From: Pseudomonadota bacterium
Lineage (GTDB): Bacteria > Pseudomonadota > Gammaproteobacteria > JAKAQQ01
Direction: 5' to 3'
Assembly (NCBI GenBank): GCA_021810635.1
Contig: JAJZIH010000010.1
Location: forward strand, 1 to 64,000
Length of the DNA: 64,000 nt
Below the pieces are notes generated by a model. It did not search any database. It worked only from the letters and a program-made list of their open reading frames with translations, and was not told the origin of the DNA. Both the position numbers and the translations under genes were made by a program. Position 1 is the stretch's first letter. Each line of letters opens with the position of its first letter. This document shows positions 1-64,000 of this stretch, piece after piece.

Positions 1-135
1 GGCGGACCGCCTTCAGAAGGCCCGCCACAAGCTGTTCCACACCATTCGTGAACAGGATCTCAAATCCGGCTGAGAATGATCCCTGACACTCACTCTTCAG
101 ACTCATTTAAGGATTGGAAAATACTGGGAGAACCG

Positions 136-1548
136 ATGAAGAAACCTTCCATTTCGGATCCGGAGCGGATTGAGCATGACACCATGGGGGAATTGCGTGT
201 CCCCGCCCACGCCCTCTGGGGGGCCCAGACCCAACGGGCAATCCTGAACTTCCCGATCAGCGGGGAACGCATGCCCTTTCCATTCATCCGGGCTTTGGCA
301 CTGATCAAGGAAGCTTCGGCGCGTGCCAATGCCAGCATCGGGCGCATGGACCCCGACATGTCCGAAGCCATCGCGCAGGCCGCCTCCACCATCGCCGAGG
401 GGGAGCATCGCGACCAGTTCCCGCTTGACGTGTTTCAGACGGGTTCGGGAACCAGTACCAACATGAATGTCAACGAGGTGATCGCGCATCTCGCCACCCG
501 GCGTTTGGGCACGGCGGTCCACCCCAATGACCATGTCAACATGAGCCAGAGCAGCAATGATGTGATTCCAACGGCCATTCACCTCAGTGCGCTCCTGGTC
601 TGGCGCGACCAGTTGGCGCCGGCTCTCTTGCATCTTGAGGAAACCATCGGGAAGCGAAGCCGGGAGCTGGCCCAGGTCGTCAAAACCGGGAGAACCCATC
701 TCATGGATGCCATGCCGGTCACGCTGGGGCAGGAACTCGGTGGGTGGGCGGCGCAGATTCGCCATGATCGGGAGCGTCTCGAGGATGCGGTCGGCCGACT
801 CCGGAGACTGGCGCTGGGTGGGACCGCGGTCGGCACCGGCATCAATGCTCCGCCCGGCTTTGCCGCTCAAGCGATCCGCGAGCTCGGCAAGATCACGGGC
901 CTCGCACTGCTTCCGGCCGACAATTTGTTTGCCGCTCTGGCCAGCCAGGACGATGCGGTCGAGTGCTCGGGCGCCTTGCGGACGCTCGCGGTCAGCCTCA
1001 TGAAGATCGCCAATGATCTGCGGTGGATGAACAGTGGACCGCTGACCGGACTGTCCGAGATCCATCTTCGGGATCTTCAGCCCGGCAGCAGCATCATGCC
1101 GGGGAAGGTCAATCCCGTGATCCCGGAAGCCGTGGCCATGGTAGCGGCTCAGGTCATCGGTCAGGATGTGGCGGTGACGATCGCGGGGCAGTCCGGCAGT
1201 TTCGAACTCAATGTCATGTTGCCGCTCATTGCCCGGAACGTTCTGGTTGGCGCCTCCCTGTTGGCGGAGGCGAGCCGCTTGCTCGCGGACCGAGCGATCG
1301 CCGACTTTGAGGTGCATGAGGAGCACCTGCGTGAGAAACTGTCTCTGAATCCGATTCTGGTCACCGCCTTGAACCCCATCATCGGCTATGAGAAAGCCGC
1401 CCGGATTGCAAAAGAAGCCTACCAGACCGGCCGCCCGGTCATTGCAGTGGCACGGGAGCAGAGCGGGCTCAGCGAAGCCGAGCTGTTCAGGTTGCTGGAC
1501 CCTTTGTTGCTCACGGCGACCCCGGACGCTGCGCCCGGCAGGAAATGA
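136..1548 (+). CDS. fumC: Fumarate hydratase class II
   Basis: Protein contains [14 protein letters not shown] and the [16 protein letters not shown] fumarase/aspartase signature; ATG at 136 is the likely start inside the ORF opening at 76. Confidence 0.93.
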
Positions 1549-1563
1549 AAGGAGTGCGGGGAA

Positions 1564-2199
1564 ATGAAGTCGGGGACAGGCAACCCGGCAAGGGCCCGGC
1601 AGGCCTATGCCGAGTTGCTTCTCCATCTGGCCCCTGACCCGCCACCCTGGCCCGAGACCCGTCTGGTCCCAGCCGCGGTCCTCATGCTGGTCGTGGGCCA
1701 AGCCCGTCCGGCGTTTTTGATGACCGTGAGGGGGGAAGGCTTGCGTGAGCACCCCGGTGAAACCGCGTTCCCGGGGGGCCGCGTGGATCCAGGGGATGCG
1801 AGCCCCCTGGAAACGGGCCTGAGGGAACTTAACGAGGAAGTTGGGATTAAATCGCATGATATTCATTTCATTGGTTATTTACATGTTATTCCGATCTTCT
1901 CCAGCGGCTATGGCGTGATCCCGGTTGTCGCTCGGTTTGAGGGAGATTGGGAGAGGTCCATCCAAGTGCCAAACTTTGAGGTTTCCCGTGTCTTCCTGCT
2001 GCCTTTGGAAATCGCACTGGACCGGACGCGTTACGTCTTCAAGACCGTCCCGGGCAGTCGCTCAATGGTCCCGATCCTGGACTGGGAAGACGGGCCCCCG
2101 GTCTGGGGAGCGACGGCCCGCATCCTGATGTCCGCGATCGAAGGGGCGCCCGACGTCGACGGACGGGATGAGACCCCTCCGGTTACACTCAACCCATGA
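1564..2199 (+). CDS. NUDIX hydrolase (CoA pyrophosphatase-like)
   Basis: Nudix box GGRVDPGDASPLETGLRELNEEVGI. Confidence 0.85.
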   Translation: MKSGTGNPARARQAYAELLLHLAPDPPPWPETRLVPAAVLMLVVGQARPAFLMTVRGEGLREHPGETAFPGGRVDPGDASPLETGLRELNEEVGIKSHDIHFIGYLHVIPIFSSGYGVIPVVARFEGDWERSIQVPNFEVSRVFLLPLEIALDRTRYVFKTVPGSRSMVPILDWEDGPPVWGATARILMSAIEGAPDVDGRDETPPVTLNP

Positions 2200-2684
2200 A
2201 AGACTTTGGTCCGGACCCGGGATCCCCGCTTTTCCCGTCGCCCGATGCCCGGGCCGGCTTCGGCGCGTTGTGGGAGGCCGCGCAGCAAATCCAGGAGGCG
2301 GCCTCGCGGGCCGGTTTTGACTGGAAGACCCGTTCAGGGATACTCGACAAACTGGCCGAAGAACTGGCTGAGCTCCGGGTTGCGGATCAGGAGGGTTCCC
2401 GGACTGCCCTGATGGAAGAGCTCGGCGATATCCTGTTTGTCCTGATTCACTATGCCTGGTGGACCGGAATCGCTCTGGATCAGGCTCTGGATGCCACCCG
2501 GCTCAAGTTCCGCAAAAGATTCGATGCGCTTCAGGATGCGGCAGCCATCCAAGGTCGGAAACTGTTCGAACTTTCTCCCTCTGAACTGGATTCCCTCTGG
2601 CAGGAGGTCAAGCGAAAACTTGCCGTCACGCCGGATATCCAGCCCCAGAACCCGAAATCTCAGACCGGGCGTGCCGATGACTGA
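2196..2684 (+). CDS. mazG: MazG-family nucleotide pyrophosphohydrolase
   Basis: KLAEELAELR...LMEELGDILFVLIHYA MazG-type metal-binding pattern; ATGA overlap with the nudix gene. Confidence 0.8.
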   Translation: MKDFGPDPGSPLFPSPDARAGFGALWEAAQQIQEAASRAGFDWKTRSGILDKLAEELAELRVADQEGSRTALMEELGDILFVLIHYAWWTGIALDQALDATRLKFRKRFDALQDAAAIQGRKLFELSPSELDSLWQEVKRKLAVTPDIQPQNPKSQTGRADD

Positions 2685-3029
2685 CGGGCGGAGAACCCCC
2701 TCTGGAATCGCCCTGGGTAATGCCGGGACCCTCCAGGCTGGCGAAGTGGGTTTCGTGGCTGACCGCTTGGCCTCGGGCTGGAGTTGCTTCCGGAGCTGTC
2801 GGAAGGATGGGCTGAGCCCGCCCCGGATTGGGCGGAAACCCGCCGGGTCGCTGGCAGGGATTCGTGGGTCTCGATGTCGCCGCCCATTCCATGACGGCGC
2901 GCGACAAAGCACCCGGTGTCTTGAAGAAGCGGCCCCGGGCCGGGTGTTTGGGGTCACCGACCTCGTTCGGATCGCAGACGGATCCGGACCCGGGTTCCAT
3001 CACACGCGGGCCCGTTCGGGTCCTGATTC

Positions 3030-4205
3030 ATGAACGGCCGTTGGCCCTGGTGGGGGCAACTCACCCGGCCTTTCCGGGAAATGCACGAGTCGTCCACGAT
3101 CCACCTGATTTTGGGGTTCTGGGTCATCACGCTTGGAGTGATTAGCGGCATCGATGATGGATTCTGGAGATCCGTCATCCTGGGGCATCTGCCATTTCCC
3201 GGTCCCGGGTTTGGCACCTGGCTGCAGTCGCTGTTCTGGACGGTTTCGTTCATGCTGCTCGGGATTGGACTCTTTTCTCGATCCCGGCTGATCTGGTTCC
3301 TGACCGTGATGCTGTTCTTTGTTCGCGTGGCCTGGCTGGCGCGGCTGGGTGAGCTTTGGAGTGATCCCGTGCTGACCATCGGGATTGCGGTGGCGGTGGC
3401 GGCTCTGATCCGGCTGAACCAGAGGTTCCGCCGCAGCAGCCTCGGGAGCGGGGCGCTTCTGGCCACCATTCTCCTGATTTTCCTTTTTGGCTATTCGGTT
3501 TTCGGCACCTATCTTTTGGGCAGTCATTTCACCCCCCCCGTCCACTCCCTGCTGACGGCCTTTTATTTTTCGGTCGTGACGCTCTCCACGGTCGGCTACG
3601 GGGATATCACGCCGCATGGTTTTGAAGCCCGTCTGTTTGTGAGTTCCGTCATCCTGCTGGGCCTGACGGTCCTGACCGTTTCGCTCAGTGCGATCATTTT
3701 GCCGGTGCTGCAGCGCCGTCTGGAGTCCCTGATCATGCCAAACCGTGTTATCCGCCCCCGCCGCAACCATTTCCTGATTGCGGGCAACTCATCGCTGGCC
3801 CGAAACGCCTATCGGGAGCTCAACCAGCGCAAGCAGAAGGTCACCTTCATCGTAAATGAGCCCTTCGAAATCGCCGGCGAATCCAAGCTGGACATCGTGC
3901 TCGGCGATGCAACCGATCTGGAGGTGCTGCGCAACGTGCAGGCCAGCGATGCCAAAGCCCTGTTGGCCCTCAGTGATGATGATTCCGAGAACGCCTTTGT
4001 CGTGCTGGCCGCCAAAGAGCTCGATCCCCCCGTCAAAACGGTTGCCGTGGTGCATAACTCCAAAAACCTGAGCCGCCTGAAACGCGTCCACCCGGATGTC
4101 CTGCTGGCGCCCCAGGTCATGGGTGGACGGGTCCTGGCGATGTACTTGACTGGCCAGAAAATCGAGACCGACCGGTTCATGGATGATTTCCTTTCGGTAT
4201 TTTAA
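3030..4205 (+). CDS. Potassium channel protein with RCK/TrkA-N domain
   Basis: Selectivity filter STVGYGDITP, preceding TM helices, C-terminal Rossmann NAD-binding domain (NHFLIAGNSSLARNAY). Confidence 0.85.
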   Translation: MNGRWPWWGQLTRPFREMHESSTIHLILGFWVITLGVISGIDDGFWRSVILGHLPFPGPGFGTWLQSLFWTVSFMLLGIGLFSRSRLIWFLTVMLFFVRVAWLARLGELWSDPVLTIGIAVAVAALIRLNQRFRRSSLGSGALLATILLIFLFGYSVFGTYLLGSHFTPPVHSLLTAFYFSVVTLSTVGYGDITPHGFEARLFVSSVILLGLTVLTVSLSAIILPVLQRRLESLIMPNRVIRPRRNHFLIAGNSSLARNAYRELNQRKQKVTFIVNEPFEIAGESKLDIVLGDATDLEVLRNVQASDAKALLALSDDDSENAFVVLAAKELDPPVKTVAVVHNSKNLSRLKRVHPDVLLAPQVMGGRVLAMYLTGQKIETDRFMDDFLSVF

Positions 4206-4330
4206 AAGGCCCAGACGATCGCCATCCGGGGATGAAGATGGAGAGTGCATTCTTCCGCAAGTTGGGTCTATACTGAAGCCGATGCCCTCCCGGGGGTGCC
4301 CCGCGTGGAGAGCTTCGATTGGAGGTTGCC

Positions 4331-4768
4331 ATGATGAAGCGAGCTTTGATTATTGTCTCCCTGATCGGATTTTGGGGATGGGGTGGTTTGGCCTTCGCCC
4401 ACTCCGCCTTGGTCAGCCCATCCCAACCCCATGCCGTCATTTCGACTGGCCTGCCGGCCAGCACCCACTGGTACGCCGTCAAGGTCCTGTCGATCGACGG
4501 CCAACTGATGCCTTTGCACGCGAATCGCATGGACTATTGGATCTCGCCCGGGCGCCATACCATCAGCTTCCAGGTCACCATGAATAGCCTGACCGGCGGG
4601 CCGGGTATTTGGCCGTCCGGGAGGGGTGGGCCGGAGCACCGCCGGAGCATCACCCTGAACTTCAGGCAGGGGTGGGAGTATTTTTTCGGGGCAAAAGTGG
4701 AACATAGTGAAGCATCCACCTGGAAGCCTTTTCTGATTATGAAAAAAAAGCTTTCCGGGGGGCGTTGA
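4331..4768 (+). CDS. Exported hypothetical protein
   Basis: ORF with N-terminal signal-peptide-like sequence MMKRALIIVSLIGFWGWGGLAFA; no family recognised. Confidence 0.55.
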   Translation: MMKRALIIVSLIGFWGWGGLAFAHSALVSPSQPHAVISTGLPASTHWYAVKVLSIDGQLMPLHANRMDYWISPGRHTISFQVTMNSLTGGPGIWPSGRGGPEHRRSITLNFRQGWEYFFGAKVEHSEASTWKPFLIMKKKLSGGR

Positions 4769-4924
4769 GAATCCGTTAATCTCGTCCATCATGCCCATCC
4801 ATAAAAGCAGGACATTGCTTTTGCTGTAGAAACAGGGGTTCGGCCTGCCGGACCCCTGGCTTATCGCCAGTCCGTTGTCCTGATTTTGTTTTGCGATTAT
4901 TCAAGACACCCAGTGGAGAACAAC

Positions 4925-5854
4925 ATGAGAGTGGGGATCGTAACTGATGCGGCCTGTGACCTGCCTGCAAACTTCATCGGGTCAGGCCGTGTGGAGATTC
5001 TGCCGATCAGCCTTTATGTGGGAACCCAGATGTTCACGGACGCACGTGACGAAGCCCAGACCTTGCGGTTTTACCAGATCTACCTGGGTTCTCATGAACA
5101 CCGGGCGATTACCAAACCATTGCCACCCAAGGAAATTGCCAATCTTTTCCTTTCCCAATGGGTCACGCGGTATGACCGGATCCTGGTGTTGACGGTCGCC
5201 TCGACCCGCAGCGAGATCTACAAGAATACGAGCGAGGCGTCCTATACGATCCTCCGGGAATACAAGAAAATCCGGGCGGCAGCCGGCATTGCGGAACCTT
5301 TTCTGATGCGTGTGTTTGACACGCATACCCTGTTCACCGGTCAGGCCACGATGGTGTTTGAAGCCTTGCGCCTGCGGGATGTCGGCCGCCAGGGTTTCGA
5401 TGCCATCCGCCGCCAGCTTGAAGTGATCCAGCCCAAGGTCCGGACCTACCTCTTGCCCCAGGATGTCTATTACGTCCATAACCGGGCCCGGTTACGGGGA
5501 GAGGAGAGCGTCGGCTGGCTCACCTTACAGGTTGGCAACTTTCTCAATGTCAAGCCGGTGATCCAGATGGTTCATGGGGAGACGGAAATCGTGGCCAAGG
5601 TCAGGAAATTTGAAGGAGGGCTCGAGTGGCTGTTCCAGAAGGTCCGGAACGACATCGGGCAGGGGCTTCCCGTCAAGATGGTGTGCATGAGCTATGGGGG
5701 GGATCTCGAGGAAATCAAAAGCGAGCCCCGGTATCAGGAGTTCGTTGCCTTTGCCCATCAGAACAAAATCGCAACCTCACTGGCCCTGATGAGCATTACG
5801 GCGGGAATCTACGTGGGCCGGGGCGGGTTTTCGCTTTCGTACGTGGCACCGTGA
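4925..5854 (+). CDS. DegV family protein (fatty-acid-binding fold)
   Basis: MRVGIVTDAACDLPANF...VEILPISLYVG, VLTVASTRSEIYKN DegV-type motifs; ATG at 4925. Confidence 0.75.
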   Translation: MRVGIVTDAACDLPANFIGSGRVEILPISLYVGTQMFTDARDEAQTLRFYQIYLGSHEHRAITKPLPPKEIANLFLSQWVTRYDRILVLTVASTRSEIYKNTSEASYTILREYKKIRAAAGIAEPFLMRVFDTHTLFTGQATMVFEALRLRDVGRQGFDAIRRQLEVIQPKVRTYLLPQDVYYVHNRARLRGEESVGWLTLQVGNFLNVKPVIQMVHGETEIVAKVRKFEGGLEWLFQKVRNDIGQGLPVKMVCMSYGGDLEEIKSEPRYQEFVAFAHQNKIATSLALMSITAGIYVGRGGFSLSYVAP

Positions 5855-5905
5855 AGTGGTGGAGTCTCGCCTGGCCGGAAGTGCTTCTCGCCCGATGGAG
5901 TGATT

Positions 5906-5937
5906 GCTCTGTAGATTAGGCCATCGATCTGCAGAGC
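5906..5937. terminator. Hairpin between convergent degV-like and uppP genes
   Basis: GCTCTGTAGAT-(10 nt)-ATCTGCAGAGC, 11-bp stem with one G:U; lies in a convergent intergenic region; no strong U tract. Confidence 0.35.
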
Positions 5938-6099
5938 GACAGACGACCATCACTCGCCGACAAGAACAATCCTGGTCAGCTATTCGATATGGCTACATTC
6001 TGCATCCCGAAACGCTGGAAAACTCTCATTGAAACCTGAAATTCAAGGGTTTTTAGCAATCCGAGCGCAGATTAGGCGGGAAGAACTTCAGCCTCATGC

Positions 6100-6945
6100 C
6101 TAATGCAAGGAGATTCCATGGAGGATGAGGGCAGCGGTTCCGGCCAGGATGCAATAGAGGGCAAAGGGCCTGAGCGCGGTGACTTCCCGCTTTCGGAAGT
6201 AGCGCATGAGGAACCAGGTGCTGAACCAGGCACAGGCACCCGCCAAGACTCCGGCCACCAGAATGCTGCCGAGCAGGTGTCCCGCTCCGGTATGGGATAA
6301 AAACAGCTTCGGAATTTCGAGGAGCCCGGCGGCCGCAATAATCGGGGTCGCGAGCAGGAAGGAGAAGCGGGCGGAAGCTTCGTAGTTCAATCCGGTGGCG
6401 AGTCCGGAAACCAGGGTGGCGCCCGACCGGGAGATTCCGGGAAGGAGGGCCGTGGCCTGGGCCAGACCAATGAAAAGGGCTTGCCGAAGAGTGAGATCGT
6501 CCAATTCTTGCTTTGCGGTGCGCCTTTTCAGCCGATCCCCCAACCCGAGGATCACGCCGTTGATGATGAGGAAAATCGCTGCGACGACGAAACCCGCGAA
6601 CAAGCTACGAACCCATTTTTCCAAGGCCAGCCCCAGAAGCCCGGCCGGAACGGTCCCGATGACGAGGCGCCAAAACAGGCGAGTTTCCGGTTCGAGAGGC
6701 TGCCCCCGGGTCCGCACCAGGCTTTTCAGGATGCTCCACCAGTCCCTCCAGAAGTAAAGCAGGAGAGCCGTTGCCGTTCCGACATGAAGGACCACGATGA
6801 ACGGGAGAAACCAGGGGGCGGCGCGGTTGATTTCAAGGTGCAGGAGGGCCGGGACCAGAATGCTGTGGCCCAGGCTGGATACGGGGAAAAGTTCGGTGAA
6901 GCCCTGGAGAATCGCCAGCAGAAATAATGGGCTCACCATCATCAA
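6100..6945 (-). CDS. uppP: Undecaprenyl-diphosphatase
   Basis: QGFTELFPVSSLGHS and LLPGISRSGAT BacA/UppP motifs; multiple TM helices. Confidence 0.9.
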   Translation of the reverse strand: MMMVSPLFLLAILQGFTELFPVSSLGHSILVPALLHLEINRAAPWFLPFIVVLHVGTATALLLYFWRDWWSILKSLVRTRGQPLEPETRLFWRLVIGTVPAGLLGLALEKWVRSLFAGFVVAAIFLIINGVILGLGDRLKRRTAKQELDDLTLRQALFIGLAQATALLPGISRSGATLVSGLATGLNYEASARFSFLLATPIIAAAGLLEIPKLFLSHTGAGHLLGSILVAGVLAGACAWFSTWFLMRYFRKREVTALRPFALYCILAGTAALILHGISLH

Positions 6946-8534
6946 TCCGGCTGATTCCTGTCTACACGGAACCGGATCCCCTGGGCCAGGGGAAGTTCGC
7001 GGCTCCAGTTGATGGTATTGGTCTGGCGTCGCATGTAGTTTTTCCAGGCATCCGTTCCGGCCTCTCGTCCGCCCCCTGTTTCCTTCTCACCGCCGAAAGC
7101 GCCGCCGATTTCCGCCCCCGAAGTGCCGATGTTGATATTGGCAATTCCGCAATCGCTGCCCCGAGATGACAGGAATAGCTCGGCCCGGCGAAGATTCGTC
7201 GTGAACAGCGCCGAGGACAGACCTTGTGGAACGGCATTCTGGAGCCGGATGGCCTCTTCGAACTGGCGGAACGTCAGGACATAGAGGATCGGGGCAAAGG
7301 TTTCGCGACGGACCAAAGGCCAGTCCGGGGAAGCCTCAACTAGAGTCGGTTCGACAAAATGGCCGGGGCCCTCGATCCGGCGCCCCCCGTACAGGATCTT
7401 GGCACCCAGCCGCTTGAGCTCTTCGATGACCGCCAGATATCGTTCCACTGCCGGCTCGTCGATCAGGGGCCCCATGAGGGTTGCGGGATCCAGGGGATGG
7501 CCGATGCGGATCTGGCGGTAGGCCAGAACCAGCCGGTCGAGGAGGGGTTTCGCGATCTCTTCCGCGACAATCAGGCGCCGCGTCGTCGTGCACCGCTGGC
7601 CGGCGGTACCGACGGCCCCAAAGACGATTGAAGGTACGGCCAAATCGAGATCGGCCGTTTCATCGACTAAAACGGCATTGTTACCGCCGAGCTCCATAAG
7701 CGACCGGCCCAGCTGGGCCGCACGGATTTCGGAAACCTTCCGCCCGACCGCTGTGGATCCGGTAAACGACAGGAGCCCAAGGCGCGGATCCGCACAAAAC
7801 CGTTCAGCCAGACGGTTTTCATGATCAATCATCAGACTGGAGAACTGGGGAAACTGGTTTTTGGAAAGGACATCAATCACGATTTTCTGCACCGCAATCG
7901 CCGAGAGCATGCCTTTCGGAGATGGCTTCCAGATCACGGTATTGCCGCAGATGGCCGCGAGGAATGCATTCCAAGAGTAGACGGCCACCGGGAAGTTGAA
8001 TGCGGTGACGATTCCCACGACGCCCAGAGGATGCCACTGTTCCATCATGCGGTGCTCGGGCCGCTCCGAAACCAGGGTTCGCCCGTACAGCATGCGTGAC
8101 TGCCCAAGCGAAAAATCGGCCATGTCGATCATCTCCTGGACTTCGCCGCTCCCTTCGGCTTTGATCTTGCCGACCTCAAGGCTGACCAGGCTGCCCAGCG
8201 CCTCCTTGTGCGTGCGCAGGGCCTCACCGATGAGGCGGATGGCCTCTCCTCGGCGGGGAGCCGGGATGGACCGCCATTTTTCGCCGATGGCCCGGCTTTC
8301 TTCCAGAAGGCGTTCATAATCATCCGGGTCCGTGGGCTCGACCTGGGCGATGATCTCGCCGGTGGCCGGGTTGTGGACCGGGAGGGTGAGGGATCCGGCA
8401 CCGGGGAGCCATCCGCTGCGACTGGCAAAGGTGCCCTGGATGACTTGCCCAGGGGAGAGATGGAGTTCTGAGAAAACCTGTCGGACCAGCGGATCCATGG
8501 GGGCTCCTGGTGACGGGGGAACCGTTTTAGCCAT
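6942..8534 (-). CDS. Aldehyde dehydrogenase, ALDH7 type (alpha-aminoadipic semialdehyde/piperideine-6-carboxylate dehydrogenase-like)
   Basis: VTAFNFPVAVYSWN, FTGSTAVGRKV, LMELGGNNAVLVDETADLDLAV, GTAGQRCTTTRRL; family context with the adjacent saccharopine dehydrogenase-like gene. Confidence 0.85.
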   Translation of the reverse strand: MAKTVPPSPGAPMDPLVRQVFSELHLSPGQVIQGTFASRSGWLPGAGSLTLPVHNPATGEIIAQVEPTDPDDYERLLEESRAIGEKWRSIPAPRRGEAIRLIGEALRTHKEALGSLVSLEVGKIKAEGSGEVQEMIDMADFSLGQSRMLYGRTLVSERPEHRMMEQWHPLGVVGIVTAFNFPVAVYSWNAFLAAICGNTVIWKPSPKGMLSAIAVQKIVIDVLSKNQFPQFSSLMIDHENRLAERFCADPRLGLLSFTGSTAVGRKVSEIRAAQLGRSLMELGGNNAVLVDETADLDLAVPSIVFGAVGTAGQRCTTTRRLIVAEEIAKPLLDRLVLAYRQIRIGHPLDPATLMGPLIDEPAVERYLAVIEELKRLGAKILYGGRRIEGPGHFVEPTLVEASPDWPLVRRETFAPILYVLTFRQFEEAIRLQNAVPQGLSSALFTTNLRRAELFLSSRGSDCGIANINIGTSGAEIGGAFGGEKETGGGREAGTDAWKNYMRRQTNTINWSRELPLAQGIRFRVDRNQPD

Positions 8535-9636
8535 GCGCAGGGGGCCTCTGGCCCTGCCGGTAATAAGCGCCAAACCGGTTTTTCAGGAATTCTTCCAGTG
8601 AAAAATGTTCCTGAAGGACCAGTCCCCGGTGGTCCGAGGCCATGACCAGGTCAATGACCGCGCAAATGCCGGCCGCCGTGGTGATCTGAATCGCGGACCA
8701 CAGCTGATCGCCCACGCGATCCGGATAGATGGAGTTGACATAGGTTTCCTCGTAGAAGGCATCCCCGCGGTAGCCGGTGACATTGACGTAGATCAGCACC
8801 ACGTCCTGTTCGGTCCGCGGGATGGCTTTTTCCAAAATCGACTTGAGGATCGCGCGGTCGTGGTTTAGCCCGAGGTCGTTCATGAGGAAACGGACCAGTT
8901 CACAGTGCCCGGGGTAGCGGATGGTTTTGTAGGTCAGTGCATTAATCTTTCCACGGTAGGTCTGCGACAGCGAGCCCAGACCACCCGAGGTGTTGAAGGC
9001 TTCATAACGGCGTCCCTCGAGCTCAATGCTCTCGATGCCTTCCAGCGGAAGCAGGGCGCTTTCCCTCCCGTCGATGATCCCCCGGCAGCCGTTCCCATAT
9101 TCATTGATCAGACCATCAGACGACCAGGTGAGGGCGTATTTCAGCGTGTTGGAGGGGAATTGGGGCAGAGCACCGACGCGGAGCTTGGCCTCCTCGAGCC
9201 GGTCGAAATGGGACATGAGGTCGTTGGCCACAATGCTGATGAAGCCCGGGGCCAGCCCACACTGGGGGACGAATGCCGAGGTCGCGCCCTGGCTGATCTC
9301 CATCACCGCGTCGGTTACGGAAACGTCCTCGGTCAGGTCAAAGTAGTGGCAGCCGAGTTGCCGGGCCGCTCTCGCCACATTGACGTTGCAGTAAAACGGA
9401 AGGCTCGAGACCAGAGCGGAAACCTTGAGTCGGGCCGCGGTTTCAGCCACGGACTTGGCCTGTGTGGCGTCCAGCACCAGGGGATGGATGGCGTATCCCG
9501 GGAATGTTGCGGCCGCGCGCTGGGCAGCCGGTTCATCCTGGTCGGCCAGGTGAACCTGATACTCCCCCGAGCGGACCAGCAACCCCGCCAATAGCGCGCC
9601 GATTTTGCCGGCCCCCAATACCAGTACATTTTTCAT
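8527..9636 (-). CDS. Saccharopine dehydrogenase / lysine dehydrogenase-like protein
   Basis: N-terminal Rossmann MKNVLVLGAGKIGALLAGLL, HYFDLTEDVSVTDAV, PQCGLAPGFISIVA, GGLGSLSQTYRGKINALTYKTIRYPGH. Confidence 0.85.
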   Translation of the reverse strand: MKNVLVLGAGKIGALLAGLLVRSGEYQVHLADQDEPAAQRAAATFPGYAIHPLVLDATQAKSVAETAARLKVSALVSSLPFYCNVNVARAARQLGCHYFDLTEDVSVTDAVMEISQGATSAFVPQCGLAPGFISIVANDLMSHFDRLEEAKLRVGALPQFPSNTLKYALTWSSDGLINEYGNGCRGIIDGRESALLPLEGIESIELEGRRYEAFNTSGGLGSLSQTYRGKINALTYKTIRYPGHCELVRFLMNDLGLNHDRAILKSILEKAIPRTEQDVVLIYVNVTGYRGDAFYEETYVNSIYPDRVGDQLWSAIQITTAAGICAVIDLVMASDHRGLVLQEHFSLEEFLKNRFGAYYRQGQRPPAHG

Positions 9637-9912
9637 GGTTTGACCCCATCGTTGATGCCAACAGGCCTCCGCCCAGCCAGACGGCGGATCAACATCCAGA
9701 CAGGAATCCGCCTTGATGGGGCAGGTCCTGAACTCCGTGGCTTACTTGTAATTCTGCCAGTCTTTCTCTACGATTCCAAGTCACTCCAGTGCCCCAGGTC
9801 AAATAAGGGGGCCATGGACTGATCTCAGAGATTGCCAGGACGGCGCTCCCGATACGATGGGATGCCGTTCCTCGCGCCACCGGTCAGCAGAGACCGAGGA
9901 GATGCAAAAATC

Positions 9913-10302
9913 ATGAAAACTGAAACTTTGATGCTCGGATTGTCGGTTTTGTTGGGCATCCTGCAAGTCCTGGTTCCCACGCTGGGTCCTGTTTCGGACC
10001 GTGGACTGCGTTGGGCGCTGGGTCCACGGGACACCATCTACCCGCCGGCGGCCGGGGTCTGGGGCCGCCTGGATCGGGCTTTGCGCAATTTTCTCGAGAC
10101 TTTCCCCTTGTTTGCCGCCAGTCTGCTGGCGGTTCTCGCCATTGGCCGGACCAATGCGTTGACCGTCCTCGGCGCTGAGTTGTATTTCTGGGCACGTTTG
10201 TTTTATGTGCCGGTTTATGCCATGGGAATACCCGTTCTGCGTACGCTTCTGTGGCTGGTCTCCATCGTTGGGATCCTGTTCTTGGTTGCAGCCCTCCTCT
10301 AG
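9913..10302 (+). CDS. MAPEG family membrane protein
   Basis: ALRNFLETFPLFAASLLAVLAIGRTNALTVLGAELYFWARLFYVPVYAMGIPVLRT, a MAPEG pattern. Confidence 0.75.
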   Translation: MKTETLMLGLSVLLGILQVLVPTLGPVSDRGLRWALGPRDTIYPPAAGVWGRLDRALRNFLETFPLFAASLLAVLAIGRTNALTVLGAELYFWARLFYVPVYAMGIPVLRTLLWLVSIVGILFLVAALL

Positions 10303-10388
10303 CCTATAGCGCGCCTGTCTGTCGGTCACTTGGGAGCGGTCTCATCAGGGAGCGGTACCGCTTGTTGTTTTAAAAGCCCGTTGGATAT

Positions 10389-10407
10389 AGACTAGACTGT
10401 CTAGTCT
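10389..10407. promoter_or_regulatory. Perfect 19-bp palindrome, candidate TetR operator
   Basis: AGACTAGAC-T-GTCTAGTCT directly upstream of the TetR-type gene and RND operon. Confidence 0.75.
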
Positions 10408-10472
10408 TTGATTCGGCCGGGTTCGTCTTGAGCCCAACATGACCTGGCAATCCATCGAGGATCCTTCCACCC

Positions 10473-11117
10473 GTGAGTCCGGAGTGCGCCAAAAGACCAG
10501 CGATCCTTGAGCGGGAAACTCTCATTTTGAGCGCAGCACGGCGTGTTTTCCTGGAACTGGGCTTTGTCAGTGCCACCATGGATGCCATCGCAGACATGGC
10601 TGGAGTTTCCAAGCAAACCGTCTACAACCACTTTGGCTCAAAGGAGGAACTCTTTGCTTCCATGGTCAGGTCCGGTTGCAAGGAGATTCTGACTGTGCTC
10701 CAGATGGGCGCGGACCGGGGAGACCCGGAGCAGACGCTGCGCAGCATGGGACGGCGATTTTTGGAAATGGCACTTCAGCCGGAAAAGCTTGCATTGCGCC
10801 GGGTCCTTCTGGGTGAGATTGCCCAGTTCCCGGAGCTCGGCCAGATCTATTACCGTTCCGGACCGGCGTTTTTGCGAGGCCAGCTGGCCGAATACCTAGA
10901 AAAACAGGATCGGAACGGTTTTCTCGTGGTGGCGGATCCCCAGCTGATGGCCGACCAGTTCGTCGGCATGCTGTCCGTGTGCCTGATGAAGGCTGAACTC
11001 GGCATCAAACCGGAAATGAACCCGGACGAGCGCGAGCGCTATATCGACCACGCGGTGGGTCTCGTGATGAGTGTCACTCGGCCGGGAACCGCCACCCTGC
11101 CTGGGAAACCGGGCTGA
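10473..11117 (+). CDS. TetR/AcrR family transcriptional regulator
   Basis: HTH: ATMDAIADMAGVSKQTVYNHFGSKEELF. Confidence 0.92.
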   Translation: MSPECAKRPAILERETLILSAARRVFLELGFVSATMDAIADMAGVSKQTVYNHFGSKEELFASMVRSGCKEILTVLQMGADRGDPEQTLRSMGRRFLEMALQPEKLALRRVLLGEIAQFPELGQIYYRSGPAFLRGQLAEYLEKQDRNGFLVVADPQLMADQFVGMLSVCLMKAELGIKPEMNPDERERYIDHAVGLVMSVTRPGTATLPGKPG

Positions 11118-11122
11118 ACCGG

Positions 11123-12628
11123 ATGTCTCGAGTGCGCTCATTCTGGTGGATTTTGGGGATCGGGGGATTGTTGCTCCTGTCCGGTTGCACGATCGGTCCC
11201 CGGTTCCATCGGCCACCCCCGCCACCGGTGAGCCGGTATACCGCAGGCGCCACTCCTGCCGGAAGCCGGAACTATCCGGGAGTTGCCCGTCAGTCCTTCA
11301 TCAAAGGAAAACCGGCCGGATCCCGGTGGTGGCGACATTTCCGAAACGCCCGGCTCAATGACCTAGTGGCGGACGCTCTACGGAACAATCCGGGGCTGCA
11401 TTCCGCGACTGCCGTTTTGGCGGAGGCCCATTATGCCTTGCGTGCCGACCAGGGGATTTTCTTTCCCCAGGTTTCGCTGGGGCTCAGCGGAGAGAGAAAT
11501 CGTGGCTCGGGAGCCACTTCCGGCGGGGTTTTCAGCCCCCCGCTTTTCGACCTGTACAACGGGGGGGTGTCGGTCAGTTATTACCCGGATATTTTCGGCC
11601 TCAATCGTCTTCTGACCAATCAGGCCAGGGCGCAGGAAGCGTTGGCCCGTGATGAACTGGATGCGGCGCGACTGACGCTTGAGGGTAACGTTCTGGATAC
11701 GTATTTCGACTGGGTCGCCCTGAACAGCGAAATCCGTGCACAGGAAAAAAGCATCTCGGACCAGCATCGGCTCCTATCCTTGGTCCAGAAAAGTTACCGG
11801 TTGGGCGCCGACTCCCTGCTGGACGTCGAGAATCAGAAGAGCGCCCTGGCGACGGCCGAGGCCGTCCTGCCACCACTCGAAACCGACCGGGCCGACGAGG
11901 CGCACTTGCTGGCCATTTACCTCGGCCGGTTTCCGGCACAACTCCAGCACCTCCCGATGACCGGTTTCAGCGCGATTCACCTCCCCGGCCACCTGCCCCT
12001 GACGCTGCCCTCCCGTCTGGTCCTGGCCCGTCCTGACATCCGCGCCGCCGAGGCCCAGCTCGTTGCGGCGAATGCAGCGGTTGGACAGGCGGTGGCTCGC
12101 ATGTATCCGCTGATCCAGTTAACCGCTAGCGCGGGAGTGGAAAGCAACTCCTGGTCCGATCTCTTCCTGTCGGCGAGCCGGATCTGGAACGTGGCCGCCA
12201 CTCTCACGCTTCCGATATTCGAGGGGGGGACACTCGTTGCTGAAAAGAATGAAGCCGAGGCGTCCTACCAGTCCATTTTTGCGAACTACCAGTCAACCGT
12301 TCTCAATGCCTTTGGCGAGGTCGCCAACGTGCTGCGCGCCCTGGAACATGATTCAAGCACCGACGATGCCGACCGGCGGGCACTCTTGGCGGCCCGGCGG
12401 GCTTTTTCCCTCGTCCGTGTGGAATATGCAGCGGGAGCGGTTGACTACCTCAGCGTGCTGACCACGGAAACCCAACTGGAACAGGCTCGAATTGCCGAAA
12501 TCAGCGCGCATCTGCAGCGTTATGCCGATACGGTCGCCCTTTATGTCGCACTGGGCGGCGGTGGGCTGTCCGATCGCCGCGCCCCGTCTTCACTCGCAAC
12601 CCACACCGTTCCGAGAGACACCCCATGA
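11123..12628 (+). CDS. RND efflux outer membrane lipoprotein, NodT/OprM type
   Basis: Lipobox-like LLLLSGC, WWRHFRNARLNDLVADALRNNPGL, RPDIRAAEAQLVAANAAVGQAVA. Confidence 0.9.
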   Translation: MSRVRSFWWILGIGGLLLLSGCTIGPRFHRPPPPPVSRYTAGATPAGSRNYPGVARQSFIKGKPAGSRWWRHFRNARLNDLVADALRNNPGLHSATAVLAEAHYALRADQGIFFPQVSLGLSGERNRGSGATSGGVFSPPLFDLYNGGVSVSYYPDIFGLNRLLTNQARAQEALARDELDAARLTLEGNVLDTYFDWVALNSEIRAQEKSISDQHRLLSLVQKSYRLGADSLLDVENQKSALATAEAVLPPLETDRADEAHLLAIYLGRFPAQLQHLPMTGFSAIHLPGHLPLTLPSRLVLARPDIRAAEAQLVAANAAVGQAVARMYPLIQLTASAGVESNSWSDLFLSASRIWNVAATLTLPIFEGGTLVAEKNEAEASYQSIFANYQSTVLNAFGEVANVLRALEHDSSTDDADRRALLAARRAFSLVRVEYAAGAVDYLSVLTTETQLEQARIAEISAHLQRYADTVALYVALGGGGLSDRRAPSSLATHTVPRDTP

Positions 12629-13728
12629 TCAAGTCAAAGAAAAGGATTCTTGTGCGCACCGGGATCGTGGTCCTGGTTGCTTTGGTCCTGCTCTTGGGGA
12701 TCAAGTTTTGGCTCGGTTACGAGCAATACCAGGCAATGGCCCGGCGCGGACCCATGCCGGTCAGTGTGACCGTGGCTTCCGTCAGTTCCATGTCCTGGCG
12801 AACCGAGTTTCATGCCGTGGCGGATCTCCTGGCGGTTTCCGGGGTCGAACTCACACCCCAGCTTTCCGGAGAGATTACGTCCCTTGATTTTCATTCCGGG
12901 GAATATGTGCATCGGGGCCAGTTGCTGCTGGAAATCGACAATTCAAACCAGCTGGCCCAGCTGGCCAGCGACCACGCGGCCCAACAACTCGCGGAAGTGA
13001 ATTATCGAAGGGATCAGCGCCTGTACCAGGCAAAGGCGGTCAGCCGCTCGGTCCTGGATACCGCGATCGCCGACCGAAACAGCGCGCGAGCCGCCGTGGC
13101 CAATGACGAGGCCACCCTGCGAAAACTAGCCTTTCGGGCTCCGTTCTCAGGCTGGATTGGCGTTCGAGACGTCAGTCTGGGACAGTACCTGACGCCCAGC
13201 ACCACGATTGCAGCACTGAACGTCTGGAATCCGCTGAGGGTCCAGTTTACGGTTCCGCAAAACCAGATGCCGCTGCTTCACCCGGGTCAAACCGTCCGGC
13301 TGACCGTCGATTCATATCCGGATCAGGTTTTCAAGGCCCGGGTGATTGCCCTGAGTTCCCGGGTTAATCCGGCCACCCGCAATATCACCGTGGATGCGGA
13401 TCTGGCGAACGCACACGATCTTTTGCGCCCCGGCATGTTTGGAGAGGTGACGATCCGCCTGGGGAAACCCCAGATGCGGCTCGTGGTTCCGCGTGAGGCG
13501 ATCACGTACAGTACGTTTGGCGACTACGTCTACGTCATCCACCACCGGAAGTTCCCGGACGGCCAGCGGCTGCCCGTGGCCATTGCAACCTCGGTCCGGA
13601 CCGGTGCCACACGGGGTGTCCGGACTTCGGTCCTCAGCGGACTGAAACTGGGAGAGCAGGTCGTCGTGGCTGGACAAGTCAAGCTGAGAAGCGGAATGCC
13701 GGTCGTTTTCCATCCGGCTTCGCACTGA
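12625..13728 (+). CDS. RND efflux periplasmic adaptor (membrane fusion) subunit
   Basis: Biotinyl-lipoyl-like and hairpin region; FRAPFSGWIGVRDVSLGQYLTPSTTIAALN; overlaps flanking efflux gene. Confidence 0.9.
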   Translation: MIKSKKRILVRTGIVVLVALVLLLGIKFWLGYEQYQAMARRGPMPVSVTVASVSSMSWRTEFHAVADLLAVSGVELTPQLSGEITSLDFHSGEYVHRGQLLLEIDNSNQLAQLASDHAAQQLAEVNYRRDQRLYQAKAVSRSVLDTAIADRNSARAAVANDEATLRKLAFRAPFSGWIGVRDVSLGQYLTPSTTIAALNVWNPLRVQFTVPQNQMPLLHPGQTVRLTVDSYPDQVFKARVIALSSRVNPATRNITVDADLANAHDLLRPGMFGEVTIRLGKPQMRLVVPREAITYSTFGDYVYVIHHRKFPDGQRLPVAIATSVRTGATRGVRTSVLSGLKLGEQVVVAGQVKLRSGMPVVFHPASH

Positions 13729-13743
13729 CCCCGAGGAGCGCCT

Positions 13744-16700
13744 GTGCGGTTTACCGATCTGTTCATCCGCCGGCCGGTCCTCGCGACCGCCCTCAACCTT
13801 GTTGTTCTGATCCTGGGGTTGCGAGCTTGGACGGGCATGACCGTCGAGGAGTATCCGCCCGTCACCAGCACGCTCATCACCGTGACCACCGCCTATCCCG
13901 GTGCCGATCCCCGGACGATCCAGGGTTTCGTGACAGCACGTCTGGAACAAGCCATCGCCCAGGCACCGGGCATTGACTACATGACGGCGGTCAGTGCCGA
14001 AGGGCTTTCGACCGAAACCGTCTACATGAAGCTCAACTACAACCCCAATGCGGCGGTGGCCCAGATCCTCTCCAAGGTTCAGCAGGTACAAAACCAGCTT
14101 CCTCCAGGGACCCTGTCTCCGGTCATCAATGAGACGGTCGGGGACCAGACCGCCCTGATCTACCTGTCCTTCTACAGCCGGACGCTCAATCAGCAGAAAG
14201 TCAATGACTATGTCCTGCGCGTGGCCCAGCCGATGATTCAGGGGGTGCCGGGAGTGGGCGAGGCCCAGATCGTCCCAGCCGGGACCGGACCGAGCGGGAA
14301 CAGTTTCGTGTTGCGGGCCTGGCTCAATCCGAACCGCATGGCAGCGCTCGGCATCTCTCCGGCCATGGTTTCGGCTGCCCTGGCGAGCAACAATTTCATC
14401 AGTACGGTCGGGAGAACCAAGTCCGGCGGGGTTGCACAGATCATCAGTGCCGAGACCTCGATCAACAATGTGAATGCCTTCAAACAGCTGGTTGTCGCCC
14501 AAGTGGGCAGCACGCTGATCCATCTGTCGGACATTGCCCGGGTCACCCTGGGTGCCCAAAATTACAATCAGGCGGTCTTTTACAACGGTACGCCGGCCGT
14601 CTTCATCGGCGTCTTCCCGTCGCCTGGCGCCAACAGCCTGACCGTTGCCGATGGGGTTCACCGGGCGTTTGCCCGCATGAAAAGAAACTTGCCTCCGGGG
14701 ATCCATGTGGCCATTCCCTATGATGGCAGTCGTTTTATCGTCGAATCCGTCCACGAGGTGATGGTCACGATCGCCATCACGCTCGCCATTGTCGTTGTGG
14801 TGATCTTCCTGTTTTTAGGGTCGCTCCGCTCCCTGACCATCCCGGCGGTCGCCATTCCGCTTTCGATCATCGGTGCGGGCATTTTCATGTCCCTCGCTGG
14901 ATATTCGGTCAACCTGCTCACCCTTCTGGCCGTCGTGCTCGCGATCGGCCTCGTTGTCGACGATGCCATCATTGTCGTGGAGAACATTCATCGGCTGATG
15001 GAAACCGGCCTATCGGCACGGGAAGCCGCCCTGCAGGGCGCGCGCGAACTGTCCTCACCGATCCTCGTCATGGCCACAACGCTGGCGGCGGTTTTCGCGC
15101 CGATCGGGCTGACCGGGGGACTTACGGGTACCCTGTTTTCGCAGTTTGCCTTTACCCTGGTTTTTGCCGTGGCGGTTTCCGCTCTGGTGGCCCTCACGCT
15201 TTCGCCGGTGCTGTCGTCGAAAGTCCTGCGCCCGGCCAAAAGCCATGGTTTCGCCCACTGGACGGACGCCACCTTTGAGCGGTTCCGCAAGACCTATGTC
15301 CGTTCACTGGAAATCGTCATCGAGTATCGGGCCGCGCTTCTGATCGTGATTGTGGCCATCCTGGTCGCGATCCCGGTTTTTTTCCTGAATATCCCGTCTG
15401 AATTGGCGCCGACCGAAGACCAGGGTCTCTTGCTGGTCGCGGCCACGGCCCCGCCGACCGCGACTTTGCATTACCTCAATCACTATGCCGCCCAGATCCG
15501 GGCCGTTTTCCAGTCGTTTCCAGAAACCAAGCAGGTTTTTCAGATCAATGGCATCTCCCTGACCGGCGGGGCCGGCAACAACGCCAGTGTCAATGGCATG
15601 AAACTGGTCAGCTGGCAGGATCGCTCGAAAACACAGATGCAGCTTCTGGCCCCCCTGCAGGCCAAACTCAACCGGTTGACGGGCGTTCAGGCGGCGGCCT
15701 TCCAAAAACCGACGCTCCCGGGCTCGCCGACCGGCTTTCCGGTTCAGTTTGTTTTGACCTCGAGCGGGTCGTACCTGACGCTCGACCACCTAGCCTCGGA
15801 AATGATCGGCCGGGCCATGCAAAGCCACCTGTTCCTGTTTTTGACCAAGGATCTGCGGTATGACAATCCGCAGATCCAGCTCAGGATCCACCGCAACTTG
15901 GCGGCCAGCATGGGAATCACCATGGCTGATCTGAGCGATAACCTGAGCCCGTTGCTCAGTGGCAACTATGTCAACCGTTTCAACCTGAACGGACGCAGTT
16001 ACAAGGTCATTCCCCAGGTGCCGGACCGCTACCGGGCGTATCCGAACATGCTGAAACGCTACTACGTCCCCACCGGGTCGGGAGCACTGGTCCCCCTGTC
16101 GACACTGGTTTCGGTCCATAGGGTGACCGAACCTGAGTTTCTACCCCAGTTCCAGCAGCTGAATTCCACGACTGTGGAAGGCGTCATGGCCCCAGGGGTG
16201 ACTCTGGGCCAGGCCCTGTCCTACCTCCGGACCCTTGCCCACCAGATCCTGCCGCGGGGGTTCAGCTACGATTACGCCGGATTGTCCAGACAATTCATGC
16301 AGGAGGGCAATGCCTTCCTGGTGACCTTTCTTCTCGCGGTGATTCTGGTATACCTCCTGCTGGCCATGCAGTTCGAGAGTTTCCGGGATCCGCTGGTTGT
16401 CATGATCACCGTTCCCATGGCCATTTCGGGTGCACTCGTCTTCATGTATTACGGGGCGGCCACGATCAACATCTATACGGAAGTAGGGCTCGTCACCCTG
16501 ATCGGCCTGATCACGAAACAAGGGATTCTGATCGTCCAGTTCGCCAATACGATCCAGGAAAACGAGGGGCTCGACCGCAGCCGGGCGGTTGTCCAGGCAT
16601 CGAGCATCCGCCTACGTCCGATTCTGATGACCACGGGTGCAATGGTCTTTGGTGCGGTCCCGCTGATTCTCGCGGTCGGCCCGGGCGCTGTCAGTCGCTT

Positions 16701-16815
16701 CGACATGGGATTGGTGATTGCGGCCGGACTCTCCATCGGGGCCCTGTTTTCACTTTACGTCGTCCCCGTTTTTTATTCCTACCTGGCGACGGCCAAGTCG
16801 CGCGAGGTCCACTGA
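13744..16815 (+). CDS. RND efflux transporter permease (AcrB/MexB-type)
   Basis: 1023 aa; RFTDLFIRRPVLATALNLVVLILG, VVDDAIIVVENIHR, GLVTLIGLITKQGILIVQFAN; GTG start. Confidence 0.93.
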   Translation: MRFTDLFIRRPVLATALNLVVLILGLRAWTGMTVEEYPPVTSTLITVTTAYPGADPRTIQGFVTARLEQAIAQAPGIDYMTAVSAEGLSTETVYMKLNYNPNAAVAQILSKVQQVQNQLPPGTLSPVINETVGDQTALIYLSFYSRTLNQQKVNDYVLRVAQPMIQGVPGVGEAQIVPAGTGPSGNSFVLRAWLNPNRMAALGISPAMVSAALASNNFISTVGRTKSGGVAQIISAETSINNVNAFKQLVVAQVGSTLIHLSDIARVTLGAQNYNQAVFYNGTPAVFIGVFPSPGANSLTVADGVHRAFARMKRNLPPGIHVAIPYDGSRFIVESVHEVMVTIAITLAIVVVVIFLFLGSLRSLTIPAVAIPLSIIGAGIFMSLAGYSVNLLTLLAVVLAIGLVVDDAIIVVENIHRLMETGLSAREAALQGARELSSPILVMATTLAAVFAPIGLTGGLTGTLFSQFAFTLVFAVAVSALVALTLSPVLSSKVLRPAKSHGFAHWTDATFERFRKTYVRSLEIVIEYRAALLIVIVAILVAIPVFFLNIPSELAPTEDQGLLLVAATAPPTATLHYLNHYAAQIRAVFQSFPETKQVFQINGISLTGGAGNNASVNGMKLVSWQDRSKTQMQLLAPLQAKLNRLTGVQAAAFQKPTLPGSPTGFPVQFVLTSSGSYLTLDHLASEMIGRAMQSHLFLFLTKDLRYDNPQIQLRIHRNLAASMGITMADLSDNLSPLLSGNYVNRFNLNGRSYKVIPQVPDRYRAYPNMLKRYYVPTGSGALVPLSTLVSVHRVTEPEFLPQFQQLNSTTVEGVMAPGVTLGQALSYLRTLAHQILPRGFSYDYAGLSRQFMQEGNAFLVTFLLAVILVYLLLAMQFESFRDPLVVMITVPMAISGALVFMYYGAATINIYTEVGLVTLIGLITKQGILIVQFANTIQENEGLDRSRAVVQASSIRLRPILMTTGAMVFGAVPLILAVGPGAVSRFDMGLVIAAGLSIGALFSLYVVPVFYSYLATAKSREVH

Positions 16816-16851
16816 CCTGGATGGCGCCATCAGGCGCGTGCCGCGCGTTCC

Positions 16852-17742
16852 TCAGGGTCCGGGGAAGTGCCCGTTTTGGTAGTCCGTGAGGACCGTCTCC
16901 ATTTCCTCTTGGCTGTTCGTGACAAAGGGCCCGTACTGGACGATGGGCTCCCCCAGTGGGTGGGCGGCCAGAAACAGGGCCCGGGCCCCATCGGGCCCCG
17001 CGAGACAGGTCACAGTCGGGCCCGGGGTGGTGATGATCAGCACGGATGACGGCACCCACCGGAAGGGCGGTACAGATCCGATCGCGAGACTCCCTTCATA
17101 GGGGTACAGCACCGCCTGTTCATCCGGCCCGACCGTACAGGCAAAGACCGCTCCGGGCTGGAGTTCCAGATCCGCGAAACAAGGTTCCGTCACCGGGGAG
17201 GTCAGAGGTCCTCGGAGGACCCGGTCGCGCCAGATGACCTTCCCGGAGAGAATGCGGACCCGGCAGCCGGGGCCCCAGTCTCCGTCCGGAATCTCCCGTT
17301 TGCCAAGGTCCCGGTAGCTGGCCATCACCTGTTTTCTGGATCGCGGCAGGTTGATCCAGAGCTGGAACCCGCGCAGTCTGCCTTCCTGCTGCAGGGGCAT
17401 TTCGGAATGCACAATGCCCCGTCCCGCGGTCATCCATTGGGCGCCACCCGACTCGAGGGTTCCCTGGTGCCCGAGATGATCCTCATGGCGGAGTTTTCCT
17501 TCCAGGAGATAGGTGACGGTCTCAAAGCCGCAGTGCGGATGCGAGGGAAATCCCGCGATGTATTCCTGGGGTTGGTCGGTGCCGAACTCATCAAGCATCA
17601 GAAAGGGATCTGCGTAGAGCCCGGCGCGCTGACCGATGCTGCGGCGGATTTTGACGCCCGCTCCATCCCAGGTTTCGCGAGCGGGAAGCACCGAGCCGAT
17701 GGCTCGCTGGGCGGCTTCGCTGCTTTCATGGCCCACGGTCAT
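16852..17742 (-). CDS. Pirin family protein
   Basis: GFPSHPHCGFETVTYLLEGKLRHEDHLGHQGTLESGGAQWMTAGRGIVHSEMP. Confidence 0.92.
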   Translation of the reverse strand: MTVGHESSEAAQRAIGSVLPARETWDGAGVKIRRSIGQRAGLYADPFLMLDEFGTDQPQEYIAGFPSHPHCGFETVTYLLEGKLRHEDHLGHQGTLESGGAQWMTAGRGIVHSEMPLQQEGRLRGFQLWINLPRSRKQVMASYRDLGKREIPDGDWGPGCRVRILSGKVIWRDRVLRGPLTSPVTEPCFADLELQPGAVFACTVGPDEQAVLYPYEGSLAIGSVPPFRWVPSSVLIITTPGPTVTCLAGPDGARALFLAAHPLGEPIVQYGPFVTNSQEEMETVLTDYQNGHFPGP

Positions 17743-17870
17743 GAGACATTCTAGCCGATTCGGTAAAGACCGCTGCAGACGGGATCGGCGCTCCTCAATC
17801 CGCGTCATCAGGTAAAATTCCGGTGAAGCCCGATCCCGATTGCCATCCCCACCGCTCGACGGGGTTTGCC

Positions 17871-19190
17871 ATGCACCAAAACCCGAACGGAGAAAGAATC
17901 CGTGTCCGTCCTGGGCATGGACTTCAGGTTCCCGCATTCCCGCTCATTCCATTCATTGAGGGAGATGGCATTGGGGCGGATATTGGACCCGTTTGCCGCA
18001 AGACGGTCGATACGGCCGTCCACCGGGCCTATGGGAACTCCCGTCGGCTCCTTTGGCATGAGGTTCTGGCCGGAGGAAGGGCCCGCAGCCGCGATCCCGG
18101 AGGGGACCTCCTGCCTCCGGCTACGCTCGATGCCTTGCGGGATGAGGTCGTATCCCTCAAAGGGCCACTCGCCACCCCGGTCGGGGAGGGCTGGCGGTCC
18201 CTCAATGTCACCATCCGGCAGGCACTCGATCTTTATGCCTGTGTGAGGCCCATCCGTTATTTTCCGGGAGTGACCAGTCCGGTGCGCCATCCGGAATCCG
18301 TCGACATGATCGTGTTTCGGGAAAATACGGAGGATATCTATACCGGCATTGAATGGCCGGCGGGAAGCGATTCGGTCAGGAAGGTCTTGGGTTTCCTGGA
18401 GAAAGACATGGGGATTCCCAAGCCGCAGTTTGCGGAAACCATGGCCCTGGGCCTCAAGCCCGTCTCCCGGCAGGGATCCGAACGATTGATCCGGAAAGCG
18501 ATCCAGGAGGCACTCCTTCGAGGACGACGGTCGGTGACCCTCGTGCACAAGGGGAACATCATGAAATACACGGAGGGTGGGTTTTGCCGCTGGGGGTACG
18601 ATCTGGCCGTGCGCGAGTTCGGGGCGGAGCCGCGTCAGGGGGCCCGGGGAGTCTGGATTCCCCGTCCGGCGGGTGGAACCGCCGTTCATCTGGAGGACCT
18701 CATTGCCGATAATTTTTTTCAGCAGGCCCTCCTGAATCCGGGGCAGTACGATGTCATTGCCACGCTCAACCTGAATGGGGATTACCTGTCCGATGCGCTC
18801 GCCGCCCAGGTCGGCGGGATCGGAATTGCGCCCGGTGCCAACATCGGGGACGGCGTGGCTGTTTTTGAGGCCACCCATGGCACCGCGCCGGATCTGGCCG
18901 GGACCGATACGGCTAATCCCTGCTCGCTTTTGCTGTCCGCCGAGATGCTGTTGCGGTATATCGGCTGGATTGAGGCAGCCGACGGCCTGATGCGGGGCAT
19001 CCGCGGTGCCCTTTCCCATGGTTTCTGGACGCCGGACCTGATTCATGGCGCCCGGGCCCTGCATGGACAGGGGGTCACACCGGGTTTGGTCAGCCAGTCG
19101 GAGACCGGTTTCCCGATCCATCCCGTGGGAACCCGGGGGATGGGAGAAGCCGTCTGCCTCTATATGGACGTTGAAGAAAACCTCAGGTAA
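17871..19190 (+). CDS. icd: NADP-dependent isocitrate dehydrogenase
   Basis: FIEGDGIGADI, FRENTEDIYTGIEW, LNLNGDYLSDALAAQVGGIGIAPGANIGDGVAVFEATHGTAPD. Confidence 0.93.
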   Translation: MHQNPNGERIRVRPGHGLQVPAFPLIPFIEGDGIGADIGPVCRKTVDTAVHRAYGNSRRLLWHEVLAGGRARSRDPGGDLLPPATLDALRDEVVSLKGPLATPVGEGWRSLNVTIRQALDLYACVRPIRYFPGVTSPVRHPESVDMIVFRENTEDIYTGIEWPAGSDSVRKVLGFLEKDMGIPKPQFAETMALGLKPVSRQGSERLIRKAIQEALLRGRRSVTLVHKGNIMKYTEGGFCRWGYDLAVREFGAEPRQGARGVWIPRPAGGTAVHLEDLIADNFFQQALLNPGQYDVIATLNLNGDYLSDALAAQVGGIGIAPGANIGDGVAVFEATHGTAPDLAGTDTANPCSLLLSAEMLLRYIGWIEAADGLMRGIRGALSHGFWTPDLIHGARALHGQGVTPGLVSQSETGFPIHPVGTRGMGEAVCLYMDVEENLR

Positions 19191-19222
19191 GGTAGAAGGC
19201 GAGCCGGTGTCAGCGAAGTGAC

Positions 19223-19903
19223 GTGCGAATGGTCCCCATCCGTGTTCTCCTGATTGACGATCAACAGCTCATCCGGGCCGGCGTCCGCCGGATCCTCGGG
19301 GAATGCCGTGAGATCGAGGTCGTGGGGGAGGCCGCCACGGGTGAGGAGGGGCTGGCCCAGGCGAGACGGCTCCGGTGCGATGTGGTCCTGATGGACATTC
19401 ATATGCCGGGCATCGGTGGGCTCGAGGCCACCCGGAGACTCAAAACGCTCAACCCCCCTCCCGCGGTGATCGCGCTTTCCGTTTCCGGACAGGAGCCTTA
19501 TCCGAGTCACCTGTTCGCGGCCGGGGCCGAAGGGTATCTCAGCAAGGACTGTGCCTCGGACGAGGTGGTGGAGGCGGTCCTGGCGGTTCGGTCGGGAAAG
19601 CGCTACATCAGCCGGGATGTGGCACAGGATTATGCGCTCTCCCATGCGGTGGCGGCCCCGGCAGGTGCCTCGACACTGAGCTTGAGCTGTCGGGAAACGG
19701 AGATTCTCACCCTGACCTGCCAGGGTCGGAACACCAAGGATATCGGCAATCTCCTGCATATCAGCCCGGCCACGGTCCGTACCTATCGGCATCGGATCTA
19801 CGGAAAACTGGGCGTCCGGACTTCCGTGGAGCTTTTGCGCGAGGCCTGGAACCACGGGCTGATTCCGGACGAACCGGGTACCGAACCGCCGTTGGCCCGC
19901 TGA
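19223..19903 (+). CDS. NarL/LuxR family response regulator, UvrY/GacA-like
   Basis: IRVLLIDDQQLIRAGVRRIL, DVVLMDIHMPG receiver, LuxR HTH (LSCRETEILTLTCQGRNTKDIGNLLHISPATVRTYRHRIYGKLGV); synteny with uvrC-pgsA. Confidence 0.88.
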   Translation: MRMVPIRVLLIDDQQLIRAGVRRILGECREIEVVGEAATGEEGLAQARRLRCDVVLMDIHMPGIGGLEATRRLKTLNPPPAVIALSVSGQEPYPSHLFAAGAEGYLSKDCASDEVVEAVLAVRSGKRYISRDVAQDYALSHAVAAPAGASTLSLSCRETEILTLTCQGRNTKDIGNLLHISPATVRTYRHRIYGKLGVRTSVELLREAWNHGLIPDEPGTEPPLAR

Positions 19904-19904
19904 C

Positions 19905-21335
19905 GTGCCTTTTCTCCAGAACCGTACTCGGGCACCGGATTTCCCTTCGGATGGCGTTTGGTTCAATGTGCCACGGCCAGTCCGCCTCGAGGATTGCCGG
20001 GGGCGGATCGTCCTCCTCGATTTCTGGACGTATTGCTGCATCAACTGCTTGCATATTCTTCCCGACCTTCGCTTCCTGGAAGCCGCGTATGGGGATCGCC
20101 TGCTTATCATCGGCATCCATTCTCCCAAGTTCACCCAGGAAAAAAAGAATGAGCAGGTGGGTTTGGCGATCCACCGCCATGACATCCGGCATGCGGTCTT
20201 TCACGACGCGTCCATGCATCTTTGGCAGGCCTACGGGGTACATGCCTGGCCGACCCTGGTGTTACTGGACGACCAGGGTCGCTTGGCCTTTGCAACCTCC
20301 GGCGAGGGGCAGCGCGGTGTCCTCAAGGCCGCCATCGACCAGCTTCTGGCCGAGGTGAAAGAGCCCCGGGCCACGGGTTTCCTCGAGCCGGAAACCGCTC
20401 CGCAGACCGGCCGGCTGCGCTTCCCTGCCAAGCTGGCTTGGGGAGAGGATCAGCTGTGGATTGCCGACACGGGACATCATCAGATCGTGGGGGTCGATTC
20501 CAGAGGTTGCGAAACCCGGCGGTGGGGGAGAGGCCAGGCGGGTTTTTCGGACGGAACCGGGGATTCCGCCTGTTTCAACGAACCCCGGGGTCTCGCCATC
20601 GACCACCAGCTGGTTTGGATCGCGGATACCGGCAATCACGCGTTGCGCGTCCTCGACCTGAAAAAAGGAGAGATCCGGACCGTTCTGGGCGACGGGACCC
20701 AGGCCGGGGACCGGCTGAGCCCCGATGCGCCCAGGCCCATCCCGTCAGGGACGCGCCTCAACTCTCCATGGGATCTCGTGATCCGGGAGCGGATGCTTTA
20801 CATGGCCATGGCGGGGTCCCATCAGATCTGGAGTTTCCATCCGGATCACGGAACGGGAGGAGTACTGGCCGGGACGGGACAGGAAGCACTCACCGACGGT
20901 TCTTACGAAGAAGCCGCATTTGCTCAGCCCTCGGGATTGGGCGGGGGTGCCAAGCCTGAACTCTATGTGGCCGATTCGGAGAGTTCCGCGATTCGGTGCC
21001 TGGATACTGTGAACCGCCGCGTGACGACCCTCATGGGGCGGGGACTTTTTGACTTCGGCGACCGCAACGGGGGACTCCGGACCGCCCGGCTGCAGCATCC
21101 CATGGGCGTTGCGCAGATCGGCGACAAGATCTGGATCGCCGACTCCTACAATTCGAAAATCAAGATCCTGGACCCCGGGAAAGGGAAAATCCGCAGTTTG
21201 TCCATCGGTGAGGCACTGAACGAACCCGAAGCAATTCTCGCCACCCCATGGGGGATTTTCGTAGCGGACACGAATCACCACCGTATTCTGCGCATCGATC
21301 CGGAACGGGAATCGGCCCAGCTTTTTTATGGCTGA
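19905..21335 (+). CDS. Thioredoxin-like + NHL-repeat protein (NHLRC2-like)
   Basis: VLLDFWTYCCINCLHILPDL thioredoxin-like CxxC followed by repeated LWIADTGHHQIV/VWIADTGNHALRVLD/IWIADSYNSKIKILD NHL repeats. Confidence 0.85.
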   Translation: MPFLQNRTRAPDFPSDGVWFNVPRPVRLEDCRGRIVLLDFWTYCCINCLHILPDLRFLEAAYGDRLLIIGIHSPKFTQEKKNEQVGLAIHRHDIRHAVFHDASMHLWQAYGVHAWPTLVLLDDQGRLAFATSGEGQRGVLKAAIDQLLAEVKEPRATGFLEPETAPQTGRLRFPAKLAWGEDQLWIADTGHHQIVGVDSRGCETRRWGRGQAGFSDGTGDSACFNEPRGLAIDHQLVWIADTGNHALRVLDLKKGEIRTVLGDGTQAGDRLSPDAPRPIPSGTRLNSPWDLVIRERMLYMAMAGSHQIWSFHPDHGTGGVLAGTGQEALTDGSYEEAAFAQPSGLGGGAKPELYVADSESSAIRCLDTVNRRVTTLMGRGLFDFGDRNGGLRTARLQHPMGVAQIGDKIWIADSYNSKIKILDPGKGKIRSLSIGEALNEPEAILATPWGIFVADTNHHRILRIDPERESAQLFYG

Positions 21336-23208
21336 ACGGAGCCGCCCCGATCCCGCCAACCCCCTTGGGAAAAACCGCATCGATCCCCTGCGGGAAGCGA
21401 TGGCCTACGCCCCCGAAACCCCGGGAGTGTATCGGATGTATGGCCGCAACGGGGTTCTCCTGTACGTGGGGAAGGCCAAGAGCCTGCGGCAACGCCTCAG
21501 GAGTTACCTGGATCCTGTCCGTTCGGGAATCAAAACCCGGAGAATGCTCGAGCAGGTGGTGGAAATCGATTTCACGGTGACGCCGACCGAGGTCGATGCC
21601 CTGTTGCTGGAAAGCAATCTCATCAAGCACGCGCGCCCGCGTTACAACATTGTCCTCCGCGACGACAAAAGTTATCCGTACATCCGGATCGATGACTCAC
21701 TGGGTTTCCCGCGCCTGGTTTTCCACCGGGGGCGGCACTCCGCTGACGGGCGGCTGTTGGGCCCCTATCCGGATGCCGGAACGGTCCGGAAGACGCTCCT
21801 GGACCTCCAGAAGCTTTTTCACTTCCGGAACTGTTCGGACCTGTTTTTCAGGAACCGGGAACGGCCTTGCCTGCAGCATCAGATCGGCCGCTGCTCAGCT
21901 CCGTGCGTGGGCCGGATCAGCGAGGCCGATTACCGGCGGGACTTCAACGATGCACTGGAAGTCCTCGAAGGACGGGGTCGGGCCCTTGTGGACCGCCTTT
22001 ATGTCCGCATGCAGGAGTGTGCGGAGGCACTGGACTATGAGGGCGCTTCCGCATTCCGTGATCTGATCACCCGTCTGCGCCAGGTCCGCGAACAGGATTC
22101 GATCGTGACGGACACGGGTGATGTCGACGTGATCCTGGCCGAATCCCGGAAAGGTTTGCACGGTGTCGGAGTGACCCGGATCCGGGAAGGGAAGAACCTT
22201 GGCACCTGGTGTTTCTTCCCCGTGGTCGAGGATCTCGTCGAAACGGGTGATCTCCTGGCGGGTTTTTTGATCCAGTTTTATGAGGAGGAGATCCCCGCAC
22301 ACATCCTGCTGGAAATCGCTTTTGAACTGGACGAAGCCCGGGTACTGGAGACGGCGCTTGAAAAGCGATCGGGGCATCCAGTGCGTTTGGGTGGGCCCAG
22401 GACCCATGCCGCCCAACTCTGGACTGAAATGACCCGGCAGAACCTGAAGATGGCGCTGGACCGCCGGGTCGCGGGCCATGTCCTCCTGCAGGAACGGTTC
22501 CAGGCTCTGAGTGAGCGGCTGGAATCGTCGGAACCGATCCAGCGGATTGTGGGTTTCGACGTCAGCCACACGCTCGGTGAGGAAACGGTCGCGAGTTGCG
22601 TGGTCTTCGAACCCACGGGCCCGGTGAAAGCGGATTACCGGCGGTTTGTGATCCGGGCGCGGACGGCCGGGGATGACTACGCGGCGCTGGATGAGGCCAT
22701 CACCCGATATTTTAAGCGCCTGGTCCGCGAATCGGGTCCCTGGCCCGACGTGGTTTTGATTGACGGCGGCATCGGCCAGTGGCGGGTTGCCGAACAGCGT
22801 CTTTCTGGCCTTGGGGTGCCCAACCTCACGGTACTGGCCATCGCCAAAGGTCCCGAGCGGCGGGTGGGCGCGGAACGGATTCTCCGGCAGGGGGGACAGC
22901 CGGCAGAGCGATGGGAAGCCCATGACCCGGCTTTTCACCTTCTCCAGCAGATTCGTGACGAGTCCCACCGCTTTGCGATCGGGGGACACCGGCGCCGGCG
23001 GACCGCGAAAGGGATGCGTTCGTCACTGGCGGGCATCCCCGGCCTGGGACCCAAAAGACGGGGTTTGCTGTTGGCTGCCTTCGGGGGGCTCTCGAGCCTG
23101 GAGGCGGCCAGTGAATCCGAGATTGCCCGGGTCCCCGGTATTGGAAGCCCACTGGCCCACCGGATTTTCCTTCACTTCCATGCTGTGCCGAATCATGAAA
23201 TTACCTAA
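21328..23208 (+). CDS. uvrC: Excinuclease ABC subunit C
   Basis: GIY-YIG region (GVYRMYGRNGVLLYVGKAKSLRQRLRSYL), UVR motif, RNase H-like VGFDVSHTLGEETVASCVVF, C-terminal HhH. Confidence 0.96.
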   Translation: MAERSRPDPANPLGKNRIDPLREAMAYAPETPGVYRMYGRNGVLLYVGKAKSLRQRLRSYLDPVRSGIKTRRMLEQVVEIDFTVTPTEVDALLLESNLIKHARPRYNIVLRDDKSYPYIRIDDSLGFPRLVFHRGRHSADGRLLGPYPDAGTVRKTLLDLQKLFHFRNCSDLFFRNRERPCLQHQIGRCSAPCVGRISEADYRRDFNDALEVLEGRGRALVDRLYVRMQECAEALDYEGASAFRDLITRLRQVREQDSIVTDTGDVDVILAESRKGLHGVGVTRIREGKNLGTWCFFPVVEDLVETGDLLAGFLIQFYEEEIPAHILLEIAFELDEARVLETALEKRSGHPVRLGGPRTHAAQLWTEMTRQNLKMALDRRVAGHVLLQERFQALSERLESSEPIQRIVGFDVSHTLGEETVASCVVFEPTGPVKADYRRFVIRARTAGDDYAALDEAITRYFKRLVRESGPWPDVVLIDGGIGQWRVAEQRLSGLGVPNLTVLAIAKGPERRVGAERILRQGGQPAERWEAHDPAFHLLQQIRDESHRFAIGGHRRRRTAKGMRSSLAGIPGLGPKRRGLLLAAFGGLSSLEAASESEIARVPGIGSPLAHRIFLHFHAVPNHEIT

Positions 23209-23749
23209 TTTTCTGACCCTGTTGCGGGTGGTCCTCATTCCGGCCTTTGTGGCGGCCTTCTGGCTGCCCGTTCCGTTTGCCCATCTTTGGGGAGCACTGA
23301 TTTTTGCCTTGGCGGCGCTGACCGATTGGCTGGACGGATATCTCGCGAGGCGCCTGGGTCAAAACAGCCGTTTTGGCGTGCTCTTCGACCCCATTGCCGA
23401 CAAGATGATGGTTTCCGCAGCGCTTCTGCTTCTGGTCCAGGAGTTTCCCTCCTGGTGGCTGGTCATCCCGGCCCTGGTCATCATCGGTCGGGAGATTACG
23501 GTTTCCGGCCTGCGCGAATGGCTGGCGGCAGGACAGGAGCCGGTCCAGATCCCGGTCCGTCCGCTTGGGAAGATCAAAACGGTGCTGCAGATGCTGGCCC
23601 TCCTGATTCTTCTGGCCATCTTTCCCGGCTGGCGTTCCGTGAGCCTCCCCGTGGGACTCAGCCTGCTTTATCTGGCCTCCATGCTCACCATCCTCTCGGG
23701 CCTGCAGTACCTCTGGGCGGCCTGGCCCACGATTCGCAAGGGGTTTTAG
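23195..23749 (+). CDS. pgsA: CDP-diacylglycerol-glycerol-3-phosphate 3-phosphatidyltransferase
   Basis: CDP-alcohol phosphatidyltransferase motif DWLDGYLARRLGQNSRFGVLFDPIADK; ATG at 23195 overlapping uvrC. Confidence 0.94.
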   Translation: MKLPNFLTLLRVVLIPAFVAAFWLPVPFAHLWGALIFALAALTDWLDGYLARRLGQNSRFGVLFDPIADKMMVSAALLLLVQEFPSWWLVIPALVIIGREITVSGLREWLAAGQEPVQIPVRPLGKIKTVLQMLALLILLAIFPGWRSVSLPVGLSLLYLASMLTILSGLQYLWAAWPTIRKGF

Positions 23750-24047
23750 GCTCGCCCGGATCCTTGGGATCGCATCCGTGACGGGCGTCCTGGGGCCGCC
23801 TGGAGGTCATATCGTATGCAGGTATCGTTTATAACATATTGATTATTATTCTTTTTATAAAGAGCGGTCCGGGCGTTGACCTCGGCGTCTGGCCGCTGAC
23901 GGATCGGGGCGAACTGCGCCGGGATGAGTGGAGTGCGCTTCCCGTGACTCCGGGGGCGGATGCCCCAAACCATGGAATGGCGGGCCGGCCCCCGTGCTGG
24001 TGTGTCCGCCGTAGAATACGCGGAGTGAATCGACGGGGGCCCTGACG

Positions 24048-26150
24048 ATGAATCGTTACCGGATCCGTGTGCTGACGGCTTTTCTTGTGCTGGTCGCCCC
24101 TGGGGCGTGGGCGGCCGGGCCGATTGATCTTCGCGCCTACCGTCAGTTGGTGAACCTGACTTCACCCCAGTTTTCGCCTGACGGCAGGCAGATTGCCTTC
24201 CTCACGCGACGGGCCGATTTCGTACATAACCGTTATGACGTCACGCTGAGAGTGATCTCCACCACCGGCGGCCCGTCAACGGTTTGGGTGCGTGGCATGA
24301 GAAACCTCCGCATGCCGCGTTGGTCACCGGATGGCCACCGCATTGCCTTCATTGCCGAAGTCGGCCGGCAGAAGCCCCAGATCTTTGACGTGGCCTTTGC
24401 GTACGCGACACCGCATTGTCTGACCGACGCTCCGAATGGTGTTCAGCAGTTTGCCTGGAACCCGGATGGACGCACGATCGCCTATGTCACGCCGGATCAC
24501 CCCGTGCTCACCGCCAAGGACCGCCGCACGGATCATGACCTGTTCACCATCCACGACGACGATTACCAGATCACCCATGCGCCCGTTCCCTCCCAGATCT
24601 GGCTGCTGTCGCTGGCCACCGGAAAAGCGCGCCAGTTGACCTTCGGTTCGACCAGCGTGCTGGAGAATCCGCCGCCCTTCGCCGGTTCCATCAGCGCGCC
24701 GTCTTGGTCGGCCAACGGCCGCTGGCTGGTCTACACCCGGCAGGCCGACGACGATGATGCCGATACGGACCGCACCACGATTGTGGCGGTCAATGTGGCC
24801 ACGGGCAAGGTCCACCGACTCACCGGTCACCTCAGCTATGAATACACCCCGGCTTTTGCGCCGCGTGGTCATGCGATCGCCTATCTCTATCCGCACGGCC
24901 CTGGCCCGGTCAGTGATATGGATGTTTTCGTCACATCGCTCACCGCCGGAAATGGGCGCGATGTCAGTGCCGACCTCGACCGCGACGTGTCTACCACCTA
25001 TGCTTGGCTGCCCGGAGGCCAGGGCCTGCTGGCGCTGGCCAATAACCACGTCGGGACCCGGATCTACCTGCAGCCGCTGCGGGGGACCGGGCGTGCGCTG
25101 GCCCTCGGCCATCTCAACCCCACCCACCTGGCCGTCTCGGCGCAGGGCCTGGTGGCGTTCGTTGCCGACAATGCCACGCAACCGCCGGAGCTCTATCTGT
25201 TGCGCACCTTGGACAGCCGTCCCGTGGCCCTGACTGACTTCAACCGCTACTTTGCCGGCTTTACCTATCCGCGCAGCGTCGAAGTCACTTGGCGTGCGCC
25301 GGATGGCCAGATCAATGATGGCATCCTCACCTATCCGGACGATTACCACCCCGGTCGCCCTTATCCCCTGGTCGTCTACAGCCACGGCGGGCCCGAGGCA
25401 GCGTCCACCGAGTTTTTCGACGCCGGCGAGATCGGGCCGTTGCGGGATCTGTTCGCCGCGCATGGCTTTCTGGTGTTCGAGCCCAACTACCGTGGCAGCG
25501 ACAATCTGGGTAATGCCCATGAGCACGCCATCTATCGCGATCCGGGTGTTGGCCCTGACCGCGACGTCATTTCCGGTATCCATCTGCTGGAGAAACGGGG
25601 ACTGGTTGACCCCAGCCGAATCGCAGCGGTGGGCCACTCCTATGGCGGCTATATGACCGCGTGGCTGATTGCCCATCAGCACTTCTGGCGCTGTGCGGTG
25701 GTGGCCGACGGTGCGGTGGACTGGACCGAAGAATACGAGCTTTCCGGTGACGGCAACCTGGCTTGGGTCCGCGATTCGCTGGGCGGCAGTCCATGGGATC
25801 CCCGGAGCGCGGCGCTGTACGTCAGCGGCTCACCGATCACCTATGCCGGGCAAATTACCACGCCCACGCTGATCCTCTCCGGCACATCCGACATCACCGT
25901 GCCGATCACCGAGTCTTTTGCCCTGTACCACGCCTTGGCCAGTCGCCATGTTCCGGTGAAGTTCATCGGCATCCCCGGTGCCTACCACATGCCGCAAGAC
26001 CCGGTGCAGCTCGAACTGTATTACCGTGCCATCGAGCGCTGGGTCGTGGCCTATCTCCAGCTACCCCAAAGGGGCGTTGCACAGCCTGAAGCCCGGCCGC
26101 TTGCCCCTTCCCGGATCGGTCAGAGGGTCCGCCTGCCGGTGCTGTTTTGA
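24048..26150 (+). CDS. S9 family prolyl oligopeptidase (secreted dipeptidyl/acylaminoacyl peptidase)
   Basis: Signal peptide, beta-propeller-like repeats, GHSYGGYMTAWL nucleophile elbow, late Asp/His catalytic context. Confidence 0.9.
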   Translation: MNRYRIRVLTAFLVLVAPGAWAAGPIDLRAYRQLVNLTSPQFSPDGRQIAFLTRRADFVHNRYDVTLRVISTTGGPSTVWVRGMRNLRMPRWSPDGHRIAFIAEVGRQKPQIFDVAFAYATPHCLTDAPNGVQQFAWNPDGRTIAYVTPDHPVLTAKDRRTDHDLFTIHDDDYQITHAPVPSQIWLLSLATGKARQLTFGSTSVLENPPPFAGSISAPSWSANGRWLVYTRQADDDDADTDRTTIVAVNVATGKVHRLTGHLSYEYTPAFAPRGHAIAYLYPHGPGPVSDMDVFVTSLTAGNGRDVSADLDRDVSTTYAWLPGGQGLLALANNHVGTRIYLQPLRGTGRALALGHLNPTHLAVSAQGLVAFVADNATQPPELYLLRTLDSRPVALTDFNRYFAGFTYPRSVEVTWRAPDGQINDGILTYPDDYHPGRPYPLVVYSHGGPEAASTEFFDAGEIGPLRDLFAAHGFLVFEPNYRGSDNLGNAHEHAIYRDPGVGPDRDVISGIHLLEKRGLVDPSRIAAVGHSYGGYMTAWLIAHQHFWRCAVVADGAVDWTEEYELSGDGNLAWVRDSLGGSPWDPRSAALYVSGSPITYAGQITTPTLILSGTSDITVPITESFALYHALASRHVPVKFIGIPGAYHMPQDPVQLELYYRAIERWVVAYLQLPQRGVAQPEARPLAPSRIGQRVRLPVLF

Positions 26151-26427
26151 TCTGGGCCGGGCAGTTTGCAGTACCACTCAGGCCGTTAACCCCGGGCTGA
26201 TGCGAACGTACCCCCGCTGGCGCTCGCGGACCGGGACGCGGGGTGTCGCTGCAGGGATCCGTCTTCTCCTGGGATGGCCTCAAAACGGATCGTGGGGCCC
26301 CAGGAGCACACCCGATCGGACAAGGGGTTCCGGGAATCTGGGCCGTTTTTGATACCCCAAAACCAAGGTGTTTTTATTTGGCTCCCGAACCTCGATGGAC
26401 CACAGTCCAGGTCGGAGCTCAGGTCAT

Positions 26428-27747
26428 TCACCCGGCATTTTTTTCTCGATCAATCAACGGAAGACGTCGGCGAATACCGTTAATGATGGATGCACTGACG
26501 GATTCTGGGAACTCGGCGGGTAATCCGACCAAGGTGGCATCAATGGCCCAATCCGCGCCTGCTTGGACTTCATCCAGAATGCCCTGGGCGAATTCAGCCG
26601 AAAGGCCACACCGCACCGCGGTCTGCAGAAAGTGTCGTGGCATGATCGAATTTATCGTGTAATGTCGTCCGTCACCGACTGCCATCGTAAGCTTCATGCG
26701 GTTGTGCTCGATCTGTCCCGCATCCACATTGGGCTGTGTGGACTTGATGTCGTAGAGTGGCGTCATGTGGAACCGGCCACCAGGTAGTAGGTGGATGCTG
26801 AAGTTCTTGGCGTGGCCGTCCGTTGCCCCAATCAGCCAGAAGACGATCTGCGCTTTCAGGAAGTGCCGTTGATCAATCTCGGGTTCGTCGCTCGCTTTCA
26901 ACAATTCCAGGATCTCACGGATACCGGGGCCGCCCTCGGGCTCATATTTACGGGTCGGTGGCACGGATAGCGCCTGGCAGAAATCTTCCTGGGGGAGACG
27001 CAGGAGCCGTCCGTTTGTTGTCCAGAGGCGATCGAACCGCTCAATCACCAGCGCACGTTTTCCACTGAATTCCAGTATCTGTGTCTGCGCCGTCGGCTAT
27101 TTAAACGCCGCGGTCAAACGCATGCAAAGAGGCTCATTCTCGATGCTTTGCGTGAGGTCAATGCCGTTCGATCGTTTGCCGATTTCCGGTTTCAGGATGT
27201 GTGTTGTCGCCGTAGTGCCATGAGGCAGTTGCCACTTGCCCTGCCAGTGGAGCAGCGCGGTCTTTTCCTGAGTTCCAGCGAGGGAAATGCGGAGTTCCTT
27301 CTTTTCATCGATGCCGAGGGGGGTGCGCTTCAGATCGCCGAGGATGCCGGCGATGTCCTTGTCGTCCAGAGGACGCCCAGAGATGCCGCTAGCTGGATCG
27401 GGCTCCTCGCCATCGGGCAGGAACTGGAGGGCGCCGACGCAATCACGGCCGACAGCAGCAAGAAGGCTATAGGCATCGTTGCCGGCAGCTCCCACCCGTT
27501 CAGCCAGGCAGCGGCGGATTTGATCGTTGTCCGGAAGGAGGTTATCGAAGACCGCAATCACCGGATCGCCAATAAACCGGTCCTCGCGAAGAGGTAGTGA
27601 GAGAGAGATTGGCAACACATGTTCCCAGTCGAGCCAACTGCGGTCATACACAAAATCGGTTGCCCCACTTGACAGTCGTTGAAGGCGGCCAACCAGCCTG
27701 CCATTCAGGAAAACATTGAGGGGGATGCGTGTGCGTTGCCGCGCCAT
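26428..27747 (-). pseudogene. hipA: HipA-type Ser/Thr kinase toxin, interrupted by one in-frame TAG at 27097-27099
   Basis: Two ORFs (27097..27747 and 26428..27048) lie in one frame: ...CMRLTAAFK*PTAQTQILEFSGKRALVIERFDRLW...; total 440 codons including the terminal stop; ISLAGTQEKTALL, GATDGHAKNFSIH and TPLYDI conserved. Confidence 0.9.
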
Positions 27748-28016
27748 CAGAACATCTCCTCCATCTTGTCAGTCGAGGATTTAGTCCGCGGGCGGATCAC
27801 AAGTTCCATGTTGAGCGCCGTAAGTACGCCAAAGAGCGTGCGGAGTTGGGTACCGTCTTCCCCGGCTTCCAGCCCGGAAATCGTGGCTTGCCGCAGGTGG
27901 GTTTTTTTACCCACTTGCTTTTGATTCATGCCGAGGGCGCGGCGGCGGCGGCGTATCGCAGCGCCGACCTGTTTTGAGGTTCGGGCGATTGGGTCAGTCA
28001 TCGGGGGTAGCTCCAT
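27747..28016 (-). CDS. hipB: HipB-like XRE-family antitoxin
   Basis: VGAAIRRRRRALGMNQKQVGKKTHLRQATISGLEAGEDGTQLRTLFGVLTALNMEL HTH_3; overlaps the hipA start by one base. Confidence 0.9.
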   Translation of the reverse strand: MELPPMTDPIARTSKQVGAAIRRRRRALGMNQKQVGKKTHLRQATISGLEAGEDGTQLRTLFGVLTALNMELVIRPRTKSSTDKMEEMF

Positions 28017-28029
28017 ATTTCCTTAACTT

Positions 28030-28047
28030 TATACGCTACAGCGTATA
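28030..28047. promoter_or_regulatory. hipBA operator-like palindrome 1
   Basis: TATACGCT-AC-AGCGTATA, perfect 8-bp arms, immediately upstream of hipB. Confidence 0.7.
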
Positions 28048-28057
28048 TAAAAGCAAT

Positions 28058-28073
28058 ATACGCTTGACCGTAT
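28058..28073. promoter_or_regulatory. hipBA operator-like palindrome 2
   Basis: ATACGCTTGACCGTAT shares the ATACGCT half-site with palindrome 1; centres are 27 bp apart. Confidence 0.55.
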
Positions 28074-28146
28074 CGGAAGCCCTGTTCGAGGAAGCCACAG
28101 AAGGCCATGACCCGATTATTATGGGGAGCGATAAATTGTAGGCAGT

Positions 28147-28560
28147 TCAGGCGGCCGCATAACGCACGTGTTCTTCCTGGAAGAAGCGGCGGACGATATG
28201 GGGTTGCCGCTGGCGGCGGCGCAGGTGACCCGCGCACGGTGCGGAGGAGTTCGCTGCGGGTACGCGGACGGTGCCGGCCGATGTGGCTTTTGACGTCGTG
28301 ATTCAGAAGCTCGTCGGGATTGAGCTCCGGGCTGTAACCGGGGAGGAAGTAGAGGGTGATCCGGCAACCGGGACGCGCCAGCCAGACCTGGATCGCACGT
28401 GCCTTGTGCACCGGATGGCCGTCGACGATCAGGAACACCGGACGCCCGACCTGCCGCTCCAGCAGTCGGGTGAGGAACTCCCGGAATACCCGGGCGGTGA
28501 AGCCGGACTGGAACACCATGAACAGCAGCTTGCTGGCACCGGGGCGCTACGCTGCGCCAT
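28147..28560 (-). mobile_element. IS630-family transposase remnant (C-terminal DDE part, frameshifted)
   Basis: PVFLIVDGHPVHKARAIQVWL...LPGYSPELNPDELLNHDVKSHIG; frame breaks after RTVRG and continues in another frame as HLRRRQRQPHIVRRFFQEEHVRYAAA*; N-terminal half absent. Confidence 0.85.
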
Positions 28561-28640
28561 CGGGGAAGCAAAAGCAGCGCGCCGGTGAGTTTTTGTCGTT
28601 GAGCCTCCCTTGAAAAGCTACAGCACACACATTGACAATT

Positions 28641-28658
28641 TGTAGCCTACAGGCTACA
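28641..28658. promoter_or_regulatory. Operator-like palindrome upstream of the truncated HigB-like toxin
   Basis: TGTAGCCT-AC-AGGCTACA perfect 8-bp arms, preceded by TTGACA at 28632-28637. Confidence 0.6.
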
Positions 28659-28666
28659 CATGGTTC

Positions 28667-28723
28667 ATGATCGAAATCCGCAAGACAGATATCTATGTTC
28701 AATGGCTTGATGGCCTGCGCGAC
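28667..28723 (+). pseudogene. RelE/HigB-like toxin (addiction module killer type), N-terminal ~19 codons only
   Basis: [19 protein letters not shown] matches the N-terminus typical of this family, then similarity is lost at the IS30 debris. Confidence 0.7.
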
Positions 28724-28740
28724 ATCCATGGGCTCGGGGG

Positions 28741-28880
28741 GAGCACGGAGAGGTCTGCGCCCTTGGGTAGATACTGGCGCAGCAGTCCGTTGGTGTTCTC
28801 GTTGATGCCGCGCGGCCAGGGGCTGTGCGGGTCGGCGAAGTCCACCTGGATACCGGTGCGATCGGACAGTTTGGCAGGAG
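28741..28880 (-). mobile_element. IS30-family transposase internal fragment
   Basis: [39 protein letters not shown] is the IS30 DDE-region signature. Confidence 0.88.
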
Positions 28881-29292
28881 CCGCCATCTGGATGGCATGC
28901 AGGTCGGACTTCGCTTTGGGCTGCAGGCGTTGGGGCAGCTGGTTCAGGAGGTTGGCGGTCTGATGGACTCAACCCCTCTGGGTGCGCGTCTCGCCGGAGA
29001 CCCGTGGGAACGCCTTCCAGAAATCAAGCGCGCCATCGCCAACGGCAAGCTGCGGGTCGACGGTCAAGTCCCGGCACTTGAGGTCCTAAAGCAGATCCTT
29101 CCAGAATTCTTCAGATTCCCGGAATTCGTCGCCGAGCGCCACGAGTTCCTTCTTCCGGTCCGCGGTGGCGCCGATCACGACGAGGAGGCACTGATTGGCC
29201 TCCTCCAAGCGCACGCCGAAGTGGATCCCGTCGACCCAGAGGTCGACGGACTGGCGGCCCTTGAGGGATCGGCGTTCCCAGCGGACATGCAC
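28880..29292 (-). mobile_element. IS256/Mutator-family transposase fragment with internal stops
   Basis: [121 protein letters not shown] in a single frame. Confidence 0.88.
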
Positions 29293-29514
29293 AACTTTGG
29301 AGCATGGCTCCGTGGCCGATCGCCATCACACGCTTCCACCTTGCCCGCGTCATCGCATGACATCGGTCACGCTGTCCGTGCTCCCCCCGTGCGGCAGGGC
29401 GTACCGAAGCCCTAAACATGTTGAGTCGCACAGTACAACTGAGTGGTATCCACAAGAAATCGTTCAAACGGCAGTCGCTCAAAATCGCGGTGTAACTGAT
29501 TGATTTTTATATAG

Positions 29515-29601
29515 TGCCCAGGGCCGGACTCGAACCGGCATGGCCGTTTCCGGCCAAAGGATTTTAAGTCCCTTGCGTCTACCGATTTCGCCACCTGGGC
29601 A
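29515..29601 (-). tRNA. tRNA-Leu (anticodon TAA)
   Basis: TGCCCAGGTGGCGAAATCGGTAGACGCAAGGGACTTAAAATCC...GGTTCGAGTCCGGCCCTGGGCA; paired acceptor stem, variable arm. Confidence 0.92.
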
Positions 29602-29636
29602 TCGGGATTGCACCTCTCTGGCGGGGAAATTTTTGG

Positions 29637-29708
29637 AGGCCAGGGTCGGGATCGAACCGGCGTTGACGGCTTTGCAGGCCGCTGCATGACCACTCTGCCA
29701 CCTGGCCT
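29637..29708 (-). tRNA. tRNA-Cys (anticodon GCA)
   Basis: AGGCCAGGTGGCAGAGTGGTCATGCAGCGGCCTGCAAAGCCG...GGTTCGATCCCGACCCTGGCCT. Confidence 0.92.
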
Positions 29709-29748
29709 GGATGACTTGACTCGAGAAATTCCGCAAGGAGGAGGTGGA

Positions 29749-29820
29749 GCGGGAAACGAGGCTCGAACTCGCGACCTCAACCTTGGCAAGGTTGCGCTCT
29801 ACCAACTGAGCTATTCCCGC
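29749..29820 (-). tRNA. tRNA-Gly (anticodon GCC)
   Basis: GCGGGAATAGCTCAGTTGGTAGAGCGCAACCTTGCCAAGGTTG...GAGTTCGAGCCTCGTTTCCCGC. Confidence 0.94.
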
Positions 29821-29983
29821 CTGGTCCGGATCATAGCAAAAGCGGCCGGGAGCCGCAATCATTTTTCTGTCGCCCATCGGCCGGATAGAATCCGGCCACA
29901 CCAAAACCTCACCTGTCTTCCCGGCCGGGGTCGAAAGCGGCCTCCGGACGAAGCACTATAATGCCGGACAGTACCGTTGAGAG

Positions 29984-30958
29984 ATGCCCCCGAATGATCC
30001 AGGACCCGAGAACCTCGTGACCCGAGTTCCAAAACCTCCAAATCCGAAAACCCGCAGTGTTCCTCTGCCCGATGAAATCCCCAGAACCACACCCGCGCAG
30101 CCGGCCCTGGCCGACCAGACCGGCGCGCTCCGGAAAAACCCGAATTACCTGGAAGCGACCCGCGACCCTGCATTTTTAGACCAGCGCGAAACCCGGGGAG
30201 TCCGCCTTCAGCTGGATTACCAAAAAACGGAATCGGTTTTGGCCCATCGTGGCATCGAAGCTACCATCGTGGTTTTCGGAAGTACCCGTCTTTGTGAACC
30301 GGATCTTGCCCGGGAAAAGTTGAAGGCACTCAAGTGCCATCCGGATCACCAGCCGGATGATCCCGGTTCACGGCAGCAACTTGCGGTTGCCGAGCGCCTC
30401 CTGGACAAGAGCCGCTTCTATGAGATCGCGCGGGCTTTTGCCCACGCAGTCGGAACGTGTCCGCAGAATCGCAACCCCACCCGGCTCTGGATCATGACCG
30501 GCGGTGGCCCCGGCATCATGGAGGCGGCCAATCGTGGCGCCTGCGAGGTCCAGGCCGAATCCATCGGACTCAACATCCGCCTTCCCCATGAACAGTATCC
30601 CAACCCCTATATCAGCCCGAACCTCTGCTTCCGCTTTCACTATTTTGCGATCCGTAAGCTGCACTTTCTGCTGCGGGCGAAGGCACTGGTGGCGTTCCCC
30701 GGCGGGTATGGAACGTTGGACGAACTTTTTGAAACGCTGACTCTGATCCAGACGCGGGTGATGGCGCCCGTCCCGGTCATCCTGGTCGGGGAATCATACT
30801 GGAGCCGCGCCGTCGATTTCGATTTCCTGGTCGAGGAAGGCGTGATCGATCCGGAGGATCGGGAACTCTTCTGGTATGCCGAATCTGCTGCCGAGATCTG
30901 GTCGGGAATCCAGGCCTGGCACGAGGCGAACGGAACCCCCCTGTTCCCCCCTGACTAG
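29984..30958 (+). CDS. LOG family protein / Rossmann-fold nucleotide-binding protein
   Basis: TGGGPGIMEAANRGA and FPGGYGTLDELFETLTLIQT, the LOG/TIGR00730-type motifs. Confidence 0.88.
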   Translation: MPPNDPGPENLVTRVPKPPNPKTRSVPLPDEIPRTTPAQPALADQTGALRKNPNYLEATRDPAFLDQRETRGVRLQLDYQKTESVLAHRGIEATIVVFGSTRLCEPDLAREKLKALKCHPDHQPDDPGSRQQLAVAERLLDKSRFYEIARAFAHAVGTCPQNRNPTRLWIMTGGGPGIMEAANRGACEVQAESIGLNIRLPHEQYPNPYISPNLCFRFHYFAIRKLHFLLRAKALVAFPGGYGTLDELFETLTLIQTRVMAPVPVILVGESYWSRAVDFDFLVEEGVIDPEDRELFWYAESAAEIWSGIQAWHEANGTPLFPPD

Positions 30959-33252
30959 TGGCGGCGGGCGGGTGCGGCCCCCGGCCCGGCCGACACGGGT
31001 TTGAGATTGCGCTCCCAGAACCGGTTCATGGTCCGGAACAGTTCGAGCCGGGTGTGGGTCCCGGCCAGTACATGCGTATTGTTCGGGAACACGAGCAGAT
31101 GGTAGGGCCGATCTGCCCTGACCAGGGCTTCGATGAACTGGAGTGTGTTTTGCCAGTGCACGTTGTCGTCACCGGTCCCGGCCACGATCAGCAGTTTGGC
31201 GCGCAGCCGGGAAGCCTGCGCAACGGTTGAGCTTTGCCGGTAGCCATCCGGGTTGGTTTGTGGGGTTCCCATGTAACGCTCGGTATAAATTGAGTCATAG
31301 TCCTGCCAGCGGGTTACGGGGGCCACGGCGATTCCTGCATGCCAGACGTTCGGTGCGTGCGTCAGCTCGTAAAGGGTCATGTAACCGCCATAACTCCAAC
31401 CCCAGATTCCAATCCGGTCCGGATCCACCCCGGCCTGGCGGCGCAGCCAGCGGACGGCCGCCTCCTGGTCGGCGAGTTCAAGATGACCCAGACGATCCTT
31501 GATCGCACCCTGGGCGATGTGACTGAAGGTACTGGCGGCGCGGTTATCCGCTGCAAAAACGATGAACCCCTCGCAGGCGAGGCGGTCGTCATAGACGATC
31601 CAGGGATTCCAGCCTTGGCTGACCAGAGCGGGTACGTCGGGGCCTCCGTACTGGTACATGATGACTGGAGAGCGGTTTGCGGGGTTGAAGCCGGGCGGGT
31701 AGAGGATTTCCGCATTAATGGAGATCGCGGGATCGGCGGATGGAATCTTGAGGAAACGGGGAGGGGTCAGATGAAGGCTTGGCGGGACATGGCTCCGGGC
31801 AAGAATCCAACGAGTCCGGCCGGTCACGGAACGCACGACATAGAGGGGAGGGGTCTTCATTGAGGAAGAGGTGACCAGCACATAGCGGGTTTTTGGGGAA
31901 AAGATCGCGCTTTCCGTCCCCTTTGTCCTGAAACGGACCCGGTGGTCGGTGCCGTCGAAGGAAACGGATTCGATGCGTTCGGTACGGGGGCCGGTTCCCG
32001 GAGAGACTAAGTAGTAAACCTCGTGCCGCCTTTTGGAGACCGCGAGGAGACGGGTGACGTTTTGCGGGCCGGGAGTGAGATGGGCCACTTCGCGCCCGTC
32101 CCGGTCGAAGCGGTAGAGGTGGTGCCAGCCGCTTTGGTCGGTGCCGAAGATGAATCCTCCGTGAGGCAGGAAAACAAGGTCGTTGTGGACATTGATCCAT
32201 TCGGGATCATGGAGTCGGAGAAGAACTTTGAGCCGGCCGTTCGCCGGGTTGATCCGGATGAGTGAAAGCCGCGTTTGTGGCCGGTTGAGTACTTCGGCAT
32301 AGAGGGCGTGGCCATGTGCATACCAGCCGAAGCGGGCCAGGTATCCGGTTCTGAGGCCGGGCAGGCGGAACCATCGGGTGCGCCCGGTCCGAATATCGTA
32401 GACGCCGAGCCGGGCCCGCGGATTGCGGGCGCCTGGTTCCGGGTAACGTTGCCAGTAGAGAGTCGGACGCTGTTTGAGGTAGTTGACCAGCGGGAAACGC
32501 AACACGCCCCGTTCGTCGAAGCGGATGAACGCCAGTTTCCGGCCTTGGGGTGACCAGGCATAACCTGACCTCAGGCCGAGTTCTTCCCGGTAGGTCCAGT
32601 CCAAGGCTCCGACGCGGAACCCCCTGCGGGGGGGCTGGATCGTCCGGGGTCGGTGGATTTTCCCCGCGAGATCGACCAGCCGGATCCCGCGGTTCTGAAC
32701 GTAACTCAGCCAGTGGTCGTGGGGAGACAGCGCATACTGGGTGACCCAGCCGTTCGTCCGGACCAGGGTGTGGAGTTTCCGGGTCCTGAGGTCGAGTTCC
32801 TCGATGCCCCGGCCGTTGATCAGCAACAGGTGACGACCGTGCGGTGACCATCGGTAGTTGACGCGACCGTAGCGCGAACTCCATTCCTTGAGGCGCTCGT
32901 TCGGAATCGAGGCATCTGAACGCAGTGCCCGGCCGAGAAGCGCAGGGCCCGCCTGGAAAATGACCTGGCCGGTCCGTGCATTGACCACCCGGAGCCGCTC
33001 GTACCCCCGCCTCCGGGCATGTCTCAGGTAAGCCAGCGCCCCGCCATTCGGGCTCCAGGAAAAGCTGTGGGGCTGGTATCCGCCCAGCGGGGGCCGGCCA
33101 GTGAAGAGCCGGAGCGGGAACCGGGCTCGACAGGATGGAGTGGCACCGAACACCGGGTGCGGCAGGAAGGTGCCGCAGGCGAGCAGGCAGACTGCCACGA
33201 TCCCGGCCGGAAGACGGCGGTCGCATCCCCAAGCGGCACATCGATTCCCCAT
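30955..33252 (-). CDS. S9B family peptidase (DPP4-like), secreted
   Basis: IGIWGWSYGGYMTLYEL, GTGDDNVHWQNTLQFIEAL, FPNNTHVL; N-terminal beta-propeller. Confidence 0.9.
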   Translation of the reverse strand: MGNRCAAWGCDRRLPAGIVAVCLLACGTFLPHPVFGATPSCRARFPLRLFTGRPPLGGYQPHSFSWSPNGGALAYLRHARRRGYERLRVVNARTGQVIFQAGPALLGRALRSDASIPNERLKEWSSRYGRVNYRWSPHGRHLLLINGRGIEELDLRTRKLHTLVRTNGWVTQYALSPHDHWLSYVQNRGIRLVDLAGKIHRPRTIQPPRRGFRVGALDWTYREELGLRSGYAWSPQGRKLAFIRFDERGVLRFPLVNYLKQRPTLYWQRYPEPGARNPRARLGVYDIRTGRTRWFRLPGLRTGYLARFGWYAHGHALYAEVLNRPQTRLSLIRINPANGRLKVLLRLHDPEWINVHNDLVFLPHGGFIFGTDQSGWHHLYRFDRDGREVAHLTPGPQNVTRLLAVSKRRHEVYYLVSPGTGPRTERIESVSFDGTDHRVRFRTKGTESAIFSPKTRYVLVTSSSMKTPPLYVVRSVTGRTRWILARSHVPPSLHLTPPRFLKIPSADPAISINAEILYPPGFNPANRSPVIMYQYGGPDVPALVSQGWNPWIVYDDRLACEGFIVFAADNRAASTFSHIAQGAIKDRLGHLELADQEAAVRWLRRQAGVDPDRIGIWGWSYGGYMTLYELTHAPNVWHAGIAVAPVTRWQDYDSIYTERYMGTPQTNPDGYRQSSTVAQASRLRAKLLIVAGTGDDNVHWQNTLQFIEALVRADRPYHLLVFPNNTHVLAGTHTRLELFRTMNRFWERNLKPVSAGPGAAPARRH

Positions 33253-33341
33253 GGCAGCCCTCCGGTGATGCGGCAGATGACCCGTCTAGATTACCGGTTT
33301 TGGGACCCGAATACACGAACCGGAGGAGGGCCGGCCGTTCT

Positions 33342-33356
33342 CCTTATAATATAAGG
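33342..33356. promoter_or_regulatory. Palindrome overlapping a TATAAT -10-like element upstream of the acyl-CoA dehydrogenase
   Basis: CCTTATA-A-TATAAGG, perfect 7+1+7, 55 bp upstream of the ATG at 33411. Confidence 0.5.
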
Positions 33357-33410
33357 GTCCTTGAACCGTCCGATCCAGAACAGTTCAACAACCCCCCAAG
33401 GATTGCTGCC

Positions 33411-35183
33411 ATGAATTACCAGCCTCCGCTTGAGGACTATCGGCTCCTGCTGACGACGATCTGTTCTTTGGACCGTCTTTTTGCGCTGCCTGATTTTCAT
33501 GAACTCGATTTTCCCGTGACGGATGCCGTCCTCGAGGAGGGTAGCCGTTTTGCCCGTGAAGTTCTGGCACCGCTCAATCCCGTTGGGGACCGCGAACCAG
33601 CCCGAATGACCGCGGAAGGTGTCAGCTTGTCACCTCGCTTTCGCGAAGCCTACCAAGGCTTCGTCGCGGGAGGTTGGAATGCGGTTTCGGCGGATCCCCG
33701 TTATGGTGGACAGGGGCTGCCGGAAGTCGTGGCCGCCGCGTTGAGCGAGATGTGGCAAGGCGCGAATCTTTCTTTCGCTCTTTGTCCGCTACTGACCCAG
33801 GGGGCAATCGAGACCCTGCTTCTGTGTGGCAGCGAGGAGCAGAAAAGCCGGTATCTCCCCCGGATGGTGAGCGGCGAATGGAGTGGCACCATGAACCTCA
33901 CCGAACCCCAGGCGGGTTCCGACCTCGGGCGCATTGAAAGCCTGGCAACTCCGGAAGGCCCCCATTTCCGGCTGCAGGGACAGAAAATCTTCATCACCTA
34001 CGGCGAACACGACCTGACCTCGAACATCGTCCACATGGTTTTGGCCCGGACTCCGGGCGCACCAGCCGGGACCCGTGGGCTGACCCTGTTTGTCGTCCCC
34101 CGGTTTGGGGTCCCCCCGGACCCGCCCGGCACGAAGAATGAGGTCCGGGCATTGTCCATCGAACGCAAGCTGGGGATCCATGCCTCCCCCACCTGCGTCA
34201 TGCAGTATGGGGGCGGGAAGGGGGCGAGGGCGGAGCAGATCGGGGAGTTGCATCGAGGCATCGAGCACATGTTCATCATGATGAACCGGGCCCGTCTCGC
34301 CGTGGGCCAGCAGGGGGTGGGGATATCCGAGTGTGCCTATCAGGCAGCGTTGGATTTTGCCCGGACGCGCCTGCAGGGCCGGGACCTCGTGACCGGCGAC
34401 GACCCGGTGCCCATCCTCTCTCATCCGGACGTCAGGCGCATGCTGCTCACCATGGCAGGGCTCACCGAGGCCGCCCGTGCCCTTTCCTTTTGGGCTTTCT
34501 ATTCGCTCGATTTCTCTCGCCACGCGGCCGATCCCGAGGTCCGGGACGAACACGATCGGCTGATGGCTTTTTTAACGCCGGTCGTCAAGGGTTTCGCCAC
34601 GGAAAGTGCCCAGGAGGTGACTTCCCTCGCCATCCAGGTTCATGGTGGCATGGGTTACGTCGAGGAAACAGGCGTCGCACAACTGTACCGGGATGCCCGG
34701 ATTCTGACCATCTACGAGGGCACGTCGGGCATCCAGGCGATGGATTTTGTCGGGCGGAAAATCCTCAAGGACCGTGGCCAGACCTTTGCCGCCCTGGATC
34801 GCCGGATCCGGCAGTCCTTGGCCGGAGAACGGTTCGCCACGTGGGGGGCGCTCACTCAACCGCTGATGGACCGGCTCGAGCGGTTGCGGGATTGCGTGGA
34901 ACGCGTACTCCGGAACACCGCCTCAGATCCCTACTTGGCGGGCGCAGCCGCCTATCCCCTCCTGATGATGACGGGAACGGTTCTGGGAGGTTGGCTCCTT
35001 CTCGAAACGTGCGCGGCGCGGCCCGCCGGGCCCCACGCCTCCATCGATGTCCGCTGGCAAAAGCACAAGAGGGGGGTCGCTGGGTTCTACATTTCCAGTA
35101 TTCTTCCCCGTGCCGATGCCTACGCCGCGGCTATTCAGGCTCCGGATAAAAATATCATGACAATGGAGTCCTCCGAGTTCTAG
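33411..35183 (+). CDS. Acyl-CoA dehydrogenase family protein
   Basis: GTMNLTEPQAGSDLGRIES, GQKIFITYGEHDL, IQVHGGMGYVEETGVAQLYRDARILTIYEGTSGIQAMD. Confidence 0.92.
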   Translation: MNYQPPLEDYRLLLTTICSLDRLFALPDFHELDFPVTDAVLEEGSRFAREVLAPLNPVGDREPARMTAEGVSLSPRFREAYQGFVAGGWNAVSADPRYGGQGLPEVVAAALSEMWQGANLSFALCPLLTQGAIETLLLCGSEEQKSRYLPRMVSGEWSGTMNLTEPQAGSDLGRIESLATPEGPHFRLQGQKIFITYGEHDLTSNIVHMVLARTPGAPAGTRGLTLFVVPRFGVPPDPPGTKNEVRALSIERKLGIHASPTCVMQYGGGKGARAEQIGELHRGIEHMFIMMNRARLAVGQQGVGISECAYQAALDFARTRLQGRDLVTGDDPVPILSHPDVRRMLLTMAGLTEAARALSFWAFYSLDFSRHAADPEVRDEHDRLMAFLTPVVKGFATESAQEVTSLAIQVHGGMGYVEETGVAQLYRDARILTIYEGTSGIQAMDFVGRKILKDRGQTFAALDRRIRQSLAGERFATWGALTQPLMDRLERLRDCVERVLRNTASDPYLAGAAAYPLLMMTGTVLGGWLLLETCAARPAGPHASIDVRWQKHKRGVAGFYISSILPRADAYAAAIQAPDKNIMTMESSEF

Positions 35184-35333
35184 GAGTGGTGGGGAGATTC
35201 CGGTCGGGCCGAAAGAGGGCGCTCTTGAGTCGAATCAAACCGGATAGGGAGACTCGGCTATAATTGAGTGGCAACCGGGACAACGGGACCCACCCCAATG
35301 GCCTTTCCGAACGTGCAGACGAGCCGGTCTTGA

Positions 35334-35981
35334 ATGGAGACGGGGGGCGGTCAGGGTTTGGAAGTGCGCGCTGTCGAACTCCGCCGGGGCCGTCGTCTGC
35401 TGGCCCGGTCGCTCAGTTTTGGCGTGCGACCGGGAGACTATCTGGAACTCACCGGGCCCAACGGATCCGGGAAAAGCACGCTGTTGCGGCTGATTGCGGG
35501 GTTGGGCCGCATGGAGATCGGAGAACTCTTCTGGAACGGCACCGCCTTCAATCCCCAGAAGGAGGTTGCGCATCATGCGCGTACGCTGTACCTGGGCCAT
35601 GCCGACGGCCTCAAGGGCCTGCTCAGCATCGGCGAGAACCTGCGTCTTTTCGGCGCACTCCGCGGATGTCGCGACCCGGGAAAGGAGGTCGAGGAGGGGA
35701 TCGGTTTCTACGGCCTCGGGCACCTGAGGCAGGTCGCCTGTGAACGCCTTTCACAAGGACAGCGACGGCGGGCGGCTCTGGCGCGGCTGCGTGCTTTTCC
35801 GGCCTCTCTCTGGCTCCTCGATGAACCGACAACCGCTCTCGACCGGGACGGGGTGGAGCGCTTTTTCAGGCATTTCCGGCTTCACTTGGAGCAAGGGGGC
35901 ATGGCGCTGGTCGCGACCCACCAAAGCCTCGCCCGCTGGATGGCTCCTGCAGGTGAAGTCATGCTGGGACGACCCCGTTGA
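35334..35981 (+). CDS. ccmA: Heme exporter ATP-binding protein CcmA
   Basis: Walker A GPNGSGKSTLLR, signature LSQGQRRRAALARL, LLDEPTTALD; gene order. Confidence 0.92.
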   Translation: METGGGQGLEVRAVELRRGRRLLARSLSFGVRPGDYLELTGPNGSGKSTLLRLIAGLGRMEIGELFWNGTAFNPQKEVAHHARTLYLGHADGLKGLLSIGENLRLFGALRGCRDPGKEVEEGIGFYGLGHLRQVACERLSQGQRRRAALARLRAFPASLWLLDEPTTALDRDGVERFFRHFRLHLEQGGMALVATHQSLARWMAPAGEVMLGRPR

Positions 35982-36646
35982 ATCCCTGGCTTTTCTTTTT
36001 CCGGACCGAACTCGGGGTCTCCTGGCGAGAACGTCGCCGGGTGATGCTCCCCCTGGTTTTTTTCGCGATCGTGGCTTTCCTGTTTCCCCTGACGATGAAT
36101 CCCAAGGCCGGTCTCTTGGCCCGGATGGCCCCGGGGATCATCTGGGTCGATGCCATGCTGGCGATCTTTCTCGGACTCGAGTCGCTGTTTCGGCACGATC
36201 ATGAGGAGGGCATTCTCGAACAATGGGTCCTCAGCCCGACTTCGCTGGAACTCCGGGTGCTTTTCAAGGTCGCATCCTTCTGGACGGTCACTTCCTTGCC
36301 CCTTCTGCTGATGAGTCCCCTCCTCGTGCTTTGGCTCTCGTTCCCCGTCCAAGAGCTCGGGATTTTGCTCGTCGGTCTTTTCCTCGGGACGGTCACCCTC
36401 TGTTTCCTGGGTGCGCTCGGGGCGGCCTTGACTTTGACTCTGCGCCAGTCCAGCATGCTGATCGCCGTCCTGTTCCTGCCGATCGCCACCCCGATTCTGA
36501 TTTTCGGCGCCCATAGTGCGATTTTGGCGGCCCGTGATCTGGATCCGCGCCCGGCCCTTTATCTTTTGGCCACACTCTTCTTCCTGACCGTGGGGATCGT
36601 GCCCAAGGCCATTTCCGCCGCACTTCGCATCAGTTACGAGACCTGA
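35978..36646 (+). CDS. ccmB: Heme exporter protein CcmB
   Basis: FFRTELGVSWRERRRVMLPLVFFAIVAFLFP; TM-rich; gene order. Confidence 0.92.
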   Translation: MNPWLFFFRTELGVSWRERRRVMLPLVFFAIVAFLFPLTMNPKAGLLARMAPGIIWVDAMLAIFLGLESLFRHDHEEGILEQWVLSPTSLELRVLFKVASFWTVTSLPLLLMSPLLVLWLSFPVQELGILLVGLFLGTVTLCFLGALGAALTLTLRQSSMLIAVLFLPIATPILIFGAHSAILAARDLDPRPALYLLATLFFLTVGIVPKAISAALRISYET

Positions 36647-36652
36647 CCCGCC

Positions 36653-37390
36653 ATGACGCTCAAAACCTTCTTGCACCGTCTGGGGTCACCCCCGTATTTT
36701 TACCAGATTTCCAAGCCCTGGGGTCGTGCGTTCGCCTGGATCGGCTTGGGCCTGATCCTGGTCGGGCTCTACGGCGGCCTGTGGCTGGCTCCGCCGGACT
36801 ACCAGCAGGGGAACGGCTTTCGTATCATGTACGTGCATGTTCCGAGCGCCTGGATGTCCCTTTTCGTCTTCATGGTGATTGCCGTTGCGAGCTTCATCGG
36901 GCTGGTCTGGCGCATGCGCTTGGCCGATGCAGTGGCGGCCGCGTCCGCGCCGCTGGGGGCCGCCTTTACGGCCGTTGCACTGGTCACGGGCTCCCTCTGG
37001 GGAAAGCCGATGTGGGGAACCTACTGGGTCTGGGATGCCCGGCTCACCTCGGAACTCATCCTGTTCTTCCTCTATCTCGGGATCATAACGCTGAACCGCT
37101 CCTTCGAGGACCAGAAAACCGGCGACAAGGCGGCCGCCATCCTGGCCCTGATCGGGGCCATCGACGTGCCGATCGTGCATTACTCCGTCGATTGGTGGCA
37201 AACCCTGCACCAGGGGTCCAGTTTCAAGGGCCTCACGTCCGAAATTGCCCCCTCCATGCTGTGGCCGCTCCTGGTCATGATGGCCGGTTTCATGTTTTAT
37301 TACGCTTGGCTCGTCCTGTGGCGCACCCGCTCCGAGATCCTCCTGCGGGAGATGGACCGCGAGTGGGCCCAACGGGTGGTCGAGCCATGA
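36653..37390 (+). CDS. ccmC: Heme transport protein CcmC
   Basis: IMYVHVPSAWMSLFVFMVIA, WGTYWVWDARLTSELILFFLYLG. Confidence 0.95.
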   Translation: MTLKTFLHRLGSPPYFYQISKPWGRAFAWIGLGLILVGLYGGLWLAPPDYQQGNGFRIMYVHVPSAWMSLFVFMVIAVASFIGLVWRMRLADAVAAASAPLGAAFTAVALVTGSLWGKPMWGTYWVWDARLTSELILFFLYLGIITLNRSFEDQKTGDKAAAILALIGAIDVPIVHYSVDWWQTLHQGSSFKGLTSEIAPSMLWPLLVMMAGFMFYYAWLVLWRTRSEILLREMDREWAQRVVEP

Positions 37391-37563
37391 CGTCCTGGCA
37401 CGAGTTCGTGACGATGGGCCGGTTCGGCCTTTTCGTCTGGCCGGCGTTCGGGTTTGGCCTGATCGTTATGCTGCTCAACATCTACTGGGCCCGGCTCCGT
37501 GAAAAAACCGCCCGGCGGGAAGTTCGCCAAGCCAGGCAGGCCGAGGAGGAATCCCCGCAATGA
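37387..37563 (+). CDS. ccmD: Heme exporter protein CcmD
   Basis: Short single-TM protein MTSWHEFVTMGRFGLFVWPAFGFGLIVMLLNIYWARLREK with ATGA overlaps; gene order. Confidence 0.85.
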   Translation: MTSWHEFVTMGRFGLFVWPAFGFGLIVMLLNIYWARLREKTARREVRQARQAEEESPQ

Positions 37564-38030
37564 CCCGCAGACACCAGCGCCTCGTCATGGTCCTTCTCAT
37601 GCTGGCGTGCATTTCGGCAGCCGTGGGTTTTGCTCTGCGCGCATTCAACGGCGATTTGCTGTACTACATCACGCCGACCCAGCTGGCCGAAGGAAAGGCA
37701 CCCGCCCACGGCGCCTTCCGCCTGGGCGGAATTGTCGCCCGCGGCAGTGTCCATCGTCGGAATGGAAGCATGACGGTCCATTTTGTCCTGACCGACTACC
37801 ACCATTCGGTTCCTGTCGTCTATACGGGCATCCTGCCGGACCTATTCCGTGTGGGGCAGGGGATCGTGGTCAAGGGGCGTCTGACCCATGGCGTCTTTCT
37901 GGCCAGCCAGGTTCTGGCCAAGCATGGGGCCAAGTACATGCCGCCCGGCATCCACCAGCCCCGAGCACGCCCCGCACACCTCAAAATGCTCGCGCTGCGA
38001 CGCTCCTTGCGGGAAGCCCCCGGCCTATGA
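37560..38030 (+). CDS. ccmE: Cytochrome c maturation heme chaperone CcmE
   Basis: FALRAFNGDLLYYITPTQL, ...LAKHGAKYMPP (heme-binding His region). Confidence 0.93.
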   Translation: MTRRHQRLVMVLLMLACISAAVGFALRAFNGDLLYYITPTQLAEGKAPAHGAFRLGGIVARGSVHRRNGSMTVHFVLTDYHHSVPVVYTGILPDLFRVGQGIVVKGRLTHGVFLASQVLAKHGAKYMPPGIHQPRARPAHLKMLALRRSLREAPGL

Positions 38031-40021
38031 TTGCCGAAATCGGTCTTTACGCTCTGGTCCTGGCCTTTCTCATGGCGGCGGCTCAGACCTTTTTCGGCCT
38101 GGCCGGGGCGGGCACCCAGCGTCTTCGCTGGATGGCCGTGACCCGTCCCGCTGCCTTCGGCCAGCTGTTTTTCATGGCGCTCTCCTATGGTTGCCTCACG
38201 GAGCTGTTCGTCACGAGCAACTACTCGGTCCGTTACGTGGCGAAATATTCCAACGCGCTGATGCCGCTTTTCTACCGCGTTGCCGGAGTCTGGGGTGCCC
38301 ACGAAGGCTCCATGATGCTCTGGATGCTGGTACTGGCCGTCTGGACCGCTTTGGTCGCCGTCTTCAGCCGGAAGCTGCCGGTGGTTTTTGCCAACCGTGT
38401 CCTGGGCGTGCTGGGCGCCATTGCCTGCGGGTTCTTCCTGTTCACCCTGATCACCTCCAATCCGTTTGTCCGCCTGCTGCCGCCGGCACTGCATGGCGGA
38501 ACCCTGAATCCGATTCTCGAGGACCCCCTCCTGGTCATCCATCCGCCAATGCTCTACATGGGCTACGTCGGGCTGTCGGTTGCCTTTTCCTTTGCGGTCG
38601 CGGCACTCATCGGGGGCCGAATGGACGCAGCCTGGGCGCGCTGGACTCGTCCCTGGACGCTGGCCGCCTGGATTTTTCTCACCGTCGGCATCGTGCTGGG
38701 CAGTTTCTGGTCCTATTACGAACTGGGATGGGGCGGATGGTGGTTCTGGGATCCGGTCGAAAACGCCTCGTTCATGCCGTGGCTCATCGCCACCGCCCTG
38801 ATCCACTCCCTCGCGGTGACCGAGAAACGGGGTGCCTTCAAGAGCTGGACGGCCCTTCTGGCGATTGCCGGATTTTCACTGAGCCTGCTCGGAACCTTCC
38901 TCGTCCGGTCCGGTGTCCTGATTTCCATCCACGCCTTTGCCATGGATCCCCGACGCGGGATGTTCATCCTGGTGCTGCTCGGCATCATGTCGGCTTTGGC
39001 GCTTGCGGTCTACATCTGGCGCGCCCCGCTGCTCTGGGAGACCGGTGGGGGGTTCCGGTTTTTTTCGCGCGAAACGTTCATCCTGTTGAACAACATCCTG
39101 CTCGTGGCCGGAGCGGGTGCCGTGTTCATCGGCACCATCTATCCCCTGTTCATCGAAGTCTTTGGGCTGGGCCGGCTTTCGGTGGGCCCTCCCTACTTCG
39201 ATCATGTGTTTATCCCGATCATGTTCCCTCTGTTCCTCCTGATGGGAATTGGGCCCTACGTGAGCTGGAAAAGCGGTTCGCTGAAGGCGCTGCGCCGGCG
39301 CCTGTGGATTCCTTTCCTCCTGTGGCTGCTGGCCAGCTGTGTCCTTCTGTTTGTGGCGCTGGATTCACGATGGCCGCTCATGACGTGGCTCGGTGCGTTT
39401 TTCGGATCCTGGGTGTTTCTGACCGCCTTTACCGAACCGGTGAGACGACTGTGGCTGCGTTTTCGGGGAGAGCCGGTCCGTCTTCCCAGTGGGGTGTTGG
39501 GGATGAGCCTGGCCCACTTTGGAGTCGGTGTCGTCATTTTGGGCATTACGATGAGCACGACTTTGGGAGTCTGGCGCGACATGCCCATGCGGGCGGGGCA
39601 GTCGTACCGGATGGCGGGTTTCCGGTACCGGTTTGATGCCATCCGTCCGGCTCACGGACGCAACTGGACCGGCGTGCGGGCCACCTTTTCCATCTTCCAC
39701 CAGGGCCGGCGGTTTGCCGTGGTGCACCCGGAGAAACGGCATTTCTTCCCGGATGGAGGGACCACGACCAACGCCGCCATCGTCGGGGGGCCGGTCCACG
39801 ATCTTTTCGTTTCGCTGGGCAACCCCTTGGGCAAGGGAAAATGGAGCCTCAGGTTCCGCTATGAGCCGATGGTCATTTTTGTCTGGCTGGGTGGGCTCCT
39901 CATGGCGCTGGGCGGTCTTGTGGCCATGTTGGACCGCCGCTACCGGATTGCCCTGGAGGTCCGGCCGTTCCTGCCGATTGATGAAGCCAGCCAGTCCCCG
40001 GACGATGAGGAGGCTCTCTGA
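38027..40021 (+). CDS. ccmF: Cytochrome c heme lyase CcmF
   Basis: MIAEIGLYALVLAFLMAAAQ start at 38027; WGAHEGSMMLW; SYYELGWGGWWFWDPVENASFMPWL. Confidence 0.95.
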   Translation: MIAEIGLYALVLAFLMAAAQTFFGLAGAGTQRLRWMAVTRPAAFGQLFFMALSYGCLTELFVTSNYSVRYVAKYSNALMPLFYRVAGVWGAHEGSMMLWMLVLAVWTALVAVFSRKLPVVFANRVLGVLGAIACGFFLFTLITSNPFVRLLPPALHGGTLNPILEDPLLVIHPPMLYMGYVGLSVAFSFAVAALIGGRMDAAWARWTRPWTLAAWIFLTVGIVLGSFWSYYELGWGGWWFWDPVENASFMPWLIATALIHSLAVTEKRGAFKSWTALLAIAGFSLSLLGTFLVRSGVLISIHAFAMDPRRGMFILVLLGIMSALALAVYIWRAPLLWETGGGFRFFSRETFILLNNILLVAGAGAVFIGTIYPLFIEVFGLGRLSVGPPYFDHVFIPIMFPLFLLMGIGPYVSWKSGSLKALRRRLWIPFLLWLLASCVLLFVALDSRWPLMTWLGAFFGSWVFLTAFTEPVRRLWLRFRGEPVRLPSGVLGMSLAHFGVGVVILGITMSTTLGVWRDMPMRAGQSYRMAGFRYRFDAIRPAHGRNWTGVRATFSIFHQGRRFAVVHPEKRHFFPDGGTTTNAAIVGGPVHDLFVSLGNPLGKGKWSLRFRYEPMVIFVWLGGLLMALGGLVAMLDRRYRIALEVRPFLPIDEASQSPDDEEAL

Positions 40022-40024
40022 ACG

Positions 40025-40576
40025 ATGAAAAGGGCCCGCTACGCGATTCTGGGCATCCCTTTCGTCATCCTGGCCGGTCTGGTCGTGACCTTCTGGGCGG
40101 GTCTTTTGCATCACCCTTCGATCATTCCCTCTCCCCTGATCGGAAAACCCGCGCCGGCATTGATCCTGCCCCGCCTGGCTCACCCTGACCAGCAGGTGAC
40201 CCGCGCGGTTTTCCGCAATCACGTCACCCTGCTCAATGTCTGGGCGAGCTGGTGCGTTTCTTGCCAGTACGAATATCCGACCCTGCTCTGGCTCCAGCGC
40301 CACGGCGTCCGGATCATCGGCGTGGATTACAAGGATCGCCACAAGCCTGCCCTGGACTACCTCAGGCAACACGGCGACCCCTATGTCGAGGTGGCCTATG
40401 ATCGGAAGGGACTCGCCACGATCAACTGGGGGGTCTACGGCGTGCCAGAAACCTTTGTGCTGGGACCCCGGGGCCGCATCCGCTACAAGTATGTGGGCCC
40501 GATCCCCCTCTCCGTTGCCCGCCGGACCATTCTTCCTCTGGTGCAGCACCTGCGGATTTCAGAACCGGTGTCATGA
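40025..40576 (+). CDS. ccmG: Thiol:disulfide interchange protein CcmG/DsbE
   Basis: LLNVWASWCVSCQYEYPTLL; YGVPETFVLGPRGRIRYKYVGPI. Confidence 0.92.
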   Translation: MKRARYAILGIPFVILAGLVVTFWAGLLHHPSIIPSPLIGKPAPALILPRLAHPDQQVTRAVFRNHVTLLNVWASWCVSCQYEYPTLLWLQRHGVRIIGVDYKDRHKPALDYLRQHGDPYVEVAYDRKGLATINWGVYGVPETFVLGPRGRIRYKYVGPIPLSVARRTILPLVQHLRISEPVS

Positions 40577-41019
40577 TCAGGGCCCGGACCCTCATGCTCA
40601 TTCTCTTGCTCTTACCGGCGGTTCTGGCCGACGTCAAGGTTGCCAAAGCCATCGAGAACCATCCCCCTCTGGCCAATCCCGTGCTGGAACGGCGCTATCA
40701 GCATCTCACCGAGGAAATCCGCTGCCTCGTCTGCCAGGATCAGAATATCGCCAATTCGCCGGCCCCCCTCGCGGCCAACCTGCGGTATGAAGTGCGTCGC
40801 CTGCTTTTCACCGGGGCCAGCAATTCAGCGATCAAACGCTACCTGACCCGGCGCTACGGGGACTTCGTCCTCTACAAGCCCCCCGTGCAGCCGGATACCT
40901 GGCTGCTCTGGTTCGGCCCCTTTGCGCTGCTCCTCACCGGCATGATCACGGTCGGGTTTCTGGTGCGCAGGAAAAGCAGGCTCTACGAGCGCGAACACGG
41001 GGAGGGGCGGGTCCCATGA
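40573..41019 (+). CDS. ccmH: Cytochrome c maturation protein CcmH
   Basis: EEIRCLVCQDQNIANSPAPLAANLRYEVRRLL with LVCQ CxxC-type motif. Confidence 0.93.
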   Translation: MIRARTLMLILLLLPAVLADVKVAKAIENHPPLANPVLERRYQHLTEEIRCLVCQDQNIANSPAPLAANLRYEVRRLLFTGASNSAIKRYLTRRYGDFVLYKPPVQPDTWLLWFGPFALLLTGMITVGFLVRRKSRLYEREHGEGRVP

Positions 41020-42233
41020 TGTTTCTGGTGTGGGCGGTCCTCATGACCGCGGTTGCGGCCGGCATCGTGGCCTGGCCGCTCCGTCGGGCACGGCGGGTAT
41101 CGGGAACGGCGGATGCGGATTTCAAGCGGTCACTCCGGAAGCAAACGCTGCACGAACTGGCCGATGAGGTGACCGGCGGGGATCTCGATGCGGCCGAGCT
41201 GGAGCTGGCTCGGCAGGACGCCGTCCGGAACATCGATTCCGGGGGGGGCGGCCCCCACCCGGAATCCACCCGGCCCTTCCGGACGGCCCGCACTCGGGTT
41301 TGGCCGTTTCTTCTCCTGTTTCTCGTCGCCGCTCCCTTGCTGTTTTTGGCCTGGGGAAACTGGAGGAGCGCGGTTTTGGGGGTGCGTTCGGCCAGCCGCA
41401 CCGAGCTTGATCGGGCCATCAACCGTTTTGCTGCCCATCTGAAGCGACACCCGGCGGATCTTGCCGGCTGGGAACTCTACGCCCGAGCCCAGATCATGAC
41501 GGGGCACTATGCCAAGGCGGCTCGGGCCTATGCCACGATCCTGAAACTGCCGGGAACCGCAGGCTCCCCCTCCGTTCTCGCGGATTATGGGGAATGCCTC
41601 GTCCTCCAGCATCCGGATCTCCTCAATGCCTCCGAAAACGCGATCTTCGACCGCGTCTTGAAACGTCGCCCCGACAATTCGAAAGCCCTGTGGTATGGAG
41701 GGCTTTTGGCGCTCGCGGTGGACCATGACCGGGATCTGGCCCTCCGCCGGTTCCGCCATCTGTTGGAGCTGGGCGGGCTCCCGCCTGCTTTTGCCCTTCT
41801 CGTGGAGGAACGAATTGTCGGACTGGGAGGACATCTTCCGGTCCTTTGGGTCCCCCACTCCCTCGGATTCCGGATCAGCCGGGCACCCGGCCTGGCCCGG
41901 AAGATCCGGGGCGGCACCCTGTTTGTTCTCGTCCGGATCGACAACCCGCACAGTCCCCCGCTCTGGGTGCGGCAGGTTCCTCTGCATCACCTGCCGGAAA
42001 CCGTCCGGCTCAACCCATCCGATGCCATGCGGGGGAAGGTGCGCTTTGGATCGGGGTTGCGCTACCGCCTCGAAGTCCGCTGGTCGCCCCTGAGCGGTGC
42101 GGGGGCACTTCGCGGGGTCCGCTATACCGTTTCCCGAACCGTCACCGGAAAAGCCCTCAAGGGCCGGCCGGTCTTTGCTCTGCGGTTCAGGGTGCCGCAG
42201 CTCCGGGCACGGACCGCCCCGGCGGCCCGCTGA
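41016..42233 (+). CDS. ccmI: Cytochrome c maturation protein CcmI
   Basis: N-terminal TM, TPR-like region, ccm operon position. Confidence 0.85.
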
Positions 42234-42246
42234 GACCGGTTCGTTC

Positions 42247-43143
42247 ATGGAATACCAGGATTACTACCAGATTCTCGGAGTCAAGCGGGGGGCCTCGACC
42301 GATGAGGTCAAACGAGCCTACCGGAAACTGGCGAGAAAATATCACCCGGATGTTTCGAAAGAACCCGGTGCCGAGGAGCGCTTCAAGAGCATCTCCATGG
42401 CCTACGAGGTGCTCGGGAATCCGGAGAAAAGGAAAGCCTATGACCAGCTTGGCAGCTATCAGCCGGGACAGAATTTCAAGCCACCTCCCGACTGGGAACA
42501 GCGCTACGGGGTGGCTGGGGATTTCAGCGGCATGTCGTTTTCCGAGCTGTTCGAGCAGATTTTTTCGGGTTTGGGCTCCACCCAGAGGGGGTCCGGTTTC
42601 CCGCCGGACGACCCGACCCGCAGGGGAGGCGTCCCGGCGTTCCAGGCCGAGGTGGAGATCAGCCTGGAGGAAGCCTCGGCCGGTGCCGAGAGGATTTTCG
42701 AAATCGATGGCCGGAAGATCAGGATCAGGATTCCCAAGGGAGCCCAGGATGGCCAGAAACTGCGGGTTCCCGTCCGGGCCCGCCGGGGGTGGGGCCGGAC
42801 GGGAGGCGGCGACCTCCAGATCACCGTCCGCCTGTTGCCCCATCCCCTGTTCCGGCCGGTGGGCGACCATCTCGAGATGGATCTTCCGCTCACGCCAGCC
42901 GAAGCGGTTTTGGGCACGGAAGTCGAGATCCCGACCTTTGCGGGACGCGTCCGCCTGAGGGTCCCGCCCGCGACCAGTTCCGGACGCAGTTTCCGGCTCG
43001 AAAAGAAAGGCATGATGAAACCGACGGGGACCCTGGGCGACCTCTGGGTGCGGGCCAAAATCGTGGTTGAAAAACCGCATTCCGACCGGGAACGGAAACT
43101 GTACGAAGAACTCCTGAGGATCCAGTCCGCCAAAGCTAGATAG
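42247..43143 (+). CDS. DnaJ-class co-chaperone (CbpA-like)
   Basis: [44 protein letters not shown]-domain with HPD; C-terminal DnaJ domain. Confidence 0.92.
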
Positions 43144-43378
43144 AGTCTCGCATGTAGAGGCTATTTGCTTGATAAAACAGTAGAATCTTTTTTTCGTTTA
43201 CCAAAGTCCATCGATGATGTCAAACATCATGATATCGATATAACTTATTAAAAGTAATAGTGATCTTATTTGAAGAAACCAAAATTGCGTTCGTGTACTT
43301 TCTGGACTACAGTCAGACGGCTTGGAGTCCGATTCCGGTCGGTCTTTGGGCGCGACACCTAACTGGAGGATAAATTTG

Positions 43379-43957
43379 ATGAACAGCAGAAACTCCGTAA
43401 TTTCGTCGATTGGTTTTTTTGTGATTGGGCTCACGCTTTGGACCACAGCCCTGCGGTCGGTGGGCTGGACGAGTACCGATTTTGACATGGTCTTCGGCGG
43501 ACTCATTTTGGCCGCCGGAATCGTGCTTCTGGTGCTCGCCATTCTCAGTCTGCAGAGCGGGGAACATGCGTTTGACGGATTGGTCTTTTTTGCCTTCGCC
43601 GTTCTGGCCCTGGTTTTTTCACTGCCGAACTATTCCCATGAGACGGACTCGATGATGAATGCGCCGGTCCTGGTCGGCTGGTTTTACCTCCTGTGGGCCC
43701 TCTTCTGGTTTTACCTCTGGATCGGTACCTTGAAGAGCCACCCCTTGATGCACATGCTGTTTCTCCTTCTGGGCTGGCTGTCCATGTTCGCGATCGCCAT
43801 CTTCGAGTACTCGGGCGCCCGGGGATTTCTCACCCTGGGGGGGTATCTCCAGTTGATCTGGGCGCTCATCGCGCTCTACCTCTCGGCGGGATCGGCTCTC
43901 CACGCCCTCTGCGGCAAGGGCTGTCTTCCCATGGGAGCCAAGAAAGCCTCGGGATAG
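43379..43957 (+). CDS. Six-TM inner-membrane protein, possibly AceTr/SatP-AmiS-like
   Basis: 193 aa, strongly hydrophobic; LTLGGYLQLIWALIALYLSAGSALHAL resembles the C-terminal part of acetate-transporter family proteins. Confidence 0.5.
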   Translation: MNSRNSVISSIGFFVIGLTLWTTALRSVGWTSTDFDMVFGGLILAAGIVLLVLAILSLQSGEHAFDGLVFFAFAVLALVFSLPNYSHETDSMMNAPVLVGWFYLLWALFWFYLWIGTLKSHPLMHMLFLLLGWLSMFAIAIFEYSGARGFLTLGGYLQLIWALIALYLSAGSALHALCGKGCLPMGAKKASG

Positions 43958-43971
43958 GATCCACTGTCCGC

Positions 43972-44000
43972 CCGGAGCCGCCACCCTCTGGCGGCTCCGG
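43972..44000. terminator. Strong hairpin between convergent genes (bidirectional terminator candidate)
   Basis: CCGGAGCCGCCA-CCCTC-TGGCGGCTCCGG, 12-bp perfect stem, 5-nt loop. Confidence 0.65.
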
Positions 44001-44008
44001 ATCCTGGT

Positions 44009-44827
44009 TTAGCGGAAGCGGAAGTAGAGACCCACGAGCTCATTAAAACCCGCGGACTGATCGACGAGCGGGCTGTGACGGATGGCCGGTCCGTACCATT
44101 CGTACTCGATGGCATCCACCAGAGTCCAATGGGAGCCGAGCTCGAGTCCACCCGCTATGCCCACGAGTTCGTTCACGGTCGATCCGGGAGCGTAGTAGGG
44201 GTTGCGCGCACTCGCTTCACTGCGGGGGATGCCGAAATAGTAGCTGATCAGGTTACCGCTCTCCCATTCGATGCCCGCTTTCGGAACGACGAAGAAGCGG
44301 ATGGCGGGCAGCGCCGGCAAATGCCCGGTCAGGCGGGTAAACAGCGTGGCCCGGATCTTCTGCCCGTGGTTGCGGGCCAAAAGATCGGTGAGCACCGTGG
44401 TCCGGACCCCGAAATCCGGCTGACGATAGACGAGGTCCACCCCTCCCATGGCCGAGGCCAGCCGCGGGGACAATCCATAAAACTGGGGGCTCGCGTAGCC
44501 GTCATAGTGCAGGAATTCCGGTTCGGCCACGAGGTCGACCGCCCAGCCCCGTCCCGGGTGCCAGAGGTTCCATCCGATCGTGAGACCGTGCAGGTAGAAT
44601 CCGTCCTTTGTGGTGACGTTGAAGAGCGGGACGAAACGGCTCCATTTCGGTGCCCCCTTGTAGGGCATCGAAAGACTCAGGAAACCGAGGCCGAGTGACC
44701 AGCCCGATTCGTCGAGATTGAGGTTCGTGACCGGTGCGCTCGCCCATGCCGGAGACAGGCACCCGATGGAAAACAGGAGGATCAGGCAGGCCCATTCCGT
44801 GCGATGGAGTCGTGTCTTGCGCTTCAT
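44009..44827 (-). CDS. MipA/OmpV family outer-membrane protein
   Basis: Signal peptide; SLGLGFLSLSMPYKGAPKWSRFVPLFNVTTKDGFYLHGLTIGWNL, typical MipA pattern. Confidence 0.85.
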   Translation of the reverse strand: MKRKTRLHRTEWACLILLFSIGCLSPAWASAPVTNLNLDESGWSLGLGFLSLSMPYKGAPKWSRFVPLFNVTTKDGFYLHGLTIGWNLWHPGRGWAVDLVAEPEFLHYDGYASPQFYGLSPRLASAMGGVDLVYRQPDFGVRTTVLTDLLARNHGQKIRATLFTRLTGHLPALPAIRFFVVPKAGIEWESGNLISYYFGIPRSEASARNPYYAPGSTVNELVGIAGGLELGSHWTLVDAIEYEWYGPAIRHSPLVDQSAGFNELVGLYFRFR

Positions 44828-44836
44828 GGCACCTCC

Positions 44837-45802
44837 TCAAAAGCTCTCGTGGAGGCCGACCATAAAGCCTCCCGGCAGCAACCCGAGAACGAAAGGCTCT
44901 TTTTCCTCGTGTGCATAGATGCCCCACGCGGTGCCGATGGCCCAGCCGGCGATCACGTCCGTCTGCCAGTGGCCACGCGCCCGCATCCGGCCCAGGGCAT
45001 CATACAAAGGCAGGACTTCAAGGCCCCAGACCCAGGGATTTTGACGATAGTATTCGGCGATGAAGGGGGTGACAAAGCTGGCCTGAAAGGCCACCTCTCC
45101 GCTCGGGAAACTTTGGCAGCAGTTGCCCTGGAAAAAGTCATGGGGGTTCGATGACTGAAAGGGCCGGGCCCGGCTGAAGGCGTATTTGAGGGCGGTTGTC
45201 GTGATGGCGGTGAACAGGGAGGAGTCGAGGGCCTGCCAGAAGGTGCGGCCCAGCCGGCTCCGCCCGCCCAGCCAGAGCGCACCCGCCCCCTCAATCGCCA
45301 TCACTCCATGCTCGAGGTCAAGCTGGTAGGAGCGCTGCCAGATGCCTTGAGCATCGTTGGGCGGGTAGCGGTGATCCAGGAAGGAGCTGGCCGACAGGGC
45401 AAACAGTGGAGACAGCGCAATCGTCCATTCCACGAGATGGGTCGCGCTTTTTCTCGAATGGACCCAGAGGAAGGAGGGTTTCCGGGGAGGATCGGATTTG
45501 CGGCCGGACCAGTTGGCTGCCTGCCCCCACGGTTGCCGCGGATAACTCGGGATCCCCGCATCGCGGGCCATCCCGAGCGAACTGACCAGCAGCGGTTTCC
45601 ATTCCGGAAAATGCCCGCGCAGGGGAAACCAGAGTCGCGTGAGGGCCGCGCGCTCCGACCTCACGACCCCTCCGCCGGACTGGCCTGGCAGACGGGCACC
45701 GAATCCCTGGCCCCGGGCCGTGATGATCCACAAGGGGGCGATCAGGAGCAGCACGGTCCACCCGGTCCAGGATCTAGGCTTCATGGTCGGTCCTCCAGTC
45801 AA
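44837..45802 (-). CDS. PAP2 superfamily phosphatase
   Basis: KYAFSRARPFQS, SFPSGEVAFQASFV, RGHWQTDVIAGWAIG (divergent PAP2 motifs). Confidence 0.82.
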   Translation of the reverse strand: MTGGPTMKPRSWTGWTVLLLIAPLWIITARGQGFGARLPGQSGGGVVRSERAALTRLWFPLRGHFPEWKPLLVSSLGMARDAGIPSYPRQPWGQAANWSGRKSDPPRKPSFLWVHSRKSATHLVEWTIALSPLFALSASSFLDHRYPPNDAQGIWQRSYQLDLEHGVMAIEGAGALWLGGRSRLGRTFWQALDSSLFTAITTTALKYAFSRARPFQSSNPHDFFQGNCCQSFPSGEVAFQASFVTPFIAEYYRQNPWVWGLEVLPLYDALGRMRARGHWQTDVIAGWAIGTAWGIYAHEEKEPFVLGLLPGGFMVGLHESF

Positions 45803-45915
45803 GGTGCTCGTCCCTGAGCGCGCCGCAGGGTGAAGTAGGATCTGGCAGCCGTGATCGATATTATCAGTACTTTAAGGGTCCTGGATCCCGGGTCGAGGAC
45901 CCTCCCACCGGTTTT

Positions 45916-46857
45916 TTACGGTTTTTTTACGGAAGACGCCCCCCCGTCCCCTGGGCCGGGCGGAGGGAGAGGGGACCGGTCTGGCCTCTCCATCACGAAG
46001 ACCTTGCCGGTGTGGCCCCGGCTCGCAGGACCCAGGAGATAAAGATAGCCTCCGCTCACGTCTTCCGGCTGGGGCCAGGCGGAGGGCGGGAGTCCCGGGA
46101 AGAGCATGGCCGTAAACTCACTCGCAATCCAGCCCGGATCAACGGCGTTGAAACGCAGGTTGGGACGGAATTCCATTTCATCAGCCAGGATGCGCATCAG
46201 GTTTTCGATCCCGGCGGCCATGACGCCATGCGCCGCGGCGTAGGCCCGTGGGAGCCGGGCCCATTCCGACGTCGTGAACACGACGGAGGCGTCGTCCGAG
46301 TCGACCAAAAGCGGCAGGCAGGCCCGGGTCAGCACAAACGGGGCCTGGAGGTTGATCTGCAGGACCTCGAGCCAGGCCTCAGGCGGATGGGTTTGTAGGG
46401 GGCCGTGATAACCCAGGATCCCGGCATTGTGGAGCAGGCCATCCAAGTGCCCGCACTGGGTTTCGAGCGCGAGTGCCAGATCCTCAAAATCCGCGACCGT
46501 CGCCCCCCGGAAATCGATGGCCTGGAGGAGGGGAGGGCGAGCTCCCGCCCGCACGATCTCGTCATGCAGCACCGACAATTCCTGCGGATCGGGACCGAGA
46601 AGAACCAGCCACGCACCCTCTCGGGCCAGTGCCCGGGCGACGGCCGCCCCGATTCCGTGCCCAGCACCGGTGATGACGATCCTGCGGTCGCGGAAGTGTC
46701 CCGAAGGCGGCTTGTAGGCTGCCGCGAGCGGGAGGGTGTTCGGGTTTTCGGTCTTAGTCACGCGCGGCTTTCCATGCGGTCCATAGTTTAGCAGCAATCC
46801 CCGGCCGGGTCCGCCGGTGGCGGGTTGCCGGTCCCTGCAGGGCCAGATCCGCAACAT
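45916..46857 (-). CDS. SDR oxidoreductase, YciK-like
   Basis: VITGAGHGIGAAVARALAREGAWLVLLG; HNAGILG; same neighbours as YciK-like SDR genes in gammaproteobacterial gyrA regions. Confidence 0.82.
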   Translation of the reverse strand: MLRIWPCRDRQPATGGPGRGLLLNYGPHGKPRVTKTENPNTLPLAAAYKPPSGHFRDRRIVITGAGHGIGAAVARALAREGAWLVLLGPDPQELSVLHDEIVRAGARPPLLQAIDFRGATVADFEDLALALETQCGHLDGLLHNAGILGYHGPLQTHPPEAWLEVLQINLQAPFVLTRACLPLLVDSDDASVVFTTSEWARLPRAYAAAHGVMAAGIENLMRILADEMEFRPNLRFNAVDPGWIASEFTAMLFPGLPPSAWPQPEDVSGGYLYLLGPASRGHTGKVFVMERPDRSPLPPPGPGDGGASSVKKP

Positions 46858-47503
46858 CCAGATGGAGTCGGGTGAGCGCGAAAGTCACGCGGAGCGGCAA
46901 AGCCGACGGGGCGGAGCGGACCGCAGCCAATCCGGCCGCTCCGGTGGCCAGAGCGAGACGCGCCCGGCGGATGAGAGTCTCCGTGTCCGGCTGCGCGCCC
47001 GAAAGTCCCGAGGTCGCCATCCAGTCCGCGAGAGCCGTTGCCGTGAAAGTCTCGCCGGGAATTTCCGGACCGGAGCCCAAAAGGCTGGCCTCGAGGAAGA
47101 ACCCGCGTGACTCCCCGAGAATCCGGAGGCCCGATTCCCTGAGGGAACCGGGGGGATTGAAAATGGCCCGGGTTGCGAAAAAGCCTTCGAGGGCCGTCTC
47201 CAATCGCGTCGGGGTCACGGTTTCGAGCAGATCCAGACCGGCCCAAAGCCGGGTGACGGGATGGGTCGGCGAACCCGCCGCCAGATGGCGGAGTTCGTCG
47301 GCCCACCAGGTGAAGCGCTGGGGCGCGATCTCCGGACTCCGCCCCGGGCGGGACAGGGTCTCCCATTCGGATTCCAGCGCGAAAATCGCGAGGAGGGGGT
47401 TCTTCCGGGCGGCTGGAGCCAGGTGCACGATCAGCGACGCGCGGCTGCCCCACGGTCGCACCCGCTCCCGGCAGTACATGAGGTCGTTTGGAAAGACAGC
47501 CAA
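46754..47503 (-). CDS. Squalene/phytoene synthase-like protein (possibly non-catalytic)
   Basis: YCRERVRPWGS...RKNPLLAIFALESEWETL...TWWADELRHLAAGSPTHPVTRLW; fold-level similarity but no clear DxxxD. Confidence 0.6.
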   Translation of the reverse strand: MAVFPNDLMYCRERVRPWGSRASLIVHLAPAARKNPLLAIFALESEWETLSRPGRSPEIAPQRFTWWADELRHLAAGSPTHPVTRLWAGLDLLETVTPTRLETALEGFFATRAIFNPPGSLRESGLRILGESRGFFLEASLLGSGPEIPGETFTATALADWMATSGLSGAQPDTETLIRRARLALATGAAGLAAVRSAPSALPLRVTFALTRLHLDVADLALQGPATRHRRTRPGIAAKLWTAWKAARD

Positions 47504-47600
47504 CGCTCGATCCAGTCAGGGTCCGCCACCCAGTATAGGAGGCCCGGTCCCCCCGGGTTGCCCGGCATTGGTTACAATCCGGTCGCAGACCGGAATCCCC

Positions 47601-48725
47601 ATGATCCTTGCCTCGCTTTCAACCCTGATTTGGCTGCTCATGCTGTTGTGGCCGGCGCAGGCGTGGCGTATGAACGAGAGGTTGACCGCCGATCCGGGGA
47701 AAACGTCGGACGATGCCATGACGGTCCTGATTCCCGCGCGCAACGAGGCCGATACGCTGCCGACGACCCTGGATGCCCTCTCCCGGCAGAAACTTCCTCT
47801 GGCGATCCGGGTGCTCGATGATGGTTCGACGGATGGAACCTGCGCGGTGGCCGCCGCCGTGCCCGGCTTGAGCCTGGTTGTGGAGAGGGTTCCCGAACCC
47901 CCTGCCGGATGGATGGGCAAGCTCTGGGCCCTCCAATGGGGTTTGCGCCGGGTCGAAACCGAATGGCTCCTCTTGCTGGATGCCGATATCGCCCTTGAGC
48001 CGGGCACGCTGCCGGTCCTCCTGAACAAGGCCCGTGCGGAAAATCTGGATTTTCTGTCGGTCATGGCCTCGCCCTACGGCCGGGGATTCTGGGACTGCTG
48101 GCTCATGCCGGTTTTCATCTATTTTTTCAAATGGGTCTACCCGTTCCGCCTGTCCAACTGTCCCCGCTCGGGAGTGGCCGCTGCCGCAGGGGGGTGCGTG
48201 CTCACCCGACGACAGGTCATCGAAGACATCGGGGGCTTCGACCCCTTCCGGGGTGCGGTCATCGACGACTGTACCCTGGCCCGTGCGGTCAAGAAACGGG
48301 GGTTTCGGACCTGGATTGGGGTGAGCCGTGATGTGCGCATGCAACGGGCGCATCGTTTCTCGCAGATCTGGCAGATGGTGGTGCGTACGGCCTATGCCCA
48401 GCTGGCCTACTCCCCACTCCTCCTGGGTGCCTGCACCCTGGCCTTGGCCGTGGTTTTTCTGGCCCCCCCCGTCCTGTTCTTGATTGCTCCGCCGCCGGCC
48501 TCGCTGGTGGCCGGTGTGGCCTGGTTGCTCATGATGACGAGCGAGATCCCGATTGCACGCTTTTACGGCCAGTGGCGCTTCGCCGGATTTTTTCTGCCCG
48601 TTGCCGCCCTGCTGTTTCTCGCCATGACCTGGCACTCGGCATTCCGCTATGGGTTGGGGATCCGGACCCGGTGGAAAGGACGCAGCTATTCGCGGCGCGA
48701 TTTTCCGGGAGGCCCCCCCCGTTAG
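47601..48725 (+). CDS. hpnB: Family 2 glycosyltransferase, hopene-associated HpnB-like
   Basis: VLIPARNEADTLPTTLDAL, DDGSTDGT, GWMGKLWALQWG, LDADI, GGFDPFRGAVIDDCTLARAVKKRGFRTWIG; ATG at 47601. Confidence 0.82.
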   Translation: MILASLSTLIWLLMLLWPAQAWRMNERLTADPGKTSDDAMTVLIPARNEADTLPTTLDALSRQKLPLAIRVLDDGSTDGTCAVAAAVPGLSLVVERVPEPPAGWMGKLWALQWGLRRVETEWLLLLDADIALEPGTLPVLLNKARAENLDFLSVMASPYGRGFWDCWLMPVFIYFFKWVYPFRLSNCPRSGVAAAAGGCVLTRRQVIEDIGGFDPFRGAVIDDCTLARAVKKRGFRTWIGVSRDVRMQRAHRFSQIWQMVVRTAYAQLAYSPLLLGACTLALAVVFLAPPVLFLIAPPPASLVAGVAWLLMMTSEIPIARFYGQWRFAGFFLPVAALLFLAMTWHSAFRYGLGIRTRWKGRSYSRRDFPGGPPR

Positions 48726-49393
48726 GAACCGGTCTGGCCCAGCCAGGCCGCGAGATCTGACGGAGACCGGAGCAGTCCATCCGCCTGCCAGCGCTCGGGG
48801 GGGTCGGCGGGAGACAGGTAGCCCCAGAGCGCAGCCAGCGAAACGACTCCGGCCGCTTGACCGGCCTGGATGTCTCGTCTTGCATCGCCCACGAAACAGG
48901 CCCGGTGGGGTGATGCCCCCGCCTGTGCGAGCGCCCGGAGGACCGGGGCCGGATCGGGCTTCGGCGGACTGGCCGAATCCCCGGAGATGACGACTGCGGG
49001 CGGATGGGGGAGGGGAAGCGCCGCAAGGAGCGGGGTGGTCAGGAAGGCGGGCTTGTTGGTCACGATGCCCCAGGGCCGCCCTTCCTTCCGCCAGCTCTCG
49101 AGAAGCGCTGAAACTCCGGGCATGAGGACCGTTTCCTCGACGAGATGGGCCGCGTAGCAATCCAGGAACTCGCCTCTCAGTGCCGCAAGGAGGCGGGTGT
49201 CTGAGAGGCTTCCCCAGCTCAGTTCCAGCATGGAGCGGATCCCCTGTGAAGCCACTTCCCGAGTTTGGTCTAGGGAGGGGGGGGGCCGGCCATGGGCCCG
49301 GGAGACCCGGCCCAAGGCGGCATAGAGATCCTTGAGCGTATCCGCGAGTGTGCCGTCTAGATCCAAGAGGACCAAATCAGGGGCCCTGGACAA
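48722..49393 (-). CDS. HAD phosphatase, MupP/phosphoglycolate phosphatase type
   Basis: LVLLDLDGTLADTLKDL, VTNKPAF, KPDPAPVLRAL, FVGDARRDIQAG; next to ubiG as for mupP. Confidence 0.87.
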   Translation of the reverse strand: MSRAPDLVLLDLDGTLADTLKDLYAALGRVSRAHGRPPPSLDQTREVASQGIRSMLELSWGSLSDTRLLAALRGEFLDCYAAHLVEETVLMPGVSALLESWRKEGRPWGIVTNKPAFLTTPLLAALPLPHPPAVVISGDSASPPKPDPAPVLRALAQAGASPHRACFVGDARRDIQAGQAAGVVSLAALWGYLSPADPPERWQADGLLRSPSDLAAWLGQTGS

Positions 49394-49395
49394 GG

Positions 49396-50154
49396 TCAGG
49401 GGGACCTGAAGGCGAGCAGGTAGTTGACCGACAGGTTGCCTGACAGGATGGCTGTTTTGAGTCCGGGCAGATACCAGAGACCCCGCTGGTCGGTGAGCTC
49501 GAATCCGGCGTCACGCATCCATCCGACGATCTCTTCCGGTCGGATGAAACGCTCATAGCGGTGCAGGCCCTTCCGCGTCAGCCCCAACAGGTATTCGGCG
49601 ACACCGATCGCGAGGACCCAACTGGCCAGCGTACGGTTGATCGTCGAACAGACCACCGCGCCGCCCGGCCGGACGAGACCGGCACAGTCGTTCACGATCG
49701 CCGCGGGATCCGCCACGTGTTCCAGCACCTCCATACAGGTCACGAGGTCAAAGCCCCCCGGGTCGGATTGGCGCAGTCGAGCGGCATCGGCCAGCCGGTA
49801 GTCGATGGTGAGTCCGGAGGCCAAGGCATGCGCTTGAGCGGTTTCGAGGGCCGCCTCTGACGTGTCGATGCCGACCACCCGGGCGCCGGCCCGGGCGAGT
49901 CCTTCCGCAAGAAGCCCCCCCCCGCACCCGATATCGGCGACCTTGAGCGCACGCAGCGGAATCCGCCGGTCGATGAAGCGCAGCCGGAGCGGGTTGATGT
50001 GGTGCAGGGTGGCGTAGGAACCGTCCGGGTCCCACCAGTCGGAGGCCCATCCGGAGTCCTCCGCAGGCGCCCCCGGGTCTTCGGCATCGGAAACCATCTC
50101 GAAATCTCGTTCGGGTTGGGTTCCATTATGCGCCGGACGGGAACCGGCGGCCAT
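49396..50154 (-). CDS. ubiG: Ubiquinone biosynthesis O-methyltransferase
   Basis: WWDPDGSYATLHHINPLRLRFIDR, VADIGCGGGLLAEGLARAGARVVGID. Confidence 0.93.
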   Translation of the reverse strand: MAAGSRPAHNGTQPERDFEMVSDAEDPGAPAEDSGWASDWWDPDGSYATLHHINPLRLRFIDRRIPLRALKVADIGCGGGLLAEGLARAGARVVGIDTSEAALETAQAHALASGLTIDYRLADAARLRQSDPGGFDLVTCMEVLEHVADPAAIVNDCAGLVRPGGAVVCSTINRTLASWVLAIGVAEYLLGLTRKGLHRYERFIRPEEIVGWMRDAGFELTDQRGLWYLPGLKTAILSGNLSVNYLLAFRSP

Positions 50155-50160
50155 CCGGTC

Positions 50161-51510
50161 TCAGGCCGACCCCTCGGCCGTTTTGTCCTCCGCTCCGCTC
50201 CGCGACAGCCGTCCTTCCCAGCCGCGGGCCGCTCGGATGATGTCCGCCAGCCGGTCCGGCACGAGTCGGCCCCAGGCGACCTTCGGACGGCCAGCCACCC
50301 AGACATGCGACACCTGGCTGCGGGTTGCGGCGTAGACGATCTGCACGATGGGATCATGGCAGGGAGTCGTGGCGGGTCCAGAAAGGTCAATCGCGATGAA
50401 ATCCGCACTTTTGCCGGTTTCGAGCGAACCGATTTCGGAATCCAGTCCGAGCACCCGGGCCCCTTCCAGGGTGGCCATCCGGATGAGGTCGCCTGCGGGA
50501 AGCGCCGTGGGATCGCCGCTGAATCCCTTGGCTACGAGTGCTGCCGTCTTCATCTCTCCCAAAAGATCCAGATCGTCGTTGCTGGCCGCTCCGTCGGTTC
50601 CCAAGGCGACCCGGATCCCCGCGCGTCGGAGCTCGGCGACCGGAGAGATCCCGCTGCCCAGCTTGAGGTTGGATTCCGGGCAATGGACGGCGGCGGCGCC
50701 GGTGGTGGCGAGACGCTCGATTTCTTGCGGGCTCACCGCCGTCAGATGGACCGCAATGAGACGCGCGTTGAGCAGACCCAACCGGTCCAGGTAGGCAATC
50801 GGGGACATTCCCTGGGTCCGCATCGACTCGGCAACTTCCGTTTGCGTCTCGTGGAGATGCATGTGCACCGGAAGGTCGAGTTCGCTGGCCAGGGTGGAGA
50901 GAAGTTTCAGGGTGGCCTCGTCAACGGAGTACACGGCATGCGGAGCGAGGGCGAACCGGATCTGGGGATCGTGTGCGTAGCGGTCGCGCAACTCAAGCCC
51001 ACGGCGCAGGTAGTCGACGGGAGTTTCGGCCCACCGCGTGGGGAAGCCGATCACGGGGAGCCCGGCCACCAGGCGGATGCCCATGTCCTGCGCGGTTTCG
51101 ATGGTCGCATCGGGGAAAAAATACATGTCATTGAAGCAGGTGGTTCCGGACAGGAGCATTTCCGCAATGGCCAGGCGGGAGCCTTCCATCACGAAGTCCC
51201 GGTCCATCCACCGTTTTTCGAGCGGCCAGATGAACTGCCGGAGCCAGCGGTCCAAGGGTTGATCGGTCCCGATGCCGCGCAGGAGGGCCATCGCCGCGTG
51301 GGTATGCGCGTTGACCAAACCGGGCAGGAGGGCATGGGTGGGCAGGTGTTGCCGCTCCGCGTCCGGGTAACGCTGGATGGCGAGCGCTTCGGGCAATAGG
51401 TCCTGAATCCGCCCGGCACGGACCACGAGGGCGTGGTTTTCGAACACGGCTCCCTCGGGGACAACGGGTATAATCCATCGTGCCGAAACGATCCGGTCTT
51501 TCGGGGCCAT
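50161..51510 (-). CDS. mtaD: 5'-methylthioadenosine/S-adenosylhomocysteine deaminase-like amidohydrolase
   Basis: LLPGLVNAHTHAAMALLRGIG, VHMHLHETQTEVAES, LGTDGAASNDDLDLLGEMKTAALVAKG; ATG at 51510. Confidence 0.87.
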   Translation of the reverse strand: MAPKDRIVSARWIIPVVPEGAVFENHALVVRAGRIQDLLPEALAIQRYPDAERQHLPTHALLPGLVNAHTHAAMALLRGIGTDQPLDRWLRQFIWPLEKRWMDRDFVMEGSRLAIAEMLLSGTTCFNDMYFFPDATIETAQDMGIRLVAGLPVIGFPTRWAETPVDYLRRGLELRDRYAHDPQIRFALAPHAVYSVDEATLKLLSTLASELDLPVHMHLHETQTEVAESMRTQGMSPIAYLDRLGLLNARLIAVHLTAVSPQEIERLATTGAAAVHCPESNLKLGSGISPVAELRRAGIRVALGTDGAASNDDLDLLGEMKTAALVAKGFSGDPTALPAGDLIRMATLEGARVLGLDSEIGSLETGKSADFIAIDLSGPATTPCHDPIVQIVYAATRSQVSHVWVAGRPKVAWGRLVPDRLADIIRAARGWEGRLSRSGAEDKTAEGSA

Positions 51511-51579
51511 GACTCCCCCTGGCTCGACAACGGAGACCATTATGACGGATTTGAATCCCTCCCCTGGGCCGGGGACCGC

Positions 51580-52761
51580 ATGAACCCGCCGGAAAACGCC
51601 GGTCAGCGGCCGCCTCTCGTGCCTCTCGTCTGGGAGGAGGGGCGGGTGCGCATTCTCGACCAGCGTCTCCTCCCCGGACGGGAACAGTACGTGGAAGCCC
51701 GGGATGCCGGAGCCGTGGCCGATGCCATCATCCAGATGCGGCTCCGGGGCGCTCCGCTCATCGGGGTCGCCGCGGCGTATGGGGTCGCCCTCGAAGCGCG
51801 GCGGTTGCTTGACGGGCATCGTTCGGCCGAGTTCTACGACCGGATGAAGCAGACGATCTCCCATTTGTTGGGCTGTCGTCCCACCGCGGTCAACCTGATG
51901 CGTGCGCTCGCGCCTCCCGCCCGGTGGCTCGAGGAGGGACGGGATCCGGGGGATTTTGCGGCCCGCTGCGAGGAATGGGCTCACGGTCTGGCCCGGATGG
52001 AAGCGGAAGCCTGCGATGCCATGGGTCGGCTGGGCGCGGACTGCCTGAAGGCTGCGGGCCGGATCCTCACCCACTGCAATACGGGCCGCCTGGCCACCGT
52101 CGGTACCGGGACCGCGCTCGCGGTGGTTCGCGAAGCCGTGCGCCGCGATCCGGCCTGCCGAGTGACCTGCACCGAGACCCGCCCCTGGCTCCAGGGGGCT
52201 CGGCTCACCGCCTACGAACTGTCCCGCGAGGGGATCCCCGTCGACCTGGTCACGGAATCGGCTGCCGGCGACCGCCTGCTTGATCATGCGATCGACTACT
52301 TCATCGTGGGAGCCGATCGCATGAGTCCGGACGGACGGGTGGTGAACAAGGTGGGGACCCACATGCTGGCTCAGCTGGCCCGCACCGGAGGGGCCCGGAC
52401 CATGGTGGTCGCGCCCACCACGACCATCGACTGGGAGTGGGACCCCGCTCACCCCGCCATCCTCGAACGCCGCAGCGGCGAGGAACTCTGGGCGGCCACG
52501 GGGTGCCCGGAAATCCCGCCGGGAATCCAGGTCGACAACCCGGTTTTCGACCTCACTCCGCCCGACCTCATCGACTGGATCGTGACCGAGAAGGGGGTGA
52601 TCGCACCCGCCGGCGGGGAGGGTTTTGACCCCCACCGCTTTGCCTCCGGCCTGGAAGGGGCCTGGAACCGGTCTCCGGTGGCCGGAGGGGGAAATCAGGT
52701 AAAATTTGCCCGAGCCGCTTCGAGCCCGCCCTCCAGGGACCTGCCTCCGCATGACCGATAA
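51580..52761 (+). CDS. mtnA: Methylthioribose-1-phosphate isomerase
   Basis: [64 protein letters not shown]. Confidence 0.93.
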
Positions 52762-55312
52762 CGTCAACGAAATCACCTCGATTACGCTCGAAGACGAGCT
52801 CAAGCGTTCCTATCTCGACTACGCCATGAGCGTGATCGTCGGACGGGCCCTGCCGGACATCCGGGACGGCCTGAAGCCGGTCCACCGCCGGGTTCTCTAC
52901 GCCATGCAGGTTCTGGGCAACGACTGGAACAAGCCGTACAAGAAATCCGCCCGGGTGGTGGGGGATGTGATCGGCAAATACCACCCCCATGGGGATGCGG
53001 CCGTTTACGATACGATCGTTCGCATGGCCCAGCCCTTCGCGATGCGCTACGTGCTGGTGGACGGGCAGGGCAACTTCGGCTCGATCGATGGCGATGCGCC
53101 GGCGGCCATGCGTTATACCGAGATCCGCCTAGCCAAGCTGGCCCACGCGCTTCTCGCCGACCTTGAAAAAGCCACGGTCGATTTCCTGCCCAACTACGAC
53201 GGGGCCGAGACCGAACCGACCGTCCTGCCCACCCGACTTCCCAACCTGCTGGTGAACGGCAGCAGCGGCATTGCGGTGGGGATGGCGACCACGATCCCGC
53301 CGCACAACCTCCGGGAAACCATCGACGCCGTTCTGGCCCTTCTGGGGCAACCGGATCTGGGCCTCGAGGAACTCCGGCGATACCTTCCGGGACCGGATTT
53401 TCCGACCGGCGGGGTGATCCTCGGCGATGAGGGGATCCGGCAGGCGTACGCCACCGGGCGCGGGCGCCTCAAGGTCCGCGGGCGGACGAGACTCGAGTCC
53501 CGGCCCGGAAACCGGGAAGCCCTCATCGTTTACGAGTTGCCGTACCAGGTCAACAAGGCGTCCTTCATCGAACAGATCGCGACCCTGGTCCGGGAGCGGA
53601 AAATCGAGGGGATCAGCGAGCTCCGCGACGAATCGGACCGCGACGGCATGCGCGTGGTGATCGAGCTCAAGCGGGGCGAGAATCCCGACGTCATCCTCAA
53701 CAACCTGTACCAGCACACGGCGCTCCAGGGTTCCTTCGTGGTCAACATGGTGGCCCTGAAAGACGGGCAGCCGCGTCTTTTCGATCTGCGCTCGATGCTC
53801 CAGGCCTTTTTGGAGCACCGCCGCGAGGTCGTGACCCGCAGGACTCTGTTCGATCTCGAGAAGGCGAGGGAACGCGCCCACCTCCTGGAAGGCCTGGCGC
53901 TCGCGGTTTCCAACATCGACGAGATGATCCAGGTGATCAAGCGGGCCGGACAGCCGAGCGAGGCGCGGGAGGCTTTGATCCGCCGGCCCTGGTCCGGAGT
54001 CTTCCTGGTCGAGCTTTTGGCCCGGGCGGGCGTGGAACGGACGGGGCCCGCGGATCTCTTGGAGCGGTATCAACTGACGGAAAACCAGGCCCAGGCCATT
54101 TTGGAGCTTCGCCTGCAGCGGCTCACGGGCCTCGAACGGGACAAGATCACAGCTGAGTACTTGGACCTCTTGAACCGGATCCGCGATTACGAGGACATTG
54201 TGGGCCGGGAAGCCCGTCTGGTCGAGGAGATCCAGCGCGAGCTCGTCGAGATCCGGGACGAGTTCGGCGACGCGCGGCGGACGGAGATCGCTCCGGGCAG
54301 CGAGATCCTGAGGACCGAGGACCTGATCGCCCAGGAGGACGTGGTGGTCACGCTGTCCCATGAAGGCTATATCAAGTACCAGACGCTCGACACCTACCGC
54401 CTGCAGCGGCGGGGAGGGCGCGGACGGACGGCGACCGCCGTCAAGGAATCCGATTTCATCGAGAAACTCTTTCTCACCCGGACCCACGACACACTGCTTT
54501 GTTTTTCGACCCGCGGTCGGGTCTACTGGACCCGGGTTTTCGAGCTGCCGGAGGGTGGGAGCACGGCCAAGGGCAAGCCCCTCGTCAACCTTCTCCAGCT
54601 GGGCGAAGGCGAACGCATCACCGCGATTCTCGACGTGGACCGCTTCGACCGGGAACAATTCGTTTTCATGGCCACCCGGTGTGGGGTTGTCAAGAAGGTG
54701 GCCCTGGGCGACTTTTCGCGTCCCCGGTCCAGCGGCATCCTGGCGATCGACCTGCCCGAAGAGGACGTGCTGATCAGTGCGGAGCGCACCGACGGTTATC
54801 GGGACCTCATGCTTTTTGCCTCGAACGGAAAGGCCATCCGGTTCCCGGAAACCGATGTGCGCACCATGGGACGTCAGGCGACGGGGGTGCGCGGGATCCG
54901 GCTGGCCGCCGGTGCCCATGTCGTGGCCGTGGCCGTGATCGGGGAGGGGGTGGAGGACATCCTCACGGTCACGGCGCATGGGTTCGGGAAACGGACCGCA
55001 CTCCAGGAATATCTCGCCCAGACGCGGGGGGGCAAAGGGGTGATCTCGATCCAGACCGGACCCCGTAACGGGGCGGTCATCGGCGCCGCCCCGGTCCGAT
55101 CGGCGGACGAGGCCATGCTGGTGACCCAGAACGGGACGCTCGTGCGGATTGCGGTGGATTCGATTTCCCGCGTGGGCCGCAACACGCAGGGGGTTCGGCT
55201 CATCCGGCTCGACGACGGGGATACCGTCGTCAACCTGGAACGCATACCGGCGGAGCCGGCCGATGAGGACCGAAACCCCGCTCCGGTTCCCCCGGACGAA
55301 ACGGCGCCATGA
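52751..55312 (+). CDS. gyrA: DNA gyrase subunit A
   Basis: [69 protein letters not shown]; GyrA C-terminal repeats. Confidence 0.97.
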
Positions 55313-56454
55313 ACCCCAAGGCCGTCCGGCCGGATCCGCTCCCGGGACGGGTGCCCGGACCCGGCGAACGGAGCTGGAACTTCGGGCCCGGTCCGGCCTA
55401 TCTGCCGGATGAGGTGGTGCGCGAGGCACAGGAGGCGCTCTGGCGGTTTGGCGAAACCGGGATGGGGGTGGCCGAGATCAGCCATCGGGATCCCCTGTTT
55501 CTCGAACTCGTCGAAGGGCTCGAGGCCCGGGTTCGACGGCTGCTCGCGCTGCCGGCCTCACATGCGGTCCTCTTCATGGCGGGAGGCGCGAGACCCCATT
55601 TCAGCCTGGTTCCCTTGAACCTCTCCAAGCCGCGGCGGGGGCGGACCGCCTACGCCCTCACGGGTTACTGGTCGCGTCTCGCGCGGAGTGATGCGGCGGT
55701 TCTGGTGCAGACGGAGGTGGCGGCCGAAATCCTGGAAGGGGATCCGGTGGCCATCCCGGACCCGGCCCGCTGGAACCTCCGGGAACCCGTGGACTATCTC
55801 TATTACACCGACAATGAGAGCATCGACGGCGTGGAGTTTGGAAGTCCGCCGGTCGTTGGAGGGCTCCCGCTCGTCGCGGACATGACGGCCAACCTGTTTT
55901 CCCGGCCGATCCCCGATCCCGATGTCTTCGATCTGATTTTTGCGGGTGCCCAGAAAAACCTGGGAATTACCGGGCTGGCGATCGTGATGGTCAGAAAGGA
56001 AGCGCTCGCGGGGTCTCTCGAGGGCTGGCCCCGTTACCTCCAGTACCGGGACTGGATCGCCTGCCGATCGATGGTCAACACCCCCCCAACCTTCAACCTC
56101 TACATGGCTGACCTCATGGCCCGGTGGATGGAAAAGGAGGGTGGACTCGCGGTTCTGGCCGCCCGTAACCGGAAAAAGGCGGATCTCCTGTATGCGGCGA
56201 TTGACCAGAGCGGCGGGTTCTACCGGAACCGGGTTGCACCCGCCTGCCGCTCGCGGATGAATGTGCCTTTTCGGCTGGCGGACGAGCGCCGGACGCCGCA
56301 GTTCCTCGAAGCGGCGCGTGGTGCCGGCCTGGTTCAGATTGCCGGGCACCACTCGGTCGGCGGCTGCCGGGCCAGCATCTACAATGCCATGCCGGAAGCC
56401 GGCGTCCGGCAACTGTGTGAGTTCATGCGCGAATACCAGCGGACGGCCGGGTAG
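55309..56454 (+). CDS. serC: Phosphoserine aminotransferase
   Basis: [43 protein letters not shown]. Confidence 0.93.
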
Positions 56455-56467
56455 GGGCCGGATCCGG

Positions 56468-57559
56468 ATGGCCATGCCCCATAACCCCTACATCGAAACC
56501 ATCCGTCCCTACGAGCCCGGCAAGCCGGTCGAGGAGGTCGAGCGCGAGTACGGGCTGCACTCCGTCGTGAAACTGGCCTCGAATGAAAATCCGCTGGGAC
56601 CGAGTCCCTATGCCGTGCGGGCCGCCGAAAAGGCCCTCTCGCGGGCGGCTCTCTACCCGGACAGCGGGTCTTACACGCTGACGCGGAAACTGGCGGAAAA
56701 ACATGGATTGCCGCCCGACTGTTTGGTCATCGGGACCGGATCCGACCACCTGTTCATGCTGCTCGCCCTGGTCCTGCTCAATCCGCAAACCAACGCGGTG
56801 ATTTCCGAGTTCACCTTTCCCACCTACGCCATTGCGGTCCATTCCGTGGGGGCCGAACTCAGGGTCGCCCGCTCCGGAGCGGGGCTCGGCCAGGAGGTGG
56901 ATCACCTCTTGGCCGCCATCGACTCGGCCACGCGGGTGATTTTCATCGACAATCCCAACAATCCGATCGGAAGCTATCTTTCCCGATCCGCAATCGTCCG
57001 CCTGATGGACGCGGTCCCCCGCGAGACGCTGGTCGTCCTCGATGAGGCGTACTATGAGTTTGTCGATGCCCCCGATTACATCTCGGGGCTCGAATACCTC
57101 GCCCGTTATCCCAATTTGATGGTCACGAGAACCTTCTCCAAGGCCTATGGCCTGGCAGGGTTCCGGATCGGATATGGACTGGCGGATCCGGCCTTGGTCC
57201 GGCTGCTCCAGCGCGTCAGGCTGCCCTTCAGCATCAGCCATCTGGCCCTGGCTGCGGCGGAGGCCGCCCTCGCGGATACGGAACACTTGGTCAGGACTCG
57301 CCAGCTCGTTTTGTCGGAAAGACCCCGCCTGGCCGCCCTCCTTGAGAAACGCCTGGTCAGGATCCTGCCCTCGCAAGGCAATTTCGTGACGGCCGAAACG
57401 CCGGTTCCAGCCCGGCAACTATTTGAAGCGCTGCTCAAGGTCGGCATCATCATCCGCCCCCTGGCCGGCATGGGCCTGCCGGACCATGTCCGGGTCAGTG
57501 TGGGCCTGCCCACCCAAAATCAAGCCTTGGGGAAGGCCCTGGAGGCTGTTTTGGGGTGA
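56468..57559 (+). CDS. hisC: Histidinol-phosphate aminotransferase
   Basis: LASNENPLGPSPYAVRAAEKAL, DNPNNPIGSYL, VVLDEAYYEF, RTFSKAYGLAGFRIGYG. Confidence 0.92.
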   Translation: MAMPHNPYIETIRPYEPGKPVEEVEREYGLHSVVKLASNENPLGPSPYAVRAAEKALSRAALYPDSGSYTLTRKLAEKHGLPPDCLVIGTGSDHLFMLLALVLLNPQTNAVISEFTFPTYAIAVHSVGAELRVARSGAGLGQEVDHLLAAIDSATRVIFIDNPNNPIGSYLSRSAIVRLMDAVPRETLVVLDEAYYEFVDAPDYISGLEYLARYPNLMVTRTFSKAYGLAGFRIGYGLADPALVRLLQRVRLPFSISHLALAAAEAALADTEHLVRTRQLVLSERPRLAALLEKRLVRILPSQGNFVTAETPVPARQLFEALLKVGIIIRPLAGMGLPDHVRVSVGLPTQNQALGKALEAVLG

Positions 57560-58230
57560 TCCAGGAATCACTGCCACCGGTCATCACCATCGATGGACCG
57601 GGAGGGGCGGGAAAGGGAACCGTGTCTTCGCGCCTGGCGGAACGGCTGTCCTGGAACTGGCTGGAAAGTGGCCGTCTCTACCGTTGGCTCGGCTGGCGTG
57701 CGGCTCGGGAACATCTGGACGCGGGTGACGAGGAGGCCCTCTGCGGTCTCATCGCTGGCATCCAGCTGCGTTGCGCGGCGGGAAGCAGGCGGCTCGAAAT
57801 CGTGGGATCCCCGGCTTTCGAGGTGCTCGCGGACGAGGCCGCCGCGGATTGGGCGTCGCGGCTTGCGGCCCTGCCGGCCGTGCGCTCGGCCCTTCTGCCG
57901 GTCCAGCACGCCTGCCGGCTGCCGCCCGGCCTTGTGGCCGATGGCCGCGATATGGGAACGGTGGTTTTCCCCGATGCCCGGCTCAAGGTGTTTCTCACGG
58001 CCAGTGTGGAAGCGCGGGCCCTGAGGCGTCTTAAACAGTTGAATGCATTAGGGCTTTATGGTAGCCTTAACCACTTGACTCAGGAGATCGAAGAGCGGGA
58101 TGAAAGGGATCGGCGTCGATCCGTATCACCCCTCAGGTCTGCGCCCGGTGCCTGGATTCTCGACAGTACCGGGCTCACTGCCGACGCGGTCGTGCAGCGG
58201 ATCTGGGAGGCTTGGCAGGCCGGCTCATGA
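57556..58230 (+). CDS. cmk: Cytidylate kinase
   Basis: ITIDGPGGAGKGTVSSRLAERL, VADGRDMGTVVFPDARLKVFLTAS. Confidence 0.94.
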   Translation: MIQESLPPVITIDGPGGAGKGTVSSRLAERLSWNWLESGRLYRWLGWRAAREHLDAGDEEALCGLIAGIQLRCAAGSRRLEIVGSPAFEVLADEAAADWASRLAALPAVRSALLPVQHACRLPPGLVADGRDMGTVVFPDARLKVFLTASVEARALRRLKQLNALGLYGSLNHLTQEIEERDERDRRRSVSPLRSAPGAWILDSTGLTADAVVQRIWEAWQAGS

Positions 58231-58328
58231 GTCAGGGTTTTTCATCTGCAGGGGCAGCCAGGAGGCGCCCCGTTTGTCCATTCTCATGCCGGCCCGGTTG
58301 GGGACGGATGAGACTTCATCAGGTCAGA

Positions 58329-58350
58329 GTGCCAGTGGCACGGGTTTTTT
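58329..58350 (+). terminator. Terminator-like hairpin plus T6 tract just before the rpsA start codon
   Basis: GTGCC-AGT-GGCAC-GGG-TTTTTT, followed by GA and the ATG at 58353. Confidence 0.45.
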
Positions 58351-58352
58351 GA

Positions 58353-60029
58353 ATGTCGGAATCGTTCGCTGATCTTCTCGAAGAAAGCCTGTCCAAGACC
58401 CAACTCAATCCGGGCAGCATCATCAAGGCCAAGGTCATCTTCATCAACCCCGATGTGGTGATCGTCAATGCGGGACTCAAGTCCGAGGGGGTCATTCCGA
58501 TCGACCAGTTCCGGGATGAATCGGGCGGGATTCCCATCCAGGTCGGGGACGAGGTGGAAGTGGCGATCGAAACCCTGGAAGACGGGATGGGGGAAACCCA
58601 CCTGTCCCGGGAGCGGGCCCGCCGGCTCAGGACCTGGAAGGAACTGGAGGACGCCTTTGAAAAGGAGTCCATCGTCACCGGAACCATCACCGGCAAAGTG
58701 AAAGGCGGGTTTACCGTCAACCTGAGAGAGATCCGTGCCTTCCTGCCGGGTTCGCTGGTCGACATCCGTCCCGTGCGCGATTCATCCTATCTCGAGGGAC
58801 GGCCGCTCCAATTCAAGATCATCAAGCTGGACCAGAAACGGAACAACGTGGTGGTCTCCCGCCGGGCCGTGGTCGAGGCGGAAAACCAGGGTGAACGGGA
58901 ATCCCTGCTTGAGAAGATCAAGGAAGGCGCCCTGCTCAAGGGGATTGTGAAGAATCTGACCGAGTACGGTGCCTTTGTCGACCTGGGTGGCATCGACGGG
59001 CTTCTCCACATCACGGACATGGCCTGGCGCCGCGTCCGCAACCCGTCCGAAATCGTCACGGTCGGCCAGGAAATCGACGTCAAGGTTCTCCGGTTCGACC
59101 GCGAACGCAATCGGGTGTCTTTGGGGATCAAACAGCTCGGGGAGGATCCCTGGACCGACATCGACCGCCGTCACCCGGTGGCGAGCCGGACTTTCGGGCG
59201 CGTGACCAATGTGACCGAATACGGCTGTTTTGTCGAAATCGAGCCCGGGGTTGAAGGCCTGGTGCATCTCTCGGAAATGGACTGGTCGTCTCGCAATGTC
59301 AACCCGGCCAAAGTGGTTCACGTCGGAGACGAGAAGGAAGTGATGATTCTTGAGATCGATACCGAAAGACGGAGGATCTCGCTCGGAATCAAGCAATGCA
59401 CATCCAACCCGTGGGAAGATTTTGCCCAGAACCACAAGAAGGGAGAGCAGATCCAGGGCAAGGTCAAGTCCATTACCGACTTCGGCATTTTCGTCGGCCT
59501 GGAAGGAGGGATTGACGGCCTGGTCCACGTCTCCGATATCTCCTGGGACCTTCCTGGGGAAGAGGCCATCCGCAACTACAAGAAAGGGGACGAGGTGGAC
59601 ACGGTTCTTTTGGCGATCGATTCGGAACGGGAACGGATTTCACTGGGAATCAAGCAGTTGGCACGAGATCCCTTCACGGCTTTTCTGACGGCCCACCCGC
59701 GCGGAACCGCCGTGCGAGGGGTGGTCAAGGAGGTGGAGGAGAAGGGCGCCACGATTCAGCTGGAGGAGGGGATCGATGGCTACTTGGCCGCCGGTGATCT
59801 CAATCGCGACCGGGTGAGTGATGCCCGGACGGTTCTCCACCCGGGAGAGGAAGTCGAAGCCCATGTCATGGCCTACGACCGGAAGTCACGGGTCGTGGCC
59901 CTGTCGGTCCGGGCGCTGGAACTCGAAGAGGAGGCCAAGGCGCTCGATACCTACACCCGCCGTTCCACCGGACCGATCCCCACGATCGGTGATCTGTTCA
60001 AGGAAAAAAACCAGGAAACCAATCCATAG
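58353..60029 (+). CDS. rpsA: 30S ribosomal protein S1
   Basis: 558 aa with repeated S1 RNA-binding motifs ([63 protein letters not shown]). Confidence 0.97.
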
Positions 60030-60078
60030 GGGGATGCATTCTTGATCCGAGCGAGTACCGGGCGAGAAAGGGGAGGGC

Positions 60079-60387
60079 ATGTTCGTGACGCGATCACAAC
60101 TCATTGAGTACATCAGCCAGCGCTATCGGCATCTTCCTCAACAGGACATCGAGCTGGCCGTCAAAACCCTGCTGGAACACCTGGGGACGGCCTTGGCGCA
60201 GGGCCGGCGGATCGAGATCCGGGGGTTCGGCAGTTTTTCCCTGCACTATCACAAACCGCGCATGGGGCGTAATCCAAAAACCGGGGAACCGGTTGCTCTG
60301 GCCGGCCGGTTTGTTCCGCATTTCAAACCAGGAAAGTCGCTGCGGACCGAGATCGAAAAATCCGCCGTGTCGATCCAGTCCCACTAA
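60079..60387 (+). CDS. ihfB: Integration host factor subunit beta
   Basis: [68 protein letters not shown]. Confidence 0.95.
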
Positions 60388-60401
60388 GAAGTCGCGGATA
60401 G

Positions 60402-60435
60402 CACCTGCTGCGGAAGCAGCTTAAACTAGCAGGTG
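60402..60435. promoter_or_regulatory. Overlapping alternative inverted repeats between ihfB and lapA
   Basis: CACCTGCT(60402-60409)/AGCAGGTG(60428-60435) and GCTGC(60407-60411)/GCAGC(60416-60420). Confidence 0.4.
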
Positions 60436-60471
60436 GACGATTTCTCGGCATTTGACGGCAGCGGGTCAGAC

Positions 60472-60798
60472 ATGAAAAGAGGATTGTTTTCGATCACGGC
60501 CATCGGTGTGCTCGTCGTGCTTTTCATCATCGCACTCGAGAACCCGCAGCCGGTGGTTCTTCATCTCCTGGGATGGCGGTGGGTGACTCCGCTTTTCGTG
60601 CCTTTCCTCGTGGGGTTTGTATCCGGTGGGGTACTCATGTTCCTGTTTCTCTTGCCCGCCCGGATCCGGCTGTCCTGGAGACTCCGTCGCCTCCGGCGTG
60701 CAGAGCCCCTCCCCGGTGGCGGAATCCCGGGAAACCAACCGATCCCGAATCCCTTGGTGCGAACACCGGACCGGACACGGGAGACGCAGGGTTCATGA
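60472..60798 (+). CDS. lapA: Lipopolysaccharide assembly protein LapA-like
   Basis: Two-TM protein (FIIALENPQPVVLHLLGWRWVTPLFVPFLVGFVSGGVL) between ihfB and lapB. Confidence 0.85.
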   Translation: MKRGLFSITAIGVLVVLFIIALENPQPVVLHLLGWRWVTPLFVPFLVGFVSGGVLMFLFLLPARIRLSWRLRRLRRAEPLPGGGIPGNQPIPNPLVRTPDRTRETQGS

Positions 60799-62030
60799 TC
60801 CGGTCGGTCGCCTGGTTCCTGCTCGGCCTCCTCCTGGCGGCTGCCGTTGGTGCCCACCTGAAGTGGCGGGTCCGGCGGCGGCGGGCCCGTTCCCCGACCA
60901 GTCTGGGTTACTTCAAGGGACTCCAGTACCTGCTGGACGAACAACCGGATGAGGCGCTGACGGTCTTTTTGAAACTGGCTGACGAAAATCCGGAAATCAT
61001 TGAAATCCAGTTGGCCGTGGCCCGCCTGTTCCGGCGCAAAGGTGAGCTCGAGCGCTCGATCCGCATTCACCAGAATCTTGTGGCCCGGACCCAGCTCGAC
61101 CGCAAGGACCGGCTGATGGCCCTTTACGAACTGGCCTGTGATTATCTTTCGGGCGGGCTATACGACCGGGCGGAGCGTCTGTTTAACGAACTGTTGGAGG
61201 ACAAACCCTGGCGCCGTCCGGCATTGACCCAGCTGATCCAGATCCACGAGAATCAAAAGGACTGGGATGACGCGCTCCGGTTCGCCCACGCTCTTGAACA
61301 GGCCAGTGGGATGAGCTACGGCCGTGCCATGGCCCATTACGAGTGCGAAATGGGGCAAATTGCGCTCGACACCCGTGATCTCAGGGAAGCACGTGAACGG
61401 TTTGGCCGCGCACTGCACCGTGATCCCGGTTCGGTCCGGGCCTACTGGATGATGGGGCAGGTCCTTTGGCTGGAGGACCGGCCGGCCGAGGCCTATCCAC
61501 TGTTCGAGCAGGCCTTCCTGTTGAAACCCCTGCTGGCTCCGGTGACCCTCCGGGAGTTGTGGCAGGCCACCTCCGGCATCCAGCCCAAGGGAGGATTCCA
61601 GAAGGTGCTGCGCAAGGCGGCGCTTGATGACCGGGCCCAGGACGCCGTGGCCCAGGCCCTGATCCTCGATTCTTCGAGTCCCGTGATCGACTACGTATCC
61701 CAGCTGCAGGACTTCCTCGATCGGCATGCCGTCCTGAAGCCGTTCTGCCCGTCCGCCGGTAACGGAGAAGCCTGGGCCCTTCGGGTCCGCGAGTCATTGG
61801 CCCCGATCTTCCGACTGACCTTGCGGTTTTACTGCGAGGAATGTGGGTACAGCCTGCAGGCCCATGTGTGGAAATGTCCCGGCTGCCACTGTTGGGATTC
61901 CTTTTTGCCCCACGAGATTCTGGGGGAACAGCTGAGCGGTCTCGAAAAGAGCCCGCCCACGGCTCTCGTTAACTACCCGCGACTTCCTTTCCGGCCGGCC
62001 CGGCTGGCGAACCCCCGATCCTGGAAATGA
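60795..62030 (+). CDS. lapB: Lipopolysaccharide assembly protein LapB (YciM)
   Basis: N-terminal TM, TPRs (GLQYLLDEQPDEALTVFLKL), C-terminal rubredoxin-like CEECGY...CPGCHCW. Confidence 0.92.
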   Translation: MIRSVAWFLLGLLLAAAVGAHLKWRVRRRRARSPTSLGYFKGLQYLLDEQPDEALTVFLKLADENPEIIEIQLAVARLFRRKGELERSIRIHQNLVARTQLDRKDRLMALYELACDYLSGGLYDRAERLFNELLEDKPWRRPALTQLIQIHENQKDWDDALRFAHALEQASGMSYGRAMAHYECEMGQIALDTRDLREARERFGRALHRDPGSVRAYWMMGQVLWLEDRPAEAYPLFEQAFLLKPLLAPVTLRELWQATSGIQPKGGFQKVLRKAALDDRAQDAVAQALILDSSSPVIDYVSQLQDFLDRHAVLKPFCPSAGNGEAWALRVRESLAPIFRLTLRFYCEECGYSLQAHVWKCPGCHCWDSFLPHEILGEQLSGLEKSPPTALVNYPRLPFRPARLANPRSWK

Positions 62031-62055
62031 TCCATCGAACGGAGAGAGACTGCTG

Positions 62056-62994
62056 ATGAAGCCCATCAAAAAGAAGGACCGGATCCGGACGGCTGTTTTT
62101 CCGGTTGCTGGCCTGGGGACCCGGTTTCTACCCGCGACCAAGGCCAGCCCGAAGGAAATGCTGCCGGTCGTCGACAAGCCCTTGATCCAGTATGCCGTGG
62201 AGGAAGCGCTCGAGGCCGGAGTGGAGACCCTGGTTTTCGTGACGAGCCGGAACAAACGGGCGATCGAGGATCATTTCGACCGCGTCCATGAGCTGGAGAG
62301 CGAGCTTCGGTTACGTGAGAAGCAGTCATTATTGAATAAAATCATTAATATAGTACCAGAACATGCGACAACGGTTTATCTTCGGCAGCCGGCCGCACTG
62401 GGGCTCGGCCATGCCGTTCTTTGTGCCGCCTCCATCCTTGGGAACAGTCCCTTTTACGTGATCCTGGCCGATGATCTCATCCAGTACCCGAATCCACAAT
62501 CCGGCAACGTGCTCGAACAGCTGCATGCCGTCTATGAAGCGCATGCCGCGAGTGTCGTGGCCCTGGAACGGGTTCCCGTGGACCATGTCTCCCGCTATGG
62601 GATCGTCAAGCCCGAGCCGGTCTCACCCCGGCTTTTCCGGATCGAATCGTTTGTCGAAAAACCCGAGATCGCCGAAGCCCCCTCCGATTTGGCCGTGATC
62701 GGACGCTACCTCCTCACGCCAGAAATTCTCAACTGCCTTCGCGAAACCGAACAGGGTCGGGGAGGGGAGATCCAGCTGACCGACGCACTCAGCCGGCTCC
62801 TCACCCTTGAACCGGTTTATGGCTGCGCTTTCGAAGGGATCCGCTATGACTGTGGCGACAAGCTGGGTTACCTCCAGGCCTGCGTGGAATACGCCTTGCG
62901 CCATCCGGATCTCAGTGCCGATTTTGCGGACTATCTCATGAGTCGGGTCCGGAGACTCCAAGAGACGCAACGGAAATCAGGAAGTGGAGCCTGA
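62056..62994 (+). CDS. galU: UTP-glucose-1-phosphate uridylyltransferase
   Basis: RTAVFPVAGLGTRFLPATKASPKEMLPVVDKPLIQYAVEEA. Confidence 0.95.
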   Translation: MKPIKKKDRIRTAVFPVAGLGTRFLPATKASPKEMLPVVDKPLIQYAVEEALEAGVETLVFVTSRNKRAIEDHFDRVHELESELRLREKQSLLNKIINIVPEHATTVYLRQPAALGLGHAVLCAASILGNSPFYVILADDLIQYPNPQSGNVLEQLHAVYEAHAASVVALERVPVDHVSRYGIVKPEPVSPRLFRIESFVEKPEIAEAPSDLAVIGRYLLTPEILNCLRETEQGRGGEIQLTDALSRLLTLEPVYGCAFEGIRYDCGDKLGYLQACVEYALRHPDLSADFADYLMSRVRRLQETQRKSGSGA

Positions 62995-63058
62995 GGGTCG
63001 CGGAAGGTCGAGATTTTTTGACGCGTCTACCTTCCCCTTGTAAAATGCCCCACGTGGT

Positions 63059-63134
63059 TCCCCGGTAGCTCAGCTGGTAGAGCAGGTGACTGTTAATCAC
63101 CGGGTCGGCGGTTCGAGTCCGTCCCGGGGAGCCA
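63059..63134 (+). tRNA. tRNA-Asn (anticodon GTT), CCA encoded
   Basis: TCCCCGGTAGCTCAGCTGGTAGAGCAGGTGACTGTTAATCACCGGGTCGGCGGTTCGAGTCCGTCCCGGGGAGCCA. Confidence 0.95.
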
Positions 63135-63269
63135 ATTGGACCCGGTGGGATTCGGGTTGTATTTCGTGTGACAGCCTCCGCCGGTGAATGACGGGACCGA
63201 AAAAGCCGGGGACCGGCCCGTGTCAAAGGCCGTGTAGGGGGTTGTAAGCCAAAACCGCCGAAAATTCCG

Positions 63270-63385
63270 TCAGCTCAAGTCCAGCCCGGCGACAATGGCA
63301 TCCAGGTCGATCAACTTCCCATCGCTGTGAAAGGTGTAGTGCCCGTTCAGCAGGATATGCCGCCACGCCGTAGGTGAAATCTGCG
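63270..63385 (-). pseudogene. Tn3-family transposase TnpA, C-terminal remnant
   Basis: Minus-strand translation ITQISPTAWRHILLNGHYTFHSDGKLIDLDAIVAGLDLS*; stop codon lies inside the left IR, as usual for tnpA. Confidence 0.75.
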
Positions 63386-63663
63386 TGATCTGCGCCGATA
63401 CCTATGTCCGCGCTCGCATCGACACCAACACCAACACCAACACCAAGGTACGCGCTGCTGACGCGCTCGAAGCAATGGGACTATCCATCTCGGACGCTAT
63501 CCGTTTACTGATGCTGCGCGTGGCAGAGGAGCGCCGTTTGCCATTCGACGTGAAGGTCCCCAACTCGACCACGCGCAAAGCCATTGCCGAGCTGGAAGCA
63601 GGCAAGGGCAAGAAGTTCGCCAACGTCGATGATCTGATGGCAGACCTGCATGCGGACGATTGA
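63385..63663 (+). CDS. RelB/DinJ-family antitoxin
   Basis: DTYVRARID...MGLSISDAIRLLMLRVAEERRLPFDVKVPNSTTRKAIAELEAGKGKKFANVDDLMADLHADD; GTG start and first codons may be altered by a deletion junction. Confidence 0.85.
   Translation: MICADTYVRARIDTNTNTNTKVRAADALEAMGLSISDAIRLLMLRVAEERRLPFDVKVPNSTTRKAIAELEAGKGKKFANVDDLMADLHADD
63423..63446 (+). repeat. 4 x 6-bp tandem repeat (CACCAA) inside the antitoxin
   Basis: CACCAACACCAACACCAACACCAA, encoding TNTNTNTK. Confidence 0.9.
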
Positions 63664-63931
63664 TCTCGCCTCATCCTTCAAACGCGATTACAAACGTGAG
63701 GCCAAGGGGCAATAGCGGGCCGTGCTCGATAGCGAGCTGAAACCTGTTCTCGTGGCCTTGGCGACCGATCAGCCGCTCGATGCCAGATACCGCGACCATG
63801 ATCTGAGCGGCGATTGGGCGGGTTACCGCGAATGCCACGTCAAGCCAGACCTGCTGCAGATTTATCGCAAGTCAGATACCGACACCCTGAGACTGGCCCG
63901 GCTTGGCTCGCACAGCGAGCTTTTCGGGTGA
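63650..63931 (+). pseudogene. YafQ/RelE-family toxin interrupted by in-frame TAG at codon 22 (63713-63715)
   Basis: MRTIDLASSFKRDYKREAKGQ*RAVLDSELKPVLVALATDQPLDARYRDHDLSGDWAGYRECHVKPDLLQIYRKSDTDTLRLARLGSHSELFG; start overlaps the antitoxin stop. Confidence 0.88.
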
Positions 63932-64000
63932 GCTTGGGCTGACGGAATTTTCGGCGGTTTGGGCTTACAACCCCAACCCGCGCACCGGCAAGGCGCAGAA

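Follow-up and report, generated by a model that had tools for sequence, protein, structure and literature searches.

Is the 737-bp unit at positions 63238-63974 of the window, the 64,000-nucleotide stretch of DNA analyzed here, a mobile element in its own right? The original prediction described it as a compact Tn3-family-like element, derived by deletion of nearly all of the transposase gene tnpA, in which two 42-bp inverted repeats (IRs) enclose a RelB/YafQ-like toxin-antitoxin (TA) pair that could potentially be mobilized in trans. We conclude that the unit, although TIME/MITE-like in structure, is very probably the decayed scar of an ISPsy30-like Tn3-family transposition.

Terminal inverted repeats and the tnpA remnant

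The order of features in the unit is IR, 3' end of tnpA, relB, yafQ pseudogene, IR. The IRs face inward and start with GGGG. The left IR (63238-63279, plus strand) is the tnpA-side end of a Tn3-family transposon, and the right IR (63933-63974, minus strand) starts 1 nt past the yafQ stop codon. The two match at 40 of 42 positions, the mismatches being at positions 14 and 38. When the 1.5 kb around the unit was shuffled 200 times, the IR 42-mer found no inverted match better than 24/42, which upholds the prediction of near-identical repeats around a 737-bp unit. Intact Tn3-family transposons from MAGs of other proteobacteria have ends that match the IRs at 41-42 of 42 positions, and by this match the IRs are assigned to a Tn3-family transposon, as had been proposed. 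The unit thus has the inward-facing Tn3-family terminal IRs of around 38 bp, starting with GGGG, that are expected of a TIME or a Tn3-derived MITE. Like these elements it has no complete transposase gene, tnpA being represented by its tail.

The tnpA C-terminal remnant (63270-63390, minus strand) comprises about 37-41 codons, delimited by homology to intact tnpA ends, and reads ...(A)QITQISPTAWRHILLNGHYTFHSDGKLIDLDAIVAGLDLS followed by a stop codon at 63272-63270, within the left IR. In ungapped DNA alignments, the tail and IR together are 83% identical over 153 bp to the tnpA end of locus L005 from an Oxalobacteraceae MAG and 77% identical over 159 bp to that of locus L004 from a Competibacteraceae MAG. 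These alignments bear out the predicted tnpA remnant ending in the left IR and identify it, by homology, as a genuine Tn3-family C-terminus. The homology to intact tnpA ends stops at around element position 153-159. L004 is a complete simple Tn3 element with tnpR, tnpA, and two ends, and its intact tnpA encodes 1009 amino acids with the Pfam Tn3 DDE domain (PF01526, E = 9.6e-106). A protein search of the host genome with related TnpA sequence returned the tail as the sole match (E = 1.9e-11). No Tn3 transposase domain was found in nine related genomes or in the host genome, a MAG that is 87% complete.

The right IR is identical over 41-42 bp to the tnpA-side ends of L004 and L005. The agreement extends to bases 37-42 (CCCAAG), of which CCCAA encodes the end of tnpA. 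The sole tnpR-side end identified, that of L004, instead diverges from the right IR past base 36. The right IR is therefore inferred to be tnpA-side in origin, on the strength of 5-6 bases and comparison with one tnpR-side end. Because both ends of the unit look like tnpA-side ends, internal deletion of one transposon fits poorly, as one tnpA cannot supply both.

The relB-yafQ toxin-antitoxin pair

The cargo was confirmed as RelB (PF04221, E = 3.7e-20) and YafQ (PF15738, E = 4.1e-25 for the C-terminal 69 amino acids), and the two reading frames overlap by 14 bp at 63650-63663, as expected for the single operon of a type II RelB(DinJ)-YafQ system. The identification of a RelB/YafQ-like pair therefore stood, but the original prediction had missed the damage to both genes. 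In the relB/dinJ-type antitoxin gene (63385-63663, plus strand) the 5' end has been replaced: comparison with four homologues showed that the native ATG and a conserved upstream block, presumably the promoter, have given way to tnpA sequence. The only likely start codon left is GTG 63385, preceded at a distance of 7 nt by AGGTGA. A 12-bp expansion (ACACCA twice, 63422-63433, plus strand) that is absent from the four aligned homologues adds 4 residues where the RelB DNA-binding domain begins.

The yafQ toxin gene (63650-63931, plus strand) is a pseudogene. Codon 22 (63713-63715) is TAG in the unit, TAC in the same-family genome G006, and CAC or CAT in plasmid homologues. A Pfam search of the host genome found this yafQ as the sole YafQ-family match, with the TAG inside the match. 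The pair thus has neither an intact toxin frame nor the native promoter block. It has decayed and appears to work no longer as an addiction module, although it is conceivable that translation restarts at a GTG at 63722 to give an N-terminally truncated YafQ.

Insertion site and flanking DNA

The unit lies downstream of a tRNA-Asn (gtt) gene (63059-63134, plus strand). The DNA behind this gene varies between relatives: in G001, a genome of the same genus, unrelated DNA that includes a GGDEF-type gene (named by eye) separates the tRNA-Asn from the downstream gene that the two genomes share. In so variable a region no empty site could be delimited to the base.

No target-site duplication of the kind that marks a TIME or MITE flanks the unit, the outer bases being tgtag on the left and aaccc on the right. 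The right IR lies within a tnpB-like gene that lacks its 5' half; the remaining 3' part begins at 63975, runs on the plus strand through position 64000 to about contig position 64370, and was assigned to the IS200/IS605 type by eye from its protein sequence. Neither the absent duplication nor the truncated tnpB gene had been recognized in the original prediction. The 5' half of tnpB on the left side would show a plain insertion, but DNA and protein searches found it neither there nor elsewhere in the window, so this reading is not borne out. The tnpB fragment is shared with contig C18 of the host genome (99.5%, a 396-bp repeat) and with G006 (85%), and in both copies the similarity sets in no more than 2 bp from the IR edge. 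The C18 copy is a partial tnpB-like gene at the contig end (163867-164912), and its 3' end lies about 80 bp from a tRNA-Lys gene.

Other features were noted in the surroundings. On contig C21, at about 65280-65640 (L007:2410-2760), the truncated end of a Phd/VapB-like antitoxin gene is followed by the truncated start of a VapC-like gene, a second broken TA pair less than 2.5 kb from the tRNA-Asn; in G006 a VapBC-like pair also adjoins RelB/YafQ. Farther along, C21 66860-71835 (L007:3961-8936) carries a likely mevalonate-pathway cluster, named from sequence only, with diphosphomevalonate decarboxylase-like, GHMP kinase, and Nudix/IPP isomerase-like genes and an HMG-CoA reductase fused to a mevalonate kinase-like domain. 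If confirmed, such a cluster would be unusual for a proteobacterium.

Copies of the unit and the related locus in G006

A scan of ten genomes for the IR, allowing up to 3 mismatches, found only the two IRs of the unit and one in G006, and an exact scan of viral contigs gave zero matches. Searches of plasmids, viral contigs, several hundred related genomes, and the host genome, together with an IR scan of GTDB contigs, turned up no further copy of the complete unit; as the host genome is a 33-contig draft MAG at 87% completeness, other copies or a transposase could lie in its missing parts. The further copies anticipated in the host were accordingly not seen, and the unit does not show the repeated occurrence of a TIME or Tn3-derived MITE. 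At 80% query coverage no plasmid had yafQ joined directly to this IR, and a search for an intact parent Tn3 transposon carrying this RelB/YafQ pair found none.

A related locus lies on contig C15 of G006, where a relB-yafQ-IR segment is 96% identical to element positions 156-737. This locus has neither the left IR nor the tnpA tail and shares only the right boundary of the unit, not the pair of matching boundaries that had been expected of relatives. The full 737-bp unit is therefore private to the locus described here. Since the join between the TA pair and the right IR is common to both genomes it is the older feature, and the left end was either added in the lineage of the window or lost in G006. 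The G006 yafQ contains a +1 frameshift that is not in the window copy. As this frameshift and the TAG codon are not shared, the two toxin genes decayed independently.

Comparison with known elements

The closest published IR match is to MITEPsy2, a 228-bp MITE of the Pseudomonas syringae group that is linked to ISPsy30 (PMC3189936, PMC3191145), the terminal IRs of which differ from those of the unit at 2-3 of 34 positions. Both elements are short, transposase-less, and of Tn3-family origin. However, no TA pair or tnpA tail has been described for MITEPsy2, and several copies of it exist, of which one is flanked by a 5-nt target duplication, whereas the unit has both features within its 737 bp, is single, and lacks a duplication. 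TIMEs and TIME-RES elements (PMC4133298; TIME244 and others, PMC13367494) likewise consist of Tn3-family IRs around tnpA-less DNA. The cargo of TIME-RES is tnpR rather than a broken TA pair, and TIMEs have Tn5563a-type IRs and transpose with 5-6-bp duplications, whereas the unit offers no evidence of mobility. One published TIME (pLM8P2) is also without duplications, so that their absence is no absolute exclusion (PMC4133298).

The TA-carrying Tn3 transposons cataloged by Lima-Mendez et al. (2020, PMC7157771) resemble the unit in having a TA pair inside Tn3-family ends in the order antitoxin, toxin, (tnpA), and one of them, Tn5501.5, provides an earlier case of a truncated toxin beside an intact antitoxin. 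None of the TA types in that catalog is a RelB/YafQ pair of this kind, and the complete tnpA and tnpR of these transposons are missing from the unit. The plasmid RelB/DinJ-YafQ pairs of pALIDE02, pAER-3367, and Xanthomonas citri pXfc38 have 73-83% nucleotide identity to the unit across the whole relB-yafQ pair. In the plasmid copies examined, unlike in the unit, yafQ is intact, the native start and promoter are present, and no 42-bp IR adjoins the yafQ stop codon. Directly upstream of its homologous pair, pXfc38 also carries a 2.16-kb unit (L010:3759-5917) in a TIME-RES-like arrangement. Its IRs are of this type but degenerate, and it contains a resolvase and a tnpA tail while lacking tnpA itself.

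Origin of the unit

The unit could be a genuine non-autonomous, TA-carrying Tn3 mini-transposon that arose by internal deletion of tnpA and was transposed here in trans, its duplication being erased by a later adjacent deletion. The near-perfect and correctly oriented IRs with the TA pair wholly inside would fit such an origin, as would the interruption of the tnpB gene at the outer border of the right IR. TIMEs and TIME-RES elements of 262-1186 bp do transpose in trans (PMC4133298), and the order relB, yafQ, (tnpA) agrees with the known layout of tnpR with the antitoxin, then toxin, then tnpA (PMC7157771). Nevertheless, the lack of a duplication, the single copy, and the missing left end in G006 speak against it, as does the failure to find a transposase in the host or nine relatives, and simple deletion of one tnpA does not yield two tnpA-side ends. 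We consider this origin unlikely. An artificial origin, in which the element junctions, especially that with the 396-bp C18 tnpB repeat, are assembly joins, is suggested by the draft state of the genome and the 99.5% repeat forming the right flank. It is highly improbable, since the junction of right IR and TA pair is independently present in G006 and the contig runs on to 75179, carrying genes that G001 also has downstream of this tRNA-Asn. It is hardly credible that the unit is a minimal mobile addiction cassette, a functional TA-only Tn3 mini-element in which antisense tnpA supplies the antitoxin start and ribosome-binding site and YafQ restarts at GTG 63722.

The evidence thus favors a decayed transposition scar. 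The unit has the appearance of a stranded plasmid-type TA pair caught between the remnants of two transposon ends, not that of a single transposon with an internal deletion. The order of events that we infer begins with a plasmid-type RelB/YafQ pair coming to abut the inner side of a transposon end, the state common to G006. In the host lineage a second tnpA-side end, carrying some 120 bp of tnpA, would then have been fused to relB codon 3 by an illegitimate deletion that removed the TA promoter and start. Neighboring DNA, including the 5' half of the tnpB gene, would also have been lost, leaving no target duplication. The nearly perfect IR pair is a point against the scar explanation, as it argues against very old decay. 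Of the compact, potentially mobilizable IR-TA-IR structure first proposed, the TIME-like outline remains, but there is no target duplication, second copy, detected transposase, or unbroken TA pair to go with it. A matching transposase supplied in trans could, mechanistically, still use the two IRs as substrates, but the unit is an ordinary relic that gives no sign of ever having moved as a unit or of moving still.

On its own the scar has little significance. It adds one more ISPsy30-like Tn3 scar, outside Pseudomonas, to a known class of relics, and near-perfect Tn3 IRs flanking a gene pair are by themselves no proof of a mobile unit. The two related copies, in the window and in G006, each lost the YafQ toxin by a separate mutation but kept the antitoxin frame, and such toxin loss is the expected fate of plasmid-type TA pairs stranded in chromosomes.
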